A DNA stretch of 64,000 nt. Source: Acidobacteriota bacterium (GTDB taxonomy: Bacteria > Actinomycetota > Acidimicrobiia > Acidimicrobiales > RAAP-2). This document shows, one piece after another, positions 1-64,000 of this stretch; position 1 is the first letter of the stretch; each line of letters begins with the position of its first letter. The stretch spans positions 20,273 through 84,272 of the forward strand of contig JAGWHY010000004.1 of assembly GCA_028873575.1 (NCBI GenBank), given 5' to 3'. Made by a program: the position numbers and the translations under genes. Under the pieces are notes generated by a model, which did not search any database, was not told the origin of the DNA, and saw nothing but the letters and a program-made list of their open reading frames with translations.

Positions 1-985
1 CGCGCATCGCGTCCATGGTGGCGACGGCCGACGCGCAGGCCAGGGGGTGCCCCGAGTAGGTGAGGCCGCCCGGGTACACGCGATCGTTGAACGTAGCGCT
101 GACGGCCTCGTTCAACACGACGCCGCCGAGAGGGACGTAGCCCGAGTTCACGCCCTTGGCGAAGGTCACGAGGTCGGGCGCGACGTCGTGATCGAGGTAC
201 GCGAACCACGAGCCGACGCGGCCGAAGCCGCACATGACTTCGTCGGCGATGTAGATGATCCCGTACCGGTCGCAGAGTTCGCGAACGCCGCGTAGGTAGC
301 CCGGTGGCGGCACCATGATGCCGGCCGTGCCGGGGATGGTCTCCAAGATGATCGCCGCGATGGTCGAGGGACCCTCGAAGCGGATCGTGTCTTCGAGATG
401 CTCGAGGGCGCGCTCGCACTCTTCGGCCTCGTTCGCGGCGTAGAAGGTTGAACGGTAGAGAAACGGGCCGAAGAAGTGCACCACACCCGCCGATCCCTGG
501 TCGTTGGCCCACCGACGCGGATCGCCGGTCAAATTGATGGAGGTTGCGGTCGCGCCGTGGTAACTACGGTACGTGGCGAGCACTTTGGGGCGACCCGTGT
601 GCAGCCGGGCCATGCGTACCGCGTGTTCCACGGCTTCGGTGCCGCCGTTGGTGAAAAAGACCTTGGCCGCCCCTTCGAAGGAGTGGTCGAGAATCCGCTC
701 GGCCGCCTCGTAGCGAGCGCGGTAGCCGTGTTGGGGCGCGATGGTGGCCAGCACACTGGCCTGCTCGCGGATCGCGGCCACGACACGAGGGTGCTGGTGG
801 CCGATGTTGGTGTTCACGAGTTGCGACGAGAAGTCGAGAAACTTAGTGCCGTCTTCGCTCGTGACGTACACGCCCTCGGCGTCTTTGATCATGAGCGGAT
901 TGAGGGTGGACTGGGCGGACCACGAGTGAAAGACCGACGCGCGCTCGCGCTCGACGCTGGTCAGATTCGAACGGTCTGTGGCCAT
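1..985 (-). CDS. class III (PLP) aminotransferase, C-terminus beyond window
   Basis: Partial gene reading leftwards off the window; about 328 N-terminal codons are present. The ATG at 985 follows an AGGAGA Shine-Dalgarno site. The protein begins MATDRSNLTSVERERASVFH and carries class III aminotransferase hallmarks: FLDFSSQLVNTNIGHQHP near the N-terminus, the PLP aspartate region IADEVMCGFGRVGSWF, and the Schiff-base lysine in DLVTFAKGVNSGYVPLGG. It resembles the omega-amino-acid/taurine-type branch often annotated as aspartate aminotransferase family. The substrate cannot be told from sequence. It is divergent from the OmdA-like gene at 1119. Confidence 0.88.
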   Translation of the reverse strand, partial: MATDRSNLTSVERERASVFHSWSAQSTLNPLMIKDAEGVYVTSEDGTKFLDFSSQLVNTNIGHQHPRVVAAIREQASVLATIAPQHGYRARYEAAERILDHSFEGAAKVFFTNGGTEAVEHAVRMARLHTGRPKVLATYRSYHGATATSINLTGDPRRWANDQGSAGVVHFFGPFLYRSTFYAANEAEECERALEHLEDTIRFEGPSTIAAIILETIPGTAGIMVPPPGYLRGVRELCDRYGIIYIADEVMCGFGRVGSWFAYLDHDVAPDLVTFAKGVNSGYVPLGGVVLNEAVSATFNDRVYPGGLTYSGHPLACASAVATMDAMR

Positions 986-1118
986 CGGGAAATCTCCTCT
1001 TCGTGCCCGCAGGCGCCAAAGCGTGGCGAACGGCGTAGTTGGTCAATTCTACGACGCGAGGTACGCGAGCTCTCGACGCCACGCGTTTGGCGCAACGCAG
1101 CCCCGATACTGTCGAGTC

Positions 1119-1385
1119 GTGAGCGCGACACGGGTCGAGGGCGGTGCGGTGCACCAACTGCCCAAGGATCTACGCGCGGCGCTCCTCGATCATCCAACCG
1201 CGCTCGAGACGTGGCGCGACATCACGCCCCTAGCTCGTAATGAGTTCATCTGTTGGGTGGACGACGCCAAGCAAGTGACGACGAGAGCTCGACGTATTCG
1301 CCGAACAATTGAGGAACTTGAGGAAGGTCAACGTCGACCCTGTTGCTGGCCGGGCTGCAAGCACCGCGAACGCAACGGACATTGA
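1119..1385 (+). CDS. YdeI/OmpD-associated (OmdA) domain protein, short
   Basis: An 88-residue protein whose LPKDLRAALLDHPTALETW, ARNEFICWVDDAKQVTTRARR and IEELEEGQRRP segments match the C-terminal OmdA module (PF13376, bacteriocin-protection/YdeI family). Full YdeI proteins are near 190 residues; here only the C-terminal module is present, followed by a Cys-containing tail (CCWPGC). The GTG at 1119 is chosen because TACTGT at 1107-1112 lies 6 nt upstream, the spacing seen for leaderless genes in this window. The upstream open frame is not conserved-looking. The molecular function of the family is poorly known. Confidence 0.72.
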   Translation: MSATRVEGGAVHQLPKDLRAALLDHPTALETWRDITPLARNEFICWVDDAKQVTTRARRIRRTIEELEEGQRRPCCWPGCKHRERNGH

Positions 1386-1393
1386 GAACTGTG

Positions 1394-1410
1394 AAATCCG
1401 GGATTTGTTT
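1394..1410 (+). terminator. weak hairpin between convergent genes
   Basis: AAATCC-G-GGATTT inverted repeat followed by GTTT, between the ends of the OmdA-like gene (+) and the Asp-box gene (-). The stem is short and the T tract poor, so this is only a candidate. Confidence 0.25.
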
Positions 1411-1439
1411 GACGCGATGAGATTTGACGCCCCGGCGCG

Positions 1440-2558
1440 TTAGGGGAGTTTCACTCGTGACCAGGTGGCGCCACCGTCGAGGGAACGTAGAAGTTGGGTC
1501 GACGCGGGTGAGTAGTTCTGGTCGCAGATCACGACACCGTGCCGCGCGTTCGTAAAGACGAGGTTGCTGATGTCAACGCAGACCAACTTTCCAACGTCGA
1601 CGAAACGACCACCGGGTTCATTGACGACGTAGAGCCTTCCCTCTGACGCGGCGGTGTTGCCGTAATCAAGCAGCGCGCGTGACGGGCTTACGGGGTCAAA
1701 CGCTCCACCACCGGTGCCCGAGAATTCGAAGCGCGAAACGCTCGACCAATGGTCGCCACCGTTGCTCGAGTAGAAGAACGAAACGAGCATTCCCGTGGGG
1801 CATTGGGCCCACAACGCGGTCATTGATTCAGGAGTGAGGCCACAGGCCGAAACGCTGCCGAGCGGTCGTGCGGGTTCGCGGGTCCACACCCGGCCCCCAT
1901 CGTGCGAGACATAGAGCAACGCCACCCGTGGGGCCTGTACGTTTAGCCACACGTTCTGGTCGTACGCGGCCAATGAAAATCCACTCTTCGCGAGGGTCGT
2001 CGGAACCGAATTGAACTTCCATGTCTTCGCGTTCAGCGCCGAACGTGCGACGCGGTATCCCTCGCAGTGGTGCGCCACGCAGTGCGCGACGACGGCGTAG
2101 AGGCGGTCGTGCGTGATGACGAGTTGTGATGTCGTTAAACCCGTAGCGATCTGTTGACGGTGCCACGATCGCGTTCCGTCGAGCGTCACGTAGAGATTCG
2201 TCGTCGAACCTTGCGTAAGCAGTGCGTAGCCGTCTTGGGCATTGGCAAAGGTGAGCGTACGAAGGTTGCCGAGGGGGTTGCCCGCTACGTAAGACAGTGC
2301 GGGTAAGTGGAGCATCGTGAAATGATCTCCGAAGTCGGTGGTTTCTTCGAGGCGAAGGCAGGGTTCGTAGGTACAACCCTCAATGAAGCCACTCACGACG
2401 AAGAGTCGTGAGGTACCGGCAACGTTGGCCACCATTAGTGGCGTGGACGGCGAGGTTGTGGAGGCCGCCAAGGAGCTCGTGGCGCTCACGACACTCACCG
2501 TCGTAAGGATGAGGGCGACCACGAGCGTTTGTCGCCAACCAGTCCAGGGTGCGTCCAC
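1440..2558 (-). CDS. secreted Asp-box (BNR/sialidase-like) beta-propeller protein
   Basis: About 372 residues. A hydrophobic segment (TLVVALILTTVSVVSA) near the N-terminus followed by a Ser/Thr/Ala-rich stretch indicates a signal peptide. At least four Asp-box-like motifs are visible (TLDGTRSWHR, SHDGGRVWTRE, SSNGGDHWSS, SLDGGATWSR), the signature of BNR/VPS10-type beta-propellers. No sialidase FRIP or catalytic set is evident, so enzyme activity should not be assumed. The start is uncertain: GTG at 2558 puts the signal peptide at the N-terminus, while the frame stays open to 2726. Two similar but unlinked proteins lie at 22524 and 33147. Confidence 0.75.
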   Translation of the reverse strand: MDAPWTGWRQTLVVALILTTVSVVSATSSLAASTTSPSTPLMVANVAGTSRLFVVSGFIEGCTYEPCLRLEETTDFGDHFTMLHLPALSYVAGNPLGNLRTLTFANAQDGYALLTQGSTTNLYVTLDGTRSWHRQQIATGLTTSQLVITHDRLYAVVAHCVAHHCEGYRVARSALNAKTWKFNSVPTTLAKSGFSLAAYDQNVWLNVQAPRVALLYVSHDGGRVWTREPARPLGSVSACGLTPESMTALWAQCPTGMLVSFFYSSNGGDHWSSVSRFEFSGTGGGAFDPVSPSRALLDYGNTAASEGRLYVVNEPGGRFVDVGKLVCVDISNLVFTNARHGVVICDQNYSPASTQLLRSLDGGATWSRVKLP

Positions 2559-2742
2559 GTACTCATAGTGGCACCATGAGGGTCTTCGTGCTGTTGGAGC
2601 GTTGGCGACGCCTCGCGCCCTCCAATTGAGAAGAACCTTTCGCCTGAGTGGCCGTCGGGGATATTCGCCCGCGATTTTCGCTGAAAGCCCAACGTACACA
2701 CTCAAGTTGTCCGCGCAGGGGCTCACTTCAGGACTGGCATTG

Positions 2743-2819
2743 TGGTGGGGCTAGTAAGAATCGAACTTACGACCTCGTCATTATCAGTGACGCGCTCTAA
2801 CCGACTGAGCTATAGCCCC
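2743..2819 (-). tRNA. tRNA-Ile (GAT)
   Basis: Complete cloverleaf on the minus strand: acceptor GGGGCTA/TAGCCCC, D arm GCTC/GAGC, anticodon stem CGTCA/TGACG with loop CTGATAA (anticodon GAT), T arm GTAAG/CTTAC. The 3' CCA is encoded. It is not linked to an rRNA operon here. Confidence 0.97.
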
Positions 2820-2854
2820 GCAGGGGTACCAATCTACACCAGGCTCTCGAGGCC

Positions 2855-3685
2855 TCAGGCGGGCGGCTCTTCCCAGAATTTGGCGGCGATGGACTGTGAG
2901 GCGGTCGCGAGGAGGGTGCCCGATTCGCTCCACAAGAACGCGGTGCCTTGCGCGAAACCGCCGTAGAGCGCGTGCATGCGAATTTCGCACAGCACCCATT
3001 CGCTCGGGACCAAGGAGGCAACGCGAATGGAGTTGTCGAGACTACGACCCATGGTGTTGCGTCCCAAGGGTTGGGTTGCCCCACCGGACACGTAGTCGCC
3101 GAAGATGGCGAGGGTGGGGGCGGAGGGGGTCAGGTGGCCCGGCACGCGCGCCCACAGCGCGGAGATGGGCGAGCCCGGAGTGCCGTCGAGTTGATCGAAG
3201 GAACGCCCGAGGGCAATACGCGTTTCGACGTGGTCGAAGATCGAGTTATTGAACCGTCGCGGCATGACGCGCTCGGGACACTCCAGTGGCGCGGCGACGT
3301 CGGGCATCGTGACCCACGGCGTGGGCGCGCTGAGCACGCCGGTACCAAATGAGCCGTTGACGGTCAAGATCTCCCGGTCGTCGACGAAGGTCGTCGCGCG
3401 CGCCTGCGTCACGTGCCCACCCACCACGGCGAGATCGGTCACGACGTTCACCGTTGCGCCTAAAGGTGCGTAAGAGAGGTACTGCGCGGTGGCCCAGATG
3501 GTCGGACGTTCACTGGCCTCTTCGAGGGCCACGAGACCCGACGCGAGACCGCAGCCGCCGAAGAGGAACTGGCCGGGCGTGATCAGTCGTTCGGTGACCG
3601 CGAATCGCCAGGTGCGTTCGTCGACCCGCGTCATCCCGAGGAAGTCGCGGACCTGCACGACCAGTGAGGTTAGCGAAGGCGCCAC
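2855..3685 (-). CDS. acyl-CoA thioesterase family protein (double hot-dog)
   Basis: 276 residues, matching the TesB-like/acyl-CoA thioesterase superfamily (two hot-dog domains). Recognisable features are the GGCGLASGLVALEEASERPT helix of the first hot dog and the region around ATAQYLSYAPLGATVNV and VTQARATTFVDDREILTVNG. The second half (GDYVSGGATQPLGRNTMG.SLDNSIRVA) resembles the C-terminal hot dog of TesB proteins. It probably hydrolyses acyl-CoAs in the cytoplasm; chain length is unknown. The start at 3685 is GTG, without an obvious Shine-Dalgarno site. It is divergent from the membrane protein gene at 3716 with only 30 nt between starts. A second, closer TesB homologue is at 59438. Confidence 0.75.
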   Translation of the reverse strand: MAPSLTSLVVQVRDFLGMTRVDERTWRFAVTERLITPGQFLFGGCGLASGLVALEEASERPTIWATAQYLSYAPLGATVNVVTDLAVVGGHVTQARATTFVDDREILTVNGSFGTGVLSAPTPWVTMPDVAAPLECPERVMPRRFNNSIFDHVETRIALGRSFDQLDGTPGSPISALWARVPGHLTPSAPTLAIFGDYVSGGATQPLGRNTMGRSLDNSIRVASLVPSEWVLCEIRMHALYGGFAQGTAFLWSESGTLLATASQSIAAKFWEEPPA

Positions 3686-3715
3686 GCGTCGCGCGCCAAC
3701 GACCAGACTGGGTCG

Positions 3716-4321
3716 GTGCTAGATCCTCGATTCGTCTACCTCGCGGCGGGACTCGCGGCCATCGGCGGCTACGGCTACGTCGCGAGTACGTTGCGCGGCT
3801 CGACGCGACCCAATCGGGTGACGTGGTCGCTGTGGGGTCTCGAGGGTGTCCTGGCGGCAGTCAACGAAGTGCAACAACACGTCGGGCTCGCCGCGATTAT
3901 GACGTTGATGCTCGGACTCGTCCCGATCGTGGTGGTGGCCGCCTCGTTTCGCAATCCCCACGGCGTCTGGTCCATTGGCCTCTTCGACGTGGTCTGCGGC
4001 GTGGTGTCACTGCTCGGGCTCGTCGCCTGGCTCTTCGTCAATCAAGCGACGCTGGCGTTAGTGACCTTCGTCGCCGCCGATCAGATCGCGGCGTTACCGA
4101 CGCTGCGTAAATCGTGGGTCGCGCCCGAGACCGAATCACCGCGCGTCTTCTCGCTCGGGGCACTCAACTGCCTGATCACCGTTTTAACGCTGCGCGCCTT
4201 CACCTCGGCGGGCGTGCTGTTTCCGGGCTGCGTGATGGTGATGGACACGATCTTGGCTCTCATGATCGTGACGCGCGCGGGACCTCGGTGGCGCCAGGCC
4301 CGCGACGCGTCCGTGGCGTAG
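3716..4321 (+). CDS. polytopic membrane protein, PQ-loop/SWEET-like repeat architecture (function unknown)
   Basis: 201 residues with about six hydrophobic helices. Two features suggest an internal duplication like that of small PQ-loop proteins: STRPNRVTWSLWGLEG in the first half and ADQIAALPTLRKSWVAPETE in the second. No catalytic motif is visible. The GTG start at 3716 has CAGACT 6 nt upstream, consistent with a leaderless transcript. It is followed after 27 nt by ctaG but may be functionally unrelated. I cannot name a substrate or partner. Confidence 0.65.
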   Translation: MLDPRFVYLAAGLAAIGGYGYVASTLRGSTRPNRVTWSLWGLEGVLAAVNEVQQHVGLAAIMTLMLGLVPIVVVAASFRNPHGVWSIGLFDVVCGVVSLLGLVAWLFVNQATLALVTFVAADQIAALPTLRKSWVAPETESPRVFSLGALNCLITVLTLRAFTSAGVLFPGCVMVMDTILALMIVTRAGPRWRQARDASVA

Positions 4322-4336
4322 GCCGCGCCGCGCCAG

Positions 4337-4342
4337 TACCGT
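4337..4342 (+). promoter_or_regulatory. -10 hexamer for leaderless ctaG-like gene
   Basis: TACCGT, 6 nt upstream of the GTG at 4349, with no room for a Shine-Dalgarno site. Confidence 0.4.
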
Positions 4343-4348
4343 GACCGG

Positions 4349-5191
4349 GTGGTGGCGCTTCCCTTTCACCTGCACGTCATTGCCCTCATCGCGATTCTCG
4401 CCGGCCTCGTGAGCGTCGTGCGCGTCTCGACGACGAGGCGTGAACGACTGCTCGGGAGTGTCGCGGTCGCCGGCTTCGCCGCCGTCACCCTGTGGCCCGT
4501 CGGCGACGTCGCGGCGAGTGTCTCGCTGAGCGTCGCGACGCTGCAGCGACTCGTGCTCATGCTGCTCGTCGCGCCACTCATGATGCTCGCGGCGCCCACG
4601 TCGACCTGGGTAGCGGTAACCCGTCCCGCGTTCGTTGACGCCGTGGCCCGTCGACTCGTGCGTCCGGTGCCGGCCCTCGCGATCGTGACGATCGTCGGCA
4701 CTTTCACGTTGTCGGTGCCGGTCGTCGATTGGGGTGCGCGATCGTTGTGGGCGAGAGATCTCATCATCGTGGGTGTCGTCGCGCTCGGGGTCGTCTTATG
4801 GCTCCCGGCCCTCGGCCTGGTACCGGGCGCGCGCCGCCTGAGCGAGGTCGCGCGCGCCGCTTACGTGTTCGTCGCGGCGCTGGTGGTCACGAGTCTTTCG
4901 CTGGTGTGGATCTTCGCGAAGCATCCGCTCTACCCGGCGTTGCACTCTCAACAACGGTTCGTGCACCTCTCGCCGCTGGCCGACCAGCAGGTCGCCGGAT
5001 TCGTGGCGAAGTTGGGGGCGTATCTCCCCATGTGGATCGTGGCCTTCGTGATCTTCTCGCGCGCCGATCAACGCGGCGTCGATCTCGAGTCGTCGCCGTT
5101 GCACTGGGCCGACGTCGAACGTGAACTCTTGCGCGCGGAGCGTCAACGTCGACGCGCGCACGCACGAACGTCGGCACCCACGGGGGAGTAG
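4349..5191 (+). CDS. ctaG: CtaG-like cytochrome c oxidase assembly protein (caa3_CtaG family)
   Basis: 280 residues, a polytopic membrane protein of the PF09678 type. The family-typical C-terminal half contains FAKHPLYPALHSQQR and HLSPLADQQVAGFVAKLG, preceded by TLQRLVLMLLVAPLMMLAAP. Family members support maturation of the copper-containing heme-copper oxidase in Gram-positive bacteria; the alternative COX11-type CtaG is unrelated. GTG start chosen for its position 6 nt after TACCGT. The neighbourhood (cytochrome b module, ctaA, ctaB, thioredoxin-like protein) supports a role in respiratory complex assembly. The cytoplasmic C-tail is Arg-rich. Confidence 0.85.
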   Translation: MVALPFHLHVIALIAILAGLVSVVRVSTTRRERLLGSVAVAGFAAVTLWPVGDVAASVSLSVATLQRLVLMLLVAPLMMLAAPTSTWVAVTRPAFVDAVARRLVRPVPALAIVTIVGTFTLSVPVVDWGARSLWARDLIIVGVVALGVVLWLPALGLVPGARRLSEVARAAYVFVAALVVTSLSLVWIFAKHPLYPALHSQQRFVHLSPLADQQVAGFVAKLGAYLPMWIVAFVIFSRADQRGVDLESSPLHWADVERELLRAERQRRRAHARTSAPTGE

Positions 5192-5205
5192 ATTGGTGAC
5201 TCTTT

Positions 5206-5278
5206 GGGGACGTAGCTCAGTTGGTAGAGCGCGGGCTTTGCAAGCCTGAGGTCGTGGGTTCGAGACCCATCGTCTCCA
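5206..5278 (+). tRNA. tRNA-Ala (TGC)
   Basis: Acceptor GGGGACG/CGTCTCC, D arm GCTC/GAGC, anticodon stem CGGGC/GCCTG with loop TTTGCAA (anticodon TGC), T arm GTGGG/CCCAT. CCA is not encoded. The next gene is convergent and ends 6 nt downstream. Confidence 0.97.
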
Positions 5279-5283
5279 CGTAG

Positions 5284-6225
5284 CTAGAGGTTCTGGTAGT
5301 GCTCTCGCCAGATCAATCGATAGACGCGCGTCTTGCGCGGAATCGACCGCAGGCCCGGAATAAAGGGCACGAAGAGCAACACCACCGAGAGCAGCATCAT
5401 CACGCCCCAGACCTGCACGTCGGCGTTGGCGCTCGTAGAAAAGGGCGTCACCTGGTACCAGAAGGTGTAGAGCCACAGCCACGCTTGGCCGGGGTAACTG
5501 CCGGTTTCGTTCATCATGCCCCACTGCGTGCCGAGCAGGTGGTCCTTTTGCGCGAGGCTGGCGAGGTACGACCCGTCGGAGAGAAAGAGCAGTGGCTTCG
5601 TGTAGTTCGTCGTGTAGAACCCGTGCTGCGTGACCAGCGCCTGATCGAGCGCGCCACTACGCGCCATCATCGTGAGGTCGTTGATGAAGAGTGGTACGGG
5701 CCCCGCGTTGGTGGCCGGGACGACAATTTGGCCGTGGGCGTAGGTCATCTGGGTGGCGGCCTTGGTGTAGTTGTCGACCCAACCCGAGCGGGTCGAGGCG
5801 GTGGCGCCGCGCCAGGCGTCGAGCGCTTGGGTGAGCGCTGATTGATCCGGCAGCGCCGTCAAGGGGTCGATGACGAAGTCCTGGATGGTGTTGACGGGCT
5901 GGTGGACGCCCACCCACTTGGCGAGGGAGAGGGGCCCGAGCTTTTGTCCGTCACTCGCGGTGTTGTAGGGCGCGCCGTACTGTGCCGTCCCCGAGGTGCC
6001 GTTGAGTTCGCTTAAGGCGGTCTGGGCGAAGTCGACGGGCGTCGCGTTCGACCACGTCTTGATCGTCACGGCGTGTTCGTCGGGTGAACTAAAGATCAAC
6101 GCCAGGGCCACCGTGAGTACCGCGACGACGACCAGGGCGATGGTGCCCTCTTTAATGATGTCGTAGGGGGTGTAGCCACCGCGCCACTCGGGCGCGTCCA
6201 CGTCGGGGCGAAAGGACTTACTCAT
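5284..6225 (-). CDS. cytochrome b-associated membrane protein with large extracytoplasmic domain
   Basis: 313 residues: a cytoplasmic N-terminus, one membrane helix (about residues 29-47, TIALVVVAVLTVALALIF), an extracytoplasmic domain of roughly 220 residues, a second helix (about 273-293) and a basic tail (LRSIPRKTRVYRLIWREHY). The tail looks like the C-terminus of cytochrome b6/subunit-IV type proteins. There is no CXXCH, so it is not a c-type cytochrome. It is translationally coupled to the cytochrome b gene (starts overlap by 4 nt), which implies a subunit of the same quinol-oxidising complex. The extracytoplasmic domain is unfamiliar to me. Confidence 0.6.
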   Translation of the reverse strand: MSKSFRPDVDAPEWRGGYTPYDIIKEGTIALVVVAVLTVALALIFSSPDEHAVTIKTWSNATPVDFAQTALSELNGTSGTAQYGAPYNTASDGQKLGPLSLAKWVGVHQPVNTIQDFVIDPLTALPDQSALTQALDAWRGATASTRSGWVDNYTKAATQMTYAHGQIVVPATNAGPVPLFINDLTMMARSGALDQALVTQHGFYTTNYTKPLLFLSDGSYLASLAQKDHLLGTQWGMMNETGSYPGQAWLWLYTFWYQVTPFSTSANADVQVWGVMMLLSVVLLFVPFIPGLRSIPRKTRVYRLIWREHYQNL

Positions 6226-6848
6226 CGTGCCGCCTCCACTTTCTCGTCGGCGAAGGGCGGCACGACGCCCTTAACGCGCACCATCAAGACGTGCAAGGCC
6301 GTCAGCACCACCGCGGCGAGCGGCAGCAGCACGATGTGCCACATCAGCATCTGGCCGAGGTTCAACACGTTAAAGATTGCCCCGGCGCCGGTTGAGTTGA
6401 TGCCGTCTTTGGCTTGGGTCGTGATCCACTGCGAGTCGAAGTTGCTCTGGCTGGCGTAACCGGTGAAGGCCGTCGCGATGGAGGTGAGAAAGGTGACGAC
6501 GCCCGTCATCCAGGTCAACGTGCGTCCGCCACGCCACGAGGCCATAAAGAACTTGCCCCAGAGGTGAATCACCATGGCGAAGAAGAAAATCTCCACACTC
6601 CAGAGGTGCAGCGAGTTCACGAAGTGACCAAAGGACGAGGTGTGCCACCACTGCGGACCAAAGATCGCGAGCACGCAGCCCGTCGCGATGACGACCATGA
6701 GGGCGGCCAGCGTCGTCACGCCAAAGACGTAAATCCACGACGAGACGTACGAAGGCTGCGTGTCGGGCAGGAGTTTCTCGGGTGGCAGTTTCCCCTCGGC
6801 GCGGCGACGCAGCCGCGTCGTCCACTGTCGATCAATCTCGGTGGTCAT
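6222..6848 (-). CDS. cytochrome b N-terminal domain protein (bis-heme b subunit)
   Basis: 208 residues, four predicted helices. Two His pairs spaced for two b hemes are visible: H in LHLWSVEIF with H in MVIHLWGKF, and H in LMWHIVLLP with H in LTALHVLMV. This is the N-terminal (PetB-like) half of cytochrome b; the Qo/PEWY-bearing C-terminal half is absent from this polypeptide. It lies second in a three-gene operon with ATGA-type overlaps on both sides. It probably belongs to a menaquinol-oxidising bc/b6-type complex. No Rieske protein or cytochrome c is encoded in the window, so electron acceptors must be encoded elsewhere. Confidence 0.88.
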   Translation of the reverse strand: MTTEIDRQWTTRLRRRAEGKLPPEKLLPDTQPSYVSSWIYVFGVTTLAALMVVIATGCVLAIFGPQWWHTSSFGHFVNSLHLWSVEIFFFAMVIHLWGKFFMASWRGGRTLTWMTGVVTFLTSIATAFTGYASQSNFDSQWITTQAKDGINSTGAGAIFNVLNLGQMLMWHIVLLPLAAVVLTALHVLMVRVKGVVPPFADEKVEAAR

Positions 6849-7027
6849 CGATTCTCCTTACGACTACGACGTCCGGGGAACGGGGCGAGGAGCGCGACGA
6901 CGAAGGTCGCCACCATCAACGTCATGACTAACGCGTTGGCCACGCTGACTTGAATGAAGTGCCAGTGCAGAAAGTGGCCGGGATGATCGAGGTTGATCAG
7001 GGCGCCTACGGAATTGAACCAACTCAT
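6845..7027 (-). CDS. small single-span membrane protein of the cytochrome b operon
   Basis: 60 residues. The ATG at 7027 is preceded by AGAAGAAGGA at good spacing; an upstream extension to 7093 lacks support. One strong helix (NALVMTLMVATFVVALLAP) follows a His-rich extracytoplasmic or interfacial segment (DHPGHFLHWHF), and the tail is basic. It overlaps the cytochrome b start by 4 nt and is the first gene of the operon. Function unknown; it is likely a small accessory subunit. The His cluster could be metal- or heme-proximal, but that is speculation. Confidence 0.65.
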   Translation of the reverse strand: MSWFNSVGALINLDHPGHFLHWHFIQVSVANALVMTLMVATFVVALLAPFPGRRSRKENR

Positions 7028-7102
7028 CACGAATCCTTCTTCGAGGTCTCTCCAGAGTTTGGCCGACGACGGGCGTCCTCGACTAGGGACCAAGGACCTT
7101 TT

Positions 7103-8041
7103 TTAGGCGGCGACCAGTTCTCGCTTGGTACCGGGCACGCGATCGCGCGCGCACTGGCGAAGATTGAACTGCGTCACGCCGATGGTCAGTGAGATCGCGC
7201 CCGCGACGTGGAGTTCGACCAACCAGGCGGGCAGGTGCGTCAAGTACTGGGTCGCGCCGATGGCCGCTTGGATCAAGGCGATATAGACGAGCCGACGTAC
7301 GCCGTGCTTGAGCGCCGTGGGGGCCGCGCTACGCCAGATCGCGGCGAGCAGTCCCGTTACGAGCCCGATAAACAACACCGCGGCGAGCGAGTGCACCCAC
7401 GCGGCCGACGAGAGCGCAAAGGGGAGTCGTCGCGCGACGAGCTGACCGGAGAAGGAACCGGCGTGCGGTCCCGATCCGGTCGTGGCGGTGCCCGTGGCGA
7501 CCAGTACGACGAAGGGAATCCACAGCAGTCGCGCGAGGAGTTTGAAGTAGGGATCACGTACGTCGGCGCGCGCGTGCGGGCCGTAGACGTACTTGGCGTG
7601 GTGGTACAACGTCGCGCCGACGCTCACCATGCCGAGCGAGAGAATCATGTGCGTGGCGACCAGCCACGGGTTGAGCTTGGAGTAGACGACGAAGGCCCCC
7701 AAAATGGCGTCGGCGATTACGCCCAGAATTAACGAAAAGGACAGCCAGGTCAGGTCGTGTCGGCGCTCCTCACGCAGCAACGAGGCCAGGTACGTGGCGA
7801 TCGCGACCAGCACGAGGGCAATCGTGACCACGCGGTTGGAGTACTCAATGAGGGGATGAATACTCCACGAACCGCTGATGCGGTGGCGAAAACAGGTGGG
7901 CCAGTCGGGGCAGCCGAGACCCGATCCGGTGAGGCGAACCGCCGCTCCGGTCAGGACAATGACGATCATCGCGAGGAACGACGCGAAGGCGAACCAGCGA
8001 AATGTGGGCGCACTTATTTTTCGAGTACTCAAAACGGACAC
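7103..8041 (-). CDS. ctaA: heme A synthase (COX15/CtaA family)
   Basis: 312 residues, eight predicted helices. It oxidises the C8 methyl of heme O to give heme A for heme-copper oxidase. Visible family features are the extracytoplasmic Cys pair in GSGLGCPDWPTCF (redox Cys of type-1 CtaA), heme-binding His residues in LVATHMILSLG, LYHHAKYV, WVHSLAAVL and ELHVAGAI, and two duplicated four-helix halves. The GTG start lies 6 nt from a minus-strand TAGGCT (8048-8053), suggesting a leaderless message. It is divergent from ctaB, the enzyme for the preceding step. Confidence 0.93.
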   Translation of the reverse strand: MSVLSTRKISAPTFRWFAFASFLAMIVIVLTGAAVRLTGSGLGCPDWPTCFRHRISGSWSIHPLIEYSNRVVTIALVLVAIATYLASLLREERRHDLTWLSFSLILGVIADAILGAFVVYSKLNPWLVATHMILSLGMVSVGATLYHHAKYVYGPHARADVRDPYFKLLARLLWIPFVVLVATGTATTGSGPHAGSFSGQLVARRLPFALSSAAWVHSLAAVLFIGLVTGLLAAIWRSAAPTALKHGVRRLVYIALIQAAIGATQYLTHLPAWLVELHVAGAISLTIGVTQFNLRQCARDRVPGTKRELVAA

Positions 8042-8047
8042 TCGCTT

Positions 8048-8053
8048 AGCCTA
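8048..8053 (-). promoter_or_regulatory. -10 hexamer for leaderless ctaA
   Basis: TAGGCT on the minus strand, 6 nt before the ctaA GTG. Together with the ctaB -10 element at 8071 it forms a compact 42-nt divergent promoter. Confidence 0.45.
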
Positions 8054-8070
8054 GGGACTGAATCGACTCC

Positions 8071-8076
8071 TAGACT
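8071..8076 (+). promoter_or_regulatory. -10 hexamer for leaderless ctaB
   Basis: TAGACT, 7 nt upstream of the ctaB GTG at 8084. The same hexamer and spacing recur at asd and gtrA. Confidence 0.5.
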
Positions 8077-8083
8077 GTCCCGA

Positions 8084-8998
8084 GTGACAATCACGGCACC
8101 TTCCACCACCTCGACGCGCGACGTCCTTAAGGGCTACGTCGCGCTGACCAAGCCGCGCATCATTGAACTACTGCTCGTCACCACGATCCCCACGATGGTG
8201 GTGGCGGCGAAGGGGATCCCCGGCCTCTGGCTCATCGTGGCGACCCTCATCGGTGGCACCCTCGCCGCCGGCGGCGCCAACGCGTTCAATATGGTGATCG
8301 ACCGCGACATCGACGCGGTGATGGAGCGCACCAAGCGCCGTCCCCTCGTCACCGGCGTGATGACGCCGCGCGCGGCCACGATCTTTGCGGTCGCTCTCGA
8401 AATCGTGGCCTTTGCGGTCCTCGCCCTCTGGGTGAATCAGCTTTCGGCCTGGCTCGCCATGTCGGCCACCGCCTTTTACGTCGTGATCTACACCCTGATT
8501 TTGAAGCGCCGCTCCAAGCAGAACATCGTCATCGGTGGCGCCGCGGGCGCCGTGCCGGTCTTGATCGGCTGGTCGGCGGTGACCAACTCGCTGGGCTGGA
8601 CGCCCGTGTTGTTGTTCCTCGTCATCTTCATTTGGACGCCGCCGCACTTTTGGGCGCTCGCCGTGCGCTACCGCGACGACTACCAAGCCGCCAACGTGCC
8701 GATGATGCCCGTCGTCGCGTCGCTGCGCCGCACCACGCTCGAGATCCTCATCTACTCGGTTCTGATGTGGGCGCTCACGGTCCTGATCGGGCCGACGGCC
8801 CACCTGGGCTGGATCTACGCCCTGAGCTCAATGGTGCTCGGAGGCGTCTTCACCTTCTACGCCCTGTTGCTGTACCGCCACGCGCGCAGTGGCGTCGCGG
8901 ACGTCGCCGAGGCGATGCGCCTCTTCCACTACTCGATTACGTACCTGTCAGCACTCTTTCTCGTGATGGCCGTTGACGTCCTTGTCCGATACCACTAA
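8084..8998 (+). CDS. ctaB: protoheme IX farnesyltransferase (heme O synthase)
   Basis: 304 residues, UbiA-superfamily prenyltransferase with nine helices. It transfers a farnesyl group to protoheme IX, making heme O. The first Asp-rich motif is NMVIDRDIDAVMERTKRRP and the second conserved loop is YRDDYQAANVPMMPVVAS. TKPRIIELLLVTT at the N-terminus is typical. The frame is open far upstream, but homology begins just after the GTG at 8084, which sits 7 nt after TAGACT. The product feeds CtaA, encoded divergently. The downstream thioredoxin-like gene overlaps its 3' end. Confidence 0.95.
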   Translation: MTITAPSTTSTRDVLKGYVALTKPRIIELLLVTTIPTMVVAAKGIPGLWLIVATLIGGTLAAGGANAFNMVIDRDIDAVMERTKRRPLVTGVMTPRAATIFAVALEIVAFAVLALWVNQLSAWLAMSATAFYVVIYTLILKRRSKQNIVIGGAAGAVPVLIGWSAVTNSLGWTPVLLFLVIFIWTPPHFWALAVRYRDDYQAANVPMMPVVASLRRTTLEILIYSVLMWALTVLIGPTAHLGWIYALSSMVLGGVFTFYALLLYRHARSGVADVAEAMRLFHYSITYLSALFLVMAVDVLVRYH

Positions 8999-9563
8999 GC
9001 CGCCGCGGGGTCGCCCGTCACCGATGATGTTCGTCTCGTTGGGCATCGGGACGACGGTGGCGATCGTGCTGATTTTGATCGTGTCGCTCCTGACCAACGC
9101 GCGTAACGCCAACGCGCCGTCGGGGGCGCTGCCCCCGAGTGCGCTGGTGGGTAAGCACGTGAAGGCCTTTTCCGCGCCGGGTCTCGTCGGGGGTACCGTG
9201 CGCGCGCCGTGGGCCAGTGGGCACCCGGGCGTCGTGATCTTCTTCGCGAGTTGGTGCACGCCCTGTCAAAAGGAACTGCCCAAGGTCGCCGCCTACCTCG
9301 ACGCGCACGCGACGGGCCCCGTGCGCGTGCTCGGGGTGGACGTCAACGACGCCAACGCCGCCGGCTCAAAATTCGTGCGAAAGTCCGGCGTGCACTTCGC
9401 GGTCGGCACCGATCCCAACTTCACCATCACCGCCGGGCTCTTTGGCTTTGGCCAAATTCCTGAGACCGTCTTCGTGAACGCCCAGGGCGTCGTTCAGCAG
9501 GTGTACTTCGGGGCGATTCCGGTTAACCAGTTAAAGGCCGGTTTGGCGCGACTTGGCGCCTAG
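8973..9563 (+). CDS. membrane-anchored thioredoxin-like protein (TlpA/ResA type)
   Basis: 196 residues: a cytoplasmic N-terminus rich in Pro/Arg, one helix (about 20-40), then an extracytoplasmic thioredoxin fold with the redox motif WCTPC and the cis-Pro loop IPETVFVNAQG. Family members reduce disulfides in apocytochromes or in the CuA site of oxidase; the position right after ctaB favours oxidase or cytochrome maturation. TTG at 8973 (overlapping ctaB by 26 nt) gives a complete N-terminus. ATG at 9024 would start just before the helix and is a fair alternative. Confidence 0.82.
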   Translation: MTSLSDTTKPPRGRPSPMMFVSLGIGTTVAIVLILIVSLLTNARNANAPSGALPPSALVGKHVKAFSAPGLVGGTVRAPWASGHPGVVIFFASWCTPCQKELPKVAAYLDAHATGPVRVLGVDVNDANAAGSKFVRKSGVHFAVGTDPNFTITAGLFGFGQIPETVFVNAQGVVQQVYFGAIPVNQLKAGLARLGA

Positions 9564-10288
9564 TCGAAGCGAAACGTTCGCGCGGCCAGTAGTGGCGCGA
9601 TCACGGCCCACAGTCCGAGACTCAGCCAGTCGCCGGCGCTCGGGAGACCACCATGCTCCAGGACGCGACGTAGGCCCTGCGCCATCGCGCCCGACGGGAG
9701 GGCGACGACGACGCGCTGCACCACGCCCGGCAGTGAGCTCAGTGGCACCACGATGCCCGACAACAGCAACAACACCAAGTACAGGCCATTACTCGCGGCG
9801 AGATTAACTTCGGCGCGCAGGCGACCGGCGAGCGCGAGACCGATGCCCGCACAGCCCGCGCTCCCCAAGAGCAGCGCGACCACGACCGCGGCCGCGCCCG
9901 TCGTCGCGCCCCGGGGATGCCAGTCGAGCACGAGCGCCACGGCGCCCAGCACGAGGACCTGCAGCAACTCAGTCACGAGCACGCCGGCGATTTTGGCGGC
10001 GATGAGTCGCGGGCGCCCCAGTGGCGTGACGTGCAGGCGTCGCAGGACGCCAAAGTTTCGCTCGAAGCCCGTCGCGATCGAGAGCGCGACGAGCGCCGTG
10101 GACATCACGCACAGCGCGAGGATGCCCGGCGTGATGAAGTCCACGCGTCGCCCGGGGGCGCTCACGACGTGGGTCTGGGTGAAAAAGACGAGCAAGACGA
10201 CCGGGATGCCGATCGTGAGCAGCAGAGTCTCACCTCGGCGAATGGTCATCACGACCTCCGCGCGGGTCTGCGCCCACCAGGCTCTCAC
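9560..10288 (-). CDS. ABC-2 type transporter permease
   Basis: 242 residues with six helices typical of ABC-2 export permeases (MRAWWAQTRAEVVMTIRRGETLLLT split by the first helix; GFERNFGVLRRLHVTPLGR is the conserved cytoplasmic loop). Its start overlaps the stop of the ATPase gene by 4 nt, so the two form one exporter. The substrate is unknown; drug/lipid export and heme/cytochrome-related export have both been proposed for similar pairs. The 3' end just overlaps the convergent thioredoxin-like gene. Confidence 0.88.
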   Translation of the reverse strand: MRAWWAQTRAEVVMTIRRGETLLLTIGIPVVLLVFFTQTHVVSAPGRRVDFITPGILALCVMSTALVALSIATGFERNFGVLRRLHVTPLGRPRLIAAKIAGVLVTELLQVLVLGAVALVLDWHPRGATTGAAAVVVALLLGSAGCAGIGLALAGRLRAEVNLAASNGLYLVLLLLSGIVVPLSSLPGVVQRVVVALPSGAMAQGLRRVLEHGGLPSAGDWLSLGLWAVIAPLLAARTFRFD

Positions 10289-11196
10289 GAGCGCGTCCGT
10301 GTGTTCTCGTCGGTGACGAGTTCGAGGTAGCGCTCCTCGAGCGACGCGCGCGTGCGCAGTGAGACGATCGTGACGTCGCGCGCGCTTAAGAAGGCGTTGA
10401 GCTCACTGAGTCGCGCGGGCGTTGAGGCAACCTGACAACGCAGGGTGTACACGTTTTCCTTGGTCACGGCGCAGTTGAGGAGCGCCGCGACGGCCGTGGC
10501 GTCGACCTCGCCGGAGAGTTCGACGATCATTTCGGGCGCGCCAGCGAGCTCGTCAAGTGTCCCTTCGGCCAACACGCCGCCGCGGTGCAGAATGATCAAC
10601 CGGTCACAGAGTCGCTCGGCCTCAACGAGTTCGTGGGTGGTGAGGAGGAGCGCACATCCCCGGTCACGCTCAGCCTGAATGATGTCGCGAATGACCTGGC
10701 GACCTTCGGGGTCGACGGCCGTGGTCGGTTCGTCGAGAATGAGCGCGCGCGGTCGTCCGAGAAGGGCCAACGCGAGCAGCGTGCGCTGTTGTTCGCCGCC
10801 GCTCAATCGCCGCCAGGGGGTCGTGGCGCAGTGGCGTAGGGCTAAAAGATCGAGCAGCTCGTCGGGCTGACGCGGCGCGTCGTAGTACGACGCGGTGAGG
10901 CGCAGGACGTCGCGTGGGGACATCGGGAACCACACGCCACCTCGTTGCAAGAGTGCGCCGGTGCGCACGGTCACTTCGTGATGGTCACGCGTCGGGTCGA
11001 GTCCGTGCACGCGCACCGTGCCCGAGGTGGGCGAACGAAAACCGAGCAACGTCTCAACCAGCGTGGTCTTCCCGGCCCCGTTGGGTCCCAACAGGGCCAC
11101 GACCTCGCCGTAGTCGCAGTGCAGCGTCACGTCGTCGACCGCGTCGAGCGTGCCGAAGCGCACCCGAAGATTGACGACGTCGAGGGCGTGGCTCAC
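10285..11196 (-). CDS. ABC exporter ATP-binding protein
   Basis: 303 residues. Walker A GPNGAGKT at about 37-44, signature LSGGE at 131-135, Walker B ALILDEP at 151-157, H-loop in LLTTHELVEAERLC. The roughly 90-residue C-terminal extension after the nucleotide-binding domain (MIVELSGEVDATAVAALL onwards) is the DUF4162-like regulatory tail common in ABC-2 exporters. It pairs with the permease encoded immediately downstream. Confidence 0.93.
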   Translation of the reverse strand: MSHALDVVNLRVRFGTLDAVDDVTLHCDYGEVVALLGPNGAGKTTLVETLLGFRSPTSGTVRVHGLDPTRDHHEVTVRTGALLQRGGVWFPMSPRDVLRLTASYYDAPRQPDELLDLLALRHCATTPWRRLSGGEQQRTLLALALLGRPRALILDEPTTAVDPEGRQVIRDIIQAERDRGCALLLTTHELVEAERLCDRLIILHRGGVLAEGTLDELAGAPEMIVELSGEVDATAVAALLNCAVTKENVYTLRCQVASTPARLSELNAFLSARDVTIVSLRTRASLEERYLELVTDENTRTRS

Positions 11197-11243
11197 GAGT
11201 ATGCAAACTAGACGCTTCGACGGAGCCTTCGAACGCTCGTCGG

Positions 11244-11249
11244 TAGGCT
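11244..11249 (+). promoter_or_regulatory. -10 hexamer for leaderless serS
   Basis: TAGGCT, 6 nt upstream of the serS GTG at 11256; no Shine-Dalgarno or T-box leader fits the gap. Confidence 0.45.
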
Positions 11250-11255
11250 GGCAAC

Positions 11256-12563
11256 GTGATTGACCTGGTCCAACTGCGCCGCGAACCCGACGAGATCAAG
11301 GCCGCCCTCGCGCGTCGGGGCGTCTCGAGCGCCACCATGGATGAGGTCATCGTGCTCGACGTCGAGCATCGACGCCTGCTCCAAGAGGCGGAGAGCCTGC
11401 GCGCCGAGATTAAGGATCTCTCGCGACAGGTGGGTGAGGCCCGTCGTGACCAGGACACGGCCCGGGCGGAGAGTTTGACGGCGCGCTCGCGCGCCCTCGG
11501 TGACGAAGAGCGCGCCGCGCGCGAGGCCACTGACCGCGTCGCCGCGTCGCTGCGCGAGTCGTTGTTGATGATTCCTAACGTGCCCGCGGACGACGTACCC
11601 GAGGGCCTCGACGAGAACGACAACGTGGAGATCGACCGGTGGTGGGTCGGCAAGGAGGAGGGACAACCCTTCCCCGAGTACGCGCCGCATCAGCGCGTGG
11701 CGCACTGGGACGTCGGTAAAGAACTCGGCATCTTGGACCTCGAGGCGGGGGCGCGTCTCGCCGGATCGATGTTCCCGCTGTATCGCGGCGCGGGGGCTCG
11801 GTTACTTCGCGCGCTGGGGGCCTTCGCGCTCGACGCGCACCTCGACGACTACGAGGAGATTCGACCCCCGAGCTTCGCCCTGACCGAAACCATGACCTCG
11901 ACCGGACACCTACCGAAGTCCCAAGACGACATGTACGCGATTCCGCGCGACGACCTCTGGGCCATTCCGACGGCCGAGGTGCCCCTCACCTCGATGCACC
12001 GAGGCGAAATTTTGGACGAGTCGCGTCTGCCCATTCGTCTCACCGCTCAAACGGCCTGCTTTCGTCGCGAGGCCGGCGCCGCGGGGCGCGACACGCGCGG
12101 ACTCCTGCGCGTGCACGAGTTCGACAAAGTCGAGTTGTTCGCCTACTGCACGCCCGAGCAGGCCGACGCGGCCCACGCCGACATCCTGGCGCGCGCGGAG
12201 GGACTCCTGCGTTCGCTGGGACTGACCTATCGACTCTTGCGGCTGTGCACGGGTGATCTGGGATCGTCCTCGGCGCGGACCATTGACCTCGAGGTCTTTA
12301 GCCCCGGGGTCGACCGCTGGCTTGAGGTGTCATCCGTGTCGTGGTTCCGGGACTATCAAGCCCGCCGGGCCAACGTGCGCTACCGCCGCGCTGACGGCAC
12401 GACGGCCCTCGTGCACACGGTGAACGGTTCGGCGCTCGCCTGGGCGCGTATTTGGGCGGCGCTCGTGGAGACCTATCGCCAGAGTGACGGCACGGTCCAG
12501 CTTCCCGACGTGTTGAGTCCGTACCTCGGTGGCCGCACGCGCCTTACGCCGAAGGTTTCGTGA
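11256..12563 (+). CDS. serS: seryl-tRNA synthetase
   Basis: 435 residues, class II synthetase that charges tRNA-Ser (two tRNA-Ser genes lie at 35.7 and 36.8 kb). The N-terminal coiled-coil tRNA-binding arm spans about residues 20-105. Motif 2 is visible as TACFRREAGAAGRDTRG and motif 3 as NGSALAWARIWAALVE; LTSMHRGEILDESRLPIR is the typical preceding segment. Length is normal. It converges on regX3, with a 20-nt overlap of the 3' ends. Confidence 0.97.
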   Translation: MIDLVQLRREPDEIKAALARRGVSSATMDEVIVLDVEHRRLLQEAESLRAEIKDLSRQVGEARRDQDTARAESLTARSRALGDEERAAREATDRVAASLRESLLMIPNVPADDVPEGLDENDNVEIDRWWVGKEEGQPFPEYAPHQRVAHWDVGKELGILDLEAGARLAGSMFPLYRGAGARLLRALGAFALDAHLDDYEEIRPPSFALTETMTSTGHLPKSQDDMYAIPRDDLWAIPTAEVPLTSMHRGEILDESRLPIRLTAQTACFRREAGAAGRDTRGLLRVHEFDKVELFAYCTPEQADAAHADILARAEGLLRSLGLTYRLLRLCTGDLGSSSARTIDLEVFSPGVDRWLEVSSVSWFRDYQARRANVRYRRADGTTALVHTVNGSALAWARIWAALVETYRQSDGTVQLPDVLSPYLGGRTRLTPKVS

Positions 12564-13269
12564 CCTCGAAGCGGTAACCAACCCCGCGCACCGTGGAGAT
12601 GAGTTCGGGTTTTTTGGGGTCTTCTTCGATCAGTGAGCGCAGGCGTTTGATGTGCACGTCGAGGGTCTTCGTGTCACCGACGTAGTCACTACCCCAGACG
12701 CGGTCAATGAGGACGTCGCGCGTCAAGACCCGACCGGGATTTTCGAGCAACAGTCGTAGCAGCGCGAACTCCTTCTTGCGTAGCTTCACTTCAACGTCGT
12801 TCACGAAGCAGCGCCGCGCGTCGAGTTCCATGCGTAAGGAACCAAAAGCCAAGACGTCACTTTCTTCGTAGGCGGCGGGCGATTCACGTCGACGCAGGAC
12901 CGCGCGGATGCGCGCGACGAGTTCGCGCAGGCGGTAGGGCTTAGTCACGTAGTCGTCGGCGCCGACCTCGAGCATCAACACCATGTCGACCTCTTCGCCC
13001 TTGGCGCTCACGATGATGATCGGCACGTCACTGGCGGCCCGTACGGAGCGACAGACGTCGAGCCCCGACAACTTGGGCAGCATCAGGTCCAACAAAATGA
13101 CGTCGAAGCGGCCCTCTTCGAACATCGCGAGCGCCTCTTGGCCGTCGCGCGCGATCGTGGCGTCAAATCCCTCGCGGTCGAGCCCGATCGTCAAGGCTTC
13201 GATGAACGACTCTTCGTCCTCGACGACCAGCACTCGAGTGCGACGCTCGTGCGATTTGGACTTGCTCAC
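12544..13269 (-). CDS. regX3: OmpR/PhoB-family response regulator, RegX3-like
   Basis: 241 residues. The receiver domain has the acidic pocket VEDEE (17-20 region), phosphoacceptor Asp61 in VILLDLMLP, and Lys in YVTKPY. A winged-helix DNA-binding domain follows (LRKKEFALLRLLLENPGRV, DVHIKRLRSLIEEDPKKPE). The paired PAS kinase without an obvious sensor loop identifies it as RegX3-type, the actinobacterial phosphate-starvation regulator. It likely binds the GTTCACC-type repeats found at 25268-25300. Its start overlaps the senX3 stop by 4 nt. Confidence 0.88.
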   Translation of the reverse strand: MSKSKSHERRTRVLVVEDEESFIEALTIGLDREGFDATIARDGQEALAMFEEGRFDVILLDLMLPKLSGLDVCRSVRAASDVPIIIVSAKGEEVDMVLMLEVGADDYVTKPYRLRELVARIRAVLRRRESPAAYEESDVLAFGSLRMELDARRCFVNDVEVKLRKKEFALLRLLLENPGRVLTRDVLIDRVWGSDYVGDTKTLDVHIKRLRSLIEEDPKKPELISTVRGVGYRFEVTKPSA

Positions 13270-14564
13270 AACTGGTTCGCCGGCAGTTCCAGGGTGAAGG
13301 TGGAGCCTTCGCCTTCGCGGGAGTCGACGAGCACCGAGCCGCCGTGATTCTGGGCGACGTGGCGCACGATGGAGAGGCCGAGCCCGGTGCCCCCGGTCTC
13401 GCGCGCGCGACCCGGGTCAACGCGGTAGAAGCGTTCGAAGATGCGCTCTAAGTCCTTCGCGGGAATGCCGACGCCACGGTCGCGAATGCTCACGTGCACC
13501 CAAGGGCCGACGACGTCGCCCTCGTCGGTGGTGCTCGCGTCGACGCGCGTGATCTCGAGGTCGACGACGCCGTCGCGCGGCGAGTACACCACCGCGTTTT
13601 CGAGCAGGGCGTGCACGGCTGACGTCAATTGGCGACGATCGCCGAACACGACGGGGTTGTCGAGTGGCTCTTCGAAGTGAACCTTGATGCCGTGTTGCTC
13701 GGCGGCCGTGCGAATGCGTTCAATCGCGTCGGCCACGATGAGCACGACGGAGACCGGTTCGCGACTCGGCGAACCTTGGCTCTCGATGCGCGAGAGATCG
13801 AGCAGGTCTTCGATGATGCGATTCACGCGAAAGGCTTCGGAGTTGATGCGCTCGGCCAGTCGCTGGGCCACGGTGGGGTCGCGTTCGAACTGGAGGGTTT
13901 CGGCCAGCAGGCCGAGCGCGCCCATGGGGGTCTTGAGCTCGTGCGAGACGTTGGCGATGAAGTCACGACGAATGTCTTCGAGGCGTCGACGTTCCGAGAC
14001 GTCCTCAATAACCGCGAGCACGCCCAGTGATCGACGCCCGTCGTCGATGACGGTCGCGCGGATCGTCAGGGTTCGCCGCGGGGGGCCGTAGATGTCAATC
14101 GTGCGTTCGGCGACGCCCTGGTGCCAACTCTCGGCGAGCACCTCGGTCACGGCCTGGGCCGCAATGGCCTCGCCGTAGCGACTGGCCATGAGCTGCTCGG
14201 CTTGGTGGTTGCGGAACAAGACCGCCCCGCTCTCGTCGCAGAGTACGAGCCCGAGGGGCAGCGAGTCGAGGGAACGCCGGAGTCGCACGGACTCGGCGCT
14301 GGACTCACTGACCGCGGTCGTGGCGGCGCTCGTGACCTCCTCGAGGTAGTTCAACGCGGCCTCAACTTTGCCACGGTCGTCGTGGGGTTCGGCCCCCAAG
14401 CGTGAGCCGAGCGCGGTGAGGCGCTGGGCAATGGCGCGATGACCGCGCCGGCGATAGAACAACATGCCCAAGAGGCCGCCGACGAGCAACACGCCCGCGC
14501 CGGCGACGTAGATCAGCGTCGGTGGCCAGTGAGACGCGAAATTTTTACCGAGGGCCAGGAGCAC
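13266..14564 (-). CDS. senX3: sensor histidine kinase, SenX3-like
   Basis: About 432 residues: an N-terminal helix (LIYVAGAGVLLVGGLLGMLF), a PAS domain (LDSLPLGLVLCDESGAVLF onwards), HisKA with the phosphorylated His in NVSHELKTP, and HATPase with the N-box ALLENAVVYSP and G-boxes DRGVGIPAKDLERIFERFYR and GTGLGLSIV. There is little extracytoplasmic sequence, as in SenX3, which senses phosphate through PstSCAB-PhoU rather than directly; phoU is at 54582. GTG at 14564 is chosen because GAGAAT lies 6 nt upstream; the frame is open to 14603. Confidence 0.88.
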   Translation of the reverse strand: MLLALGKNFASHWPPTLIYVAGAGVLLVGGLLGMLFYRRRGHRAIAQRLTALGSRLGAEPHDDRGKVEAALNYLEEVTSAATTAVSESSAESVRLRRSLDSLPLGLVLCDESGAVLFRNHQAEQLMASRYGEAIAAQAVTEVLAESWHQGVAERTIDIYGPPRRTLTIRATVIDDGRRSLGVLAVIEDVSERRRLEDIRRDFIANVSHELKTPMGALGLLAETLQFERDPTVAQRLAERINSEAFRVNRIIEDLLDLSRIESQGSPSREPVSVVLIVADAIERIRTAAEQHGIKVHFEEPLDNPVVFGDRRQLTSAVHALLENAVVYSPRDGVVDLEITRVDASTTDEGDVVGPWVHVSIRDRGVGIPAKDLERIFERFYRVDPGRARETGGTGLGLSIVRHVAQNHGGSVLVDSREGEGSTFTLELPANQL

Positions 14565-14641
14565 GGCTCCATTCTCGCAGACTCCCTTCACCGGCGCGCG
14601 CAAGCGACCGTTGTGAACTCCCTTAGAGAGAGTGGGTTCCC

Positions 14642-14926
14642 GTGTTACTCGTTGATCTACCCAATAGTCCCTCCACCGCGAATCTGCCCGGCAGCGCGGT
14701 TCTTCAAGAGCTCGCCAACGGCGTCGCGGGCTGGGCGCTGGTGGGTGCCTTCATCGCGCTGGTGCTCGGCGCGGGACTGTGGGCCCTCGGCAGTCACACC
14801 CAAAACATGCACCAATCAGCCCAGGGCCGGCGCGCGGTGTTGACGTCGCTGGGGGCGGCGATCTTGATTGGGGCGGCCCCGCACCTCATCAACTTCTTCT
14901 TCACCAAAGGCTTGGCGGTTCACTAA
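14642..14926 (+). CDS. small two-helix membrane protein, DUF6112/TrbC-VirB2-like
   Basis: 94 residues with two hydrophobic helices separated by a basic loop (SHTQNMHQSAQGRRAVL) and a C-terminal INFFFTKG. This resembles the small membrane proteins that open actinobacterial conjugation operons and occupy the position of the TrbC/VirB2 pilin. The GTG start follows a purine-rich GAGAGAGTGGG. It is the first of five overlapping genes with T4SS-like products. Pilin processing and assembly are inference from position and topology only. Confidence 0.62.
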   Translation: MLLVDLPNSPSTANLPGSAVLQELANGVAGWALVGAFIALVLGAGLWALGSHTQNMHQSAQGRRAVLTSLGAAILIGAAPHLINFFFTKGLAVH

Positions 14927-16038
14927 TGAACCACGTGGCCTGTATCTTGGCGCCGGCCGGGTGCGCGGTCGGCGCCCTCGCCAAGTCGACCTTCGCCGAC
15001 CTCTTCAACGCGTGGACGAGTTGGATCCTCGCGAGCGTGCAGTGGCTCTTCAACGCCTGTGGTCGGGTCTTAACGTCGCTGAGCGATCCGCGCCTCGTGC
15101 TTCGCGCCACGGCCGGTCCCTTCGCCGCCCTCGAGGTCGTGTCCCCGGCCCTGCTCGCGGTCGGGCTCATGACGTCAACGCTGCACGCGTTGCGTCTGGC
15201 CGAGCCGGCGCGACTCTGGCGTGAGTACTTTGGCGTGCTGCCGGCCTGCGTGGCCGGCGTCGTGCTCGCGCGACCCCTGGCGCTGCTCGTGCTCGAGGCG
15301 GTGAATCAGATGAGTTCCGCCGCGTCGAGCGGCGTGGTCGCGTCGGAGCATCAACTCGTCTTGGGCGTGACCAACTTGACCGCGAACGTTCCCGGCTTCG
15401 GGCTCTTCGTGATCGCGGGTGGCTTGGCGATTGGGACGTGGCTGTTGTGGTGTGAGCTCCTCGTGCGCGACGTGCTGTTAGCCCTGTTGCTCGTAACCGT
15501 CCCACTCCTGGTGCCACTGGCGACGTTCACGTCACTGCGGCGCGTCGGCTGGCGACTGCTGGAGACCTTCGTCGCCGTGGCCGCGTCGAAGTTGGTGATC
15601 GTCGTGACGCTAGTGCTCGGCCTCGCTGAGGTGCACGGTAATGGCGCGATCGGCGTCGTGACGGGTCTGGTCACGCTGGTGCTCGCGGCGGCGTCACCGT
15701 TCGTGATCTTGCGCGTCGTGCCGATCGTGGAGCATTCGGCTCTGCACGCGGTAGAGGGACTGCGTGGACGCGCCGCGCGCGGTGGGGCGTCCGTGAGTTC
15801 CTCGCCGTACGCCCACGCGGTCGAGTACTTGCGACCCGACGTCGGTCCTCCGACGCCCCCGCCCCGCGGACCCGACCTGGGTCTCGAGATGTGGCCGGGT
15901 TCACCCGAAGCCACCGTGCCCGAGTACGACGGTGAACCGGTCCCCCCACCGATCGGTACGCCGCGATCAGTGGGGGGACGGCGCCACGTGTCCGAGGACG
16001 AGATGGGTCCGGTGATTGGCTGGCACTTTGACGAGTGA
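14926..16038 (+). CDS. VirB6/TrbL-like polytopic membrane protein
   Basis: 370 residues. The start ATG overlaps the preceding TAA by one base (TAATG), so translation is coupled. Seven or so helices cover about residues 30-290, including a long extracytoplasmic stretch and a paired WLLWCELLVRDVLLALLLV/RRVGWRLLETFVAVAASK segment typical of VirB6/TrbL proteins in actinobacterial conjugation loci. The last 80 residues are Pro/Gly-rich, acidic and probably disordered (PPTPPPRGPDLG). VirB6-type proteins form the inner-membrane channel of type IV secretion systems. Confidence 0.68.
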   Translation: MNHVACILAPAGCAVGALAKSTFADLFNAWTSWILASVQWLFNACGRVLTSLSDPRLVLRATAGPFAALEVVSPALLAVGLMTSTLHALRLAEPARLWREYFGVLPACVAGVVLARPLALLVLEAVNQMSSAASSGVVASEHQLVLGVTNLTANVPGFGLFVIAGGLAIGTWLLWCELLVRDVLLALLLVTVPLLVPLATFTSLRRVGWRLLETFVAVAASKLVIVVTLVLGLAEVHGNGAIGVVTGLVTLVLAAASPFVILRVVPIVEHSALHAVEGLRGRAARGGASVSSSPYAHAVEYLRPDVGPPTPPPRGPDLGLEMWPGSPEATVPEYDGEPVPPPIGTPRSVGGRRHVSEDEMGPVIGWHFDE

Positions 16039-17077
16039 GGTGACGCGCCTGGCCGAGAGTGACGCGCGCCTGCGGTGGATGGGGGTCCGTCCCCACCAGG
16101 CGCTGGCCGCCGTCACCAGCGCACTCCTCGTCGTGGCGGGACTCACCGGCGCGCTCGGCCCCACGTGGTGGGTTTCGGGCGCCGTGTTCGCCGCGACGAC
16201 GGGCCTGCCGTGGGGGGTGGCCGACACCGTCGGCGAACTCGCGGCGGTGGCGCTCGCCTTTGGGGCCCGTGAACGATTCCACCACGCGCGGTTGCTCGAC
16301 GTCGACGGTGACGCCGTCGTCGTGGCCGGGGGAACGACGGCGTTGCACTGCTACGAACTCGACCATCGAGGGCGGCTCGATCTCAACGGGGGACGCGAAC
16401 GAATTGGCGACGCGCTGCGTGAATTGGCGGATGTTCTGGCCCAACGCGACGTGACGTCACACGTGTCGCTGCACGTCCTGCGCGACGAGGAAGGTACCCG
16501 TACGTTCCTAGCGCTGGCTCCCGGAATCAGCGCGCCGTCGGGGTGGCGTGACGTCGCGACCCCGACGGCGTTGCTCTCGACCGGCGCGCGCTTGGAGCGT
16601 TGGACGTACCTACGGAGTCGCCATGGCGTGACGCGAACTTTTCGCGTCTTTGATTTTGGTGGTGTGCGGGTCGATCAGCCACTGCTCGAAGCGTGGCAGC
16701 GTCACGCCCCCGCCGCGATGTGGTCACTGCAGGTCGAGGTCGTGAGCGTTTCTCGCGCTCGTCGCGTCAGCGCACGGGCCGCGCACCAGTTCGACAGTGA
16801 CGTCGCGGCCGCGACGGCCGCGGGATTTCGACGCAGCGCCCGTACCCAGCGCCGCCATCTGCGCGTAACCCGTCGGGAGGCTCTGGTCGCGCAAGGTCGC
16901 GCCCTGGTGCGCGTCGCGCTCTACGTGACCTGCCAAGCCGACACGCTCGTCGCGCTGCGCGCGCGTGAGCGTTTATTAATCGACAGTGCCAACGACGCGG
17001 GACTGCGACTGGAACGTGGGTGGGGCCGTCAGTTCGCGTGGTGGAGCGCGCAGTTGCCCGGTGGTCCCTCGTGGTAG
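16016..17077 (+). CDS. SCO6880-like T4SS protein (PrgI-type membrane region plus VirB4 N-terminal-like domain)
   Basis: 353 residues: two helices near the N-terminus (about 30-75, as in PrgI/VirB3 proteins), then a soluble region. It resembles the SCO6880 family of actinobacterial conjugation loci, which precedes the VirB4 ATPase. The C-terminal part (SARTQRRHLRVTRREALVAQG, ARERLLIDSANDAGLRLERGWG) looks like the N-terminal domain of VirB4/TraC proteins, here split from its ATPase. The start is uncertain: TTG at 16016 overlaps the preceding gene, while GTG at 16040 lies right after its stop. It overlaps the next gene by 7 nt. Confidence 0.6.
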   Translation: MAGTLTSEVTRLAESDARLRWMGVRPHQALAAVTSALLVVAGLTGALGPTWWVSGAVFAATTGLPWGVADTVGELAAVALAFGARERFHHARLLDVDGDAVVVAGGTTALHCYELDHRGRLDLNGGRERIGDALRELADVLAQRDVTSHVSLHVLRDEEGTRTFLALAPGISAPSGWRDVATPTALLSTGARLERWTYLRSRHGVTRTFRVFDFGGVRVDQPLLEAWQRHAPAAMWSLQVEVVSVSRARRVSARAAHQFDSDVAAATAAGFRRSARTQRRHLRVTRREALVAQGRALVRVALYVTCQADTLVALRARERLLIDSANDAGLRLERGWGRQFAWWSAQLPGGPSW

Positions 17078-18243
17078 CGCGTGCGTGGACGCACTGGGCG
17101 ACCTCCGAGGACCTCGGTACGTTCGGGTTGCCCGCGCACGACGCCGGTACGGGCTTGGTCGGCGCGCCACTCGGCGACGCCCAGTTCGGTGACCCCTTCG
17201 TCCTCGACGTCTTTGACGCGTACCAGGCGGGTCTGATCACTAATCCCAACGTGGTGGTAGCCGGCGCCATCGGCGCGGGTAAGAGCACCGTGGTGAAGAT
17301 GCAACTTCGCCGCGCGTTGGCCCGCGGGCGACGGGTGGTGGTGCTCGATCCCAAGGGTGAGTACGGCCCGCTCGCTCGTCACCACGGTTACGCGCCGGTC
17401 GTGCTCGGTCGAGACGGGTGGTGTGACCCCTTCGGTGAGGTCGACCAGGAGGGCTCGAGTCTGTTGCGGTTCCTGCTCGCGAGCGCGCTGGGTGAGACTC
17501 TCGGGGTCGAGGAGCACTTCGTGATCGACGAGGTCTGGCGCGACGTCACCGTGGCGCGGCCCCGACGCGTGCTGCGCCACGCGCTGGCGACCCTCGCGCG
17601 CAGCGTGGTCGATCCCACGCCTTCGCCGGCGCGCCGGGTCGCCCTCGGACTCCATCGATTGGTGGAGGGTGACCTACGAGGACTCTTTGACGGTGACGGT
17701 GAGCCTCTCACTCTCGACGGCGACCTTGTGGTGGTTGATCTCTCCGCGCAGTGGGCGAGTAGCGCGCTGCCCCTGGCCCTCTTGGCGGTGGTGGCCGCGG
17801 CGCGCCGGGTCTTGGGCGGCGGCGATCGCCTCGGGTATCTCGTGCTCGACGAGGCGTGGTCACTGCTCGGCGACGAGTCGGCTCTCGAGTGGCTGCGCGG
17901 CTCGTGGAAGCTCGCGCGTGCGCGCGGCGTCGCGCACGTGCTCGTCCTGCATCGATTCAGTGACGTGGCGTCGGTGGCGAACGCGGGTACCGCGCAACTT
18001 GAACGGGCCCGCGGACTTCTCCGCGAGACTGAGACGGCCTGGCTCTTTCGCCAGCCGCCCGACGAGGCGCGCGAGATTGCCGACGTATTGGCACTCAGTT
18101 CGCTCGAGACGCGCTACCTGCGGACACTGCCGCGCGGCGGCGCGCTCGTGCGCTACGGCCCGCACCGCTCCATCGTTCGCGTGACGCCCGACGCGCACGA
18201 CGCGCCACTCGTCGACACCGACGACGTGATGCGTCTCGCGTGA
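17071..18243 (+). CDS. VirB4-like conjugal transfer ATPase
   Basis: About 390 residues. Walker A is AGAIGAGKSTVVK and Walker B is YLVLDEAWSLL; VVVLDPKGEYGPLARHHG after Walker A and TAWLFRQPPDEAREIADVL near the end are VirB4/TraC hallmarks. Typical VirB4 proteins are about 800 residues; the missing N-terminal domain appears to be supplied by the preceding gene. GTG at 17071 is chosen because it begins the homologous region and overlaps the upstream stop; GTG at 17041 is also possible. It powers substrate translocation or pilus assembly in known systems. Confidence 0.75.
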   Translation: MVARAWTHWATSEDLGTFGLPAHDAGTGLVGAPLGDAQFGDPFVLDVFDAYQAGLITNPNVVVAGAIGAGKSTVVKMQLRRALARGRRVVVLDPKGEYGPLARHHGYAPVVLGRDGWCDPFGEVDQEGSSLLRFLLASALGETLGVEEHFVIDEVWRDVTVARPRRVLRHALATLARSVVDPTPSPARRVALGLHRLVEGDLRGLFDGDGEPLTLDGDLVVVDLSAQWASSALPLALLAVVAAARRVLGGGDRLGYLVLDEAWSLLGDESALEWLRGSWKLARARGVAHVLVLHRFSDVASVANAGTAQLERARGLLRETETAWLFRQPPDEAREIADVLALSSLETRYLRTLPRGGALVRYGPHRSIVRVTPDAHDAPLVDTDDVMRLA

Positions 18244-19445
18244 ACGTCCGCCCACCCCTCGGGGTTCGCTTCGTAGGGCCGGTCGCTTGGGGACCCACCA
18301 CGTACCTCGAGCGTGACAGTTCGCTGCTCGTGGTGGGGCCGACCCAGTCGGGGAAGACCTCGTCGCTCGTCGTGCCGGCGATTCTCAATTGGCGTGACGC
18401 GCTGGTCGTCACGAGCGTCAAGCGCGACGTGGTGGCCACCACCCGAGAGTGGCGCGAGGCGTTAGGTCAGGTGACGGTGCTCGAACCCGGCGAGGAGTCC
18501 GGGCTGACGTTTAATCCCATGGAGGGTCTGCGCTCGCTTCGCCACGCGTCGCGCGTCGCGCGCGACCTCACGTTGAGCGCGGGTGACCGCGGCGAAGGCG
18601 AGTTTTGGAACGCGCTCGCGACCAAACTCGTCGCGGCCCTCATGGTCGTGGCCGCGTCGCGCGGGGCGAACATCTTCGAGGTAGCTCGCGTGGTCGAGCG
18701 TCGAGCTCTCGAGGCGTGGGCGCGGGGTGACGACGACGCGAGCGCGATTCTGCGTGGCTTCCTCGACTACGAACCGCGCACGCTCGACAGCGTGCTCACC
18801 ACCGCCGAGACCATGCTCTACCCCTGGCGCTTCCCCCAACCACTGGCCGCGATTCGGCGCGTCGTGCACGGCGCGAACACGCTCTACCTCTGCGCGCCGC
18901 AGGGCGAGCAGCGCCACTACGAGGCTCTCTTTCGTGGCGCGCTGCGCGCCGTACTGGACGAACAGCAACGACGCGTCGATCAGGGACGCTCGCGCGAGGT
19001 CTTGTTCGTCCTCGACGAAGCGGCCACGGTCGCCTCGCTCGATGAACTCGACCAACTCGCCGCCACCGTGCGGGGGCTGGGCGTCACGCTGGTGACGGTC
19101 GTGCAGGACTTCGCCCAGCTTCGGGCGCGCTGGGGCGAGCGCGCCTCGTCGATCGTGAACAACCACGCGACGCGCGTGGTCTTGGCCGGCCTCGCCGATC
19201 CCACGGTAGGGACGTACCTGCCCGAACTCGTGAGCGCGCCCGAGGGTCAGCCGGCGCGTTCGCTACGCCGGGCGCCGGGACGCACGGCCTTCGTCGTGAG
19301 CGGTCGGCGCGCGCCGTATCGGGTGCGCCTGCGTCCGTGGTGGCGCGTGCGCGGGTTGCGCGATCGAGGGACCGAGGCGACAAAAGTACGATTCGCCCAT
19401 GGCCCTAACGCCCTCGCCCCTCCAAGAGCAGATCTTCGCCATTGA
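18240..19445 (+). CDS. VirD4/TraD-like coupling protein ATPase
   Basis: 401 residues. Walker A GPTQSGKTSS, then the family motif VTSVKRDVVATTREWRE and FNPMEGLRSLRHASRVARDL, and Walker B VLFVLDEAATVASLDELDQL. The segment LVTVVQDFAQLRARWG and VNNHATRVVLAGLADP is typical of type IV coupling proteins, which bring DNA or protein substrates to the channel. No N-terminal membrane helices are present, unlike classical VirD4, so it is a soluble TraG/TraM-recognition-type variant. Start GTG overlaps the VirB4 stop by 4 nt. The 3' end overlaps the following kinase gene by 47 nt. Confidence 0.78.
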   Translation: MNVRPPLGVRFVGPVAWGPTTYLERDSSLLVVGPTQSGKTSSLVVPAILNWRDALVVTSVKRDVVATTREWREALGQVTVLEPGEESGLTFNPMEGLRSLRHASRVARDLTLSAGDRGEGEFWNALATKLVAALMVVAASRGANIFEVARVVERRALEAWARGDDDASAILRGFLDYEPRTLDSVLTTAETMLYPWRFPQPLAAIRRVVHGANTLYLCAPQGEQRHYEALFRGALRAVLDEQQRRVDQGRSREVLFVLDEAATVASLDELDQLAATVRGLGVTLVTVVQDFAQLRARWGERASSIVNNHATRVVLAGLADPTVGTYLPELVSAPEGQPARSLRRAPGRTAFVVSGRRAPYRVRLRPWWRVRGLRDRGTEATKVRFAHGPNALAPPRADLRH

Positions 19446-20196
19446 CGTCGGGGCGACGAACATCAAGTTCTGTCACGTCAATCAAGAAGGCGAACTGCTG
19501 CGCGGCGTGCGTCGACGCCCCACGCCCTACCCGTGCAGCCCCGAGCGACTGATGGAATTTCTGGTGGAGCGAATCACGAAGAGCGGCTGTCGCCGGGTCG
19601 GCGTGGGGTTCCCCGGCGAGTTCCGCGACGGCTTCGTGGTGCGCCCGGGCAATCTTTCGCGCCCCGGGGGCGTGACGACTGAGGTCGATCCGGCGCTCGA
19701 AGAGCGGTGGCGTGGCTTCGCGCTGCAGGACCGCCTGCGCGAGGCGACCAAGCGCGACGTGCGCGTCGTTAACGACGCCACGATGGCCGCTCTTGGCTGT
19801 TGCGGTGACGAGCCCGTGGAGGTCGTCTTGACGTTGGGCACGGGGCTCGGCCTCGCGCTCTGTCGCGACGGGCGATTGCAAAAGGTACGCGACGTCGGCG
19901 CGGAGATCTTTCGTGACGAGCAGACCTACGACCAGTGCGTGGGCGAGCGGGGACGTGCCGCGGGTGACGAACGCTGGAACGAGGCGGTGCTCGCGGTGGT
20001 CACGCGCTTCGCCGAAGAGTTCGACGCCACCGTGGTGCACTTGGCCGGCGGCAACGCCCGTCGCGTCACGCCACTCATGTTCGAGGGGCTGCGCGCGCGC
20101 GTCGTGATCGACGGGAACGAGGCGCCGATCCACGGGGCGGCGCGGCTCTTCGGTGAGGACTACGCCCGCGCGACGGGCGCCTTGCGCGAAGGTTAG
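19399..20196 (+). CDS. ROK-family sugar kinase, polyphosphate-glucokinase-like
   Basis: 265 residues of the ASKHA fold. The phosphate-1 motif is AIDVGATNIKFCHV, the middle motif VVNDATMAALGCCG, and phosphate-2 is TLGTGLGLALCRDG. The ROK zinc motif (GHxxxxxxCxCG) is absent, as in the polyphosphate/ATP glucokinase branch, so a glucokinase role is plausible but not certain. The ATG at 19399 has TACGAT 6 nt upstream and lies inside the end of the coupling-protein gene. It is probably transcribed independently of the T4SS-like operon. Confidence 0.72.
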   Translation: MALTPSPLQEQIFAIDVGATNIKFCHVNQEGELLRGVRRRPTPYPCSPERLMEFLVERITKSGCRRVGVGFPGEFRDGFVVRPGNLSRPGGVTTEVDPALEERWRGFALQDRLREATKRDVRVVNDATMAALGCCGDEPVEVVLTLGTGLGLALCRDGRLQKVRDVGAEIFRDEQTYDQCVGERGRAAGDERWNEAVLAVVTRFAEEFDATVVHLAGGNARRVTPLMFEGLRARVVIDGNEAPIHGAARLFGEDYARATGALREG

Positions 20197-21122
20197 GCGC
20201 GCGTCGCGACGCTGGTCGGGGCGAAGTACTCGCTTAAGTACTTCTCGCCTTCGTCACAGAGAATGGTCACCACGACGGCGTCGGGTCCCAGCTCGTCGCG
20301 CAGTCGTCGCGCCGCGACGACGTTGGCGCCAGAGCTTGGACCCACGAGAAGACCGTGGCGTCGGGCGAGTTGACGCATCTCGGCAATCGCGTCGTCACTG
20401 TGTACCGCGACGACGCGGCTCACGAGTTCGCGGTGGCGGGCAAAAAGCGCCGGCACGAAGCCGTCGGCGATCCCCTCAATGTGGTGCAGGTTCACGTCGC
20501 CGCACTGGATCGTGCACGACTCGGCCGGTTCGAGCGCGACGAGGAGCACGTTCGGATTCGCCGCCCGGAGTGCCTGGCCGACGCCGATCAAGGTGCCCCC
20601 GGTGCCCACGCCCATCACGAAGGCGTCCGGCACGCGCCCCGTACCTAGTTGGTCGAGAATCTCCGCGCCGAGCCAGGCGCAATTCTCTTCGACGTTCCAC
20701 TCGTTCTCGAACTGTCGTGGCGCGAAGTGTCCGGGACGTGACGCGAACTCCGTGACGACCTCGAGCGCTTCGTTGACGTGAAAGTCACCCACCTGGTGCA
20801 GTTCCGCGCCGAAGGCGGTCGTGATCGCGGCGCGTTCGGGGCTGAGCCCCTCGGGAGTCACCACGATCATGCGATAGCCCTTCACCGCCGCGACCATGCT
20901 CATCGCGTTGCCGGTGTTGCCGCTCGAGGCTTCAACAATCGTGTCGCCGGGTTTGAGCAGGCCCTCGCGCTCGGCGCGCTCGATGATGTAGCGCGCCATG
21001 CGGGCCTTGATCGACCCCGATGGGTTGAGGTACTCAAGTTTGAGCCAGAGACCTTCGACGTGGAGGAGAGGAGTGTTACCAATCGCCTCGAGAATGCTCG
21101 TCGAGATCCGCGGCGAGCTCAC
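20193..21122 (-). CDS. PLP-dependent cysteine synthase family protein
   Basis: 309 residues, fold-type II PLP enzyme. The PLP lysine lies in NPSGSIKARMA, the substrate loop is VEASSGNTGNAMSM, and the phosphate-binding loop is MGVGTGGTLIGVG. These match O-acetylserine sulfhydrylase/cystathionine beta-synthase-type proteins. The lysine context (SGSIKAR rather than SVKDR) differs from canonical CysK, so O-phosphoserine, homocysteine or other substrates are possible. No CBS domain. Start overlaps the upstream M20 hydrolase stop by 4 nt, an operon that may handle acylated or sulfur amino acids. Confidence 0.82.
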   Translation of the reverse strand: MSSPRISTSILEAIGNTPLLHVEGLWLKLEYLNPSGSIKARMARYIIERAEREGLLKPGDTIVEASSGNTGNAMSMVAAVKGYRMIVVTPEGLSPERAAITTAFGAELHQVGDFHVNEALEVVTEFASRPGHFAPRQFENEWNVEENCAWLGAEILDQLGTGRVPDAFVMGVGTGGTLIGVGQALRAANPNVLLVALEPAESCTIQCGDVNLHHIEGIADGFVPALFARHRELVSRVVAVHSDDAIAEMRQLARRHGLLVGPSSGANVVAARRLRDELGPDAVVVTILCDEGEKYLSEYFAPTSVATRA

Positions 21123-22312
21123 GCGACGTCCTCAGCGAGGGTGAGGGCAGCGTGCGTGAGCACGCCCGCCGCGACGCGAAGCGCCCCGTCGTCGACGAAG
21201 AAGTCGGGACTGTGGTGCATGCCACTCGTGCCGTCGCTCCCAGCGCCGCCGACGAAGAGGTAGCAGCCCGGCACGCGGCGCCAAAACTCGGAGACGTCGT
21301 CACTCGGCGACGCGGGCGGCACCGTCAACACGCTCGCGTCGCCGACGACCGCGCGCGCACTGGCCATCGCGACCTCGGTGACGAAGGGGTCGTTACGCAC
21401 CGCGGGCGCCACCTCGCCGAAGCTCAACTCGTACGTCACCGCGAAGCGTTGCGCGATCTCGTCGAGCAGCGCGCTCAGACGCGACCGCGTTTCGTCGACC
21501 TGTTCGTCGGTGAAGGTGCGAATCGTGCCGCGAAGGAGTGCCTGACGGGGTACCACGTTGTTGGCCGTCCCGGCGCTCAGCACGCCGGCCGAACAGGCGC
21601 AGTTCGCGCCTTCGAAGGTCAAGCCATCGACGACTTCGCCGAGACGAGGCGCGAGGGCGCTGACGGCGAGTACGACGTTGCCGTCGGCGACGGCCATCGC
21701 GCCGTGTCCGCCGGCGCCGCGGAGGGTGACCGTGATCGCGCAGGCCTCGCTCATCATGACGCCCGGTCGCGTCGCGACGACGCCCACCGGCGCGAGCGAG
21801 GTGACGTGCACGCCGAGGCCGTAGTCCACGGGGTGCTCGTCGAAGATTCCGCCCTCGATCATGGCGCGCGCGCCACCTAAGCCTTCCTCGGCCGGCTGGA
21901 AAACCAGTGTGTACTCGCCCGCGATCTGGTCCCGGTAGCGAGCGAGGAGATCGGCGACGCCGAGGAGCGCCGCGGTGTGCACGTCGTGGCCACAGGCGTG
22001 CATGACGCCGTCGTAGCGCGATCGGTAGGGCAGGTCGCGTTCTTCGTGCACGGGTAGCGCGTCGATGTCGGCGCGCAACATGACGCGCTGGCCGGGTCGC
22101 GCGCCGCGTAATTTCGCGATCGCGCCGGTGGGCGTGGGCGTCGTGAAGAGTTCCCACCCGAGTTCGCGCAATCGTTGAGTGACCACCTCGGTCGTGCGAA
22201 ACTCCTGGAAGGAGAGCTCGGGGTGTGCGTGCAGGTCGTGACGACGATTGACCATGTCGTCGTTAACCGCGTCGAGGAGTTGGGGCAGGTTGTTGAGAGC
22301 GGAAGTGGTCAC
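21119..22312 (-). CDS. M20-family amidohydrolase
   Basis: 397 residues of the M20D/HipO-like group. Metal and catalytic motifs are visible: RADIDALPVHEE, HACGHDVHTAALLG, FQPAEEGLGGA, and a C-terminal TSGMHHSPDFFVDD. The family removes acyl groups from N-acyl amino acids (hippurate, N-acetyl amino acids, IAA conjugates). A lid/dimerisation domain lies in the middle (about 180-290). It is co-transcribed with the cysteine-synthase-like gene, so the hydrolase may release a precursor for it; this is inference. Confidence 0.88.
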   Translation of the reverse strand: MTTSALNNLPQLLDAVNDDMVNRRHDLHAHPELSFQEFRTTEVVTQRLRELGWELFTTPTPTGAIAKLRGARPGQRVMLRADIDALPVHEERDLPYRSRYDGVMHACGHDVHTAALLGVADLLARYRDQIAGEYTLVFQPAEEGLGGARAMIEGGIFDEHPVDYGLGVHVTSLAPVGVVATRPGVMMSEACAITVTLRGAGGHGAMAVADGNVVLAVSALAPRLGEVVDGLTFEGANCACSAGVLSAGTANNVVPRQALLRGTIRTFTDEQVDETRSRLSALLDEIAQRFAVTYELSFGEVAPAVRNDPFVTEVAMASARAVVGDASVLTVPPASPSDDVSEFWRRVPGCYLFVGGAGSDGTSGMHHSPDFFVDDGALRVAAGVLTHAALTLAEDVA

Positions 22313-22381
22313 GAACCCGATGGTAGGGCAGCCTCGGCCGCCCTCGCGGAGGCTGGGCTAGACTGGACCCTCAGTATCAAC

Positions 22382-22455
22382 GCGGCTGTAGCTCAGCGGA
22401 TTAGAGCATCGGTCTACGGAACCGAGGGTCGGGGGTTCGAATCCCTCCAGCCGCA
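22382..22455 (+). tRNA. tRNA-Arg (ACG)
   Basis: Acceptor GCGGCTG/CAGCCGC, D arm GCTC/GAGC, anticodon stem TCGGT/ACCGA with loop CTACGGA (anticodon ACG, read as ICG), T arm GGGGG/CCCTC. CCA is not encoded. ACG would need TadA, which is encoded at 35822. Confidence 0.96.
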
Positions 22456-22523
22456 CGACAGTGACCCAAAGCCGATTCGATGGTCACGTCTTCGCCGCCC
22501 AGCGCCACGACCGTGAATGGGCC

Positions 22524-23195
22524 ATGATGAAAGCGTTGGCGTCATTGACGCGCGGCGTCGAACGTGAAGGGCGGGAGGTAACGGCCACGAAAAAATCGTT
22601 CGGTCTGTTGATTGGCGTGGCCGTTCTGCTCGCCGGAGTACCCAGCGCGTCATTCGCCGCGAACTCGTGGCCGGCGACGTTAGTCATGCAGCGGGGTCTT
22701 TCGCAGTCGCGGTACTTTCACCCACCCGCTTGGGGCACCGTGCTTTCGCCGCGTCAGGCGAACGACGTCGCGCTGCGGGAATCCTCGCGCGGCGCGTGGT
22801 GGGGCGTGTGGCGTCAAGGCGGGGGCCCACCCGAGCTCGCGGTGCGTAGCGTCGACGAGGGCCAACACTGGGTGGTGGCCAGTCCCGTACTGGCGAGCGA
22901 CTGGGTCGGCGGTGGTATTTACTACGTCAACGCGGTCTACCCCGAGAACGCGTCGACCGTCGTGATCGTGAGTAACGCGGTGATTGACCTCACGACGGAC
23001 GGAGGGCGTCGGTGGTATCAGTACGTCAACACCGCCGACGACTGGACGATGCGCGTGCGCTTTCGTGGGGGCGCGCTCGAACTGCTGGTTCGCCCCGCGC
23101 CCTACGCCACCGCGTTGGCGAACACGCGAGCGACCTACCACTTGAGCGTGCGCGACCATCGTTGGCGTCGCGTGTCCGTGCAGGCCTCGCCCTAG
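22524..23195 (+). CDS. secreted protein with Asp-box-like repeats
   Basis: About 223 residues. A basic N-region is followed by FGLLIGVAVLLAGVPSA and a likely cleavage after SFAA, giving an exported protein. Two Asp-box-like motifs (SVDEGQHWVVA, TTDGGRRWYQY) suggest part of a small beta-propeller. The ATG at 22524 is one of two adjacent ATGs; the frame is open back to 22461, directly behind tRNA-Arg, so the exact start is uncertain. No known enzyme motif. It belongs to the same loose type as the proteins at 1440 and 33147. Confidence 0.55.
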   Translation: MMKALASLTRGVEREGREVTATKKSFGLLIGVAVLLAGVPSASFAANSWPATLVMQRGLSQSRYFHPPAWGTVLSPRQANDVALRESSRGAWWGVWRQGGGPPELAVRSVDEGQHWVVASPVLASDWVGGGIYYVNAVYPENASTVVIVSNAVIDLTTDGGRRWYQYVNTADDWTMRVRFRGGALELLVRPAPYATALANTRATYHLSVRDHRWRRVSVQASP

Positions 23196-23220
23196 GGAGC
23201 GTTCGCCGGCGTCGAGGGGC

Positions 23221-23670
23221 TTACGAGTTCTCCACGACGACGCCAATCAGCAAGGCGCTCGTGACGAGGGCGAGAACCACCGGGTAACGCTTTCGATCGA
23301 CCACCTCGCGTAGTTGCTCCAACACCTTCCACGAAACGGCGCCGGCCCGCGCGATGCTGAGGAGTCGAAGTACCTGCAACCCTCGTAAGGGGCGAAGCAG
23401 CGGCAACGCGATCACGATGAGGTCAAGGAGGTGACGTCGCACGAAGGTGCCGCGCGCGGGCGCGAGCACGAGCTTGATCAGGTACTCGACCGCGAAGACG
23501 AGCCAGAAAATGGTGTCGAGTACGAGGAAGACGTGATTCGTCGACGCGGGGAGCGACGTGAAAAAAGAAATCTCGAGGACCGGAATCCAGAGAATGCCGA
23601 GCACCATCATGGGTACTTCGGTGGCCCCGGCGAATCGGTCGAACGTCGTTTGGGAACGAGATGTGATTTT
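23221..23670 (-). CDS. voltage-sensor domain of an ion channel, pore region absent
   Basis: About 149 residues: S1 (about 20-40), S2-S3 with FAVEYLIKLVLAP and RRHLLDLIVIALP, and an S4-like helix with spaced arginines (LRPLRGLQVLRLLSIARAG). The S4-S5 linker and start of S5 (PVVLALVTSALLIGVVVE) follow, then a stop. Voltage-gated cation channels continue with a pore (TVGYG-like) and S6, which are missing. Either the gene is truncated or it is a voltage-sensor-only protein. ATG at 23670 has GGGTGG upstream; a GTG at 23685 adds four residues. Confidence 0.6.
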   Translation of the reverse strand, partial: KITSRSQTTFDRFAGATEVPMMVLGILWIPVLEISFFTSLPASTNHVFLVLDTIFWLVFAVEYLIKLVLAPARGTFVRRHLLDLIVIALPLLRPLRGLQVLRLLSIARAGAVSWKVLEQLREVVDRKRYPVVLALVTSALLIGVVVENS

Positions 23671-23713
23671 CATACGTCTGGCCACCCAGGTTAAAGCAGC
23701 GCCGGCGGCGGCG

Positions 23714-25162
23714 TTAGTGGGTTAACTCATCGCTCGGCCGTGGCGGCGTGACGACGTGGCTCGACGAGGGTTCGACGAGCAGTGGCGCCTCAAAGATTTC
23801 CGCCGACGCCTCTTCCAAGGTCTGTCCCATGGGCTCGGGCAGGGCCAATCTGGTCAAGATCGCGCCCACGATGGACACGCTGGCCATGACCGCCATCACG
23901 CCACGTACGCCCATGCTGTTCAAGAGATGGGGAACGAACAGGGCGCCGAGAAACGCCCCAAATTTGCCCGCCGCGGCGGAGATTCCGTCACCCGCACCAC
24001 GAATGGCGGTGGGGAACACTTCCGAGGGGTAGACGAAGGTCGTCATGTTGGGGCCAAACTCGACGAAGAAGTAGCTAAAGCCAAAGAGCGTGAGGAAGAC
24101 CCAGACTTTTTCGGTCACGCCTGGCACCAAGGCGATGACGAAATAGGCGGCGGTCATCATCAAGAAGCCCTGAATTTGTATACGACGTCGACCCAGTTTG
24201 TCGAGTAACGCGACCGCGACCCAGTAACCAGGTAGCGCGCACACCGTGAAGATCGCGAGTGAGATCAGCGTGTGGTTCAACAGCGTGCCGTTGGGTTGGA
24301 GCGTTTTGAGAATCAACGGGCTCGAGACGGAGTTGCCGTAGTACGCGATATCGAGCAAGAACCACGCGCCGGCGGTGCCAATGAGTCGCTTGAGGAAGGG
24401 CTTCGACGTGAGGCGGGCGCGGGCGGACGCGCGCGGAGTGACGACGACCGGGCGGGTCGACGCGTCGTCGCCCAGCGTCCAGCGCAGCGTCTCGGCCGTA
24501 GTCTCGCCGTCGCCCTTCACCGCCAGTGTGAATCGCGGTGTTTCACGAATTTTGCGTCGTAGGTAAATCACCGAAGCGGCCGGCACGGCGCCCAGAGCCA
24601 ACATGAGACGCCAGGCGACCCCGTTGCTGACGCCCGTCGCGAGGAAGATTGACGCGATGAGTGGCCCCGCGAGGAGGCCAAAGCCCTGCATCGCGAACAC
24701 GGTGCCAATGAGGCGGCCGCGCGAACGGCGGTTCGCGTACTCCGCGGTGATGACCGCCGAGGTGGCGTAGTCCCCGCCGACGCCCAGTCCCACCAACACG
24801 CGAAAGATCATGAGCGACGTGAAGTTCCACGACAGGGCGGACAGAAGCGCGCCTACGACAAGAATGGTGACCTCAACGCCGTACATGCGCTTGCGGCCCA
24901 AGCGGTCCATCAACTTGCCGAACGTGATGGCCCCGACCACGGAGGCCAAGAGCGAGATTGAATTCAGTAGAGAGATTTGATTCGTCGAGAGATTAAAAAT
25001 GGGCGTCAAGATCACCGTGACGGTACCGATAATGAAGAGGTCGTAGGCGTCGGTGAAAAAGCCCATCCCCGCCGTGAACACCGTGAGCCAGTGTTTGCGG
25101 TTGAGGGAGGCTTCGTTGAGCGCGTGGTAGGCGTCGGGGCTCTGTGGGCCAGCGTTCGTCAC
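23714..25162 (-). CDS. MFS transporter, phosphate:H+ symporter (PHS) type
   Basis: 482 residues, twelve helices. The N-terminal AGMGFFTDAYDLFIIGTV is the hallmark of the Pho84/PHS family, and MDRLGRKRMYG and the matching loop LLDKLGRRRIQI are the MFS loop motifs. SYFFVEFGPNMTTFVYPSEVFP (helix 10-11) also fits PHS transporters. The GTG start at 25162 follows AGGGAG. Three PHO-box repeats lie about 105 nt upstream on the same strand, so induction by phosphate limitation through a PhoB/RegX3-type regulator is likely. Related MFS proteins carry aromatic acids; the PHO box favours phosphate. Confidence 0.82.
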   Translation of the reverse strand: MTNAGPQSPDAYHALNEASLNRKHWLTVFTAGMGFFTDAYDLFIIGTVTVILTPIFNLSTNQISLLNSISLLASVVGAITFGKLMDRLGRKRMYGVEVTILVVGALLSALSWNFTSLMIFRVLVGLGVGGDYATSAVITAEYANRRSRGRLIGTVFAMQGFGLLAGPLIASIFLATGVSNGVAWRLMLALGAVPAASVIYLRRKIRETPRFTLAVKGDGETTAETLRWTLGDDASTRPVVVTPRASARARLTSKPFLKRLIGTAGAWFLLDIAYYGNSVSSPLILKTLQPNGTLLNHTLISLAIFTVCALPGYWVAVALLDKLGRRRIQIQGFLMMTAAYFVIALVPGVTEKVWVFLTLFGFSYFFVEFGPNMTTFVYPSEVFPTAIRGAGDGISAAAGKFGAFLGALFVPHLLNSMGVRGVMAVMASVSIVGAILTRLALPEPMGQTLEEASAEIFEAPLLVEPSSSHVVTPPRPSDELTH

Positions 25163-25524
25163 TGTCGTACTCTCCCTTGAGGTCAGTCACCTTGTCGGGT
25201 TTCGCTGACGCGCAACCCACTCCACTTTCGCCGACGCCCGTAACAAGGTCCCTACGGGAAAGTGAAGCCAGCGCGAACGTTACGTGAACATTTGGTGAAC
25301 TCAATCCGACGTGGGTCACGAGAATTTTCCCTGGTCGCTCCGTGGCGACGACCACGAGTCGGGGGTCGCCACCCCAAAATGTCGTGAGATTTGAACGAAG
25401 TTGCGGGTGGCCAACTCTCGACCCGTCGGGCGCGAGCGATAGAGTTAAGGGACACCGACCCCTCGCGGAGAGGGTCGTCCGCCCGTCTGGCGGCCGTCCA
25501 AACACTACGTTTTAGGAGTTTTTC
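25163..25524. other. 362-nt divergent intergenic region, MFS phosphate symporter / sqdB-like gene
   Basis: No supported gene. It holds the PHO-box repeats (25268-25300), and close to the sqdB-like start a GC-rich imperfect hairpin (CGACCC..GGGTCG, about 25459-25481) and the Shine-Dalgarno TAGGAG at about 25512. The base composition is visibly less GC-rich around the PHO boxes than in the flanking genes. Confidence 0.7.
25268..25300 (-). promoter_or_regulatory. PHO box: three contiguous 11-bp direct repeats
   Basis: Read on the minus strand the units are GTTCACCAAAT, GTTCACGTAAC and GTTCGCGCTGG: identical GTTC starts at an exact 11-nt period. This matches the actinobacterial PhoP/RegX3 recognition pattern (tandem 11-nt repeats beginning GTTCACC). 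Orientation is toward the phosphate symporter start at 25162; the sqdB-like gene starts 225 nt away on the other side and could share it. Confidence 0.8.
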
Positions 25525-26721
25525 ATGAAGATTCTCGTTCTGGGTGGCGACGGATTTTGCGGCTGGCCGACGTCGCTGCACCTCTCCGATCAAGGGCACG
25601 AGATCACGATCGTCGACAACTTGAGCCGTCGTGAAATTGACCTGGAACTCGAGGTGGAGTCCCTGACCCCGATTCGCCCGATGGGCGAACGTCTCCGGGT
25701 CTGGAAGGAACTGACGGGCAACGAAATTCGCTTCGTGCACCTGGACTTGGCCGAAGAGTACGACCGGCTTGAGGCACTGATTGCCGAGACCGCGCCCGAC
25801 GCCATCGTGCACTTCGGCGAACAGCGCGCCGCGCCGTACTCCATGCGCTCGACGGCGGCCAAGCGCTACACCGTCGACAACAACGTGCGTGGCACGCACA
25901 ACGTCCTGGCGGCAATCGTCGCGACCGGCCTCGACGTCGCGCTGGTGCACTTAGGGACGATGGGCGTCTACGGCTACGGCTGGTCGGGCTCGGCGCCAAT
26001 CCCCGAGGGCTACTTGACCGTGAAGGTCCCCACCCCCGACGGCGACATTGACCGAGAGATCTTGCACCCGGCGAACCCTGGGTCGGTGTACCACATGACC
26101 AAGACGCTCGACCAGTTGCTCTTCGCCTTTTACGCGAAGAACGACGGACTGCGCATCTCCGACCTGCACCAGGGCATTGTTTGGGGAACCCAGACGCCCC
26201 AAACGGTCCTCGACGAACGACTCATCAACCGCTTCGACTACGACGGTGACTACGGCACCGTGTTGAATCGCTTCTTGATGCAGGCGGCGATTGGTCACCC
26301 CCTCACGGTGCACGGCACGGGTGGTCAGACGCGCGCGTTCATTCACATCCGCGACACCGTGCGCTGCATTCAAATTGCGCTGGAGAATCCGCCGGCCGCC
26401 GGCGATCAGGTGAAGGTCTTCAACCAGGTCACCGAGACGCACCGCGTCGCGGAACTGGCCGAGATGATTTCTAAGTTGACGGGCGTCGAGGTGGCGTACC
26501 TGCCCAACCCGCGCAAGGAGGCCGCTGAGAACGAGCTCAACGTTGATCGAGAAAAGTTCTTGGAGTTGGGCCTCAACCCCACGCGACTTTCCGAAGGACT
26601 GCTCGAAGAATCTCGCGACGTCGCCGTGAAGTATCGCGACCGCGCCGACACCACGAAGATCATCGCTCGCTCCACCTGGCGCAAGGGCATGGAAGTCTCG
26701 CCCGACCTCGTCAAGGAGTAA
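25525..26721 (+). CDS. sqdB: NAD-dependent epimerase/dehydratase, UDP-sulfoquinovose synthase-like
   Basis: 398 residues of the extended SDR family, matching SQD1/SqdB/Agl3 in length and motifs. NAD-binding glycine motif GGDGFCGWP at the N-terminus, HFGEQRAAPYSM and HLGTMGVYGYG in the middle, and catalytic YxxxK as YHMTK. SqdB makes UDP-sulfoquinovose from UDP-glucose and sulfite, the head group donor for sulfolipid SQDG. ATG with Shine-Dalgarno TAGGAG. Divergence from a PHO-boxed phosphate symporter fits the known phosphate-sparing role of sulfolipid. A glycosyltransferase partner (SqdX-like) is not in the window; S-layer or glycan sulfoquinovose is an alternative use. Confidence 0.85.
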   Translation: MKILVLGGDGFCGWPTSLHLSDQGHEITIVDNLSRREIDLELEVESLTPIRPMGERLRVWKELTGNEIRFVHLDLAEEYDRLEALIAETAPDAIVHFGEQRAAPYSMRSTAAKRYTVDNNVRGTHNVLAAIVATGLDVALVHLGTMGVYGYGWSGSAPIPEGYLTVKVPTPDGDIDREILHPANPGSVYHMTKTLDQLLFAFYAKNDGLRISDLHQGIVWGTQTPQTVLDERLINRFDYDGDYGTVLNRFLMQAAIGHPLTVHGTGGQTRAFIHIRDTVRCIQIALENPPAAGDQVKVFNQVTETHRVAELAEMISKLTGVEVAYLPNPRKEAAENELNVDREKFLELGLNPTRLSEGLLEESRDVAVKYRDRADTTKIIARSTWRKGMEVSPDLVKE

Positions 26722-26728
26722 CGAAGAA

Positions 26729-26749
26729 TCCCCGTCCTAGTGACGGGGA
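26729..26749 (+). terminator. hairpin after the sqdB-like gene
   Basis: TCCCCGTC-CTAGT-GACGGGGA: perfect 8-bp stem with 5-nt loop, starting 7 nt after the stop. No T tract follows, so it may act as a Rho-independent-like or stabilising 3' hairpin. Confidence 0.45.
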
Positions 26750-26766
26750 CGTGTGAGAATCAAGCC

Positions 26767-27237
26767 GTGCCGTCGATCTACGAGTACGTGCGCCACCCTC
26801 GAGCCGAGGAGTTGCGTGCCAGTAAACCCGTCAAGACGGCGGACGTGCGACGCACGAATCACCCCAACTTTTTCGTGCGACTCAACGCGCGCTTTGGCCT
26901 GAAGGTGACCTTGGCCGTGGGGACGATGTGGTGCGCGTACCTCTTCACGGTGCTGGCCCTCTTCGCACTGCCGTCCGCGATCAAACAAGGGACCTACTAC
27001 ATCATCGTGTGGCTTTCGAGCAGCTTTTTGCAACTGGTGCTGCTGCCCATCATCATCGTGGGCCAGAACATTCAAGCCACCGCGGCCGACAAGCGCGCCG
27101 AGGACACCTACAAAGACGCCGAAGCCGTGCTCAAAGAGGCCGAGGAGATCCAACAGCATCTCCTCGCCCAGGATCAGGCAATTTCGGACATCGTGGCGCG
27201 CCTCGAAAAGCTCGTGGCGCCCCCGGCGAGCGCCTAG
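26767..27237 (+). CDS. DUF1003-like membrane protein with C-terminal coiled coil
   Basis: About 156 residues. Two helices (GLKVTLAVGTMWCAYLFTVL region and IIVWLSSSFLQLVLLPIII) are followed by VGQNIQATAADKRAEDTYKD and a helical, charged coiled-coil tail. The QN.Q..DK..ED.Y segment after the second helix is the DUF1003 signature layout. Function of the family is unknown. The GTG at 26767 has GAGAAT 6 nt upstream, the leaderless pattern; an upstream open frame to 26740 runs into the hairpin and is unlikely. Confidence 0.65.
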   Translation: MPSIYEYVRHPRAEELRASKPVKTADVRRTNHPNFFVRLNARFGLKVTLAVGTMWCAYLFTVLALFALPSAIKQGTYYIIVWLSSSFLQLVLLPIIIVGQNIQATAADKRAEDTYKDAEAVLKEAEEIQQHLLAQDQAISDIVARLEKLVAPPASA

Positions 27238-27246
27238 GCGTGCGGC

Positions 27247-28491
27247 CTAACGGACGCCGGCGCTTTGGGCCGCGTCCGCTATCTGGCTACGTAACTCGTT
27301 CCAGGTGGGTAAGCAGCCCTTCAAGATGGCCAGGCGAAACGGCTCGGCGAACTGCGCGAAGTTGGCGCACTGCGTATTCGTCGAGACCGTGGCCAGCATG
27401 CTCGCGCCGACCGTGAGGTACGTCATCGCGCGAATCAAGTGGTTGACGCGTTTCTTCTCGTCGTCGCTCGCGTTTTCGAGAGAGTTGACGACCTTCGCGA
27501 GCCCACTGGTCTGATCTTGAATGGCGTTGAGCAGTAGCTCGTTGTACGGCGCGGCGAGGGCGAACTCCGTGGTGAAGGCGCGTCGTACCGAGTGTTCGGG
27601 GCTGGTCGCGCGATAGAGCATCTTGGAGATCGCGTCTTCTTCGAGAACGCGCACGAAGTTACTCGCGCGCATCCAGCGCGCGCGCATTAGTTCACGAAAC
27701 GACGTCGCGACGAGATCCTCTTTGGAGTCGTGCAGTTTGTAGATCGCGCCGGGTGAGCAGTTGGCGCGACGCGCGATGCGCGAAATCGTCGCCCGGGTGT
27801 AGCCACTGCGACCGACGACGAGGAAAGTGGCCCACGCTAACTGCGAGCGAAGGTCGTTGGACGTGGGGGCGGTGTCGTGAATGAGCGTCTCGGTGAAGGG
27901 GCGCACGGGCACCGTACGGGGATCGGTCTCGAGTACTTCGAGGAGCACGCCTTCGACGATGCTCTGATACTCCTCGTCGCGACCGAGGTACGCGTCGGCG
28001 AAGATCTCCGCCACCATCATCGCGAAGAGCATCAGCGCGCGGGTGAACTCCGGCGACGCGTCGGGTGACTTCGTGTCTTCGGCCTCGAGTGATCCCTTGA
28101 TGAAGATTTCGACCTCTTCGAGCAGGGTCGGCAGTCGACGGGCCGTCATCAGGAGTTGGATGGCGGCTACGTCGTTCGGACCCGCGTTCTTGACGTGCGT
28201 GAAGAGCGCCGCGGCACTCTCGGCGCCCGGACTCTTCGCGGCGTTCAGACAGAGGTCAAAGAGTGTGTTGATTCGTTCACCGAGTCGCGAAATCCATAGG
28301 TCCACCAGGAGCTCACCAAAGTCCTCGTAGCGCGCGTAGGTTGCGCCGTGCGTGAGGCCGGCCCGGTGACTGACGTCACGCAGCGAAAGGTGGTCGACGC
28401 CCACGCGCATCAGTTCGTCGATGGCCGCGTCGCGAATGGCCGAGTCGTTCGCGACGGCCCGCGCGCTACGGGTCCGGCTGGTTTTAGGCAT
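27247..28491 (-). CDS. tandem TetR-family regulator (two TetR modules in one chain)
   Basis: About 414 residues, twice the usual TetR size. Module 1 has its HTH in about residues 20-61 (LSLRDVSHRAGLTHGATYARY), followed by a ligand/dimerisation helical domain. Module 2 has a second HTH in about 219-261 (TRATISRIARRANCSPGAIYKL) with its own C-terminal domain. The start is ATG 28491; the frame continues upstream without conservation. A single chain with two HTHs can form a pseudo-dimer on DNA. Similar double TetR proteins occur in actinobacteria near acyl-CoA metabolism genes; here an acyl-CoA dehydrogenase is 1 kb away. Confidence 0.8.
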   Translation of the reverse strand: MPKTSRTRSARAVANDSAIRDAAIDELMRVGVDHLSLRDVSHRAGLTHGATYARYEDFGELLVDLWISRLGERINTLFDLCLNAAKSPGAESAAALFTHVKNAGPNDVAAIQLLMTARRLPTLLEEVEIFIKGSLEAEDTKSPDASPEFTRALMLFAMMVAEIFADAYLGRDEEYQSIVEGVLLEVLETDPRTVPVRPFTETLIHDTAPTSNDLRSQLAWATFLVVGRSGYTRATISRIARRANCSPGAIYKLHDSKEDLVATSFRELMRARWMRASNFVRVLEEDAISKMLYRATSPEHSVRRAFTTEFALAAPYNELLLNAIQDQTSGLAKVVNSLENASDDEKKRVNHLIRAMTYLTVGASMLATVSTNTQCANFAQFAEPFRLAILKGCLPTWNELRSQIADAAQSAGVR

Positions 28492-28573
28492 ACCCCAGGG
28501 TAACGAACAAACGCAGAATCGCCTCGCATGGTGGGCGCCACGGGAGGCGTCGGGTAGGTGCGAAGATTGGCGC

Positions 28574-28717
28574 GTGACGCCTCTTCTGCTGTCGACCGTG
28601 GTGAACGTGCACCGCGGGGTGGCGTTGCCGGCGGCGCGCGTCATCGTCGTCGCCGTACCGGTCACGATTGGCTTTCTGTACTGGTACTTGATCGCGCGGC
28701 GTCGGGGCGGACGTTGA
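28574..28717 (+). CDS. small one-helix membrane protein (47 aa)
   Basis: Codes for 47 residues with one helix (ARVIVVAVPVTIGFLYWYLI) and a basic C-terminus (ARRRGGR). GTG at 28574 has GAAGAT 6 nt upstream, and its TGA overlaps the TTG start of the next gene, so the two appear translationally coupled. That coupling and clean topology support it as real. It could anchor or assist the HODM-like protein encoded next. No homologue recognised. Confidence 0.45.
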   Translation: MTPLLLSTVVNVHRGVALPAARVIVVAVPVTIGFLYWYLIARRRGGR

Positions 28718-29523
28718 GTATTCCCTACGTACCCCTCGACGGTCGCGATTGGCGATTCACGATGGGACTGCGTCCCCTCAACGTCGCGAAGTGGCTGGAG
28801 TTCGACGAGCACGTCGACGACGAACTGGCGCTAAAGACGCAACTGTTGCGCGAACGATACGACGACGTCGTCGCGACGCTGCCGGGTAGCGAGGAAGCCG
28901 CGGCGGAACTCGTGCGCGAACTTACGGCGAACCTTGAGTCGTACCATCCGACGCGCTCGCGCGCGATCAGCGACGAACACCCCATCGTCGCGGCCAGTCG
29001 ACTCGTGCAAGAGGACCTGTGTCTCCTCGAGCGGCGCGACGCGTGGCGCTTAAGCGCGGCCTGCGTGTGCTTTCCTTCACGGTGGTCGCTGGCGAGCAAG
29101 CTGGGCGCGACGCTCGACGAGATTCACGGTCCCGTGCCCGGTTACGACGACGCGCTGGCCGGGCCGACGAACGCCTTTTTTGATCGACTCGGCGCCGAGC
29201 GATCGTACTGGCGACTGAACTGGACGTTGCTTGATTCGCCGGTGCTGCACCAACCACGTGGCGCGCGACGTCCGCCGAGCGGCGCGCTGTCGGACTGGTT
29301 CTTTCGCGTGGAGCGTCAAACGCTGCGACGCTTGGCGCGCAGCGGGGCCGTCGTCTTTACGATTCGCACCTACGTCGCGCCGGCGACCACGCTGGTGCGC
29401 GAGCACCCGGACTTTGGCGAGCACCTGTGGCGCGCGCTGGCGTCGGCGCCACCCGCGGTGCAGGACTACAAGGGATGGCGAGGCGTCGCCGATCGACTCG
29501 CGGACGCGCTCAGGAGCGGATGA
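28714..29523 (+). CDS. DUF3445 protein, heme-dependent oxidative N-demethylase-like
   Basis: 269 residues matching PF11927. Family landmarks are the N-terminal IPYVPLDGRDWRFTMGLRPL, the central ACVCFPSRWSLASKLG, and IHGPVPGYD, and the C-terminal RTYVAPATTLV. The one characterised member type is the alpha subunit of a heme-dependent dimethylamine/N-demethylase. Because the N-terminal motif is conserved, the TTG at 28714 is preferred over the in-frame ATG 48 nt later. Substrate here unknown. Its 3' end overlaps the convergent acyl-CoA dehydrogenase gene by 14 nt. Confidence 0.78.
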   Translation: MSIPYVPLDGRDWRFTMGLRPLNVAKWLEFDEHVDDELALKTQLLRERYDDVVATLPGSEEAAAELVRELTANLESYHPTRSRAISDEHPIVAASRLVQEDLCLLERRDAWRLSAACVCFPSRWSLASKLGATLDEIHGPVPGYDDALAGPTNAFFDRLGAERSYWRLNWTLLDSPVLHQPRGARRPPSGALSDWFFRVERQTLRRLARSGAVVFTIRTYVAPATTLVREHPDFGEHLWRALASAPPAVQDYKGWRGVADRLADALRSG

Positions 29524-30730
29524 GGTCCTTCGCGATCGCGATCACCTGCATCTCGTCGGTGCCGGCGTAGATGCGAAGGACGCGCGCGTCACGGCTCAGC
29601 TGTTCGACGCGGTACTCCGCGATGTAGCCGTTGCCGCCAAAGACCTGGATCGCGTCGTCGGCGACCTGACAGGCCGCCTGCGCGGCGTAGAGCTTCATGG
29701 CCGAGGCCTCGGCAAAACTGGGCGTGACCCCGTCGAGGGAGCGTTCCACGTGCGCGAACACCATGTTGCGCACGTTGAGGCGAGCGACCTCCATGTTGGC
29801 CAACTTCAACTGCACGAGTTGGTACTCGCCTATCGCCGTACCCCAAAGCTTGCGCTCCTTCGCGTAGGCCACCGCGAGTCGACAGCACTCTTCGATGATG
29901 CCGAGCGCCATCGCCGCGACGCCCGCGCGCTCGGCCACGAAGTTGTCCTTCGCGCTCTGGCGACCGCCGCCGCGCGGCTCTTCGGTTTCGCCCAAAAGTC
30001 GATCGCGTCCGACGCGCACGTCACTCAAGAAGACCTCACCCGTGGGTGAACCGTGCTGACCCATTTTGCGCATGGGCTTGGCCTGCTCGAGTCCGTCCAT
30101 GCCCTTGTCGAGCACGAAGGTGAGCACCTTGCGATCGCGCCAGGGCGTGTCGCTGCCGTCGTCGAGTTTCGCGTAGAGGACGATCGTGTCGGCGTAGGGG
30201 CCGTTGGTGATCCACGTCTTTTGGCCGTTGAGTACGTACTCGTCTCCGTCACGGCGCGCGCTGGTACGCATGCCACCCAACGCGTCCGAACCGGAGTCGG
30301 GTTCGGTGATGGCCCACGCGCCGACTTTGTCGAGGGTCATGAGATCAAGGGCCCAGCGCTCCATCTGGGCGGGCGTGCCGAGTTTGTTGATAGTGCCCGC
30401 CGCGAGTCCGGTCGACACGCCCAGTGAGGTGACGAGGCCCGGACTGACGCGACACAACTCAATCGTGGGGATGAGCGTGAGCGCGGGGTCACCGCCCCCG
30501 CGTCGCGGCGCTGGCGCGTCGTCGCCGAGACGTTTGCGCTCGAGTTGGCGCTTGAAGTTTTCTTCGGCCATCGCGCGAAGGCCGAAGGTTCGGTACATCG
30601 TGCGAAGGATCTCGTAGGGCGGCAGACCGTGGTGTTCGAGGTCGTCGAGGTGGGGGCGAATCTCCTCGTCCACGAATCGACGCATGACGTCAATGATCGC
30701 CTGGTGTTCTTCCGACCACTGATACATCAC
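29510..30730 (-). CDS. acyl-CoA dehydrogenase
   Basis: 406 residues, full-length flavoprotein of the ACAD family. Motifs: AWAITEPDSGSDALGGMRT (FAD/substrate loop), GQKTWITNGPYAD, and the C-terminal QVFGGNGYIAEYRVEQL and RIYAGTDEMQVIAIA. It oxidises acyl-CoA to enoyl-CoA. The inserted Gly/Arg-rich stretch near residue 75 (APAPRRGGGDP) is a species-specific loop. Chain-length or branched-chain specificity cannot be read off. A tandem TetR regulator is nearby. Confidence 0.92.
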   Translation of the reverse strand: MMYQWSEEHQAIIDVMRRFVDEEIRPHLDDLEHHGLPPYEILRTMYRTFGLRAMAEENFKRQLERKRLGDDAPAPRRGGGDPALTLIPTIELCRVSPGLVTSLGVSTGLAAGTINKLGTPAQMERWALDLMTLDKVGAWAITEPDSGSDALGGMRTSARRDGDEYVLNGQKTWITNGPYADTIVLYAKLDDGSDTPWRDRKVLTFVLDKGMDGLEQAKPMRKMGQHGSPTGEVFLSDVRVGRDRLLGETEEPRGGGRQSAKDNFVAERAGVAAMALGIIEECCRLAVAYAKERKLWGTAIGEYQLVQLKLANMEVARLNVRNMVFAHVERSLDGVTPSFAEASAMKLYAAQAACQVADDAIQVFGGNGYIAEYRVEQLSRDARVLRIYAGTDEMQVIAIAKDLIRS

Positions 30731-30757
30731 GCACCCCCGCGTCTCGCGAGGGCCATC

Positions 30758-31378
30758 CTAAGGGACGACGGAAGAACCTTTCGCTCCACTCAACATCTGT
30801 TCGAGATACGCGCGCAGCCAAAACGATTGACCGAGTGCCACCAGTACCGGCGCGACGCCGAGCCAGGGGTCTTGGTGAAACTGCAAGGTGAAGAGGACTA
30901 ACAAGACGGTGTCGGACACGACGCGACGCGTGGGTGACGCGCCGAGGCGTTGGGTGAGTTGCGCGTTGACGACCTCGACGTTGACCAGGGGCACTAAAGC
31001 GCCCAGTGACCAACGGCCCTGGAGTTCGCGCGCCGCGAAGGCGTAGGCCGCGGAGCCGACGAAGAAGAAGGTCAGCGCCAGCGCCATCGCGCTCGCCGCG
31101 AACCAGGTGGGAACGGGGTGTGCACTCCCGGGCCAGTGCGACAGCACGCTCACGTACAGGCCAAGCCCACCGAGCACACCGACGACGCCGTAGCGCGCGA
31201 CGCGATTGAGCGCGCGCAGCAAGGGCAGCGCGTCAAACACGCGCCGCGTGTCGGGCGCGGACCCGTAGGAACGGGTCATCGCGGACCACGCAGTGCCGGT
31301 CCACACGCGCCACTGGCGTTCGCCCGAGGGGTCGGGGTACCAACCGGGGGGTGGCGTCGCCGACGTCGTCAAACTCAC
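30758..31378 (-). CDS. DUF2510 membrane protein
   Basis: About 206 residues. The N-terminus carries a DUF2510 motif (PPGWYPDPSGERQWRVW), common at the cytoplasmic start of actinobacterial membrane proteins. Four helices follow. GTG at 31378 is used because GAGACT lies 6 nt upstream and it begins just before the DUF2510 motif; the frame runs open to 31531 without conservation. Function unknown. It is divergent from the aldehyde dehydrogenase gene. Confidence 0.65.
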   Translation of the reverse strand: MSLTTSATPPPGWYPDPSGERQWRVWTGTAWSAMTRSYGSAPDTRRVFDALPLLRALNRVARYGVVGVLGGLGLYVSVLSHWPGSAHPVPTWFAASAMALALTFFFVGSAAYAFAARELQGRWSLGALVPLVNVEVVNAQLTQRLGASPTRRVVSDTVLLVLFTLQFHQDPWLGVAPVLVALGQSFWLRAYLEQMLSGAKGSSVVP

Positions 31379-31417
31379 CGCACTAGTCTCCCATGCAAAG
31401 CCGAGTGGGGGGCGTCG

Positions 31418-33160
31418 ATGAGTCGAGTACGGGGGGCGTCGGCACCGACGTCGGGTGCGCAAGATCACGGGGGTCTGGACGAACGCGCGCTGGACGAGGC
31501 GCTCAGTGCGGTCGCGGCGCGCGCACGTCACTGGGCCGAAACGCCTCCCGCACGACGCGCCGAACTACTCGCGCGCGTCGTGGCGGACACGCACGACGTC
31601 GCCGACGCCTGGAGCGCCGCCGGTTGCGCGGCGAAGGGGTACGACCCCTTGAGTGGCGAGGGCGGCGAGGAACTCTTTAGTGGGGTGGGCACCTTCTTGC
31701 GTCTCGCCCAGGCCCTGCGCACGTCGATGCTCGATCTCGCGCGCGTGGGACGGCCGCGCTACCCCGGTCCAGTCAAGCATCGTCCCGGGAACCGTCTGAG
31801 CGTGCAGGTCATGCCGGCGTCAACGTTCGACAAAATTCTCTACGCGCGCCAGACTGGCGAGATCTGGACGCAACCCGGCGTCGACGAGGCGCAGCTTCAG
31901 GCGGGTCAGGCGCTCGCCTACCGCGATCCACTCGCCCACGCGGGCGTCGCCCTGGTACTCGGCGCGGGCAACGTGGGCTCGCTCGGCCCGCGTGACGTGC
32001 TCCACAAACTCTTCGCTGAGGGCAAGGTTGTGGTCTTGAAGGCCAATCCGGTCAACGACTACCTCGTGGAGTACTGGGAGCACGCGTTGGCCGCACTGAT
32101 TGACGAGGGCGTGCTTCGCGTGGTCCGTGGTGGCGCGCAGGTTGGCGCCTACCTAACGGGACACGACCTGGTAGACGAAATTCACGTGACGGGCTCGGAC
32201 AAGACGCACGACGCCATTGTCTTTGGCGTGGGCGACGAGGGTGCCCGGCGCAAGGCGCGCGACGAACGCTTGATCACGAAACCGGTCAGTTGTGAACTCG
32301 GCAGTGTGTCGCCGGTCGTGATCGTGCCCGGTGACTGGAGCGAGAGGGAGATCGAGTACCAGGCTCGCCACGTGGCCTCGATGATCGCCAACAACGCGGG
32401 CTTTAACTGTCTGACGCCGCGCGTCCTGGTTACTTCGGCGCACTGGGCGCAGCGCGCGAAGTTTCTCGACGCGCTCGAGGGCGTCTTCGCGACGCTCGCG
32501 CCGCGGCGCGCGTACTACCCAGGCGCGGCGTCGCGTCGTGACGAGTTTCTCGCCCAACATCCCGAGGCGCGTCAGATCGGCGTCGCCGGCGACGGCGAAA
32601 TGCCTTGGACGCTTATTCGCGACGTCGACGCGACGAACCCCGACGACATCTGCTTCAACGTCGAGGCGTTTTGCGCGCTGACCAGTGAAACCGCCCTCGA
32701 GAGTGCCTCGCCGGCTGACTTCTTAGATGAGGCGACGACATTTTGCAACGAGCGGCTGTGGGGCACGTTGTCGATGACGATTCTCTGTGACCCGCGGACG
32801 ATGAAACGGCCCGACGTCGCGACCGCGCTTGATCGCGCGGTCGCCGAGTTACGCTACGGCTCAATTGGCGTGAATCTCTGGCACGCGATGAGCTTCGCCT
32901 TCGCCACGACCGCGTGGGGCGCCTACCCCGGACACCCCGTCACCGACATTCAGTCGGGGAGCGGTTTCGTTGGCAACACGTACCTGTTCTCCTCGGTGGA
33001 AAAGTCCGTCGTGCGCGGACCCTTCGTCGTCTCCCCGGCGCCGCCCTGGTTCGCGACCAACCGTCACGCGCACGCGACTCTGCGCAAGCTCTTGGACTTC
33101 GAGGCGGCCCCGTCGTGGCGCAAAGTGCCCGCGCTGCTACGCGCGGCTATGACGAAATAG
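31418..33160 (+). CDS. aldehyde dehydrogenase family protein, long atypical form
   Basis: 580 residues, about 80-100 longer than standard ALDHs. The catalytic Cys lies in NNAGFNCLTPRVLV, and the general-base region reads CELGSVSPVVIVPGDW. GAGNVGSLGPRDVLHKLFAEG and VVLKANPVNDYLVEYW form the NAD(P) Rossmann part; VTGSDKTHDAIVFG is the cofactor loop. The N-terminal 90 residues are helical and unlike normal ALDHs. ATG at 31418 has a GGGGGG tract upstream. Members of this branch are mostly uncharacterised. Confidence 0.82.
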   Translation: MSRVRGASAPTSGAQDHGGLDERALDEALSAVAARARHWAETPPARRAELLARVVADTHDVADAWSAAGCAAKGYDPLSGEGGEELFSGVGTFLRLAQALRTSMLDLARVGRPRYPGPVKHRPGNRLSVQVMPASTFDKILYARQTGEIWTQPGVDEAQLQAGQALAYRDPLAHAGVALVLGAGNVGSLGPRDVLHKLFAEGKVVVLKANPVNDYLVEYWEHALAALIDEGVLRVVRGGAQVGAYLTGHDLVDEIHVTGSDKTHDAIVFGVGDEGARRKARDERLITKPVSCELGSVSPVVIVPGDWSEREIEYQARHVASMIANNAGFNCLTPRVLVTSAHWAQRAKFLDALEGVFATLAPRRAYYPGAASRRDEFLAQHPEARQIGVAGDGEMPWTLIRDVDATNPDDICFNVEAFCALTSETALESASPADFLDEATTFCNERLWGTLSMTILCDPRTMKRPDVATALDRAVAELRYGSIGVNLWHAMSFAFATTAWGAYPGHPVTDIQSGSGFVGNTYLFSSVEKSVVRGPFVVSPAPPWFATNRHAHATLRKLLDFEAAPSWRKVPALLRAAMTK

Positions 33161-34190
33161 GCAGCGAGACCAGCGTCGTCGCGCCCACCGCGGCGCAACG
33201 ACGCGGTCCACAGGCGACGTTGAGCAGTCCCGTGGGCACGTAGCGCAACGTGACGGGCTCGACGCGAGCGCCGTTCACGCGTTCGAGCCGCGGCGCGTTC
33301 GTGGCGCTGGCGCCCACCGCGACGCATCGTCGTAGCGAGGCGCACGCGAAGGCGTTCGTTCCCGGCAGCGTCGCTAGTCGCGACCAACGCCCGCCGAAGT
33401 TTGCGGTGCGCACGACTTCGCTCGATCCGGCGTTGGCTAACGCGACGCAAGTGGTCCGACGACACTGGGCCACGTTCAGCGAAGTCCACGTACGAGGGAC
33501 CGTGAGTGTGGTCCACGTGACACCACCGTCGCGGGTGACGGCGAGGGACGCGCGGTCGGCACTCGACGCGCTCACCAAACAGTTAAAGATCGCCGCGCAG
33601 GCGACTGACGTCACGCTTTCGCCGCTGGCCCACGACATCGTGAGCGGCGTGGACCACGTGAGGCCCGCGTCGGCCGAGAAACTGAAACGCTCGTCGCCGT
33701 TCGCGCCAAGGTCAACCAGATCGCAGTTACCCGCGGCGTCGCACGACAGCGCGCGCACGCCGAGTCCGCCCGGTGGCGGCGTCGCGTTCATCAGTTCGTG
33801 CGTCGTCGCGTCAAAACGCCAGAGCAGATCGGCGCGGCCGTCGGTCCCCGCGACGAGACAGGAGTTCGCGCTACAGGCGGTCGTCGCGAGCGACGGTGCC
33901 GTCGCGACCGGGGTCGCGAGAGTGACCCAGTGGCCACTCGGCGTCGCGAACTGGGCGGTGGCGACCGGTCCGACGCCACTGAGTGACGTCCCGGTCGCGA
34001 CGCACACGTCGTCGCGCGCGCAGCCGACCTGTGAGAGGGCGACGGAGATGCTCGAGGCCGGTACCCCGAGTACGGGGGGTGTCGCGCGCGAGCTCGACGA
34101 GCCACAGGCGCTGAGCACCAGCGTCGAGGTGAGTATCGCGCCCGCGACGACGAGGCGTGCGCGACGACGTCGAGAGGCGGATCGTGACAT
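33147..34190 (-). CDS. lipoprotein, beta-propeller-like with Cys-rich repeats
   Basis: 347 residues with a signal peptide and lipobox (TLVLSACGSS), so a membrane-anchored lipoprotein. Repeated blades each contain a short Cys pair (VGCARDDVCVATG, TACSANSCLVAG, LSCDAAGNCDLV, VACAAIFNCLVS, AQCRRTTCVAL, FACASLRRCVAVG, VACGPRRCAAVG), interleaved with Asp-box-like TRDGGVTWTT and SADAGLTWST. This is a seven-fold pattern that could close as a disulfide-stapled propeller. No enzyme motif seen. It is convergent with the aldehyde dehydrogenase gene. Confidence 0.72.
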   Translation of the reverse strand: MSRSASRRRRARLVVAGAILTSTLVLSACGSSSSRATPPVLGVPASSISVALSQVGCARDDVCVATGTSLSGVGPVATAQFATPSGHWVTLATPVATAPSLATTACSANSCLVAGTDGRADLLWRFDATTHELMNATPPPGGLGVRALSCDAAGNCDLVDLGANGDERFSFSADAGLTWSTPLTMSWASGESVTSVACAAIFNCLVSASSADRASLAVTRDGGVTWTTLTVPRTWTSLNVAQCRRTTCVALANAGSSEVVRTANFGGRWSRLATLPGTNAFACASLRRCVAVGASATNAPRLERVNGARVEPVTLRYVPTGLLNVACGPRRCAAVGATTLVSLPISS

Positions 34191-34219
34191 GAGTGGTCTC
34201 CGCGCCGAGGGCGCCGCGG

Positions 34220-35557
34220 CTAGCTCGCCGAGCGAACGGCGGCGCTCAGCACGGCGAGACCGTCGGCCAACTGCTCGTCGGAGATGACGAGCGGCGGTAA
34301 GAGTCGGATGACGTTGCCGTAGGTCCCCGCCGACAGCGCGATGACGCCCTGTTGGTTGCAGTACGACACGATGGCCTTGGCGGCCGCGGCGTTGGGGTTC
34401 GTGGTACCGGGCTCGATGAGCTCAATCGCCACCATGGCGCCGCGTCCGCGGACGTCGCCGATAATTGCGACGTCTTGCTGGAGCGTGCGTAACGTGGCGA
34501 GCATCGTGGCGCCGAGTTCGCGCGCTCGCGCGGCAAGATTTTGATCGCGCATCGTCGCGATCGTCGCCAACGCCGCCGCGGCGGCGACCGGATTACCCCC
34601 GTAGGTGCCGCCGAGCCCACCCTCGTGCACCGCGTTCATCAGTTCGGCGCGACCGGTCACTGCCGCGAGGGGCATGCCGCCCGCGAGACCCTTGGCCGTC
34701 GTGACGAGGTCGGGCACGACGCCCTCGTGATTGACCGCGAACCAGTCACCGGTGCGACAAAAACCACTTTGAATCTCGTCGGCGATAAAGACCACGCCGT
34801 GGCTGGTCGTCCACGTCGACAGCGCCGGAAGGAAACCGTCGGCGGGCACGATGAAACCACCCTCGCCCTGGATGGGCTCGATGAGCAACGCGGCGACGTT
34901 GTGCGCGCCGACTTGGGTTTCGATCAATCGAATGGCCTGCGCGGCCGCCTCGGCGCCGCTCAAACCGTCACGGAACGGGTAGCTCATCGGCACGCGGTAG
35001 ACCTCGGGCGCGAACGGTCCGAAGCGATCCTTGTAGGGCATGTTCTTCGCGGTGAGGGCCATGGTGAGATTCGTTCGACCGTGGTACGCGTGGTCGAAGA
35101 CGACAATCGCCGGTCGACCCGTCGCCAGACGCGCAACTTTGATCGCGTTCTCGACCGCTTCCGCGCCCGAGTTGAACAAGGCACTGGTCTTGGCGAAATC
35201 GCCGGGCGTGAGTGCGGCCAGTTCTTCACAGACCTTCACGTAACTCTCGTAGGGGGTGACCATGAAACACGTGTGCGTGAAATTCGCGACCGCTTCGCTG
35301 ACCGCGTCGACCAGCGCCGGCACGGCGTGACCAATGGACGTGACGGCGATGCCCGAACCGAGATCGAGAAAGCGATTGCCGTCGACGTCTTGCAAAATGG
35401 CGCCCTCGCCACGTTCCATGTAGACGGGCAGACCCTGGGTGAGTCCGTGGCTGACGGTGGCGCGACGACGGGCGTGCAGCTCTTGGGACTTGGGCCCAGG
35501 AATTTCGGTCACGACCCGACGTTCGGTGCCGATAGACGAATCAATTGACGAAACCAT
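34220..35557 (-). CDS. gabT: 4-aminobutyrate/omega-amino acid aminotransferase
   Basis: 445 residues, class III PLP aminotransferase with GabT-like sequence. PLP site DLVTTAKGLAGGMPLAAV (Lys in AKG), the VVFIADEIQSGFCRTGDWFA Asp region, and the N-terminal GLPVYMERGEGAILQDVDG. It converts GABA (or a similar omega-amino acid) and 2-oxoglutarate to succinate semialdehyde and glutamate. ATG at 35557 follows AGGAGAG. A perfect 14-bp palindrome overlaps the predicted transcription start, implying local repressor control. Confidence 0.9.
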   Translation of the reverse strand: MVSSIDSSIGTERRVVTEIPGPKSQELHARRRATVSHGLTQGLPVYMERGEGAILQDVDGNRFLDLGSGIAVTSIGHAVPALVDAVSEAVANFTHTCFMVTPYESYVKVCEELAALTPGDFAKTSALFNSGAEAVENAIKVARLATGRPAIVVFDHAYHGRTNLTMALTAKNMPYKDRFGPFAPEVYRVPMSYPFRDGLSGAEAAAQAIRLIETQVGAHNVAALLIEPIQGEGGFIVPADGFLPALSTWTTSHGVVFIADEIQSGFCRTGDWFAVNHEGVVPDLVTTAKGLAGGMPLAAVTGRAELMNAVHEGGLGGTYGGNPVAAAAALATIATMRDQNLAARARELGATMLATLRTLQQDVAIIGDVRGRGAMVAIELIEPGTTNPNAAAAKAIVSYCNQQGVIALSAGTYGNVIRLLPPLVISDEQLADGLAVLSAAVRSAS

Positions 35558-35583
35558 GGTGCTCTCCTGGACGTTGCGCGTGG

Positions 35584-35597
35584 TGGAAACGTTTCCA
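35584..35597 (-). promoter_or_regulatory. perfect palindrome operator at the gabT promoter
   Basis: TGGAAACGTTTCCA, a perfect 14-bp palindrome 27 nt upstream of gabT. A minus-strand -10 (TACGCT, 35597-35602) abuts it, so it would cover the transcription start. The shape resembles LacI/GalR-family operators with a central CG. Confidence 0.6.
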
Positions 35598-35631
35598 GCG
35601 TACTTCGCGACTTTTAGTGTCGCGCGAGAAG

Positions 35632-35659
35632 CGAAAACGGGTGACCGAAGTCACCCGTT
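35632..35659 (-). terminator. Rho-independent terminator of tRNA-Ser (CGA)
   Basis: Minus strand: AACGGGTGAC-TTCG-GTCACCCGTT, 10-bp perfect stem with a TTCG tetraloop, ending in TTTTCG. It begins about 10 nt after the tRNA 3' end. It also separates the tRNA from gabT. Confidence 0.75.
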
Positions 35660-35668
35660 GCTCGCTGG

Positions 35669-35753
35669 CGGAGGAGGTGGGATTTGAACCCACGGTGCCC
35701 GTAGACACAGCAGTTTTCGAGACTGCCCGATTCGGCCGCTCTCGCACCCCTCC
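35669..35753 (-). tRNA. tRNA-Ser (CGA)
   Basis: Class II tRNA with long variable arm. Acceptor GGAGGGG/CTCCTCC (one G-U pair), anticodon loop CTCGAAA (anticodon CGA), T arm GTGGG/CCCAC, discriminator G. CCA not encoded. Confidence 0.95.
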
Positions 35754-35821
35754 GGCAACGAGTCTACAACGGCCACGAGACCCACTTTCGGGCGTGCGCG
35801 GTGGTTGGCTACGCTCGCCAG

Positions 35822-36271
35822 ATGTCCGACGACGAGCGATTTATGCGCGAGGCGCTGGCGGCCGCCGCGTTCGCGGCGACGCACGACGACGTGCCCGTCG
35901 GGTGCGTACTGGTGCGCGACGACGAGGTCATCGCGGTGGGGGAGAACCGGCGAGAGGTCGACGCGGACCCGACGGCACACGCCGAGGTCGTCGCGCTTCG
36001 CCGGGCCGCACTCGCGCAGAGTCGTTGGCGTATGGACGGCGTCACGGCCTACGTCACGCTCGAGCCGTGCGTCATGTGCGCCGGCGCGCTCTTGAACGCG
36101 CGCGTCGAGCGGGTCGTGATCGGCGCCCTCGACGAGAAGGCCGGCGCCGTGGGTTCGCGTTACAACCTCTTGAGCGATCCACGACTCTTGCACGAAGCGC
36201 GTTTGACCTACGACGTCGGCGTCGAAGAGTCCGCCGCTTTACTCCGCGCGTTCTTCGAGTCGCGCCGCTGA
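35822..36271 (+). CDS. tadA: tRNA-specific adenosine-34 deaminase
   Basis: 149 residues of the cytidine-deaminase superfamily. Zinc and catalytic residues: HAEVVAL (His, Glu) and PCVMCAGALL (two Cys). RMREALAAA-like N-helix and VGSRYNLLSDPRL near the C-terminus are TadA features. It converts A34 to inosine in tRNA-Arg(ACG), whose gene is at 22382. ATG at 35822 sits 6 nt after TACGCT. Confidence 0.92.
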   Translation: MSDDERFMREALAAAAFAATHDDVPVGCVLVRDDEVIAVGENRREVDADPTAHAEVVALRRAALAQSRWRMDGVTAYVTLEPCVMCAGALLNARVERVVIGALDEKAGAVGSRYNLLSDPRLLHEARLTYDVGVEESAALLRAFFESRR

Positions 36272-36304
36272 CGCCCTTTTCGTCGTCAGCGTCGCGACGT
36301 CGAG

Positions 36305-36706
36305 CTACTCGCCGAAATACTCCTCGTCGGTGACGTGCTGCATCCAGTTCGTCTCGGGCTCGTCACTCGGGCCGACACCTTCGGTGATCGACAAGTGGGT
36401 CATGTAGTGATCGGCGAGCGCGCCGTGCCAGTGGACTTCGTGCGGCGGGGTCGTGACGACGTCGCCCGCTTGAATGATGACGCGCTCTTGACCCTTGGTC
36501 TGCACCTGACCGACACCGTCGGTGACGCACAGGGTCTGGCCGAGGACGTGGGAGTGCCAGGCACTGCGCGCGCCCGGGCTGAAGCGCACCGAGTTCACCC
36601 GAATGCGCGAAGGCTCTTCACCCGTCACGATCGGATCAATCCAGACCTCGCCAGTGAACGTCTCGCTTACGCCCTTCATGGTGGCTGGCTTCGATTTCTT
36701 TTCCAT
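36305..36706 (-). CDS. small cupin-domain protein
   Basis: 133 residues, single cupin barrel. Metal-binding motif 1: HSHVLGQTLCVTDGVG (His, His, Gln/Glu positions), motif 2: PPHEVHWHGA. The sequence VRFSPGARSAWHSHVLGQ is typical of cupins annotated as mandelonitrile-lyase-like or carboxymuconolactone-linked; activity is unknown. ATG at 36706 follows AAGGAAAACC. It lies directly downstream of tRNA-Ser (GGA). Confidence 0.8.
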   Translation of the reverse strand: MEKKSKPATMKGVSETFTGEVWIDPIVTGEEPSRIRVNSVRFSPGARSAWHSHVLGQTLCVTDGVGQVQTKGQERVIIQAGDVVTTPPHEVHWHGALADHYMTHLSITEGVGPSDEPETNWMQHVTDEEYFGE

Positions 36707-36764
36707 GGTTTTCCTTCCGGTCGTCGACCGATCGTCGTACGGTCAGTCCAACACTGCAACGTGG

Positions 36765-36849
36765 CGGAGGAGGTGGGATTTGAACCCACGGAAGGTTTCC
36801 CTTCACACGATTTCCAATCGTGCCGATTCGGCCGCTCTCGCACTCCTCC
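36765..36849 (-). tRNA. tRNA-Ser (GGA)
   Basis: Class II tRNA: acceptor GGAGGAG/CTCCTCC, anticodon loop TTGGAAA (anticodon GGA), long variable arm, T arm GTGGG/CCCAC, discriminator G. CCA not encoded. Body nearly identical to the tRNA-Ser (CGA) 1 kb upstream outside the anticodon and variable arms. Confidence 0.95.
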
Positions 36850-36977
36850 AAAGGGCACCCTTCATGAATCGAATGCCGGCTCGTTAGGCTACCTGACGCC
36901 GTCACGCGCCTCTCGGTCTCGTCGTCGACGGGTGGCGCCGGCCGGGAAGCAATGAAGGGTTCTTGGGTAAACTGGCG

Positions 36978-37113
36978 ACGCCGAGATTGAAAGCGGTGGT
37001 CGGGTCCCGTGCGACGACCGTTCGTGAACCGAGTCAGGGGTGGAAGCCAGCAGCTCTCAGCGGATTGTGTTGGGTGCCACGGATCGCCTGGCCACCGCTT
37101 TGGACCTCGGCGT
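36978..37113 (+). ncRNA. ffs: signal recognition particle RNA (bacterial small SRP RNA)
   Basis: The core GTCAGGGGTGGAAGCCAGCA contains the GGAA tetraloop with the conserved 5' CAGG and 3' AGCA asymmetric/symmetric loop of helix 8, preceded by GTGAACC and followed by CAGCGG, as in 4.5S RNA. Long-range pairing closes the hairpin: AAAGCGGTGG (36990) with CCACCGCTTT (37101), and outside it ACGCCGAG (36978) with CTCGGCGT (37113). A candidate -10 TAAACT is at 36968-36973. Position just upstream of dnaX is the usual actinobacterial arrangement. Ends are approximate; the core is 36990-37101. Confidence 0.88.
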
Positions 37114-37128
37114 GCGACAGCGCGCCGT

Positions 37129-37134
37129 TAGCAT
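37129..37134 (+). promoter_or_regulatory. -10 hexamer for leaderless dnaX
   Basis: TAGCAT, 6 nt upstream of the GTG at 37141, directly after the SRP RNA. Confidence 0.4.
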
Positions 37135-37140
37135 CGGTGC

Positions 37141-38886
37141 GTGCGTGAGCCTTCGTCGTCTCTGATTCAAGTCGAGGGCGTCACCTCGCTCTATCGCCGT
37201 TTTCGCCCCGGACGGTTCGCCGAACTGCGTGGTCAAGATCACGTCGTGCGGGCGCTGCAGGGCGCGGTCAATAACGACCGCGTGTCGCACGCCTACCTCT
37301 TTTCTGGGCCACGCGGTACGGGTAAGACCACCACGGCGCGCGTGCTCGCCAAGGCCCTCAACTGTGAAAACCCCGTTGACGGTGACGCCTGTGGCGTGTG
37401 CGCGAGTTGCGTCGCGATCGCGAAGGGCGCGTCGCTCGACGTGGTGGAACTCGACGCCGCGTCGAACAACGGCGTCGACGACATTCGTGAGATCACCGCT
37501 GGCGCGTGGCATAACACGCCCGGCCGCTGGAGAATTTACATCTTCGACGAGGTCCACCAACTCTCGAAGGCCGCTTCGGCCGCGCTCTTGAAGACGTTGG
37601 AGGAGCCACCCCCGCACGTGGTGTTCGTGCTGGCGACGACCGATCCGCACAAGGTCTTACCCACGATTCGTTCGCGCACCCAGCACCTCGAGTTTCGCCT
37701 CTTCGCGGGCGACACGCTGGGGTCGCTTTTGCGTGAAGTGGATCACGCGGCCGGACTGCGCGCGGACGACGCGATCATTGAAGCGGCGGTTCGTCTCGGT
37801 CGCGGTTCGGCGCGTGACGCGCTGAGTGCGCTCGATCAACTGCTGGCCACTGGGGCGCTCGACGAGACGCAACCCTCCTTTGACGCGTTACTGGGGGCGC
37901 TCGTGGCCAGTGACGCGGTCGAGGCGCTGCGCGCGCTCGCGACGCTCTCGCACGAAGGCTGGGACCCCGAGCAGTTGACCGAGAACCTCGTGGCGGAGGT
38001 CCGTCAGATCTTCTTATTGCAGGTGGCCCCCGAGGTGGCCGACGCCGTGGACCACGATCGCGAACGATTGACGACTTGGGGCCAACAGTTGGGTCTCGCG
38101 CGAAGTGTTCGCGTCCTCGAAACCCTCGGCAAGGCCCTGCGCGATATGAAGAGCGCGTCCGAGAAGCTGGTGACGCTTGAAGTCGCGTTGGTGCGTCTCG
38201 TTCGCCCCGACCTTGACGCGACCTACGAGGCGCTCGACGAACGCCTGAGCAAGCTTGAGCGTGGGGCGCGCCAGGTCCCCGCTCCCGCCCCCGCCACACC
38301 GCCACCCCCGCCGCCACGTCGGCCGATTGGCGCGAGCGCGGCGGACGCGCCACCCACGACGCCGCGTGACTCGTCTGCGTCGACGCCGCCCGACGTGGCC
38401 CACGCGTTAACGCCGACGACCGCCGCCGAATCCGCGCCGCTGCGTGAACCCGCAACCACGCCGACTCCTCGAACCGAGAGCTCGGCGTTGAACTTTGAGG
38501 ACGTGCGAGAACGCTTCACCGCGAACGTGATTCCGCGGACGTCGCGCGCGGCCCAGTTACTCCTGCGCACGGCGCGCGTGGAGGGACTCACCGGGACGAC
38601 CCTCACGATTGCGGTGCCCAGCGAAGAGTCGCGCCAAAATACCGAGATGATCGCGCAGGGACTGCGCAGCGCGATGGAGCACGAGTTCAAAACGCCCCTG
38701 CAACTGTCGTGGATCGTCGACCCGTCGCTGACCGGGTCTCCGATCAGCGACGCGCATCGCGCGCCGCCGGCGGCCGCGCCCGTCGTCGACGACGAGGGCG
38801 ACGACGACGGACCCGTCGTCGTGGTGGACTCCGCGGCGGCGCACTTGATCACGGAGATGTTCCCGGGCGCCGAGGAGATCTCGTGA
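37141..38886 (+). CDS. dnaX: DNA polymerase III subunit gamma/tau
   Basis: 581 residues, clamp-loader AAA+ ATPase. Walker A GPRGTGKT at about 56-63; zinc-module cysteines at about 75, 84, 87 and 90; DEVH box in IFDEVHQLSKA; sensor 1 in FVLATTDPHK. Domain III follows, then a Pro/Ala-rich linker (about 380-445) and a C-terminal tau-like domain. No programmed frameshift signal was recognised. The stop overlaps the recR start (GTGA). Confidence 0.96.
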   Translation: MREPSSSLIQVEGVTSLYRRFRPGRFAELRGQDHVVRALQGAVNNDRVSHAYLFSGPRGTGKTTTARVLAKALNCENPVDGDACGVCASCVAIAKGASLDVVELDAASNNGVDDIREITAGAWHNTPGRWRIYIFDEVHQLSKAASAALLKTLEEPPPHVVFVLATTDPHKVLPTIRSRTQHLEFRLFAGDTLGSLLREVDHAAGLRADDAIIEAAVRLGRGSARDALSALDQLLATGALDETQPSFDALLGALVASDAVEALRALATLSHEGWDPEQLTENLVAEVRQIFLLQVAPEVADAVDHDRERLTTWGQQLGLARSVRVLETLGKALRDMKSASEKLVTLEVALVRLVRPDLDATYEALDERLSKLERGARQVPAPAPATPPPPPPRRPIGASAADAPPTTPRDSSASTPPDVAHALTPTTAAESAPLREPATTPTPRTESSALNFEDVRERFTANVIPRTSRAAQLLLRTARVEGLTGTTLTIAVPSEESRQNTEMIAQGLRSAMEHEFKTPLQLSWIVDPSLTGSPISDAHRAPPAAAPVVDDEGDDDGPVVVVDSAAAHLITEMFPGAEEIS

Positions 38887-39485
38887 ACTACCCGCCGGCG
38901 CTGCAAGCCGTGGTGGACGAACTCGGACGCTTTCCGGGCGTCGGTCCGAAGTCGGCTCAGCGCATCGCCTTTTGGATGATGCGTCAACCGAGCGAGGACG
39001 TCGAGCGATTGGCCGGCGCGCTGCGCGAAATGTCAACCCGGCTCGCCTTTTGCGAGCGCTGCTGCAACGTCGCCGAGACCGGTGGCCTGTGCGTGATCTG
39101 CGCCGACGAACGTCGCGACCAGACCATCATCTGTGTCGTGGAGAATCCGCCCGACGTCGTGGCGGTCGAGCGCTCCGGTGCCTTCCGCGGGACCTACCAC
39201 GTGCTGCACGGCGTCTTGAATCCGTTGGAGGGCGTCACGCCCGATCGACTGCGTATCCAAGAGTTGCTGCAGCGTTTGCACGGTCCGGTCAAAGAAGTCA
39301 TCTTGTGCTTTAACTCCAACGTCGAAGGTGACCACACCGCCATGTACCTAAGTCGACTGCTGCAGGTGCCCGGTCTCGTCGTCTCCCAGCCGGCCAGTGG
39401 GTTACCCGTGGGCAGCGACGTCGAGTTCGCCGACGACCTGACCTTGGGTCGCGCCCTCGAAGGACGACGCGTCCTCACCGACTAA
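38883..39485 (+). CDS. recR: recombination mediator protein RecR
   Basis: 200 residues: N-terminal HhH (PGVGPKSAQRIAF), C4 zinc finger with Cys at about 57, 60, 70 and 73, Toprim domain (IICVVENPPDVVAVE), and C-terminal VSQPASGLPVGSDVEFADD with the usual ending. It loads RecA at gaps with RecF/RecO. The GTG at 38883 overlaps the dnaX stop by 4 nt; the longer open frame upstream is dnaX antisense-phase sequence. Confidence 0.96.
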   Translation: MNYPPALQAVVDELGRFPGVGPKSAQRIAFWMMRQPSEDVERLAGALREMSTRLAFCERCCNVAETGGLCVICADERRDQTIICVVENPPDVVAVERSGAFRGTYHVLHGVLNPLEGVTPDRLRIQELLQRLHGPVKEVILCFNSNVEGDHTAMYLSRLLQVPGLVVSQPASGLPVGSDVEFADDLTLGRALEGRRVLTD

Positions 39486-39489
39486 ACCC

Positions 39490-40389
39490 CTAGGCGAAGT
39501 GGGCGACGCAAAACGCGCCGACGCCGAGGCAGTACAGCCCGAAGGGCGTCAACGTCTTCGTGGTGAAGTACCGCACTAAGAATCGCACCGACACGTACGC
39601 GGCGATCGCGGCGAAGAGGGCGCCGACCAGGGTCTGGGCGCGTACGCCGTGGCCTAAGGGTCCGAAGAGATCGGGCAGTTTCAACACGCCCGCCGCCAAA
39701 ATGATCGGCGTCGCGAGGAGGAACGAGAAGCGGGCGGATTCTTCGTGGCTGTAACGGCCAAGGAGCCCGGCCACCATCGACACTCCACTACGCGAGATGC
39801 CGGCGAAGAGCGCGAGAATCTGCGACGAACCGATTACCACGGCCCCGAGGGGACGCATCGTGGCGAGCGTGCGACGCCGCGCGTGACGGCCCTGGCCACG
39901 TCGCAGCCATTCGCCGATGAGGAGAATGACGCCGTTGAGCGTCAGAAAGATCGCGGCGTCGAGTGGCTTCGCGAAGAGAACGCGGAACTTCTTCTCGAAG
40001 ACCAGTCCGACGAGTCCGACCGGCACGCTGGCGAGCACGAGTAACGCGAGTAGGCGGTACTCGGGGTTCGTGGTGGCGTCGTCCAAGCGCCACAGCGCGC
40101 GCGGGCCGCGCTCGCGGGCGCGGCGCAGCTGGTCACCCAGGCCACGGGCCAGTTCGAACCACGTCGCGCGGTAGTAGACGAGCAGACCGGCGGCGGTGCC
40201 CACGTGCAGCCCGACGATGAAGGCGAGAAAGAAGGACCGTGGTTGGCTCTGGGCCGCGACCAGGTTGTGCCAGCCAAAGAGGCTGGGCACCAGCACCGAG
40301 TGACCCAAACTCGAGATGGGAAAGAGCTCGGTGACGCCCTGAAGTAAGCCCATGATGACGGCTTGAACGTAGGTCAAGGGGCTCAGCAC
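39490..40389 (-). CDS. uppP: undecaprenyl-diphosphatase (UppP/BacA)
   Basis: About 299 residues, polytopic membrane phosphatase that recycles undecaprenyl pyrophosphate for cell-wall synthesis. Catalytic motifs: QGVTELFPISSLGHSVL near the N-terminus and FAGISRSGVSMVAGLL in the second repeat. The GTG at 40389 is preferred to the one at 40395 because a minus-strand TAGCCT ends exactly 6 nt before it. Convergent with recR. Confidence 0.94.
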   Translation of the reverse strand: MLSPLTYVQAVIMGLLQGVTELFPISSLGHSVLVPSLFGWHNLVAAQSQPRSFFLAFIVGLHVGTAAGLLVYYRATWFELARGLGDQLRRARERGPRALWRLDDATTNPEYRLLALLVLASVPVGLVGLVFEKKFRVLFAKPLDAAIFLTLNGVILLIGEWLRRGQGRHARRRTLATMRPLGAVVIGSSQILALFAGISRSGVSMVAGLLGRYSHEESARFSFLLATPIILAAGVLKLPDLFGPLGHGVRAQTLVGALFAAIAAYVSVRFLVRYFTTKTLTPFGLYCLGVGAFCVAHFA

Positions 40390-40422
40390 GCCCACAGGCT
40401 AAACGCTGAGCCAAACTAGGGC

Positions 40423-40926
40423 GTGCGGTCTCTCATCCTCGTGCGTCACGCGAAGGCGGTCCCGGCCGGCGCCGGGACGAGCGACGTCGAACGCGCCCTG
40501 AGCTCGCGTGGGGTGGCCCAGTGCGCGCAACTTCGTCGTCGGATCAGCGACCCCGACGATCTCGGTCGCTACGGCCCCGTCCACGCCTTAGTCAGCGCGG
40601 CCGCGCGCACGCGCGAGACCTTCGAGTTGGCCTTCGCGGGCACCTCGTTCGTTGAGGGAGTGACGTACTCACCGACTATCTACAACGGCGCGCGCGACGT
40701 GTCCGCCGACGACTTGCTCGCGGCGTTGGTGGAGGTCGACCCCCTCGAGGGCTCGCTACTTGTCGTCGCGCACAACCCGAGCGTGGCCGAGTTGTTGTGG
40801 GCGTTAACGGGTGAAGTTTTGCGTGACGGCTACCCGACGGCCGGCCTGTGCGTGATTACCCTCCACGGCGCGGGACGAGTGGATGAGTGCGCGTACGAGC
40901 TCGTGGAACGCGTCGTCGTCGATTAG
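40423..40926 (+). CDS. sixA: SixA-like phosphohistidine phosphatase (histidine phosphatase family)
   Basis: 167 residues. RHG-type motif as LILVRHAKAVP, then SRGVAQCAQL, SAAARTRETFELA (second Arg) and VAHNPSVAELLW (second His). Small branch-1 histidine phosphatases of this type act on phosphohistidine or small phosphate esters. Its TAG stop is the left edge of the islet at 40927: the last codons GAT TAG fall in the 8-bp flanking duplication. Confidence 0.85.
   Translation: MRSLILVRHAKAVPAGAGTSDVERALSSRGVAQCAQLRRRISDPDDLGRYGPVHALVSAAARTRETFELAFAGTSFVEGVTYSPTIYNGARDVSADDLLAALVEVDPLEGSLLVVAHNPSVAELLWALTGEVLRDGYPTAGLCVITLHGAGRVDECAYELVERVVVD
40919..40926. repeat. left copy of 8-bp flanking near-duplication
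   Basis: TCGATTAG, including the sixA Asp codon and stop. The right copy TCGACTAG at 42578-42585 differs at one, synonymous, base. Confidence 0.55.
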
Positions 40927-40939
40927 GGGATTTGGACAA
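40927..40939 (+). repeat. left 13-bp terminal inverted repeat
   Basis: GGGATTTGGACAA, matching 13/13 the inverted copy at 42565-42577. Immediately inside lies AAAGGT-AAA-ACCTTT, a small hairpin that could end sixA transcription. Confidence 0.6.
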
Positions 40940-41060
40940 AGGTAAAACCTTTTGCCGTTCGTGGCTTTGCAGGCCACGCTTCGTGGTTCGTGACCACCGG
41001 AGCCAGCAGCGATCACCGCGAGAAAGGCACGCTTCGACCAGGTAAAATCGGCTTGTTTCT

Positions 41061-41126
41061 GGTTCCGCAGAACTGAAGTCCAGGGTCCGCAAAACTGAAG
41101 TTCATGGTTCGCAGAACTGAAGTTTG
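41061..41126 (+). repeat. three 22-bp direct repeats (iteron-like) upstream of the AAA_14 gene
   Basis: Units start at 41061, 41083 and 41105 with an exact 22-nt period; the shared core is CCGCAGAACTGAAGT with one or two differences per unit. The last unit overlaps the predicted -35 element. Spacing of two helical turns puts the sites on one DNA face, as for operator arrays or replication iterons. Confidence 0.8.
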
Positions 41127-41135
41127 CGGTATAAT
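41108..41135 (+). promoter_or_regulatory. promoter of the AAA_14/DUF4143 gene
   Basis: -35 TTCGCA (41108-41113), 16-nt spacer, perfect -10 TATAAT (41130-41135). The GTG start follows after 6 nt, so the message should be leaderless. The -35 lies inside the third 22-bp repeat. Confidence 0.7.
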
Positions 41136-41141
41136 AATCTG

Positions 41142-42419
41142 GTGCCGGCTCAGTCCTATCCCCTGCGAAAGCGGCGGGCTCTGGCCCTGACCACCACTCT
41201 CATGGCCGACGCGCCGGTCGTACTCCTCGAAGGCCCTCGAGCCGTGGGGAAATCTACGCTCCTGAACCAAGTGGCCGCCGCACAGAGCGGTCGCGTGGTC
41301 GACCTGGACGAACCGGCGACAAGAGACGCTGTAGTGGCGGACCCGGCACTGGCGGTGTCGGGGGAAGGTCCGGTGTGCCTGGACGAGTACCAGAAGGCAC
41401 CCGAAGTACTCGAGGCCATAAAGGCTGAACTGAACAAGCACACTGCACCGGGCAGATTTGTTCTGACTGGTTCCACCCGACACGACTCGCTCCCAGTTAC
41501 CGCGCAGTCACTCACTGGGCGCGTGACCTCCCTAACCGTGTTCCCACTCTCCCAGGGGGAGCAGTGTGGTGTGCACGAGGACTTCCTGGAAGTTGCTATC
41601 AACGACCCGTCCAAAGTAATCACCAGGCATCTGGCCACTACGACTCGGCCCGATTACATCGCTCGTGTCACGTGCGGGGGTTTCCCCCTCGCTCTCGCCG
41701 CTTCTTCCGGTGACGCTCGGCGCCGGTGGATCCGAGATTACGTCCGACTCACGCTTGAGCGCGACGTCCGAGACCTCAGCAATCTTCGTCAAGGGGACAA
41801 ACTACGAACACTTCTGGATCGCCTGGCGGGACAGACCGCCCAAGTCCTCAACGTGGCGAAGGCGGCTGAGGATGTGGGACTTACCGACAAGACGGCAGAA
41901 AGCTACGTCAACCTTTTGGAGAAGGTGTTCCTGGTCTACCGTCTCGAGGCGTGGGGGACGACCCTCATTGCACGGACCTTGTCGAAACCGAAGGTACATG
42001 TGCTCGACACCGCCGTGGCGGCCGTGCTGATGCGACTCACTCCGGAGAAGCTGACCACCATTGATGCTACAGCCAGTAAGAAATTTGGTCACCTGGTTGA
42101 GACGTTCGCAGTCGGCGAACTGAGGAAACAGGCCTCCTGGATCGAGGGGATCACGGGCATCGGTCATTGGCGCCATCATGACGGAGACGAAGTCGACCTG
42201 ATTATCGAGCGCGAGGACGGGGGAATACTGGGTTTCGAGATGAAAGCTGGAGGCCGGGTGTCGGGACCAGAGTTGAAAGGGTTGGCCCACCTGAGGGACA
42301 GCGTGGGAGACCGATTCCTTGGTGGCTTCGTCCTCTACTTGGGAAAGCGCTCTTACACCTACAGTGACCGGATTCACGTAGCCCCGCTCGATCGACTTTG
42401 GACTCCGATCGGCGACTGA
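41142..42419 (+). CDS. AAA_14-domain ATPase with C-terminal DUF4143
   Basis: About 425 residues. N-terminal P-loop domain: Walker A EGPRAVGKSTL (31-40), Walker B PVCLDEYQKAPE (about 77-88), and sensor FVLTGSTRHDS. Middle winged-helix-like part (NVAKAAEDVGLTDKTAESYVNLLEKVFLV split here) and C-terminal DUF4143 with a PD-(D/E)xK-like pattern: EVDLIIE then GFEMKAG. Such proteins are frequent, patchily distributed and of unknown function; defence, toxin-like and regulatory roles have been suggested. GTG start set by TATAAT 6 nt upstream. Composition and islet boundaries indicate acquisition. Confidence 0.88.
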   Translation: MPAQSYPLRKRRALALTTTLMADAPVVLLEGPRAVGKSTLLNQVAAAQSGRVVDLDEPATRDAVVADPALAVSGEGPVCLDEYQKAPEVLEAIKAELNKHTAPGRFVLTGSTRHDSLPVTAQSLTGRVTSLTVFPLSQGEQCGVHEDFLEVAINDPSKVITRHLATTTRPDYIARVTCGGFPLALAASSGDARRRWIRDYVRLTLERDVRDLSNLRQGDKLRTLLDRLAGQTAQVLNVAKAAEDVGLTDKTAESYVNLLEKVFLVYRLEAWGTTLIARTLSKPKVHVLDTAVAAVLMRLTPEKLTTIDATASKKFGHLVETFAVGELRKQASWIEGITGIGHWRHHDGDEVDLIIEREDGGILGFEMKAGGRVSGPELKGLAHLRDSVGDRFLGGFVLYLGKRSYTYSDRIHVAPLDRLWTPIGD

Positions 42420-42564
42420 TGGCGCTGGCCTGGCCCAGCTGAGGCAGGCACTGGAGTTCACTGAGTCTCCGTCGGCCGAGAACCACGTCAGGTCGGTGTT
42501 AGGGCCTCATTGTCCCGCAAGGATCTTCCACGCGACCGCGTTTGTCCGAACGGTTGGGGGATCC

Positions 42565-42577
42565 TTGTCCAAATCCC
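42565..42577 (-). repeat. right 13-bp terminal inverted repeat
   Basis: TTGTCCAAATCCC on the plus strand, the exact inverse of the left repeat. The 145 nt between the ATPase stop and this repeat hold no supported gene. Confidence 0.6.
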
Positions 42578-42585
42578 TCGACTAG
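42578..42585. repeat. right copy of 8-bp flanking near-duplication
   Basis: TCGACTAG; its CTA is the complement of the thiolase stop codon. Compare TCGATTAG at 40919. Confidence 0.55.
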
Positions 42586-43760
42586 AGCGAACGCAGAATC
42601 GCGCCGTCGCCCTGACCGCCCCCGCCGCACAGCGCCACCGCCGCGACGCCGCCGCCGCGACGACGCAGTTCGTAGAGCGCGGTTAGCGCCAAGCGCGTTC
42701 CCGACATGCCGACCGGGTGTCCGAGCGCGATCGCGCCGCCGTTGACGTTGATCTTGTTCTCGTCGATGCCCAGATCGTCGGCCGAGGCGAGTCCCACCGC
42801 CGCGAAGGCCTCGTTGATTTCGAACAGGTCGAGACCCTTCACGTCGAGCTGCGCCTTGGCGGCGGCCTGTTGAATCGCGCGCGAGGGTTGCGTGAGCAGC
42901 GACGCGTCGGGTCCGGCGACTTGGCCGTAACTGACCAGTTCACCGAGGGGGGTGAGTCCCAGTTCGGCGCAGCGCTCTTCGGACATCACGATGAGCGCGG
43001 CCGCCCCGTCGGAGATCTGTGAGGCGTTGCCGGCGGTGATGGTCCCGTCCTTTTCGAAGGCGCCTCTCAGCGCGGCCAGTGACTCGACCGTGGTTTCGCC
43101 GCGCACGCCCTCGTCGGTCGCGACCTGCAGCGGGTCGCCCTTACGCTGGGCGACGGCGACGGGGACGATCTCTTCGGCGAAGCGGCCCGAGGCGATCGCG
43201 GCGGCCGCCAGTTGGTGGCTGCGCGCCGAGAACTCGTCTTGACGCTGACGCGTGATGGCGCCTGCGTTGTAGCGCTCGGTGGCCAGTCCCATCGCGCAGT
43301 GGTCGAAGGCGCAGGTCAGTCCGTCGAACATCATCGAGTCGACAACCTTCTGGTCGCCAATGCGGTAGCCGGCGCGCGCGCCTGGGAGGAGGTAGGGCGC
43401 GTTGGTCATGGACTCCATGCCCCCGGCCACCACCACGGCGGCTTCACCGGCGCGAATCATCAGGTCGGCGAGGTAGAGAGTCTGCAGTCCCGACAGGCAG
43501 ACCTTGTTAATCGTGGTGGCGTGCACGCTCATCGGCACGCCGCCGGCGACGGCCGCCTGGCGAGCCGTGATCTGGCCCTGTCCGGCCTGGATGACTTGGC
43601 CCATCAAGACCGCGTCGACGCTCTGGGGGTCGACGCCGGCGCGCTCCAGGGCGCCCTTAATGGCCACGCCACCTAGATCTTGGGCGCTAACGGAGGCAAA
43701 GGCTCCCGACAACTTGCCAATGGCGGTGCGGCTACCCGCGACAATCACACTGCGCGACAT
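42582..43760 (-). CDS. acetyl-CoA acetyltransferase (thiolase)
   Basis: 392 residues. Acyl-accepting Cys at about 88 in NKVCLSGLQTL; NEAFAAVGLAS; GGAIALGHPVGMSGTRLA (catalytic His); and ALCGGGGQGDGAILRSL with the second Cys. ATG at 43760 follows AAGGAGAG; the frame is open further but unsupported. As a biosynthetic thiolase it would condense two acetyl-CoA to acetoacetyl-CoA, the first step of the ethylmalonyl-CoA pathway whose later genes are adjacent and divergent. A beta-oxidation role is also possible. Confidence 0.92.
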   Translation of the reverse strand: MSRSVIVAGSRTAIGKLSGAFASVSAQDLGGVAIKGALERAGVDPQSVDAVLMGQVIQAGQGQITARQAAVAGGVPMSVHATTINKVCLSGLQTLYLADLMIRAGEAAVVVAGGMESMTNAPYLLPGARAGYRIGDQKVVDSMMFDGLTCAFDHCAMGLATERYNAGAITRQRQDEFSARSHQLAAAAIASGRFAEEIVPVAVAQRKGDPLQVATDEGVRGETTVESLAALRGAFEKDGTITAGNASQISDGAAALIVMSEERCAELGLTPLGELVSYGQVAGPDASLLTQPSRAIQQAAAKAQLDVKGLDLFEINEAFAAVGLASADDLGIDENKINVNGGAIALGHPVGMSGTRLALTALYELRRRGGGVAAVALCGGGGQGDGAILRSL

Positions 43761-43863
43761 GAACTCTCCTTCGACGTCCCCCCGGGGATGGGTCCACGTT
43801 AGACGCTCGCCCCTCGCGGCCAAGTGGTGTCAAAAAAAGGGTGTGCGGGTCGAAGCGGCCCAC

Positions 43864-43869
43864 TAGTCT
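43864..43869 (+). promoter_or_regulatory. -10 hexamer for leaderless ccr
   Basis: TAGTCT, 7 nt upstream of the ccr ATG at 43877. Confidence 0.45.
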
Positions 43870-43876
43870 CGCGCAG

Positions 43877-45220
43877 ATGACTGAGATACTTGACGCCGTG
43901 CGAGCCGGGGCCGGGCCCGAGGTGCTCGCGGATCTACCCATGCCGACCTCCACGCGGGCGGTCTTCGTGCGCCGCGAGGATCAGAATCTCTTTGACGGGG
44001 TTCCGAGTGAGGAGAAGGACCCGCGCCGCAGTCTGCGCGTGGGTGAGGTGCCGCTGCCCGAACTCGCCCCTGACGAGGTCTACCTCGCGGTGATGGCGTC
44101 GTCGATCAACTTCAACACTGTCTGGACGAGCATCTTCGAGCCGGTCTCCACGTTCGGATTCTTGGACCGTTTAGGTAAGGAGTCGTTCTGGGGCAAGCGC
44201 CACGCGCTCGACTACCACGTCGTGGGTTCGGACGCCTCGGGCGTGGTGCTGCGCACCGGTTCGGCCGTGCGCAACTGGAAGGTCGGTGACGAGGTCACCG
44301 TGCACTGCAACTACGTCGACGACCAAGACCCGGCGAGCCACGACGACTCGATGCTCGGCAATCAACGCATTTGGGGTTTCGAAACGAATTTCGGGGGACT
44401 CGCCGACATCTCGGTCGTGAAGGCGAACCAGCTGATGCCCAAGCCCACCCACCTCTCGTGGGAGGAGGCGGCGGTGAACGCGCTGTGCAATTCGACCTCG
44501 TATCGCATGCTGGTGTCGCGCAACGGCGCGCCGGTGACCCAGGGTGACAAGGTGCTGATCTGGGGCGCCTCGGGCGGCATTGGCTCGTACGCCGTGCAGC
44601 ACGTACTGAACTCTGGCGGCGTGCCCATTGGCGTCGTCTCGAGTGAGGACAAGGTCGAGACCCTGCGCGAGTTGGGCTGTGAGTACGTGATTAACCGTCG
44701 CGAGAAGAACTACCGCTTCTGGAAGGACGAGCACACCCAGGACGAGAGCGAGTGGCGTCGCCTCGGTAAGGACATTCGCAGTCTGGTCGGCGACGACCCC
44801 GACATCGTCTTTGAGCACCCGGGCCGTTCGACCATGGGCGCGAGCGTCTTCGTCACCAAGCGCGCGGGGACCATCGTCACCTGCGCGGCGACCAGTGGCT
44901 ACATGATCGAGTACGACAACCGCCACCTGTGGATGAAGCTCAAGACGATCAAGGGCTCGCACTTTTCGAACTACCGAGAGGCCTGGGCGGCCAATCAGAC
45001 CATCGTCGATGGCAAGGTCGTCCCGCCGCTGTCGGCGGTCTTTCCCTTGGAGGAGACCGGCGAGGCCGCCTACGAGGTGCAGCACAATCGCCACGAGGGC
45101 AAGATTGGCGTGCTCTGCGTGGCCGAGCGCGAGGGCTTAGGCATCACGAACCCCGAGCTGCGCGCGAAGGTGGGCGAAGAGCGCCTCACCATTTTCCGTC
45201 GTCACGACGGCGAGGAGTAG
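43877..45220 (+). CDS. ccr: crotonyl-CoA carboxylase/reductase
   Basis: 447 residues, the signature enzyme of the ethylmalonyl-CoA pathway: crotonyl-CoA + CO2 + NADPH to ethylmalonyl-CoA. MDR fold with NADPH loop IWGASGGIGSYA. CCR-specific segments are present: SSINFNTVWTSIFEPVSTF, the CO2-pocket region IWGFETNFGGLAD (Phe-Glu pair) and VFEHPGRSTMG (His). Length is normal. ATG placed by TAGTCT 7 nt upstream. The epimerase gene begins 3 nt after its stop, so both are co-translated. Confidence 0.95.
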   Translation: MTEILDAVRAGAGPEVLADLPMPTSTRAVFVRREDQNLFDGVPSEEKDPRRSLRVGEVPLPELAPDEVYLAVMASSINFNTVWTSIFEPVSTFGFLDRLGKESFWGKRHALDYHVVGSDASGVVLRTGSAVRNWKVGDEVTVHCNYVDDQDPASHDDSMLGNQRIWGFETNFGGLADISVVKANQLMPKPTHLSWEEAAVNALCNSTSYRMLVSRNGAPVTQGDKVLIWGASGGIGSYAVQHVLNSGGVPIGVVSSEDKVETLRELGCEYVINRREKNYRFWKDEHTQDESEWRRLGKDIRSLVGDDPDIVFEHPGRSTMGASVFVTKRAGTIVTCAATSGYMIEYDNRHLWMKLKTIKGSHFSNYREAWAANQTIVDGKVVPPLSAVFPLEETGEAAYEVQHNRHEGKIGVLCVAEREGLGITNPELRAKVGEERLTIFRRHDGEE

Positions 45221-45223
45221 ATC

Positions 45224-45646
45224 GTGGAATCACTGCTGACCGAAATCGACCACGTGGCGATTGCCGTGAACGACCTCGACGCCGCGATTGCCTGGTACGC
45301 CGAGAACTTCGGCGCGACGGTGGAACACCGCGAGATTGTCGAGTCCGACGGCGTCGCCGAGGCGCTGTTGCGCGTCGCCGACTCCTACATCCAACTCCTG
45401 ACGCCCACGCGCGAGGACTCGCCGGTCGCGAAGTACCTCGCGAAGAAGGGCGAAGGTCTGCACCACGTGGGCTATCGCGTGGCCAACGTCGCGCACGCGC
45501 TTGACGCGCTACGCGCGAGCGGCAGTCGACTCATCGACGAGGCGCCGCGGCCCGGGTCGCGCGGCACGACCGTCGCCTTCGTGCACCCGAAGACGTCCTT
45601 TGGCACGCTCATCGAATTAGTCGAGGACCCCACCGTTAGTTCGTAG
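45224..45646 (+). CDS. mce: methylmalonyl-CoA/ethylmalonyl-CoA epimerase
   Basis: 140 residues of the VOC superfamily. Metal ligands expected from the family are visible: His in EIDHVAIAVND, Gln in SYIQLLTP, His in GLHHVGYRV and Glu in GTLIELVED. It inverts C2 of methylmalonyl-CoA and, in the pathway encoded here, ethylmalonyl-CoA between Ccr and Ecm. GTG start 3 nt after ccr. Confidence 0.92.
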   Translation: MESLLTEIDHVAIAVNDLDAAIAWYAENFGATVEHREIVESDGVAEALLRVADSYIQLLTPTREDSPVAKYLAKKGEGLHHVGYRVANVAHALDALRASGSRLIDEAPRPGSRGTTVAFVHPKTSFGTLIELVEDPTVSS

Positions 45647-45656
45647 GACGTCCTAC
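45643..45656. promoter_or_regulatory. perfect 14-bp palindrome over the mce stop codon
   Basis: GTAGGACGTCCTAC, identical on both strands, containing the mce TAG. No T tract follows. It could be an operator for pccB or a chance sequence. Confidence 0.35.
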
Positions 45657-45677
45657 TACGCGGTAACGCGGAAAGTT

Positions 45678-45691
45678 TTACTTCCAAGTAA
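45678..45691. promoter_or_regulatory. inverted repeat upstream of pccB
   Basis: TTACTT-CC-AAGTAA, 6-bp arms in a locally AT-rich patch about 90 nt upstream of pccB. It resembles a small-repressor operator; the cognate regulator is unknown. Confidence 0.4.
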
Positions 45692-45782
45692 GGCCGAAGT
45701 TTGTTTCAATCCGTGCGCGCGGCGTCCGTGGCGCGCGCGCGTTTGTCCGACGCGCGTGGTGCCTTGGCTAGCCTGAGAACTC

Positions 45783-47339
45783 ATGGAGCACTCAATGGCA
45801 GAACGCCTCGCGCAACTCGAAGCACGAAAGGCCGAAGCGCGCGCCGCCGGTGGCGAAAAGGCGATCGAACGACACCACGCGAAGGGTCGCATGACCGCGC
45901 GCGAACGCGTCGAGTACTTGATGGACGAGGACTCGTTCCAAGAGCTCGACATGTTGAATCGTCACGGCGCGTCGGGTATGGGGCTGGAAGATTCGCGACC
46001 CTACACCGACGGCGTCATTACCGGATTCGGCAAGATCGACGGTCGCAAGGTCTGCGTCTACTCCCAGGACTTCACCGTCTTCGGCGGCGCCCTAGGTGAG
46101 ACCCACGGCGAGAAGATCCACAAGATCATGGACCTCGCCATCACGATGGGTCTGCCCATTATTGGGCTGAACGACGGCGCGGGCGCACGTATCCAAGAGG
46201 GCGTCGCCGGCCTCAACGCCTACGGAGGGATCTTCCACCGCAACGCGCGCGCCTCGGGCGTGGTGCCGCAGATCTCGGTCATTCTCGGACCCTGCGCCGG
46301 TGGCGCGGTCTACTCCCCAGCCCTCACCGACTTCATCTTCATGGTCAAGGACTCGAGCCACATGTTCATCACCGGCCCCGACGTCGTGAAGACCGTCACC
46401 GGTGAGGACGTGACGCTCGAAGAGCTCGGCGGGGCGATCACGCACGCCACCAAGTCGGGCGTGGCGAACTTCGTGATGCCCGACGAGAAGAGCGTCCTCG
46501 ACGAGGTCCGCTACCTGTTGTCGTTCCTCCCGTCGAACAACATGGAAGAGCCCCCGAGGATCATGAGCGGCGACGACCCCGACCGACTCTGTGAGAACCT
46601 GCGAGACCTCCTTCCCTCGTCACCCAATCAGCCCTACGACATGAAGAAGGTCATCACGGCGGTCGTGGACGACGGCGACTACATGGAGGTGCACGCCACC
46701 TACGCCCAACAGGTGACTTGCGGCTTCGCGCGCCTCGACGGTCACACGGTGGGCATCGTGTCCAACCAACCTCAGGTCCTCGCGGGCGTACTCGACATCG
46801 ATTCGAGTGAGAAGGCCGCGCGCTTCGTGCGCACGTGTGACGCCTTTAACGTCCCGATCATTACCTTCGTCGACGTCCCGGGCTTCATGCCCGGCGTCGA
46901 CCAGGAGTACGGCGGCATCATTCGCCACGGCGCCAAACTGCTCTACGCGTTTTGCGAAGCCACGGTGCCGCGCATCTCGGTCATCACGCGCAAGGCTTAC
47001 GGCGGCGCGTACGTCGTGATGAACTCCAAGTCAATCGGGGCCGACCTCGCCTACGCGTGGCCGACCGCGGAGTTGGCGGTCATGGGCGCCGCGGGCGCGG
47101 TGGAGATCGTCCACCGGCGCGAACTCGCCGCCGCCGACGATCCCGAACGCGCGCGCGCCGAGATGATCGAGGACTACGAAGAGCGCTACGCCAACCCCTA
47201 CGTCGCGGCCGAGCGAGGTTTCATCGACGACGTCATCGACCCGGCCGAAACCCGTCGGGTGCTCGCGCGTTCCCTGGACCTACTGCGCGGCAAGCGCGAA
47301 GACCTCCCCAAACGCAAGCACGGGAACGTGCCACTGTGA
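45783..47339 (+). CDS. pccB: acyl-CoA carboxylase beta subunit (propionyl-CoA carboxylase type)
   Basis: 518 residues, carboxyltransferase of the AccD/PccB type. Two crotonase-like halves: GLPIIGLNDGAGARIQEGV and GGAVYSPALTDFIFMVKDSS in the first, FVDVPGFMPGVDQEYGGII and RKAYGGAYVVMNSKSIGAD in the second. It carboxylates propionyl-CoA (or acetyl-CoA) with a biotinylated alpha subunit that is not in the window. ATG at 45783 is 8 nt after TAGCCT; a second ATG at 45795 has GGAG upstream and is an alternative. Propionyl-CoA is an end product of the ethylmalonyl-CoA route. Confidence 0.93.
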   Translation: MEHSMAERLAQLEARKAEARAAGGEKAIERHHAKGRMTARERVEYLMDEDSFQELDMLNRHGASGMGLEDSRPYTDGVITGFGKIDGRKVCVYSQDFTVFGGALGETHGEKIHKIMDLAITMGLPIIGLNDGAGARIQEGVAGLNAYGGIFHRNARASGVVPQISVILGPCAGGAVYSPALTDFIFMVKDSSHMFITGPDVVKTVTGEDVTLEELGGAITHATKSGVANFVMPDEKSVLDEVRYLLSFLPSNNMEEPPRIMSGDDPDRLCENLRDLLPSSPNQPYDMKKVITAVVDDGDYMEVHATYAQQVTCGFARLDGHTVGIVSNQPQVLAGVLDIDSSEKAARFVRTCDAFNVPIITFVDVPGFMPGVDQEYGGIIRHGAKLLYAFCEATVPRISVITRKAYGGAYVVMNSKSIGADLAYAWPTAELAVMGAAGAVEIVHRRELAAADDPERARAEMIEDYEERYANPYVAAERGFIDDVIDPAETRRVLARSLDLLRGKREDLPKRKHGNVPL

Positions 47340-47524
47340 ACTACGGTCTCGCGCCGCGCCCCGAACTACCGCCCGAGGAGATGGCCGCGGTCATCGCGGC
47401 GGCCGAAGAGCTCTTGCGCGTGGAGCGTCGACGATTGGCCGACGTGACGCCGAGGTGGCGCTTTTCGGGGCGTTGGTTTAACAGCGGTCCGTTCACGCAC
47501 CGGCGGCCGCACGACTTCAGCTAG
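47336..47524 (+). CDS. acyl-CoA carboxylase epsilon subunit-like small protein
   Basis: 62 residues, GTG start overlapping the pccB stop by 4 nt. The N-terminal helix EEMAAVIAAAEELL and the C-terminal PRWRFSGRWFN match the small epsilon subunits (AccE/PccE) that stabilise actinobacterial acyl-CoA carboxylases. It overlaps the convergent ecm 3' end by 8 nt. Confidence 0.78.
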   Translation: MNYGLAPRPELPPEEMAAVIAAAEELLRVERRRLADVTPRWRFSGRWFNSGPFTHRRPHDFS

Positions 47525-49481
47525 TTGATTCGACCATCGTGAGGAGATCGTCCATGATGGCGGCTAGGGAGAAGTCCTTCGGCGTGTAGATCCGCGCGAC
47601 CCCGAGCGCGCGCAAGTGCTCGGCGTCCTCGTCGGGCACGATGCCACCCACGACGACCGCGGCCTCGACGTCGTTCTCGCGGAGCCCGTCGAGGACACGC
47701 GGCACCAGCGCGAGGTGTGAGCCGGAGAGAATCGACAGGCCGATCACGTCGACGTCCTCGTCGCGCGCGGCCGCCACGATCTCCTCGGGCGACAGACGAA
47801 TGCCCTGATAGATAACTTCGAACCCGGCGTCACGCGCGGCTACGGCGATCTGCTCGGCCCCGTTGGAGTGACCGTCGAGCCCGGGCTTGGCGACCAGTAG
47901 TTTCGGGCGCGAGCCGCGACGGGTCTCGAGGGCCCGGGCGCGCGTCGCGAGTTCGCTGAAGCGTTCACCGCGCGGGCTCGCCGCGGCGCCGACGCCGGTC
48001 GGCGCGCGGTACTCGCCGTAGACCTCGCGCAGCGCGTTTGCCCACTCGCCCGTGGTGCCGCCCGCCTTCGCGAGGGCAATCGTGGGGACCATGATGTTGT
48101 CCTCGGGGGCGGTACTCGCCGCCACGCGTCGTAGTTCGTCGAGGGCCCGCGTGACTGCGGTCTCGTCGCGCCGCGCGCGCCACGCGCGCACGTCGGCGAC
48201 CAACTGCGCCTCGACGGCCGGGTCGACCGTGACGATGGACTCGAGTCCATCCCCGGTCAGGGGGGAGTCGCTCGTCTCGCGAAACCGATTCACGCCCACG
48301 ACGACCTGTTCGCCGGACTCGATGCGCGCGACGCGCTCACTTTGACTCTTCACGAGTCGGCTCTTCAGTTCGTCAATGGCCGCGAAGGCGCCGCCGAGGG
48401 CGAGGACGTCGTCGAGTTCCTCGCGTACCGCGTGACTGAGTTCTTGAACCTTGGCCTCCATCACCGTCGATCCGGCGAAGAGGTCCGGGTAGTCCAGAAT
48501 GTCGCTCTCGTAGGCGAGGACCTGTTGAATGCGCAAGCTCCACTGTTGGTCCCAGGGTCGCGGTAGACCGAGAGCCTCGTTCCAGGCGGGGAGTTGAATG
48601 GCGCGCGCTCGCGCGTCGGCCGAGAGGGTGACGCCGAGCATCTCGAGCACGATGCGTTGGATGTTGTTCTCGGGCTGTTGCTCGGTCAGACCCAAGGAGT
48701 TCACCTGCACGCCGTAGCGAAAGCGTCGCAGTGATGGATCTTCCACGTGGTAGCGCGTGCGACAGATCTCGTCCCACAGTGCGGTGAAGGTCCGCATCTT
48801 GGCGACCTCCTCGACGAAACGCACGCTGGCGTTCACGAAAAACGAAATGCGTCCCACCACGTTGGGCATCGCGGCGGGCGCGACTTGGCCCGAGTCGCGC
48901 ACGGCGTCCAAGACGTCGATGGCCGTGGCGAGCGCGTAGGCGATCTCTTGCACGACGGTCGCGCCGGCCTCTTGGAGGTGGTAGCTGCAGACGTTGATGG
49001 GGTTCCACTTGGGGGCGTGAATCTGTCCGTAGGTGATCATGTCGACGATGAGTCGTCGTGAGGGACCCGGGGGAAAGATGAAGGTGCCGCGGCTGAGGTA
49101 CTCCTTGACGATGTCGTTTTGCGTGGTGCCGGCGAGACCCTTGGTGTCGACACCCTGCTCCTCGGCCAGCGCGAGGTAGAGGCCCCACAGCCACGCGGCG
49201 GTCGCGTTGATGGTCATCGAGGTGTTCATCTCGGCCAGGGGAATCTCCGCGAGGAGTTGGCGCATGTGGCCGAGGTGCGCGACGGGCACGCCGACTTTAC
49301 CGACTTCGCCGGCGGCGCTCGGGTCGTCGGGGTCGTAGCCCGTCTGGGTGGGTAGGTCAAAGGCGATGGAGAGCCCGGTTTGGCCCTTCGCGAGGTTCGT
49401 GCGGTAGAGCTCGTTGGACTTCTCGGCCGTGGAGTGGCCCGAGTAGGTGCGCATCACCCACGGTTTGGCGCGATCGCTCAT
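47517..49481 (-). CDS. ecm: ethylmalonyl-CoA mutase (B12-dependent, single-chain)
   Basis: 654 residues. The catalytic barrel begins RTYSGHSTAEKSNELYRTNL and carries FDLPTQTGYDPDDPSAAGEV, MNTSMTINATAAWLWGLYLA and NVCSYHLQEAGAT, the Ecm/MeaA-type sequence rather than methylmalonyl-CoA mutase. The C-terminal B12 domain has the cobalt-ligating DGHSNG motif and GLSILSGSH. It isomerises (2R)-ethylmalonyl-CoA to methylsuccinyl-CoA. It is co-transcribed behind the hydroxybutyryl-CoA dehydrogenase gene, 21 nt away. Confidence 0.93.
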   Translation of the reverse strand: MSDRAKPWVMRTYSGHSTAEKSNELYRTNLAKGQTGLSIAFDLPTQTGYDPDDPSAAGEVGKVGVPVAHLGHMRQLLAEIPLAEMNTSMTINATAAWLWGLYLALAEEQGVDTKGLAGTTQNDIVKEYLSRGTFIFPPGPSRRLIVDMITYGQIHAPKWNPINVCSYHLQEAGATVVQEIAYALATAIDVLDAVRDSGQVAPAAMPNVVGRISFFVNASVRFVEEVAKMRTFTALWDEICRTRYHVEDPSLRRFRYGVQVNSLGLTEQQPENNIQRIVLEMLGVTLSADARARAIQLPAWNEALGLPRPWDQQWSLRIQQVLAYESDILDYPDLFAGSTVMEAKVQELSHAVREELDDVLALGGAFAAIDELKSRLVKSQSERVARIESGEQVVVGVNRFRETSDSPLTGDGLESIVTVDPAVEAQLVADVRAWRARRDETAVTRALDELRRVAASTAPEDNIMVPTIALAKAGGTTGEWANALREVYGEYRAPTGVGAAASPRGERFSELATRARALETRRGSRPKLLVAKPGLDGHSNGAEQIAVAARDAGFEVIYQGIRLSPEEIVAAARDEDVDVIGLSILSGSHLALVPRVLDGLRENDVEAAVVVGGIVPDEDAEHLRALGVARIYTPKDFSLAAIMDDLLTMVESTS

Positions 49482-49502
49482 GGGCCCCCCGGCTCGTCGT
49501 GT

Positions 49503-50360
49503 TTACTTACGTCGGTAATCGTAGAAGCCCACGCCCGACTTACGACCGAGTTGACCGGCGCTCACCATGCGACGCAACAGCGCGACGGGCGCGAGGTGGG
49601 GTTCCGCGAACTCGTCGTAGAGCGCGTTCAGAATCGCGAGCGACGTGTCGAGGCCGACCAGGTCGAGTAGGGCGAAGGGGCCCATCGGGAATCCGCAGCC
49701 CCCCTTCATCGCCGCGTCGATGCCGTCGCGCGAGGCGACGCCCTGTTCGAGCAGGCGCACCGCGTGATTCAAGTAGGGAAAGAGCAGGGCGTTGACGATG
49801 AAGCCGGCCTGGTCCTTGACCTCGACGGGCTCTTTGCCGCAGGCCTGCGCGAACGCGCTCACGCGCGCGATGGTGTCGTCGCTCGCGCACAGTGGTCGCA
49901 CCACCTCGACCAGCGACATCGCGGGCGCCGGGTTAAAGAAGTGCAGACCGCAGACGCGCTCGGGCCGCTGCGTCTGCATCGCGAGGTCGATCACCGGCAG
50001 CGTCGAGGTGTTGGTGACCAACACGGCCTCTTCGTTAATGGTCTCGTCGAGTTCGCGAAAGAGGAGCTGCTTGACGGTGAGGTCTTCAATGACCGACTCA
50101 ATCACGAGGTCGCAGTCGGCGAGGTCGGCCAGGGTGGTCGTCGCGGACACCCGCGCGCGCAGCGCCGCGGCGTCGTCCGCGGTGCGCTTTTCACGCTCGA
50201 CCTGTTTGGCCAGTGAGCGGTCGAGCCCGAGCAACATCGCGTCGGCCGTCGCCTGGGAGCGTGAGCGCACCACCACTTGCGCGCCGGCCGCGGCGCAAAC
50301 CTCGGCGATGCCGCTACCCATGATTCCCGAACCGAGAACCCCTACCTTTGAGAAAGTCAT
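49503..50360 (-). CDS. 3-hydroxybutyryl-CoA dehydrogenase
   Basis: 285 residues. Rossmann N-terminus VGVLGSGIMGSGIAEVCAAAG; catalytic His in GLHFFNPAPAMSLVEVV; DQAGFIVNALLFPYLN and MKGGCGFPMGPFALLDLVG in the C-terminal dimer domain. It reduces acetoacetyl-CoA to 3-hydroxybutyryl-CoA, step two of the ethylmalonyl-CoA pathway, and leads the ecm operon. Start ATG lies 6 nt from a minus-strand TAGTGT. The crotonase is not in the window. Confidence 0.93.
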   Translation of the reverse strand: MTFSKVGVLGSGIMGSGIAEVCAAAGAQVVVRSRSQATADAMLLGLDRSLAKQVEREKRTADDAAALRARVSATTTLADLADCDLVIESVIEDLTVKQLLFRELDETINEEAVLVTNTSTLPVIDLAMQTQRPERVCGLHFFNPAPAMSLVEVVRPLCASDDTIARVSAFAQACGKEPVEVKDQAGFIVNALLFPYLNHAVRLLEQGVASRDGIDAAMKGGCGFPMGPFALLDLVGLDTSLAILNALYDEFAEPHLAPVALLRRMVSAGQLGRKSGVGFYDYRRK

Positions 50361-50411
50361 GCCGGAACACTAGCGTTACCGCTGAGTAGCCAGTGGTGCG
50401 ATACTCGTGCG

Positions 50412-51035
50412 ATGCCCGTCTCCTGCTTGGTCGTTGGTTCATTGCGCGCGCTCGAGGCGCGATGTGACGACGCTGAATTTTTTTCGTCGTGGCGTGACGT
50501 GGACGTCGTGATCGTGCCGACCGCCGCGGCCTTCACCTCGCTCGAGGCGGCCTCGCTCGCGTGCGCGACGCCCTTTTCGTCGCGCGACGCGCGCGTCGAG
50601 TCCTTGATGATGAAAGATCGCGCGACGACCGACGACGCGTACTTCGTGCGACGACTTCGCGAGGCCGACGTGGTGGTGCTGAGTGACGGCTCGCCACTGC
50701 ACGCCCGTAGCGTCTGGCGCTCGAGCCCCGTCGGCGAGGCCATCGCCGCGGCGCGCTGTCTGGTCGCGGTGGGCGCGACCGCGTCGGTGCTCGGCACCAC
50801 GATGATCGATCCCCGCGGCGGCGCCCCGACGACCGGGCTCGGGTACCGCGACGGGTTGGTGATTACCAACTCGACCACGCCCGAACAGCTCACGAGAACG
50901 CGCTCGTTGCTCGACGACGCGTTGACGCTGGCCGTCGTCGGCGAGGACGGCTCGTTGGACTTACACGGCGCGACGTGGCGCGCGCGCGGCGACGTCGTCA
51001 CGACGCGTGGCCCGCGCGTCGTGACCCTCGACTAG
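50412..51035 (+). CDS. peptidase S51/cyanophycinase-like fold protein with altered nucleophile
   Basis: 207 residues. The order VIVPTAAAFTSLEAA, ADVVVLSDGSPLHARSVW and AVGATASVLGTTMIDPRGG follows the class I glutamine amidotransferase-like S51 fold. In S51 enzymes the nucleophile elbow is GxSAG; here residues 121-125 read GATAS, so Ser is replaced by Thr. It may be inactive or use Thr. Assignment is tentative and rests on pattern similarity. The ATG follows GATACT by 6 nt. Convergent with the cyclophilin gene. Confidence 0.5.
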   Translation: MPVSCLVVGSLRALEARCDDAEFFSSWRDVDVVIVPTAAAFTSLEAASLACATPFSSRDARVESLMMKDRATTDDAYFVRRLREADVVVLSDGSPLHARSVWRSSPVGEAIAAARCLVAVGATASVLGTTMIDPRGGAPTTGLGYRDGLVITNSTTPEQLTRTRSLLDDALTLAVVGEDGSLDLHGATWRARGDVVTTRGPRVVTLD

Positions 51036-51580
51036 GACTCGGTGATCGTCACCGACTCGATGACGACGCGCTGGCGCGGCGCGCCCGAGGGCGAGCCCAC
51101 GTCGTTGATGGCCTGGACGACGTCGAGACCCTTCACGACTTTGCCGAAGAGCGCGTAGAGCGGCGGTAGCCGTACGCCGTCGGGGCCCGAGATGACGAAG
51201 AACTGCGAACCGTTGGTGTTGGGACCGGCGTTCGCCATAGCGAGGGAACCAATCTCGTAGCGACCCGGCTTGGGCAGCTCGTCGTCGAAGCGGTAGCCCG
51301 GTCCGCCGGCGCCGGTTCCGGTCGGGTCGCCACCTTGAAGGACGAAGCCGGGAATGACGCGGTGAAAGACGACGCCGTCGTAGTAGTGCCAGCGCGCGAG
51401 GAACACGAAACTGTTGACGGTATTCGGCGCGCCCAGGGGGTCCAGCGCGATCTCCAGTGTGCCCATCGAGGTCACCATCGTGGCGCCGTAGGTCTTGGCG
51501 GGGTCGATGATCATCGGCGGCGCCTCGTGGAACTTTTGGCGCTGCTCGCTCGAGCCGTCGGGGTTGGGTAGGTCGGTCAC
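51032..51580 (-). CDS. peptidyl-prolyl cis-trans isomerase, cyclophilin type
   Basis: 182 residues. Cyclophilin core with VVFHRVIPGFVLQGGDPTGTG (split by the limit: FHRVIPGFVLQGGDP), GSLAMANAGPNTNGSQFFV and YALFGKVVKGLDVV. No signal peptide, so probably cytoplasmic. The GTG at 51580 follows AAAGGACC; the open frame upstream has no conserved sequence. It lies 17 nt downstream of an FKBP-type isomerase gene on the same strand, making a two-foldase operon. Confidence 0.92.
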   Translation of the reverse strand: MTDLPNPDGSSEQRQKFHEAPPMIIDPAKTYGATMVTSMGTLEIALDPLGAPNTVNSFVFLARWHYYDGVVFHRVIPGFVLQGGDPTGTGAGGPGYRFDDELPKPGRYEIGSLAMANAGPNTNGSQFFVISGPDGVRLPPLYALFGKVVKGLDVVQAINDVGSPSGAPRQRVVIESVTITES

Positions 51581-51597
51581 GGGGGTCCTTTCGGGGG

Positions 51598-52266
51598 TTA
51601 GTTGATCTTCAAGAGGTCGACGACGAAGACCAACGTGTCGTTCTTCGCGATGCCCGAGCCGGGGGAGTTCGCGCCGTAGCCGAGGGCGGGGGGAATGATC
51701 ATTTCGCGTCGTCCGCCAACCTTCATCCCGACGAGGCCGTAGTCCCAACCGGGGATGACCTGACCGGCGCCGAGGGTGAAGCTGAAGGGTTGGCTCGTCC
51801 ACGAGGACTGGATGACCTTGTGCGTGGAGTACGTCGCGAGTACGTACTGCATCGTTAACTTGTCGCCGGCCTTCGCGGCCATGCCGGTGCCTTTAATAAG
51901 GTCCGAGACCTGCATCGCGGTCGGCGGCGCTCCCGAGGGCACGACCACGGTGGGGGCCTTACCGAAGGTCCCGGCCGGTGAGGGCTGGGCGACCGGCGCG
52001 AAGGTGACGGGCTTGGTCGCGGTCGTCGTGGTTGTCGCGGTCGTGGTGGTCGTGGTCGAACCCGCGGCGCTCGCGACGGTCGTCGTAGTCGTCGGCGAGG
52101 AGCTGCCCCCGGCGAAGAGCAGGGCGCCGGTCGCGATGACGGCCGCGGCCACGACGACCACGATCACCGTCCGACGAATCTGACGGCGGCGCTGGGCCTC
52201 TCGTTGCTGCTGCGCGAGCTTTTCGCGGCGCGCGGCCTTTTGACGTTCTCGTTTGCTGGTAGCCAT
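51598..52266 (-). CDS. membrane-anchored FKBP-type peptidyl-prolyl isomerase
   Basis: 222 residues: a basic helical cytoplasmic N-terminus, one helix (TVIVVVVAAAVIATGALLF), a Thr/Ala-rich low-complexity linker (about 60-90, with long Thr runs) and a C-terminal FKBP domain (AAKAGDKLTMQYVLATYST; GQVIPGWDYGLVGMKVGG; PPALGYGANSPG). It would act outside the cytoplasmic membrane. ATG at 52266 has a minus-strand TAAAGT 7 nt upstream. Divergent from lysC. Confidence 0.9.
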   Translation of the reverse strand: MATSKRERQKAARREKLAQQQREAQRRRQIRRTVIVVVVAAAVIATGALLFAGGSSSPTTTTTVASAAGSTTTTTTATTTTTATKPVTFAPVAQPSPAGTFGKAPTVVVPSGAPPTAMQVSDLIKGTGMAAKAGDKLTMQYVLATYSTHKVIQSSWTSQPFSFTLGAGQVIPGWDYGLVGMKVGGRREMIIPPALGYGANSPGSGIAKNDTLVFVVDLLKIN

Positions 52267-52273
52267 TCGCACG

Positions 52274-52279
52274 ACTTTA
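52274..52279 (-). promoter_or_regulatory. -10 hexamer for leaderless FKBP gene
   Basis: TAAAGT on the minus strand, 7 nt before the ATG at 52266. Confidence 0.4.
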
Positions 52280-52293
52280 GTGGTCGCCCCAAA

Positions 52294-52310
52294 GGCCGCC
52301 GTTGGCGGCC
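52294..52310. promoter_or_regulatory. inverted repeat in the FKBP/lysC divergent promoter
   Basis: GGCCGCC-GTT-GGCGGCC, perfect 7-bp arms, ending 2 nt before the lysC -10 (TAACTT, 52313-52318). Candidate operator; it lies in the -35 zone of lysC. Confidence 0.4.
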
Positions 52311-52312
52311 AC

Positions 52313-52318
52313 TAACTT
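52313..52318 (+). promoter_or_regulatory. -10 hexamer for leaderless lysC
   Basis: TAACTT, 7 nt upstream of the ATG at 52326, so a lysine-riboswitch leader is excluded. Confidence 0.4.
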
Positions 52319-52325
52319 GGTACGT

Positions 52326-55250
<2,925 letters not shown>

Positions 55251-55256
55251 GGCCCA

Positions 55257-55262
55257 AGGCTA
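55257..55262 (-). promoter_or_regulatory. -10 hexamer for leaderless phoU
   Basis: TAGCCT on the minus strand, 6 nt before the phoU GTG. No PHO-box repeat is visible beside it. Confidence 0.4.
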
Positions 55263-55313
55263 GTGGCGTGTCACGGGCTCTCTCTAGGGTGGTGAGGAGT
55301 AGGGAGGTACATC

Positions 55314-56636
55314 GTGGTCGTTCTCAGTGCACTGCTAGGTCTCGTCGTCGGTCTCGTGGTCGGGGGCGTGGTCGTGCACACGCGCGGTCGGTCCGTGCAC
55401 GACGACGCCGCGCGCGTCGCGGCGCAGCTCCTCGTGCGCGACAGCGAACTCGCGTTCGCTCACGAGACGATCACGCGACTGCGCGAGGAACACGCGAGCG
55501 CGCTCGCGCAGATGGAGACGGTCTTTGAAAACGTCTCGAACCGCGTCCTGCACACCACGGTGGCGCAGTTCAACGCCAGTCAGGAACAGGTGCAAAAAGA
55601 GCGCAGTGAAACGCTCGACCGCACGCTCTCGCCGCTCAAGCAGGCCCTCGAGGAGTACAAGCGCTCCCTCACCGAGTTCGACAAGCAGCACGTCGGCGCG
55701 CTCAGTGAAGTGAAACACCGGGCCGAGGAGCTCCTGGCCGAGCAGAAACGAACCCAAGACGAGACGCGCCGGCTCAACCAACTACTCGGACGCTCGGACC
55801 AACGCGGACGATGGGGCGAGATTCAACTCGCCAACATCCTGCAGGCCGCCGGACTGCAGCCGGGCATTGACTACGACCTCCAGGTTTCGGCGACCGCCGA
55901 GTCGGGCAAGACGCAGCGTCCCGACTGCGTGGTCAATATGCCTAACGGCTCACGCATCGCCGTCGACGCGAAGTTCCCCTTCGACGCCTTCGAGGCCGCG
56001 ACGGCCGCCACCGATCCCGCGGAGCGTCGTGAGCTCTACGCCAAGCACGCCCGCGACCTACGCGCGCACGTCAAGACCCTGCGCGAAAAGGCGTACTGGG
56101 CGGCGATCAAGCCGTCACCCGAGTTCGTCGCGTGCTTCGTGCCTAGTGACGTCGCGATCACCGCGGCCTTTGAGGCCGACGGTGAGCTCTACGCCCACGC
56201 GGCCAAAGAGAGGGTCCTCATCGTGGGACCGACGACGCTCTTGTCTTTGCTGTGGTCAGTCGCGGTCGTCATTGATCGGCACAAGTTGGCACTCAACGCC
56301 GAGGAGATTTACGTCCAGGCCGAGCGCCTCTTCGACCGCATTCGCCTGGTCGCCGAACCGGTCGACCGCATGGGTAAGGCGCTCGCGACCAGCGTGGAGC
56401 AGTACAACAAAATGGTCGACTCCTTCGAGAGTCGCCTACTGGTCACGGCTCGTCAGGTTCGCACCCTCGGTGGCGCGACCCACGCCAAGGACCTCCCCGA
56501 ACTCGCGGCCATCGAAAAGCTGACCCACCAACCCAATCGCGCCCTGTGGGGCGTCGCGGAGAACGCCCCCGAGCCCGGCGCCTCGGAGATCTTGTCGCTG
56601 GAGAGTCTCGAGGAGACCGATTTTCTCGACGAGTAA
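55314..56636 (+). CDS. rmuC: DNA recombination protein RmuC family
   Basis: 440 residues. One N-terminal helix (VVLSALLGLVVGLVVGGVVV), a long coiled coil (about 60-160), then the RmuC nuclease-like domain with GRWGEIQLANILQAAG, DCVVNMPNGSRIAVDAKFPF and FVPSDVAITAAFEAD. The VDAK motif fits the restriction-endonuclease fold. In E. coli RmuC limits inversions at short inverted repeats. GTG start follows GGGAGG at good spacing. Confidence 0.93.
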   Translation: MVVLSALLGLVVGLVVGGVVVHTRGRSVHDDAARVAAQLLVRDSELAFAHETITRLREEHASALAQMETVFENVSNRVLHTTVAQFNASQEQVQKERSETLDRTLSPLKQALEEYKRSLTEFDKQHVGALSEVKHRAEELLAEQKRTQDETRRLNQLLGRSDQRGRWGEIQLANILQAAGLQPGIDYDLQVSATAESGKTQRPDCVVNMPNGSRIAVDAKFPFDAFEAATAATDPAERRELYAKHARDLRAHVKTLREKAYWAAIKPSPEFVACFVPSDVAITAAFEADGELYAHAAKERVLIVGPTTLLSLLWSVAVVIDRHKLALNAEEIYVQAERLFDRIRLVAEPVDRMGKALATSVEQYNKMVDSFESRLLVTARQVRTLGGATHAKDLPELAAIEKLTHQPNRALWGVAENAPEPGASEILSLESLEETDFLDE

Positions 56637-56647
56637 GTTGGCTCCTC

Positions 56648-57646
56648 GTGGCCCGAACTCGCGCGCAACGACGGCGCCAAAGCGTGCTGTTAACGATCGC
56701 GTTGGTCGCGACGCTGTTGGCCCTGGTCTTCGCGCGCGACGTCTCGCGCGCCGCGCACCACGCCAGTGGCCCACGACGGAGCGAAAACCTCAGCTTCGCG
56801 GCCGGGGCGAACGCCCTATTGACGAGGGAAAATCAGTTCGATCAGCGCCTGGGGTACCTGCTCGCCCACGGCGCGACGCTGTCGCGACCGGTCTTCGCGG
56901 CGCGCCTGGCGCAGCTCAACGACGATCTCGTGACGTGGCCGACGGCCGCGAAGCTGTTGCGCCGACCCAACCTCACCCACGGCGTCAACGAGACGCTCTA
57001 CGACACGACGCTGCGCCGCGTGGCGGCCTACGAATCGCTGCTCGCGCAGGTGAGTGCGGCACTCACCTTGCCGTTTTCGACCGCGACGCCGTCTCAGCCG
57101 GACGCCTCGCCCGTGTCGATGTTGATCTCGAGCGCGGGGATCTGGAACCGAGCACGTTTCTCCCTTCGCCGCGAGCCGGGTCACGCGCGTCTCGACGCCC
57201 TCAGTAACGTCACCAGCGCGACCGCGAGCTCTTCGGCGCTGACCCAGTTGCGCCTCGCTCCGTCGCTGGCCGTCACGCGCGCCGTCTCGCTGTCGGCGTT
57301 GAGCGTGCGGCCGGCGGCTCTGCCGTCGACGCCCGGTGAAATGTTGTTACCGCCGGTGAACTCGTTCCAACTCGGGATTTCGGTGACTAACGGCGCCTAC
57401 GTCGATCAGGCGGTCACGTTGATCGTGCGTCTGGTGCCGCGTTCGTCGCGCCTCGGCGTCTACCAAGAGGTCCTGCACGCGACGCTCGGTCCCCTGCGGT
57501 CCTACGCCTTCGTGCCGAAGCCCCTCGCGAGCGTGGCCTCGGAACACGCGACCTTGACGATCCGACTCGTCGGTGCCCCGGGGGGCAGTGCTCTCACGCA
57601 CGTCGCGACCTACCAAGTCGTGCTCTCGCCGTCGGGCAACGGCTGA
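56648..57646 (+). CDS. membrane-anchored extracytoplasmic protein of unknown function
   Basis: 332 residues: basic N-terminus (ARTRAQRRRQ), one helix (VLLTIALVATLLALVFA), then an Ala/Leu-rich helical extracytoplasmic domain and a C-terminal beta-rich part (about 230-330: FQLGISVTNGAYVDQAVTL and LTIRLVGAPGG look Ig-like). No family recognised. GTG at 56648 is 8 nt after TAAGTT, which includes the rmuC stop. The genomic position is operon-like with rmuC, but a functional link is not evident. Confidence 0.6.
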   Translation: MARTRAQRRRQSVLLTIALVATLLALVFARDVSRAAHHASGPRRSENLSFAAGANALLTRENQFDQRLGYLLAHGATLSRPVFAARLAQLNDDLVTWPTAAKLLRRPNLTHGVNETLYDTTLRRVAAYESLLAQVSAALTLPFSTATPSQPDASPVSMLISSAGIWNRARFSLRREPGHARLDALSNVTSATASSSALTQLRLAPSLAVTRAVSLSALSVRPAALPSTPGEMLLPPVNSFQLGISVTNGAYVDQAVTLIVRLVPRSSRLGVYQEVLHATLGPLRSYAFVPKPLASVASEHATLTIRLVGAPGGSALTHVATYQVVLSPSGNG

Positions 57647-57708
57647 GTGGCCGGGTTACTCGCCAGTTGACCTACGATGTCCACGCCCCCACATTGAATC
57701 GAGGAATC

Positions 57709-58980
57709 GTGACCGAGTCCATTACCGTGACCGACAACCGCACCGGTGAGACCAAGGAAATTCCTATCGAAAACGGTGGCATCGCCGCGAAGGACTTCAC
57801 CAAGGCCGTCCCCGGCGTCTGGTTCTACGACCCGGGATTTATGGCGACCGCCGCCGCGGAGTCGGCCATTACGTACCTCGACGGTGAAGCCGGCATCCTG
57901 CGCTACCGGGGTTATCCCATTGAGCAACTCGCCGAGAAGTCGACCTACCTCGAGGTGGCCTACCTGTTGTTGCACGGCGAACTGCCGACGGCCGACGAGT
58001 TCGCCCTCTGGGAGAAGGAAGTCACGTACCACACGTACATTCACGAGAACGTCCGTAAGCGCTTCCTCGAAGGTTTCAACTACGACGCGCACCCGATGGG
58101 CATGTTGGTCTCGGCGATCGCCGCGTTGTCGACCTACTACAAGGACGCGAAGAATCTCGACGACACCGAAACGCTGCGTAAGCAGATTGTGCGCCTGATC
58201 GCGAAGATGCCGACCCTGGCCGCCGCGGCGCACCGCTTTTCCGTCGGCATGCCCTTCGTCTACCCCGACAACTCACTGGGCTACACCCAGAACTTCCTCT
58301 CGATGATGTGGAAGGTCGCCGAGCCGCGCTACGAGGCCGACCCGATCTTGGCCCGCGCGCTCGACGTGTTGTTCATCTTGCACGCCGACCACGAGCAGAA
58401 CTGCGGCACGACCGCGATGCGCGTGGTGGGCAGCTCCCACGGTGACCCGTACGTCGCCACCGCGGCCGCGACCGCCGCGCTCTACGGGCCGCGTCACGGC
58501 GGCGCGAACGAGGCCGTCTTGAAGATGCTCGCGAAGATTGGTTCGATCGAGAACGTGCCGGCCTACGTGGAGACCGTCAAGTCCGGGAAGGCGCTGCTCG
58601 AGGGCTTTGGTCACCGGGTGTACAAGAACTACGACCCGCGCGCGAAGATCATCAAAAAGACGGCCGACGACGTCTTCAAAGTCACCGGCAAGAACCCCCT
58701 GCTCGACATCGCCCTCAAGCTCGAAGAGATCGCCCTCAAGGACGACTACTTCATCTCACGGCGTCTCTACCCGAACGTCGACTTCTACTCGGGGCTGATC
58801 TACCAGGCCATGGGCTTTCCGCCCGAGATGTTCACCGTGCTCTTCGCGATTCCGCGCACCTCGGGCTGGCTCGCGCACTTCCAAGAACTGCTCGACCAGG
58901 ACATGAAGATCGCACGCCCGCGTCAGCTCTACGTCGGTAAGGACCAGCGCGACTTCGTGCCGATGGCCCAGCGCGGTTAG
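57709..58980 (+). CDS. gltA: citrate synthase
   Basis: 423 residues, type II citrate synthase. Catalytic residues: His in LYGPRHGGANEAVLKML, His in GFGHRVYKNYDPRA, and Asp in the conserved LDIALKLEE-YP-NVDFYSGLIY region. N-terminal zinc-free beta domain (IENGGIAAKDF; GILRYRGYPIEQLAEKS). GTG at 57709 with GAGG upstream is preferred to a TTG at 57667. It condenses oxaloacetate with acetyl-CoA and links the TCA cycle with the ethylmalonyl-CoA genes. Confidence 0.96.
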   Translation: MTESITVTDNRTGETKEIPIENGGIAAKDFTKAVPGVWFYDPGFMATAAAESAITYLDGEAGILRYRGYPIEQLAEKSTYLEVAYLLLHGELPTADEFALWEKEVTYHTYIHENVRKRFLEGFNYDAHPMGMLVSAIAALSTYYKDAKNLDDTETLRKQIVRLIAKMPTLAAAAHRFSVGMPFVYPDNSLGYTQNFLSMMWKVAEPRYEADPILARALDVLFILHADHEQNCGTTAMRVVGSSHGDPYVATAAATAALYGPRHGGANEAVLKMLAKIGSIENVPAYVETVKSGKALLEGFGHRVYKNYDPRAKIIKKTADDVFKVTGKNPLLDIALKLEEIALKDDYFISRRLYPNVDFYSGLIYQAMGFPPEMFTVLFAIPRTSGWLAHFQELLDQDMKIARPRQLYVGKDQRDFVPMAQRG

Positions 58981-59441
58981 CTCGCGAGCGCCTGGCGCAA
59001 CTGCTCGGCGTGGTCGCGCGGGTGCGCGGTGTAGATGTGGAGCCACAGGTCCAAGGTGTAGCGACCCGATTCGGAGTGCTCGCCGTAACGCGCAAGGTCG
59101 CGCTCCTGGAGTCGACGAAGTACGTCGAGCGTTGCTCGACGTACCGCGCGAAAGACGTCCATGGCGTGCTCCACGGGGAGCTGCTCGTAGCCCAGCGTGT
59201 GGTTAGACGCCCAGGCCCCCTCGTCGTAGCCCTGGATGAGCGAGCCGGTGGGTTCGGCGATGAGCCGACGTAGTCGCAGGTAGCTCTGGGTCTCAGAGTC
59301 GGCGAGGTGGTGGATAATCTGGCGCGCGCTCCACGACCCTTCGGCGTGGCGATCGAGGCGTTCAAAGGTCACCTCGTCGAAGACGCGCAATACTTCGTGG
59401 GTGGCCGCTTCGTAGTCGTTGACTCGAGACTGTAGGTTCAC
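58977..59441 (-). CDS. DinB-family protein
   Basis: 154 residues, four-helix DinB/YfiT-like bundle. Putative metal His residues lie in QIIHHLADSETQ and in TAHPRDHAEQLRQ. Related proteins are thiol-dependent (bacillithiol/mycothiol) S-transferases or of unknown function. GTG at 59441 has AGAAGGAG upstream; it overlaps the tesB stop, so the pair is co-translated. 3' end overlaps gltA by 4 nt. Confidence 0.8.
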   Translation of the reverse strand: MNLQSRVNDYEAATHEVLRVFDEVTFERLDRHAEGSWSARQIIHHLADSETQSYLRLRRLIAEPTGSLIQGYDEGAWASNHTLGYEQLPVEHAMDVFRAVRRATLDVLRRLQERDLARYGEHSESGRYTLDLWLHIYTAHPRDHAEQLRQALAS

Positions 59442-60298
59442 GTGGTCACTCCTTCTCGCAGTACGCGGGTTAGCCCTTCTTGAACCATCGAGACCTTGAG
59501 TTCGCCGTTCTGGGCGAAGAGAAAGCCTCGAGCGAGTCCGCGTCCGCCGTGGGCGATAGGCGAGTCGGTGTCGTAGAGCAGCCACTCGTCGGCGCGGAGG
59601 TCCCGGTGAAACCACATGCAGTGGTCCAGGCTCGCGCCCATGAACGAGCCGTCGTCCCAGCGAATCGAGTGCGGCGCGAGGATGGCGTCGAAGAGACTCA
59701 TGTCACTGGCGTAGGTGACGACGCACGCGTGCAGGAGCGGGTCGTCGGGCAACGCGCCGTCGGCCTTGATCCACAGGCGCTGGTAGGGCTCCTTGGCGCG
59801 CTTCGGGCTCCAGGGCACCTCACCGACGAAGCGCTGGTCGATCGGGTGTTGACGCTTAAACCACTCGTCGACGTCGCCGAACTCGAGTTGCACGCGCTCG
59901 AAGAGTGGCGCGATGGTCTCGGGGCCGGGCACCTCGGGCATCGTGACCTGGTGCTCGAGACTGACCTCGTCGTCGTGGAAGCTGGACTGCATGTTGTAAA
60001 TCGCGCGGCCGTGCTGGATGGCGACCACGCGTCGGGTGGTGAAGCTCTTGCCGTCGCGGATTCGGTCGACCTCGTAGAGAATCGGCGTCGTGGGGTCCCC
60101 GGGGCGCAAGAAGTACGAGTGCAGTGAGTGCACGCGGCCGTGCTGGACCGTGCGACCCGCCGCCATCAGGGCTTGCGCGGCGACTTGCCCGCCGAAGGTG
60201 CGCTGGCGCTCCTCGGCCGGGTGGCGGCCTCGGTAGGTATTGACCTCAATGGTTTCGAGGTCCAGCAAGTCGACCAGGAACTCGAGGGCTTCACTCAT
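59438..60298 (-). CDS. tesB: acyl-CoA thioesterase II
   Basis: 286 residues, double hot dog. TesB landmarks are NTYRGRHPAEERQRTFGGQV, VHSLHSYFLRPGDPTTPILY and, in the second half, ASLDHCMWFHRDLRADEWLLY. Family catalytic Asp/Thr/Gln positions appear kept (ASLDHCMWFH; FGGQVAAQAL). Hydrolyses medium/long acyl-CoA. ATG at 60298. Confidence 0.93.
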   Translation of the reverse strand: MSEALEFLVDLLDLETIEVNTYRGRHPAEERQRTFGGQVAAQALMAAGRTVQHGRVHSLHSYFLRPGDPTTPILYEVDRIRDGKSFTTRRVVAIQHGRAIYNMQSSFHDDEVSLEHQVTMPEVPGPETIAPLFERVQLEFGDVDEWFKRQHPIDQRFVGEVPWSPKRAKEPYQRLWIKADGALPDDPLLHACVVTYASDMSLFDAILAPHSIRWDDGSFMGASLDHCMWFHRDLRADEWLLYDTDSPIAHGGRGLARGFLFAQNGELKVSMVQEGLTRVLREGVTT

Positions 60299-60351
60299 GG
60301 CCCCATTCTGACATTCCGGGCGGTGGTCTCCTCGGGTTCGGGGTGCGTCGG

Positions 60352-60357
60352 TAGACT
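60352..60357 (+). promoter_or_regulatory. -10 hexamer for leaderless gtrA-like gene
   Basis: TAGACT, 7 nt upstream of the ATG at 60365, the same arrangement as ctaB and asd. Confidence 0.45.
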
Positions 60358-60364
60358 GGGGGGA

Positions 60365-60871
60365 ATGCGCGACCGTCTTCAGTCACTCGTCGTGTGGTCG
60401 CAGACCCACCGTGGTCGCAAGCTCGTGCGCTTCACGTTGACCTCGGCGATTACGACGGTGGTCTCGTTTGGGTCGATCGCGGTTCTCTACGGTTTTCGCA
60501 TTATTCCTGGCGTCATGTGGTCAACCCTCGCGGGCAACCTGATTGGTACGCTCCCGGCCTACAACCTCAATCGTCGCTGGACGTGGGGTAAGCGGGGCCG
60601 TAGTCACTTCCGCCAAGAGATCGTGCCGTTTTGGATGATGTCGATGCTCGGCATCGCCTTCTCCCAGCTCGGCGCGTGGTGGGCCAAGCACGAGGTCCAC
60701 TCACACTCGTGGAGTCACCTGGCCAACACGGCCTTGGTGACGGGCACCAACCTGCTGTGCTTCGGCGTCTTTTGGGTGTTGAAGCTCTTCGTCTTTAACC
60801 GCATCTTCCAGATTCACACGCTCGAGGACATTGAAGAGCACCTCGAAATTGAAGAGGGCCTCAAGAGCTAG
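60365..60871 (+). CDS. GtrA-like membrane protein
   Basis: 168 residues, four helices. RFTLTSAITTVVSFGSIAV and the conserved GNLIGTLPAYNLNRRWTWG are GtrA/DPMS features; a charged C-terminal tail (TLEDIEEHLEIEEG) follows. GtrA proteins are proposed to flip polyprenyl-phosphate sugars, which would suit the MptB-type mannosyltransferase encoded 0.7 kb downstream. Convergent with yajQ. Confidence 0.85.
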   Translation: MRDRLQSLVVWSQTHRGRKLVRFTLTSAITTVVSFGSIAVLYGFRIIPGVMWSTLAGNLIGTLPAYNLNRRWTWGKRGRSHFRQEIVPFWMMSMLGIAFSQLGAWWAKHEVHSHSWSHLANTALVTGTNLLCFGVFWVLKLFVFNRIFQIHTLEDIEEHLEIEEGLKS

Positions 60872-61356
60872 TCGCGGAAGTTCGTGAACTGCAGCGGCAC
60901 GTCGAGGTTCGCCTCTTTCATCTTGGTGATCACCTGTTGCAGGTCGTCACGCTGCTTGCCCGTGACGCGAACCTGATCACCCTGAATTGACGACGAGACG
61001 TTTTTCAGTCCCATCTCCTTGATCGCCTTATTGATCTGCTTACCCACGTCTTGGGTGATGCCGGCCTTCAGCGCCACCTTCTGGCGCGCCGAGCCGTGAC
61101 TGGCCTCTTCGATCTTGCCCGGATCGAGGGTCTTTAACGAGACCGAGCGCTTAACCATTTTTTCTTCGAGCAGTTGGTAGAGCGCGCGCAGGCGGTCCTC
61201 CGTGGAGGCCGAGAGCGCGAGTTCTTTTTCGGAGAACGTAATGGTGGCGTCGGTGCCCTTGAAGTCAAAGCGCGTCGAGGCTTCTCGGTTGGCTTGATCG
61301 ACCGCGTTGCGTACCTCTTGCAGGTCGACCTCGGAGACGATGTCAAAAGTCGGCAT
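60868..61356 (-). CDS. YajQ-family nucleotide-binding protein
   Basis: 162 residues, tandem ferredoxin-like YajQ. Typical start MPTFDIVSEVDLQEVRNAVD, then STRFDFKGTDATI and GLKNVSSSIQGDQVRVTGK and ending VPLQFTNFRD. Some members bind cyclic di-GMP; others nucleotide/RNA. Normal length. Convergent with the gtrA-like gene by 4 nt. Confidence 0.94.
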   Translation of the reverse strand: MPTFDIVSEVDLQEVRNAVDQANREASTRFDFKGTDATITFSEKELALSASTEDRLRALYQLLEEKMVKRSVSLKTLDPGKIEEASHGSARQKVALKAGITQDVGKQINKAIKEMGLKNVSSSIQGDQVRVTGKQRDDLQQVITKMKEANLDVPLQFTNFRD

Positions 61357-61420
61357 GACCTAAGCGTAGAGCGTGGTGGCGTTTGGCGACTGGGCGAAGC
61401 CACTCACTAGAATCGTCCAC

Positions 61421-61505
61421 GGGTCGGTGCCCGAGCGGCCAATGGGATCTGGCTGTAAACCAGACGGCTTTGCCTACGGGGGTTCAAATCCCTCCCGGCC
61501 CACCA
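61421..61505 (+). tRNA. tRNA-Tyr (GTA)
   Basis: Class II tRNA: acceptor GGGTCGG/CCGGCCC (one G-U), anticodon loop CTGTAAA (anticodon GTA), long variable arm, T arm GGGGG/CCCTC. The 3' CCA is encoded. Confidence 0.95.
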
Positions 61506-61588
61506 CGGTCAGTCACGCCTCAGCGCGACTGACCACGCCCAACGAGCGTTCGCACTACGGTGTCGTCGGGCGAGCACAAAGGAGAGAC

Positions 61589-63208
61589 GTGAGCCGACTG
61601 AGTTCGTGGGCCGTGACGGTGCGCCACACGTACGAACGGCTCGCGCGGGGCTTCGAACAGGGCGTCTCGTTACTCGAGCGACGCTACACCCCACTCGGCC
61701 GTTTCACGCCCGGACCCTTCGAGGGGTGGGGCTTTCTGTGGCAGCCGGCCCTCTTGGGCCTGCTCGCGATGACGCTCATTCTCGCGGGGGGATCATTCAC
61801 CAATTCGCCGTTCAAGCTCAACATGACCAACACCTGGTTCTTCGGCGAGCCCGTGGCGAATCAGGTCGGGACGCCGAGTGAGACCAAGTACCTCCTCTCG
61901 ATCGTGCTGGTCTACGGCGGACTGTTGTTGTTAATGCGGGTGTGGCTGCGCTTGGCCGAGGTGATGAAGCTCCACGGTGGGGCCCCACTGAAGGCCCTGT
62001 GGGGGATGCTCGTGCTCTGGTCGATTCCCATGATCGTGGCGCCGCCGATGTTCTCGCGCGACGTCTTTAGCTACGCCGCGCAAGGGGAGATGACGAGCTT
62101 TCACATCAGCCCCTACGTCTACGGACCGTTCACCCTGGGCCAGGGCGCGAACTCCTACGTCAATCCCGTGGACCCCCTCTGGGGCAACACGCCCGCGCCC
62201 TACGGACCGTTCTTCTTGTTTCTCGACGGCTCGATCGACAAAATCACCCACCACCACCAGCTCTGGACGGTGGTGGGACTGCGGTTACTGGAGGTCGTCG
62301 CGGTCGCCCTGATCGGTTACGGCATCACGCTGCTCGCGAAGGGTCTCGGTCGCGACCCGGGTGAGGCCTTCGTGCTCGCGGCGATGAACCCACTCGTCCT
62401 GTTAACCCTGATCGGCGGGGCTCACAACGACGCGATTATGGCGGGATTTTTAGTCATCGGTATCGCCCTGGCGGTGCAACGAAAACCCGTCTGGGCCCTG
62501 TTTTTCTGTTCGTTGGCGACCGCGATAAAGGCGCCGGCCGCGATTGGACTGGCCTTCGTCGCGTGGACCTGGGTTGGCCCGCACGTCGCGTTGCGCCGTC
62601 GGGTGAAGCCCTTCGCGATTGGCGGGGTGATCGCGCTGGCCACCCTGTCGGTGTCGTCGCTCCTCGCGGGCTTTGGTTTTGGGTGGATTCGCAACCTCTT
62701 GACCAACGGCACGGTGCGCTCGTGGGCCGCGCCGGCGACCGGCGTGGGCATGGCGATCACCAACACGCTGCACGCGCTCTCCCTGCACGGCGTCGGGCTC
62801 GCGTCGGTGCTCTCGGTCACGCGCTTTCTCGGGTTGGCCAGCGCGGTGTTGTTGACGATCTGGCTGCTTTGGCACTGCGAGAGTCGCGGCTGGGTGCGCT
62901 CGTTGGGCCTCTCGCTGATCCTCTTCGTCGAGCTCGGACCGGTGGTGCAGCCCTGGTACTTGGCCTGGGGACTAGTGCTGCTCGCGGCGAGCTACCAGGG
63001 ACGCGAGCACTTCTGGCTCCTCCTGCTGTCCATCACGGGGCCCTTCATTGGACTGCCCGGTGGGCGTCAACTCCTCGCGGGTTTGGTGCACGCCAATCCC
63101 TTGTTGGTGGCGCTCGCGGTCGCGATCGTCGGAGGCGTGTTGTTGTTGCCCATGGGGCGTTGGACGCAGTGGTCCTGGCCCCAGCGCGAGTTAGAGCTCG
63201 TTCCCTAG
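61589..63208 (+). CDS. mptB: polyprenol-phosphate-mannose alpha-1,6-mannosyltransferase, MptB-like
   Basis: 539 residues, about a dozen helices, GT-C fold. The first extracytoplasmic loop carries MFSRDVFSYAAQGEMTSFHI (Asp metal site) and ISPYVYGPF; MNPLVLLTLIGGAHNDAIM and GPVVQPWYLAWGLVLLAAS are further MptB-like segments. Such enzymes build the mannan core of lipomannan from decaprenyl-phosphomannose. GTG at 61589 follows AAAGGAGAG. Located after tRNA-Tyr and near a GtrA-like flippase. Confidence 0.85.
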   Translation: MSRLSSWAVTVRHTYERLARGFEQGVSLLERRYTPLGRFTPGPFEGWGFLWQPALLGLLAMTLILAGGSFTNSPFKLNMTNTWFFGEPVANQVGTPSETKYLLSIVLVYGGLLLLMRVWLRLAEVMKLHGGAPLKALWGMLVLWSIPMIVAPPMFSRDVFSYAAQGEMTSFHISPYVYGPFTLGQGANSYVNPVDPLWGNTPAPYGPFFLFLDGSIDKITHHHQLWTVVGLRLLEVVAVALIGYGITLLAKGLGRDPGEAFVLAAMNPLVLLTLIGGAHNDAIMAGFLVIGIALAVQRKPVWALFFCSLATAIKAPAAIGLAFVAWTWVGPHVALRRRVKPFAIGGVIALATLSVSSLLAGFGFGWIRNLLTNGTVRSWAAPATGVGMAITNTLHALSLHGVGLASVLSVTRFLGLASAVLLTIWLLWHCESRGWVRSLGLSLILFVELGPVVQPWYLAWGLVLLAASYQGREHFWLLLLSITGPFIGLPGGRQLLAGLVHANPLLVALAVAIVGGVLLLPMGRWTQWSWPQRELELVP

Positions 63209-63241
63209 GTGAACGGGTAGGCGAGCGCGGCGCGAGGGCCG

Positions 63242-63772
63242 CTAGCGGCGTTGGCGGGCCACGTACTGGTACTCGACGACGTCGAGCCACTCGCCGTGCT
63301 TGCGCCCGACCTCAATTTCCGTTCCGACCAGGGTAAAGCCGCACTTTTCGTGGAGACGAATACTGCCCTCGTTCTCGCCCACGATGCGCGCGATGAGGCT
63401 GTGAAAGCCCGACTCGAGGGCGACCTGGATGAGATCGCGTAAGAGGCGCTCGCCGACGCCGCGCCCGCGCGCGCCGCGGTGGACGTAGACCGAGTTTTCG
63501 ACCGTGGTGTAGTAGGCGGGCCGCTCGCGAAAGGGGGAGAGGGAGGCAAAGCCGAGGATCCGTTCGCCGCGCGCGCCCACTTCACCGAAGTCGTCCTCGT
63601 CGTTGACGCAGACCAAACAGGGGTGGGTAATGCGGTGGGCCTCAATCCAGGCGTACTGTTCGTCGAGGGTACGCGCCACGAGATCAAAGGTCACTTTGGT
63701 CTCGACGACCTCGGGGTTGTAGATCGCGAGCAGGGCGTGCGCGTCGTCGTGTTCCACGACCCGGGTCTTCAT
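63242..63772 (-). CDS. GNAT acetyltransferase, phosphinothricin/amino-acid N-acetyltransferase type
   Basis: 176 residues. VYVHRGARGRGVGERLLRDL gives the acetyl-CoA loop (RGRGVG), and ARIVGENEGSIRLHEKCGF with GRKHGEWLDVVEYQ match the PAT/YncA subgroup acetylating amino acids or phosphinothricin-like compounds. The ATG at 63772 lies 8 nt from a minus-strand TAGCCT; the frame is open further upstream without support. Confidence 0.88.
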   Translation of the reverse strand: MKTRVVEHDDAHALLAIYNPEVVETKVTFDLVARTLDEQYAWIEAHRITHPCLVCVNDEDDFGEVGARGERILGFASLSPFRERPAYYTTVENSVYVHRGARGRGVGERLLRDLIQVALESGFHSLIARIVGENEGSIRLHEKCGFTLVGTEIEVGRKHGEWLDVVEYQYVARQRR

Positions 63773-63851
63773 GGGCCCACAGGCTAGTTCGCTCGGCTGG
63801 AAGCACTGGGCTTTGAGGCAGTACACTCTTCCTTCGCGACTTTTACGCGAA

Positions 63852-63924
<73 letters not shown>

Positions 63925-63929
63925 CGCCA

Positions 63930-64000
63930 GGCGGCGTAGCTCAGGTGGTTAGAGCACACGGCTCATAATCGTGGTGTCGCGGGTTCGACTCCCGCCGCCG
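63930..64000 (+). tRNA. tRNA-Met (CAT), cut by window end
   Basis: Acceptor 5' strand GGCGGCG, D arm GCTC/GAGC, anticodon stem CACGG/TCGTG with loop CTCATAA (anticodon CAT), T arm GCGGG/CCCGC; the 3' acceptor is cut after CGCCG. The paired acceptor start and D arm suggest elongator Met; a lysidine-modified Ile tRNA is not excluded. It follows tRNA-Thr by 5 nt. Confidence 0.9.

Follow-up and report, generated by a model that had tools for sequence, protein, structure and literature searches.

How did a lone ATPase gene come to lie between two convergent host genes, and what carried it there? AAA_14/DUF4143 proteins are encoded by very common lone genes, and a carrier with defined ends makes the spread of these genes testable. 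In the window, by which we mean the whole stretch of 64,000 nucleotides that was analysed, one such gene occupies an islet between sixA and a thiolase gene, and a preliminary description had taken this islet for a passenger-type mobile unit. Here we find that the islet is an insertion and that its end sequence is shared with other genomes of the genus. It is probably a mobile insertion cassette whose movement is predicted to depend, in trans, on a module of two proteins, HLP and TNP, encoded elsewhere.

The islet and its empty site

The insertion is 1651 bp long and separates sixA, a gene of the histidine phosphatase family (40423..40926, forward strand), from the thiolase gene (42582..43760, reverse strand). 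The perfect terminal inverted repeats of 13 bp that had been noted before are borne out: GGGATTTGGACAA at 40927..40939 on the forward strand recurs inverted, at 13/13 positions, at 42565..42577 on the reverse strand, where it forms what we call an A-type end. Directly outside lie the left target-site copy TCGATTAG (40919..40926), which contains the stop codon of sixA, and the right copy TCGACTAG (42578..42585), which contains that of the thiolase gene. As the preliminary description had it, these copies are a near-duplication of 8 bp, identical at 7/8 positions, and the one mismatch (GAT/GAC) encodes Asp in both forms. An original duplication of 9 bp (TCGACTAGA) would mean that the left copy has lost one base; otherwise the duplication is 8 bp. 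Both stop codons are preserved, and we infer, as had been proposed, that the insertion at this junction was neutral.

A search of relatives for the junction without the islet had been suggested as a check. A sixA match was present in 68/100 related genomes, and 30 sixA loci were fetched, the window's own included. The convergent thiolase gene is present at 28 of the 29 other genus loci; in 22 of these 28 the overlap between the two stop codons is exactly 4 bp, in 27 the stops lie no more than 16 bp apart, and in L046 they are 289 bp apart, a distance too short for the ATPase gene. None of the 28 fetched genus loci with both genes thus has space for it. In the nearest relative, L042, sixA is 89% and the thiolase gene 98% identical to those of the window, and the target site is empty; the junction sequence there is GACTAGAGCGA, compared with GATTAGAGCGA in the window when this is collapsed onto the left target-site copy. 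It is because these sister junctions are empty that we call the islet an insertion. Its interior is indeed less GC-rich than the surroundings, with 59.8% GC versus 66.0% and 65.4% in the 5-kb flanks.

These observations bear on an alternative in which chance repeats happen to surround a vertically inherited gene. An inverted repeat of 13/13 alone was seen in 13/300 dinucleotide shuffles of two 800-base flanks, and taken alone it is no proof, since it is not especially rare in flanks of such size. Such a repeat flanked immediately by a duplication matching at 7/8 or more positions was seen in 0/300 shuffles. Given also the empty sites and the presence of the same 13-mer elsewhere in the genus, we attach next to no credence to chance.

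The expectation of further repeat pairs in the same genome fared less well. Apart from the two islet copies, the host genome (1.8 Mb, 96.55% complete) has no exact match to the 13-mer and no second pair, which counts against a mobile unit, whereas the occurrence of the same 13-mer in 11 other genus genomes counts in its favour. A place near the start of a host contig (L003) that matches the 13-mer with one mismatch resembled coding sequence when judged by eye. Descent of the end 13-mer from a tRNA T-arm was also considered, since it resembles one in some loci and tRNA genes adjoin the AAA_14 genes in L009, L026, L031 and L032, but this idea was dropped.

The cargo gene and its upstream repeats

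The cargo gene (41142..42419, forward strand) encodes a protein of 425 aa with the domains DUF4143 (1.9e-38) and AAA_14 (2.1e-20). Its start is probably the GTG at 41142 rather than the TTG at 41124, judging by the homologue P0036, which begins MPAQS. No further long sense ORF in the islet was counted as a gene, and the HLP and TNP proteins had no tblastn match there, in agreement with the earlier account of a single AAA_14/DUF4143 gene and no transposase. The protein matches the PADLOC profile PDLC04790 of PDC-S01 with 468 bits (4.5e-141). In Foldseek, the model of the ATPase (pLDDT 89) is closest to the archaeal ATPases 2qen and 2fna (TM 0.42-0.43), with Avs5 and Avs4 further down, and phmmer against the PDB gave no match at E 0.01. 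The cargo is a predicted STAND-like ATPase of PDC-S01, a widespread candidate family of phage defence.

Upstream of the gene, over its promoter, stand three tandem copies of a 22-bp repeat with the core CGCAGAACTGAAGT (41057..41123, forward strand). These are putative operator or self-binding sites, through which the ATPase gene is likely to be controlled. After removal of five duplicate loci and of loci with short or masked flanks, such triple repeats were found upstream of 29/75 AAA_14 genes examined, mostly with a period of 23 and each with a sequence of its own, versus 0/225 base shuffles and 1/71 downstream stretches. A candidate -10 box, TATAAT (41130..41135, forward strand), lies 6 bp before the likely GTG start, and the transcript is possibly leaderless.

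Related ends and their passengers in the genus

The 13-mer GGGATTTGGACAA occurs in 12/99 genus genomes, the window's own among them, at 13 places of which two are in the window; its reversed control occurs at none. Eleven of these places are outside the window, and 6 of them have CACCACG on either strand within the outer 10 bases; in L184, L185 and L186 the 3' end of a tRNA-Ile gene directly abuts the end. The pattern GGVATTYGGACAA has 36 places, several of which look like chance or coding matches, and its reversed control had 3. Because some places of this pattern and of a second end, GGTGTTTACGAAA, look spurious, we relied only on contexts with tRNA-like flanks or complete elements.

The right end of the window was aligned with 11 other A-ends, two of them GGGATTCGGACAA. 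A counterpart of its subterminal repeat CCGTTCGGACAAACG (42539..42553, reverse strand), TTYRGACA, occupies the corresponding position (shifted by a base in one end) in 7 A-ends out of 12, the window's own included, and is missing there in 5; these five, all among the 11 other ends, we count against our reading. On the left side, the 45 subterminal bases of the window agree with the B-type ends of L222, L182, L183 and L184 at just 16-17 positions, a match reached by 16 to 59 of 1000 shuffles, and the resemblance to known B ends there appears marginal.

Complete elements in the genus have such ends and duplications, carry passengers other than the ATPase, and lack a transposase, which strengthens the view of the islet as a passenger-type mobile unit. 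The element in L184 is 1414 bp long and lies at a tRNA-Ile end, where its duplication (TCGTGGTGG) is 9/9; its cargo is a kinase-like protein (just below the Pfam cut-off) together with a GNAT acetyltransferase. L225 spans 846 bp, with a 9/9 duplication and one end at 10/13, and L226 and L227 have duplications of 8/9 and one end at 12/13. All three carry a short ORF that we take to resemble RelE/ParE; Pfam gave no match for that of L225. HipA is the cargo of L229 (1975 bp), where the duplication is 9/9 and the ends agree at just 8/13, and L182 and L223 are weaker elements with duplications of 7/9. In none of these elements did tblastn find TNP or HLP.

Two end consensuses gave 15 element spans, versus 0 in each of 30 shuffled-consensus runs, in loci fetched partly via AAA_14 and via these ends, so that the span counts are no frequencies and the shuffled control is not fully independent. 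One span is a composite of two others. Neither HLP nor TNP is present in 8 of the remaining 14, a TNP fragment only in 4, and both in 2; AAA_14 is present in 5 and absent from 9. These results have to be weighed against the argument that a conventional IS of another family inserted the gene and that the similarity of its ends to the genus elements is convergence, for which one may cite the lack of a matching transposase found in the host, the 8-bp duplication and the marginal left match. Since the right subterminal repeat is common to 6/11 other ends, and since the shuffled-consensus controls yielded no span, we regard such convergence as unlikely.

Some distant AAA_14 genes have ends of a second family. 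In L109 and L110, whose proteins are about 28% identical to that of the window, the ends are GGTGTTTACGAAA or near it, and the duplications, at the 3' end of a tRNA-Ser gene, are 9/9 and 8/9, respectively. This end occurs at 40 places in 26/99 genus genomes (control 0); the places in L124, L128, L131 and L147 have unrelated flanks and were set aside. The AAA_14 proteins of L109 and L110 are 97% identical between G004 and G011, and one variable base of the duplication changes from species to species but is the same on both sides (CCGTGGCGG in L109, CCCTGGCGG in L095), as would be expected of separate insertions. L278, with a protein 60% identical to the window's, has an upstream GGTGTTGACGAAA end and downstream an apparent tRNA-Ser 3' end; ARAGORN did not call this tRNA-Ser, and the bases there read N.

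A de novo search for inverted repeats with duplications picked out 5/82 AAA_14 genes at a score of at least 34, versus 1/399 swapped-flank controls, and 8/82 versus 3/399 at a score of at least 28. Given how few it yielded, no such ends are seen at most AAA_14 loci. L086 and L088 among the five best, and L029 and L085 among the eight, are outside both end families and were not relied on.

Could the AAA_14/DUF4143 protein then be the transposition enzyme itself, and the islet autonomous? It is encoded by the only gene found between the window ends, distant AAA_14 genes also lie inside the second end family, and among AAA_14 genes with a tRNA gene no more than 1 kb away, the 3' end of the tRNA gene faces the AAA_14 gene in 11 cases and points away in 2. 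However, the nine non-composite spans without AAA_14 bracket unrelated cargo, full elements carry a DDE transposase instead, and the scarcity of such ends around AAA_14 genes points the same way, so we hold an autonomous islet to be very unlikely. Support for the earlier suggestion that a unit of this type may explain how such ATPase genes spread with no linked transposase comes from a few genus lineages (5/14 non-composite spans, in a sample partly gathered via AAA_14) and does not extend to the whole family.

A candidate mover and its published parallels

A transposase-gene remnant in L109 and L110, of which tblastn finds none in L095, led to full elements with two adjacent genes, HLP and TNP. 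TNP is a DDE-type protein of 565-589 aa with only weak Pfam matches to DDE_Tnp_1 or DDE_Tnp_1_6. Its only NCBIfam match, IS1182 (NF033551), scores 27.1 and 19.2 bits, which is far below the cut-off of 270 and places TNP outside that family. HLP, of 617-642 aa, matches no Pfam family. L193 is a 7418-bp element with HLP and TNP; its duplication is 9/9, and its second-type ends agree with the consensus at 13/13 and 12/13. The element in L342, which belongs to another family of the order, spans 8364 bp, with second-type ends of 13/13 (GGTCCTTACGAAA) and a 9/9 duplication directly at tRNA-Ser; it encodes TNP and has a match to HLP over 298 residues (46% identity). Among the 12 order-level loci fetched, it alone gave a convincing end pair, and two weaker matches in L341 were left uncounted. 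TNP relatives occur in 36/298 genomes sampled across the order.

The pair also occurs beside a B-type end. L222 has HLP, TNP and the B-type end GGCATTCGGACAA, whose inner 45 bases are identical at 38, 37 and 34 positions to those of the cargo-bearing L182, L183 and L184 (0/1000 shuffles each); no such match is seen between L222 and the B ends of L223 and L225-L227. Over 3.7 kb upstream of the L222 HLP gene there is no A-type end, and no autonomous element with HLP, TNP and both window-type ends was found, the scan of other HLP-TNP loci giving nothing convincing. Searches of the host genome, which is 96.55% complete, found neither HLP nor TNP.

The model of HLP (pLDDT 80, pTM 0.53) points to a tyrosine-recombinase fold. 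All 19 Foldseek matches with E up to 0.001 are Cre, XerA or XerH; the best E is 1.6e-4 at a probability of 1.00, but the TM-scores are just 0.2-0.4. HLP also matches the integrase profile phrog_1 (6.1e-5). In 32 aligned homologues, by our own reading of which columns are catalytic, the Arg-I position is Ser in 30/32, Arg and Leu occupy the two His positions in 32/32, the Tyr position varies (Y 12, W 12, T 4, S 2, H 1, F 1), and Arg-II is kept in 32/32. Because the fold matches but catalytic positions are lost, HLP is likely a dead recombinase that acts in target choice, by analogy with TnsF in Tn6022.

The 3' ends of tRNA genes are a classic target of tyrosine-recombinase integration. If HLP were an active enzyme of this class, the islet and its relatives could be products of site-specific integration at tRNA genes, with the repeats as core sites, and the preferred targets, the HLP fold, the phrog_1 match and the invariant Arg-II would all fit. 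In such a case, however, one would not look for flanking 9 bp that vary with the host site (CCGTGGCGG, CCCTGGCGG and CCTTGGCGG, each on both sides) around ends that are nearly constant, for a recombinase that lacks Arg-I, both His residues and a conserved Tyr, or for a DDE protein alongside it. We consider integration by an active HLP distinctly unlikely.

If the islet is a cassette moved in trans, TNP would pair the 13-bp ends and then cut and join, and HLP would bind the target, which in most cases is a tRNA gene at its CCA end and in the window is the junction where two convergent genes overlap in their stops. The insertion would yield a staggered duplication of 8-9 bp, and DNA between two such ends would move once the HLP-TNP pair is supplied. 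We count against this that the duplication in the window, at 8 bp with a single mismatch, falls short of 9 bp, and that its target is no tRNA end. The likely mover and the preference for tRNA 3' ends are what we add to the earlier reading: a transposon with a safe-site preference, for the CCA ends of tRNA genes and in the window for overlapping stop codons. It is also possible, although we put this forward only tentatively, that the elements belong to an unnamed kind of transposon, in which a dead tyrosine recombinase directs a divergent DDE transposase to tRNA 3' ends and a few other gene ends, and which serves transposase-less cassettes with swappable cargo. Such cassettes would hold one or two genes, among them defence ATPases, kinase-like proteins, GNAT, HipA and RelE-like ORFs, and their population would resemble a gene-cassette system that lacks an integron. 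In that case ATPases of the PDC-S01 type would have one route for spreading as lone genes.

Among known systems, mobile insertion cassettes (MIC) such as MIC231 of Bacillus cereus and mic-qnrD come close. They have two inverted repeats, a target duplication, a passenger and no transposase, and movement in trans is expected (PMC3913671). The islet shares the repeats, the duplication, the lack of a transposase and a passenger, here the ATPase gene, and for it too movement in trans is predicted. It differs in its ends and in its putative mover, a DDE protein with a dead-recombinase partner, and its carrier differs in the preference for tRNA 3' ends and in having several different cargos within one genus. 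PDC-S01 is a candidate single-gene defence family in PADLOC, whose abundance is treated in PMC12988326. The match of the cargo to its profile makes defence a candidate function only, and carriage by a cassette with transposon ends is added here.

The mover is likewise set apart from several known classes. From IS1182 TNP differs both by its score below the family cut-off and by the adjacent HLP gene, and an open-access search for literature on IS1182 together with tRNA genes and target site duplications found none. Integrative elements of tyrosine recombinases have the catalytic Arg, His/Arg and Tyr, which are not retained together in HLP. Tn7-like transposons encode proteins of the TnsB/TnsC/TniQ type, and the Pfam matches of HLP and TNP were limited to the weak DDE ones of TNP. 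They make a 5-bp target duplication, in contrast to the 9 bp of the sister elements and the 8 bp of the window. Among the open-access matches listed, with the subscription literature mostly outside, there was no report of a DDE transposase paired with a dead tyrosine recombinase. The nearest published parallel found is TnsF in the Tn7-like Tn6022, a target selector whose tyrosine-recombinase domain has been inactivated (PMC10293859). In both systems a tyrosine recombinase that is catalytically dead, as HLP is likely to be, stands beside a transposition system with a preferred target. However, TnsF works there with TniQ and Tn7 proteins at comM (PMC10293859), whereas HLP has as its partner a DDE protein with a distant likeness to IS1182, most of the known targets are 3' ends of tRNA genes, and the duplication spans 9 bp. 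The pairing of a DDE protein with a dead recombinase would suggest that recombinases have been recruited repeatedly as target selectors, and the carrier of the islet looks like a variant of a DDE transposon with a recombinase-derived target selector.

Tandem repeats upstream of the ATPase genes

Directly 5' of the AAA_14/DUF4143 gene, the window carries a triple tandem repeat at 41057-41123. Triple tandem repeats with a unit of 22-23 bp were found immediately before 29 of the 75 AAA_14/DUF4143 genes examined, compared with only 1 of 71 downstream controls, and besides the window they occur in L004, L012, L016, L075, L076, L077, L095, L097 and other loci fetched from related genomes. The sequence of the upstream triple repeat varies from locus to locus. 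These repeats may be self-binding or operator sites of the AAA_14/DUF4143 gene itself.

tRNA neighbours and AAA_14-rich genomes

Among 82 AAA_14 genes, a set from which the duplicates L109 and L110 were removed and in which a few near-duplicates remain, 13 lie no more than 1 kb from a tRNA gene. The tRNA 3' end is directed at the AAA_14 gene in 11 of these neighbours (L009, L015, L026, L031, L032, L035, L074, L088, L091, L102 and L105) and away from it in L021 and L100. Two order-level genomes are rich in AAA_14 matches, with 18 in G093 and 14 in G094; a scan of the stretches fetched from both revealed no spans bracketed by either of the two end families.

Junctions, cargo and double insertions

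In L046 (genome G019), the sixA and thiolase stops lie 289 bp apart, the sole gap exceeding 16 bp among 28 loci. The full element of L193 has additional cargo, a Schlafen AlbA_2/RecG-like protein (7575-9350). Two elements inserted in tandem or abutting at a single site, with one stretch of 9-10 bp between them, were observed in L201 (40-8514), L183 (near 491-514) and L146 (449-483).
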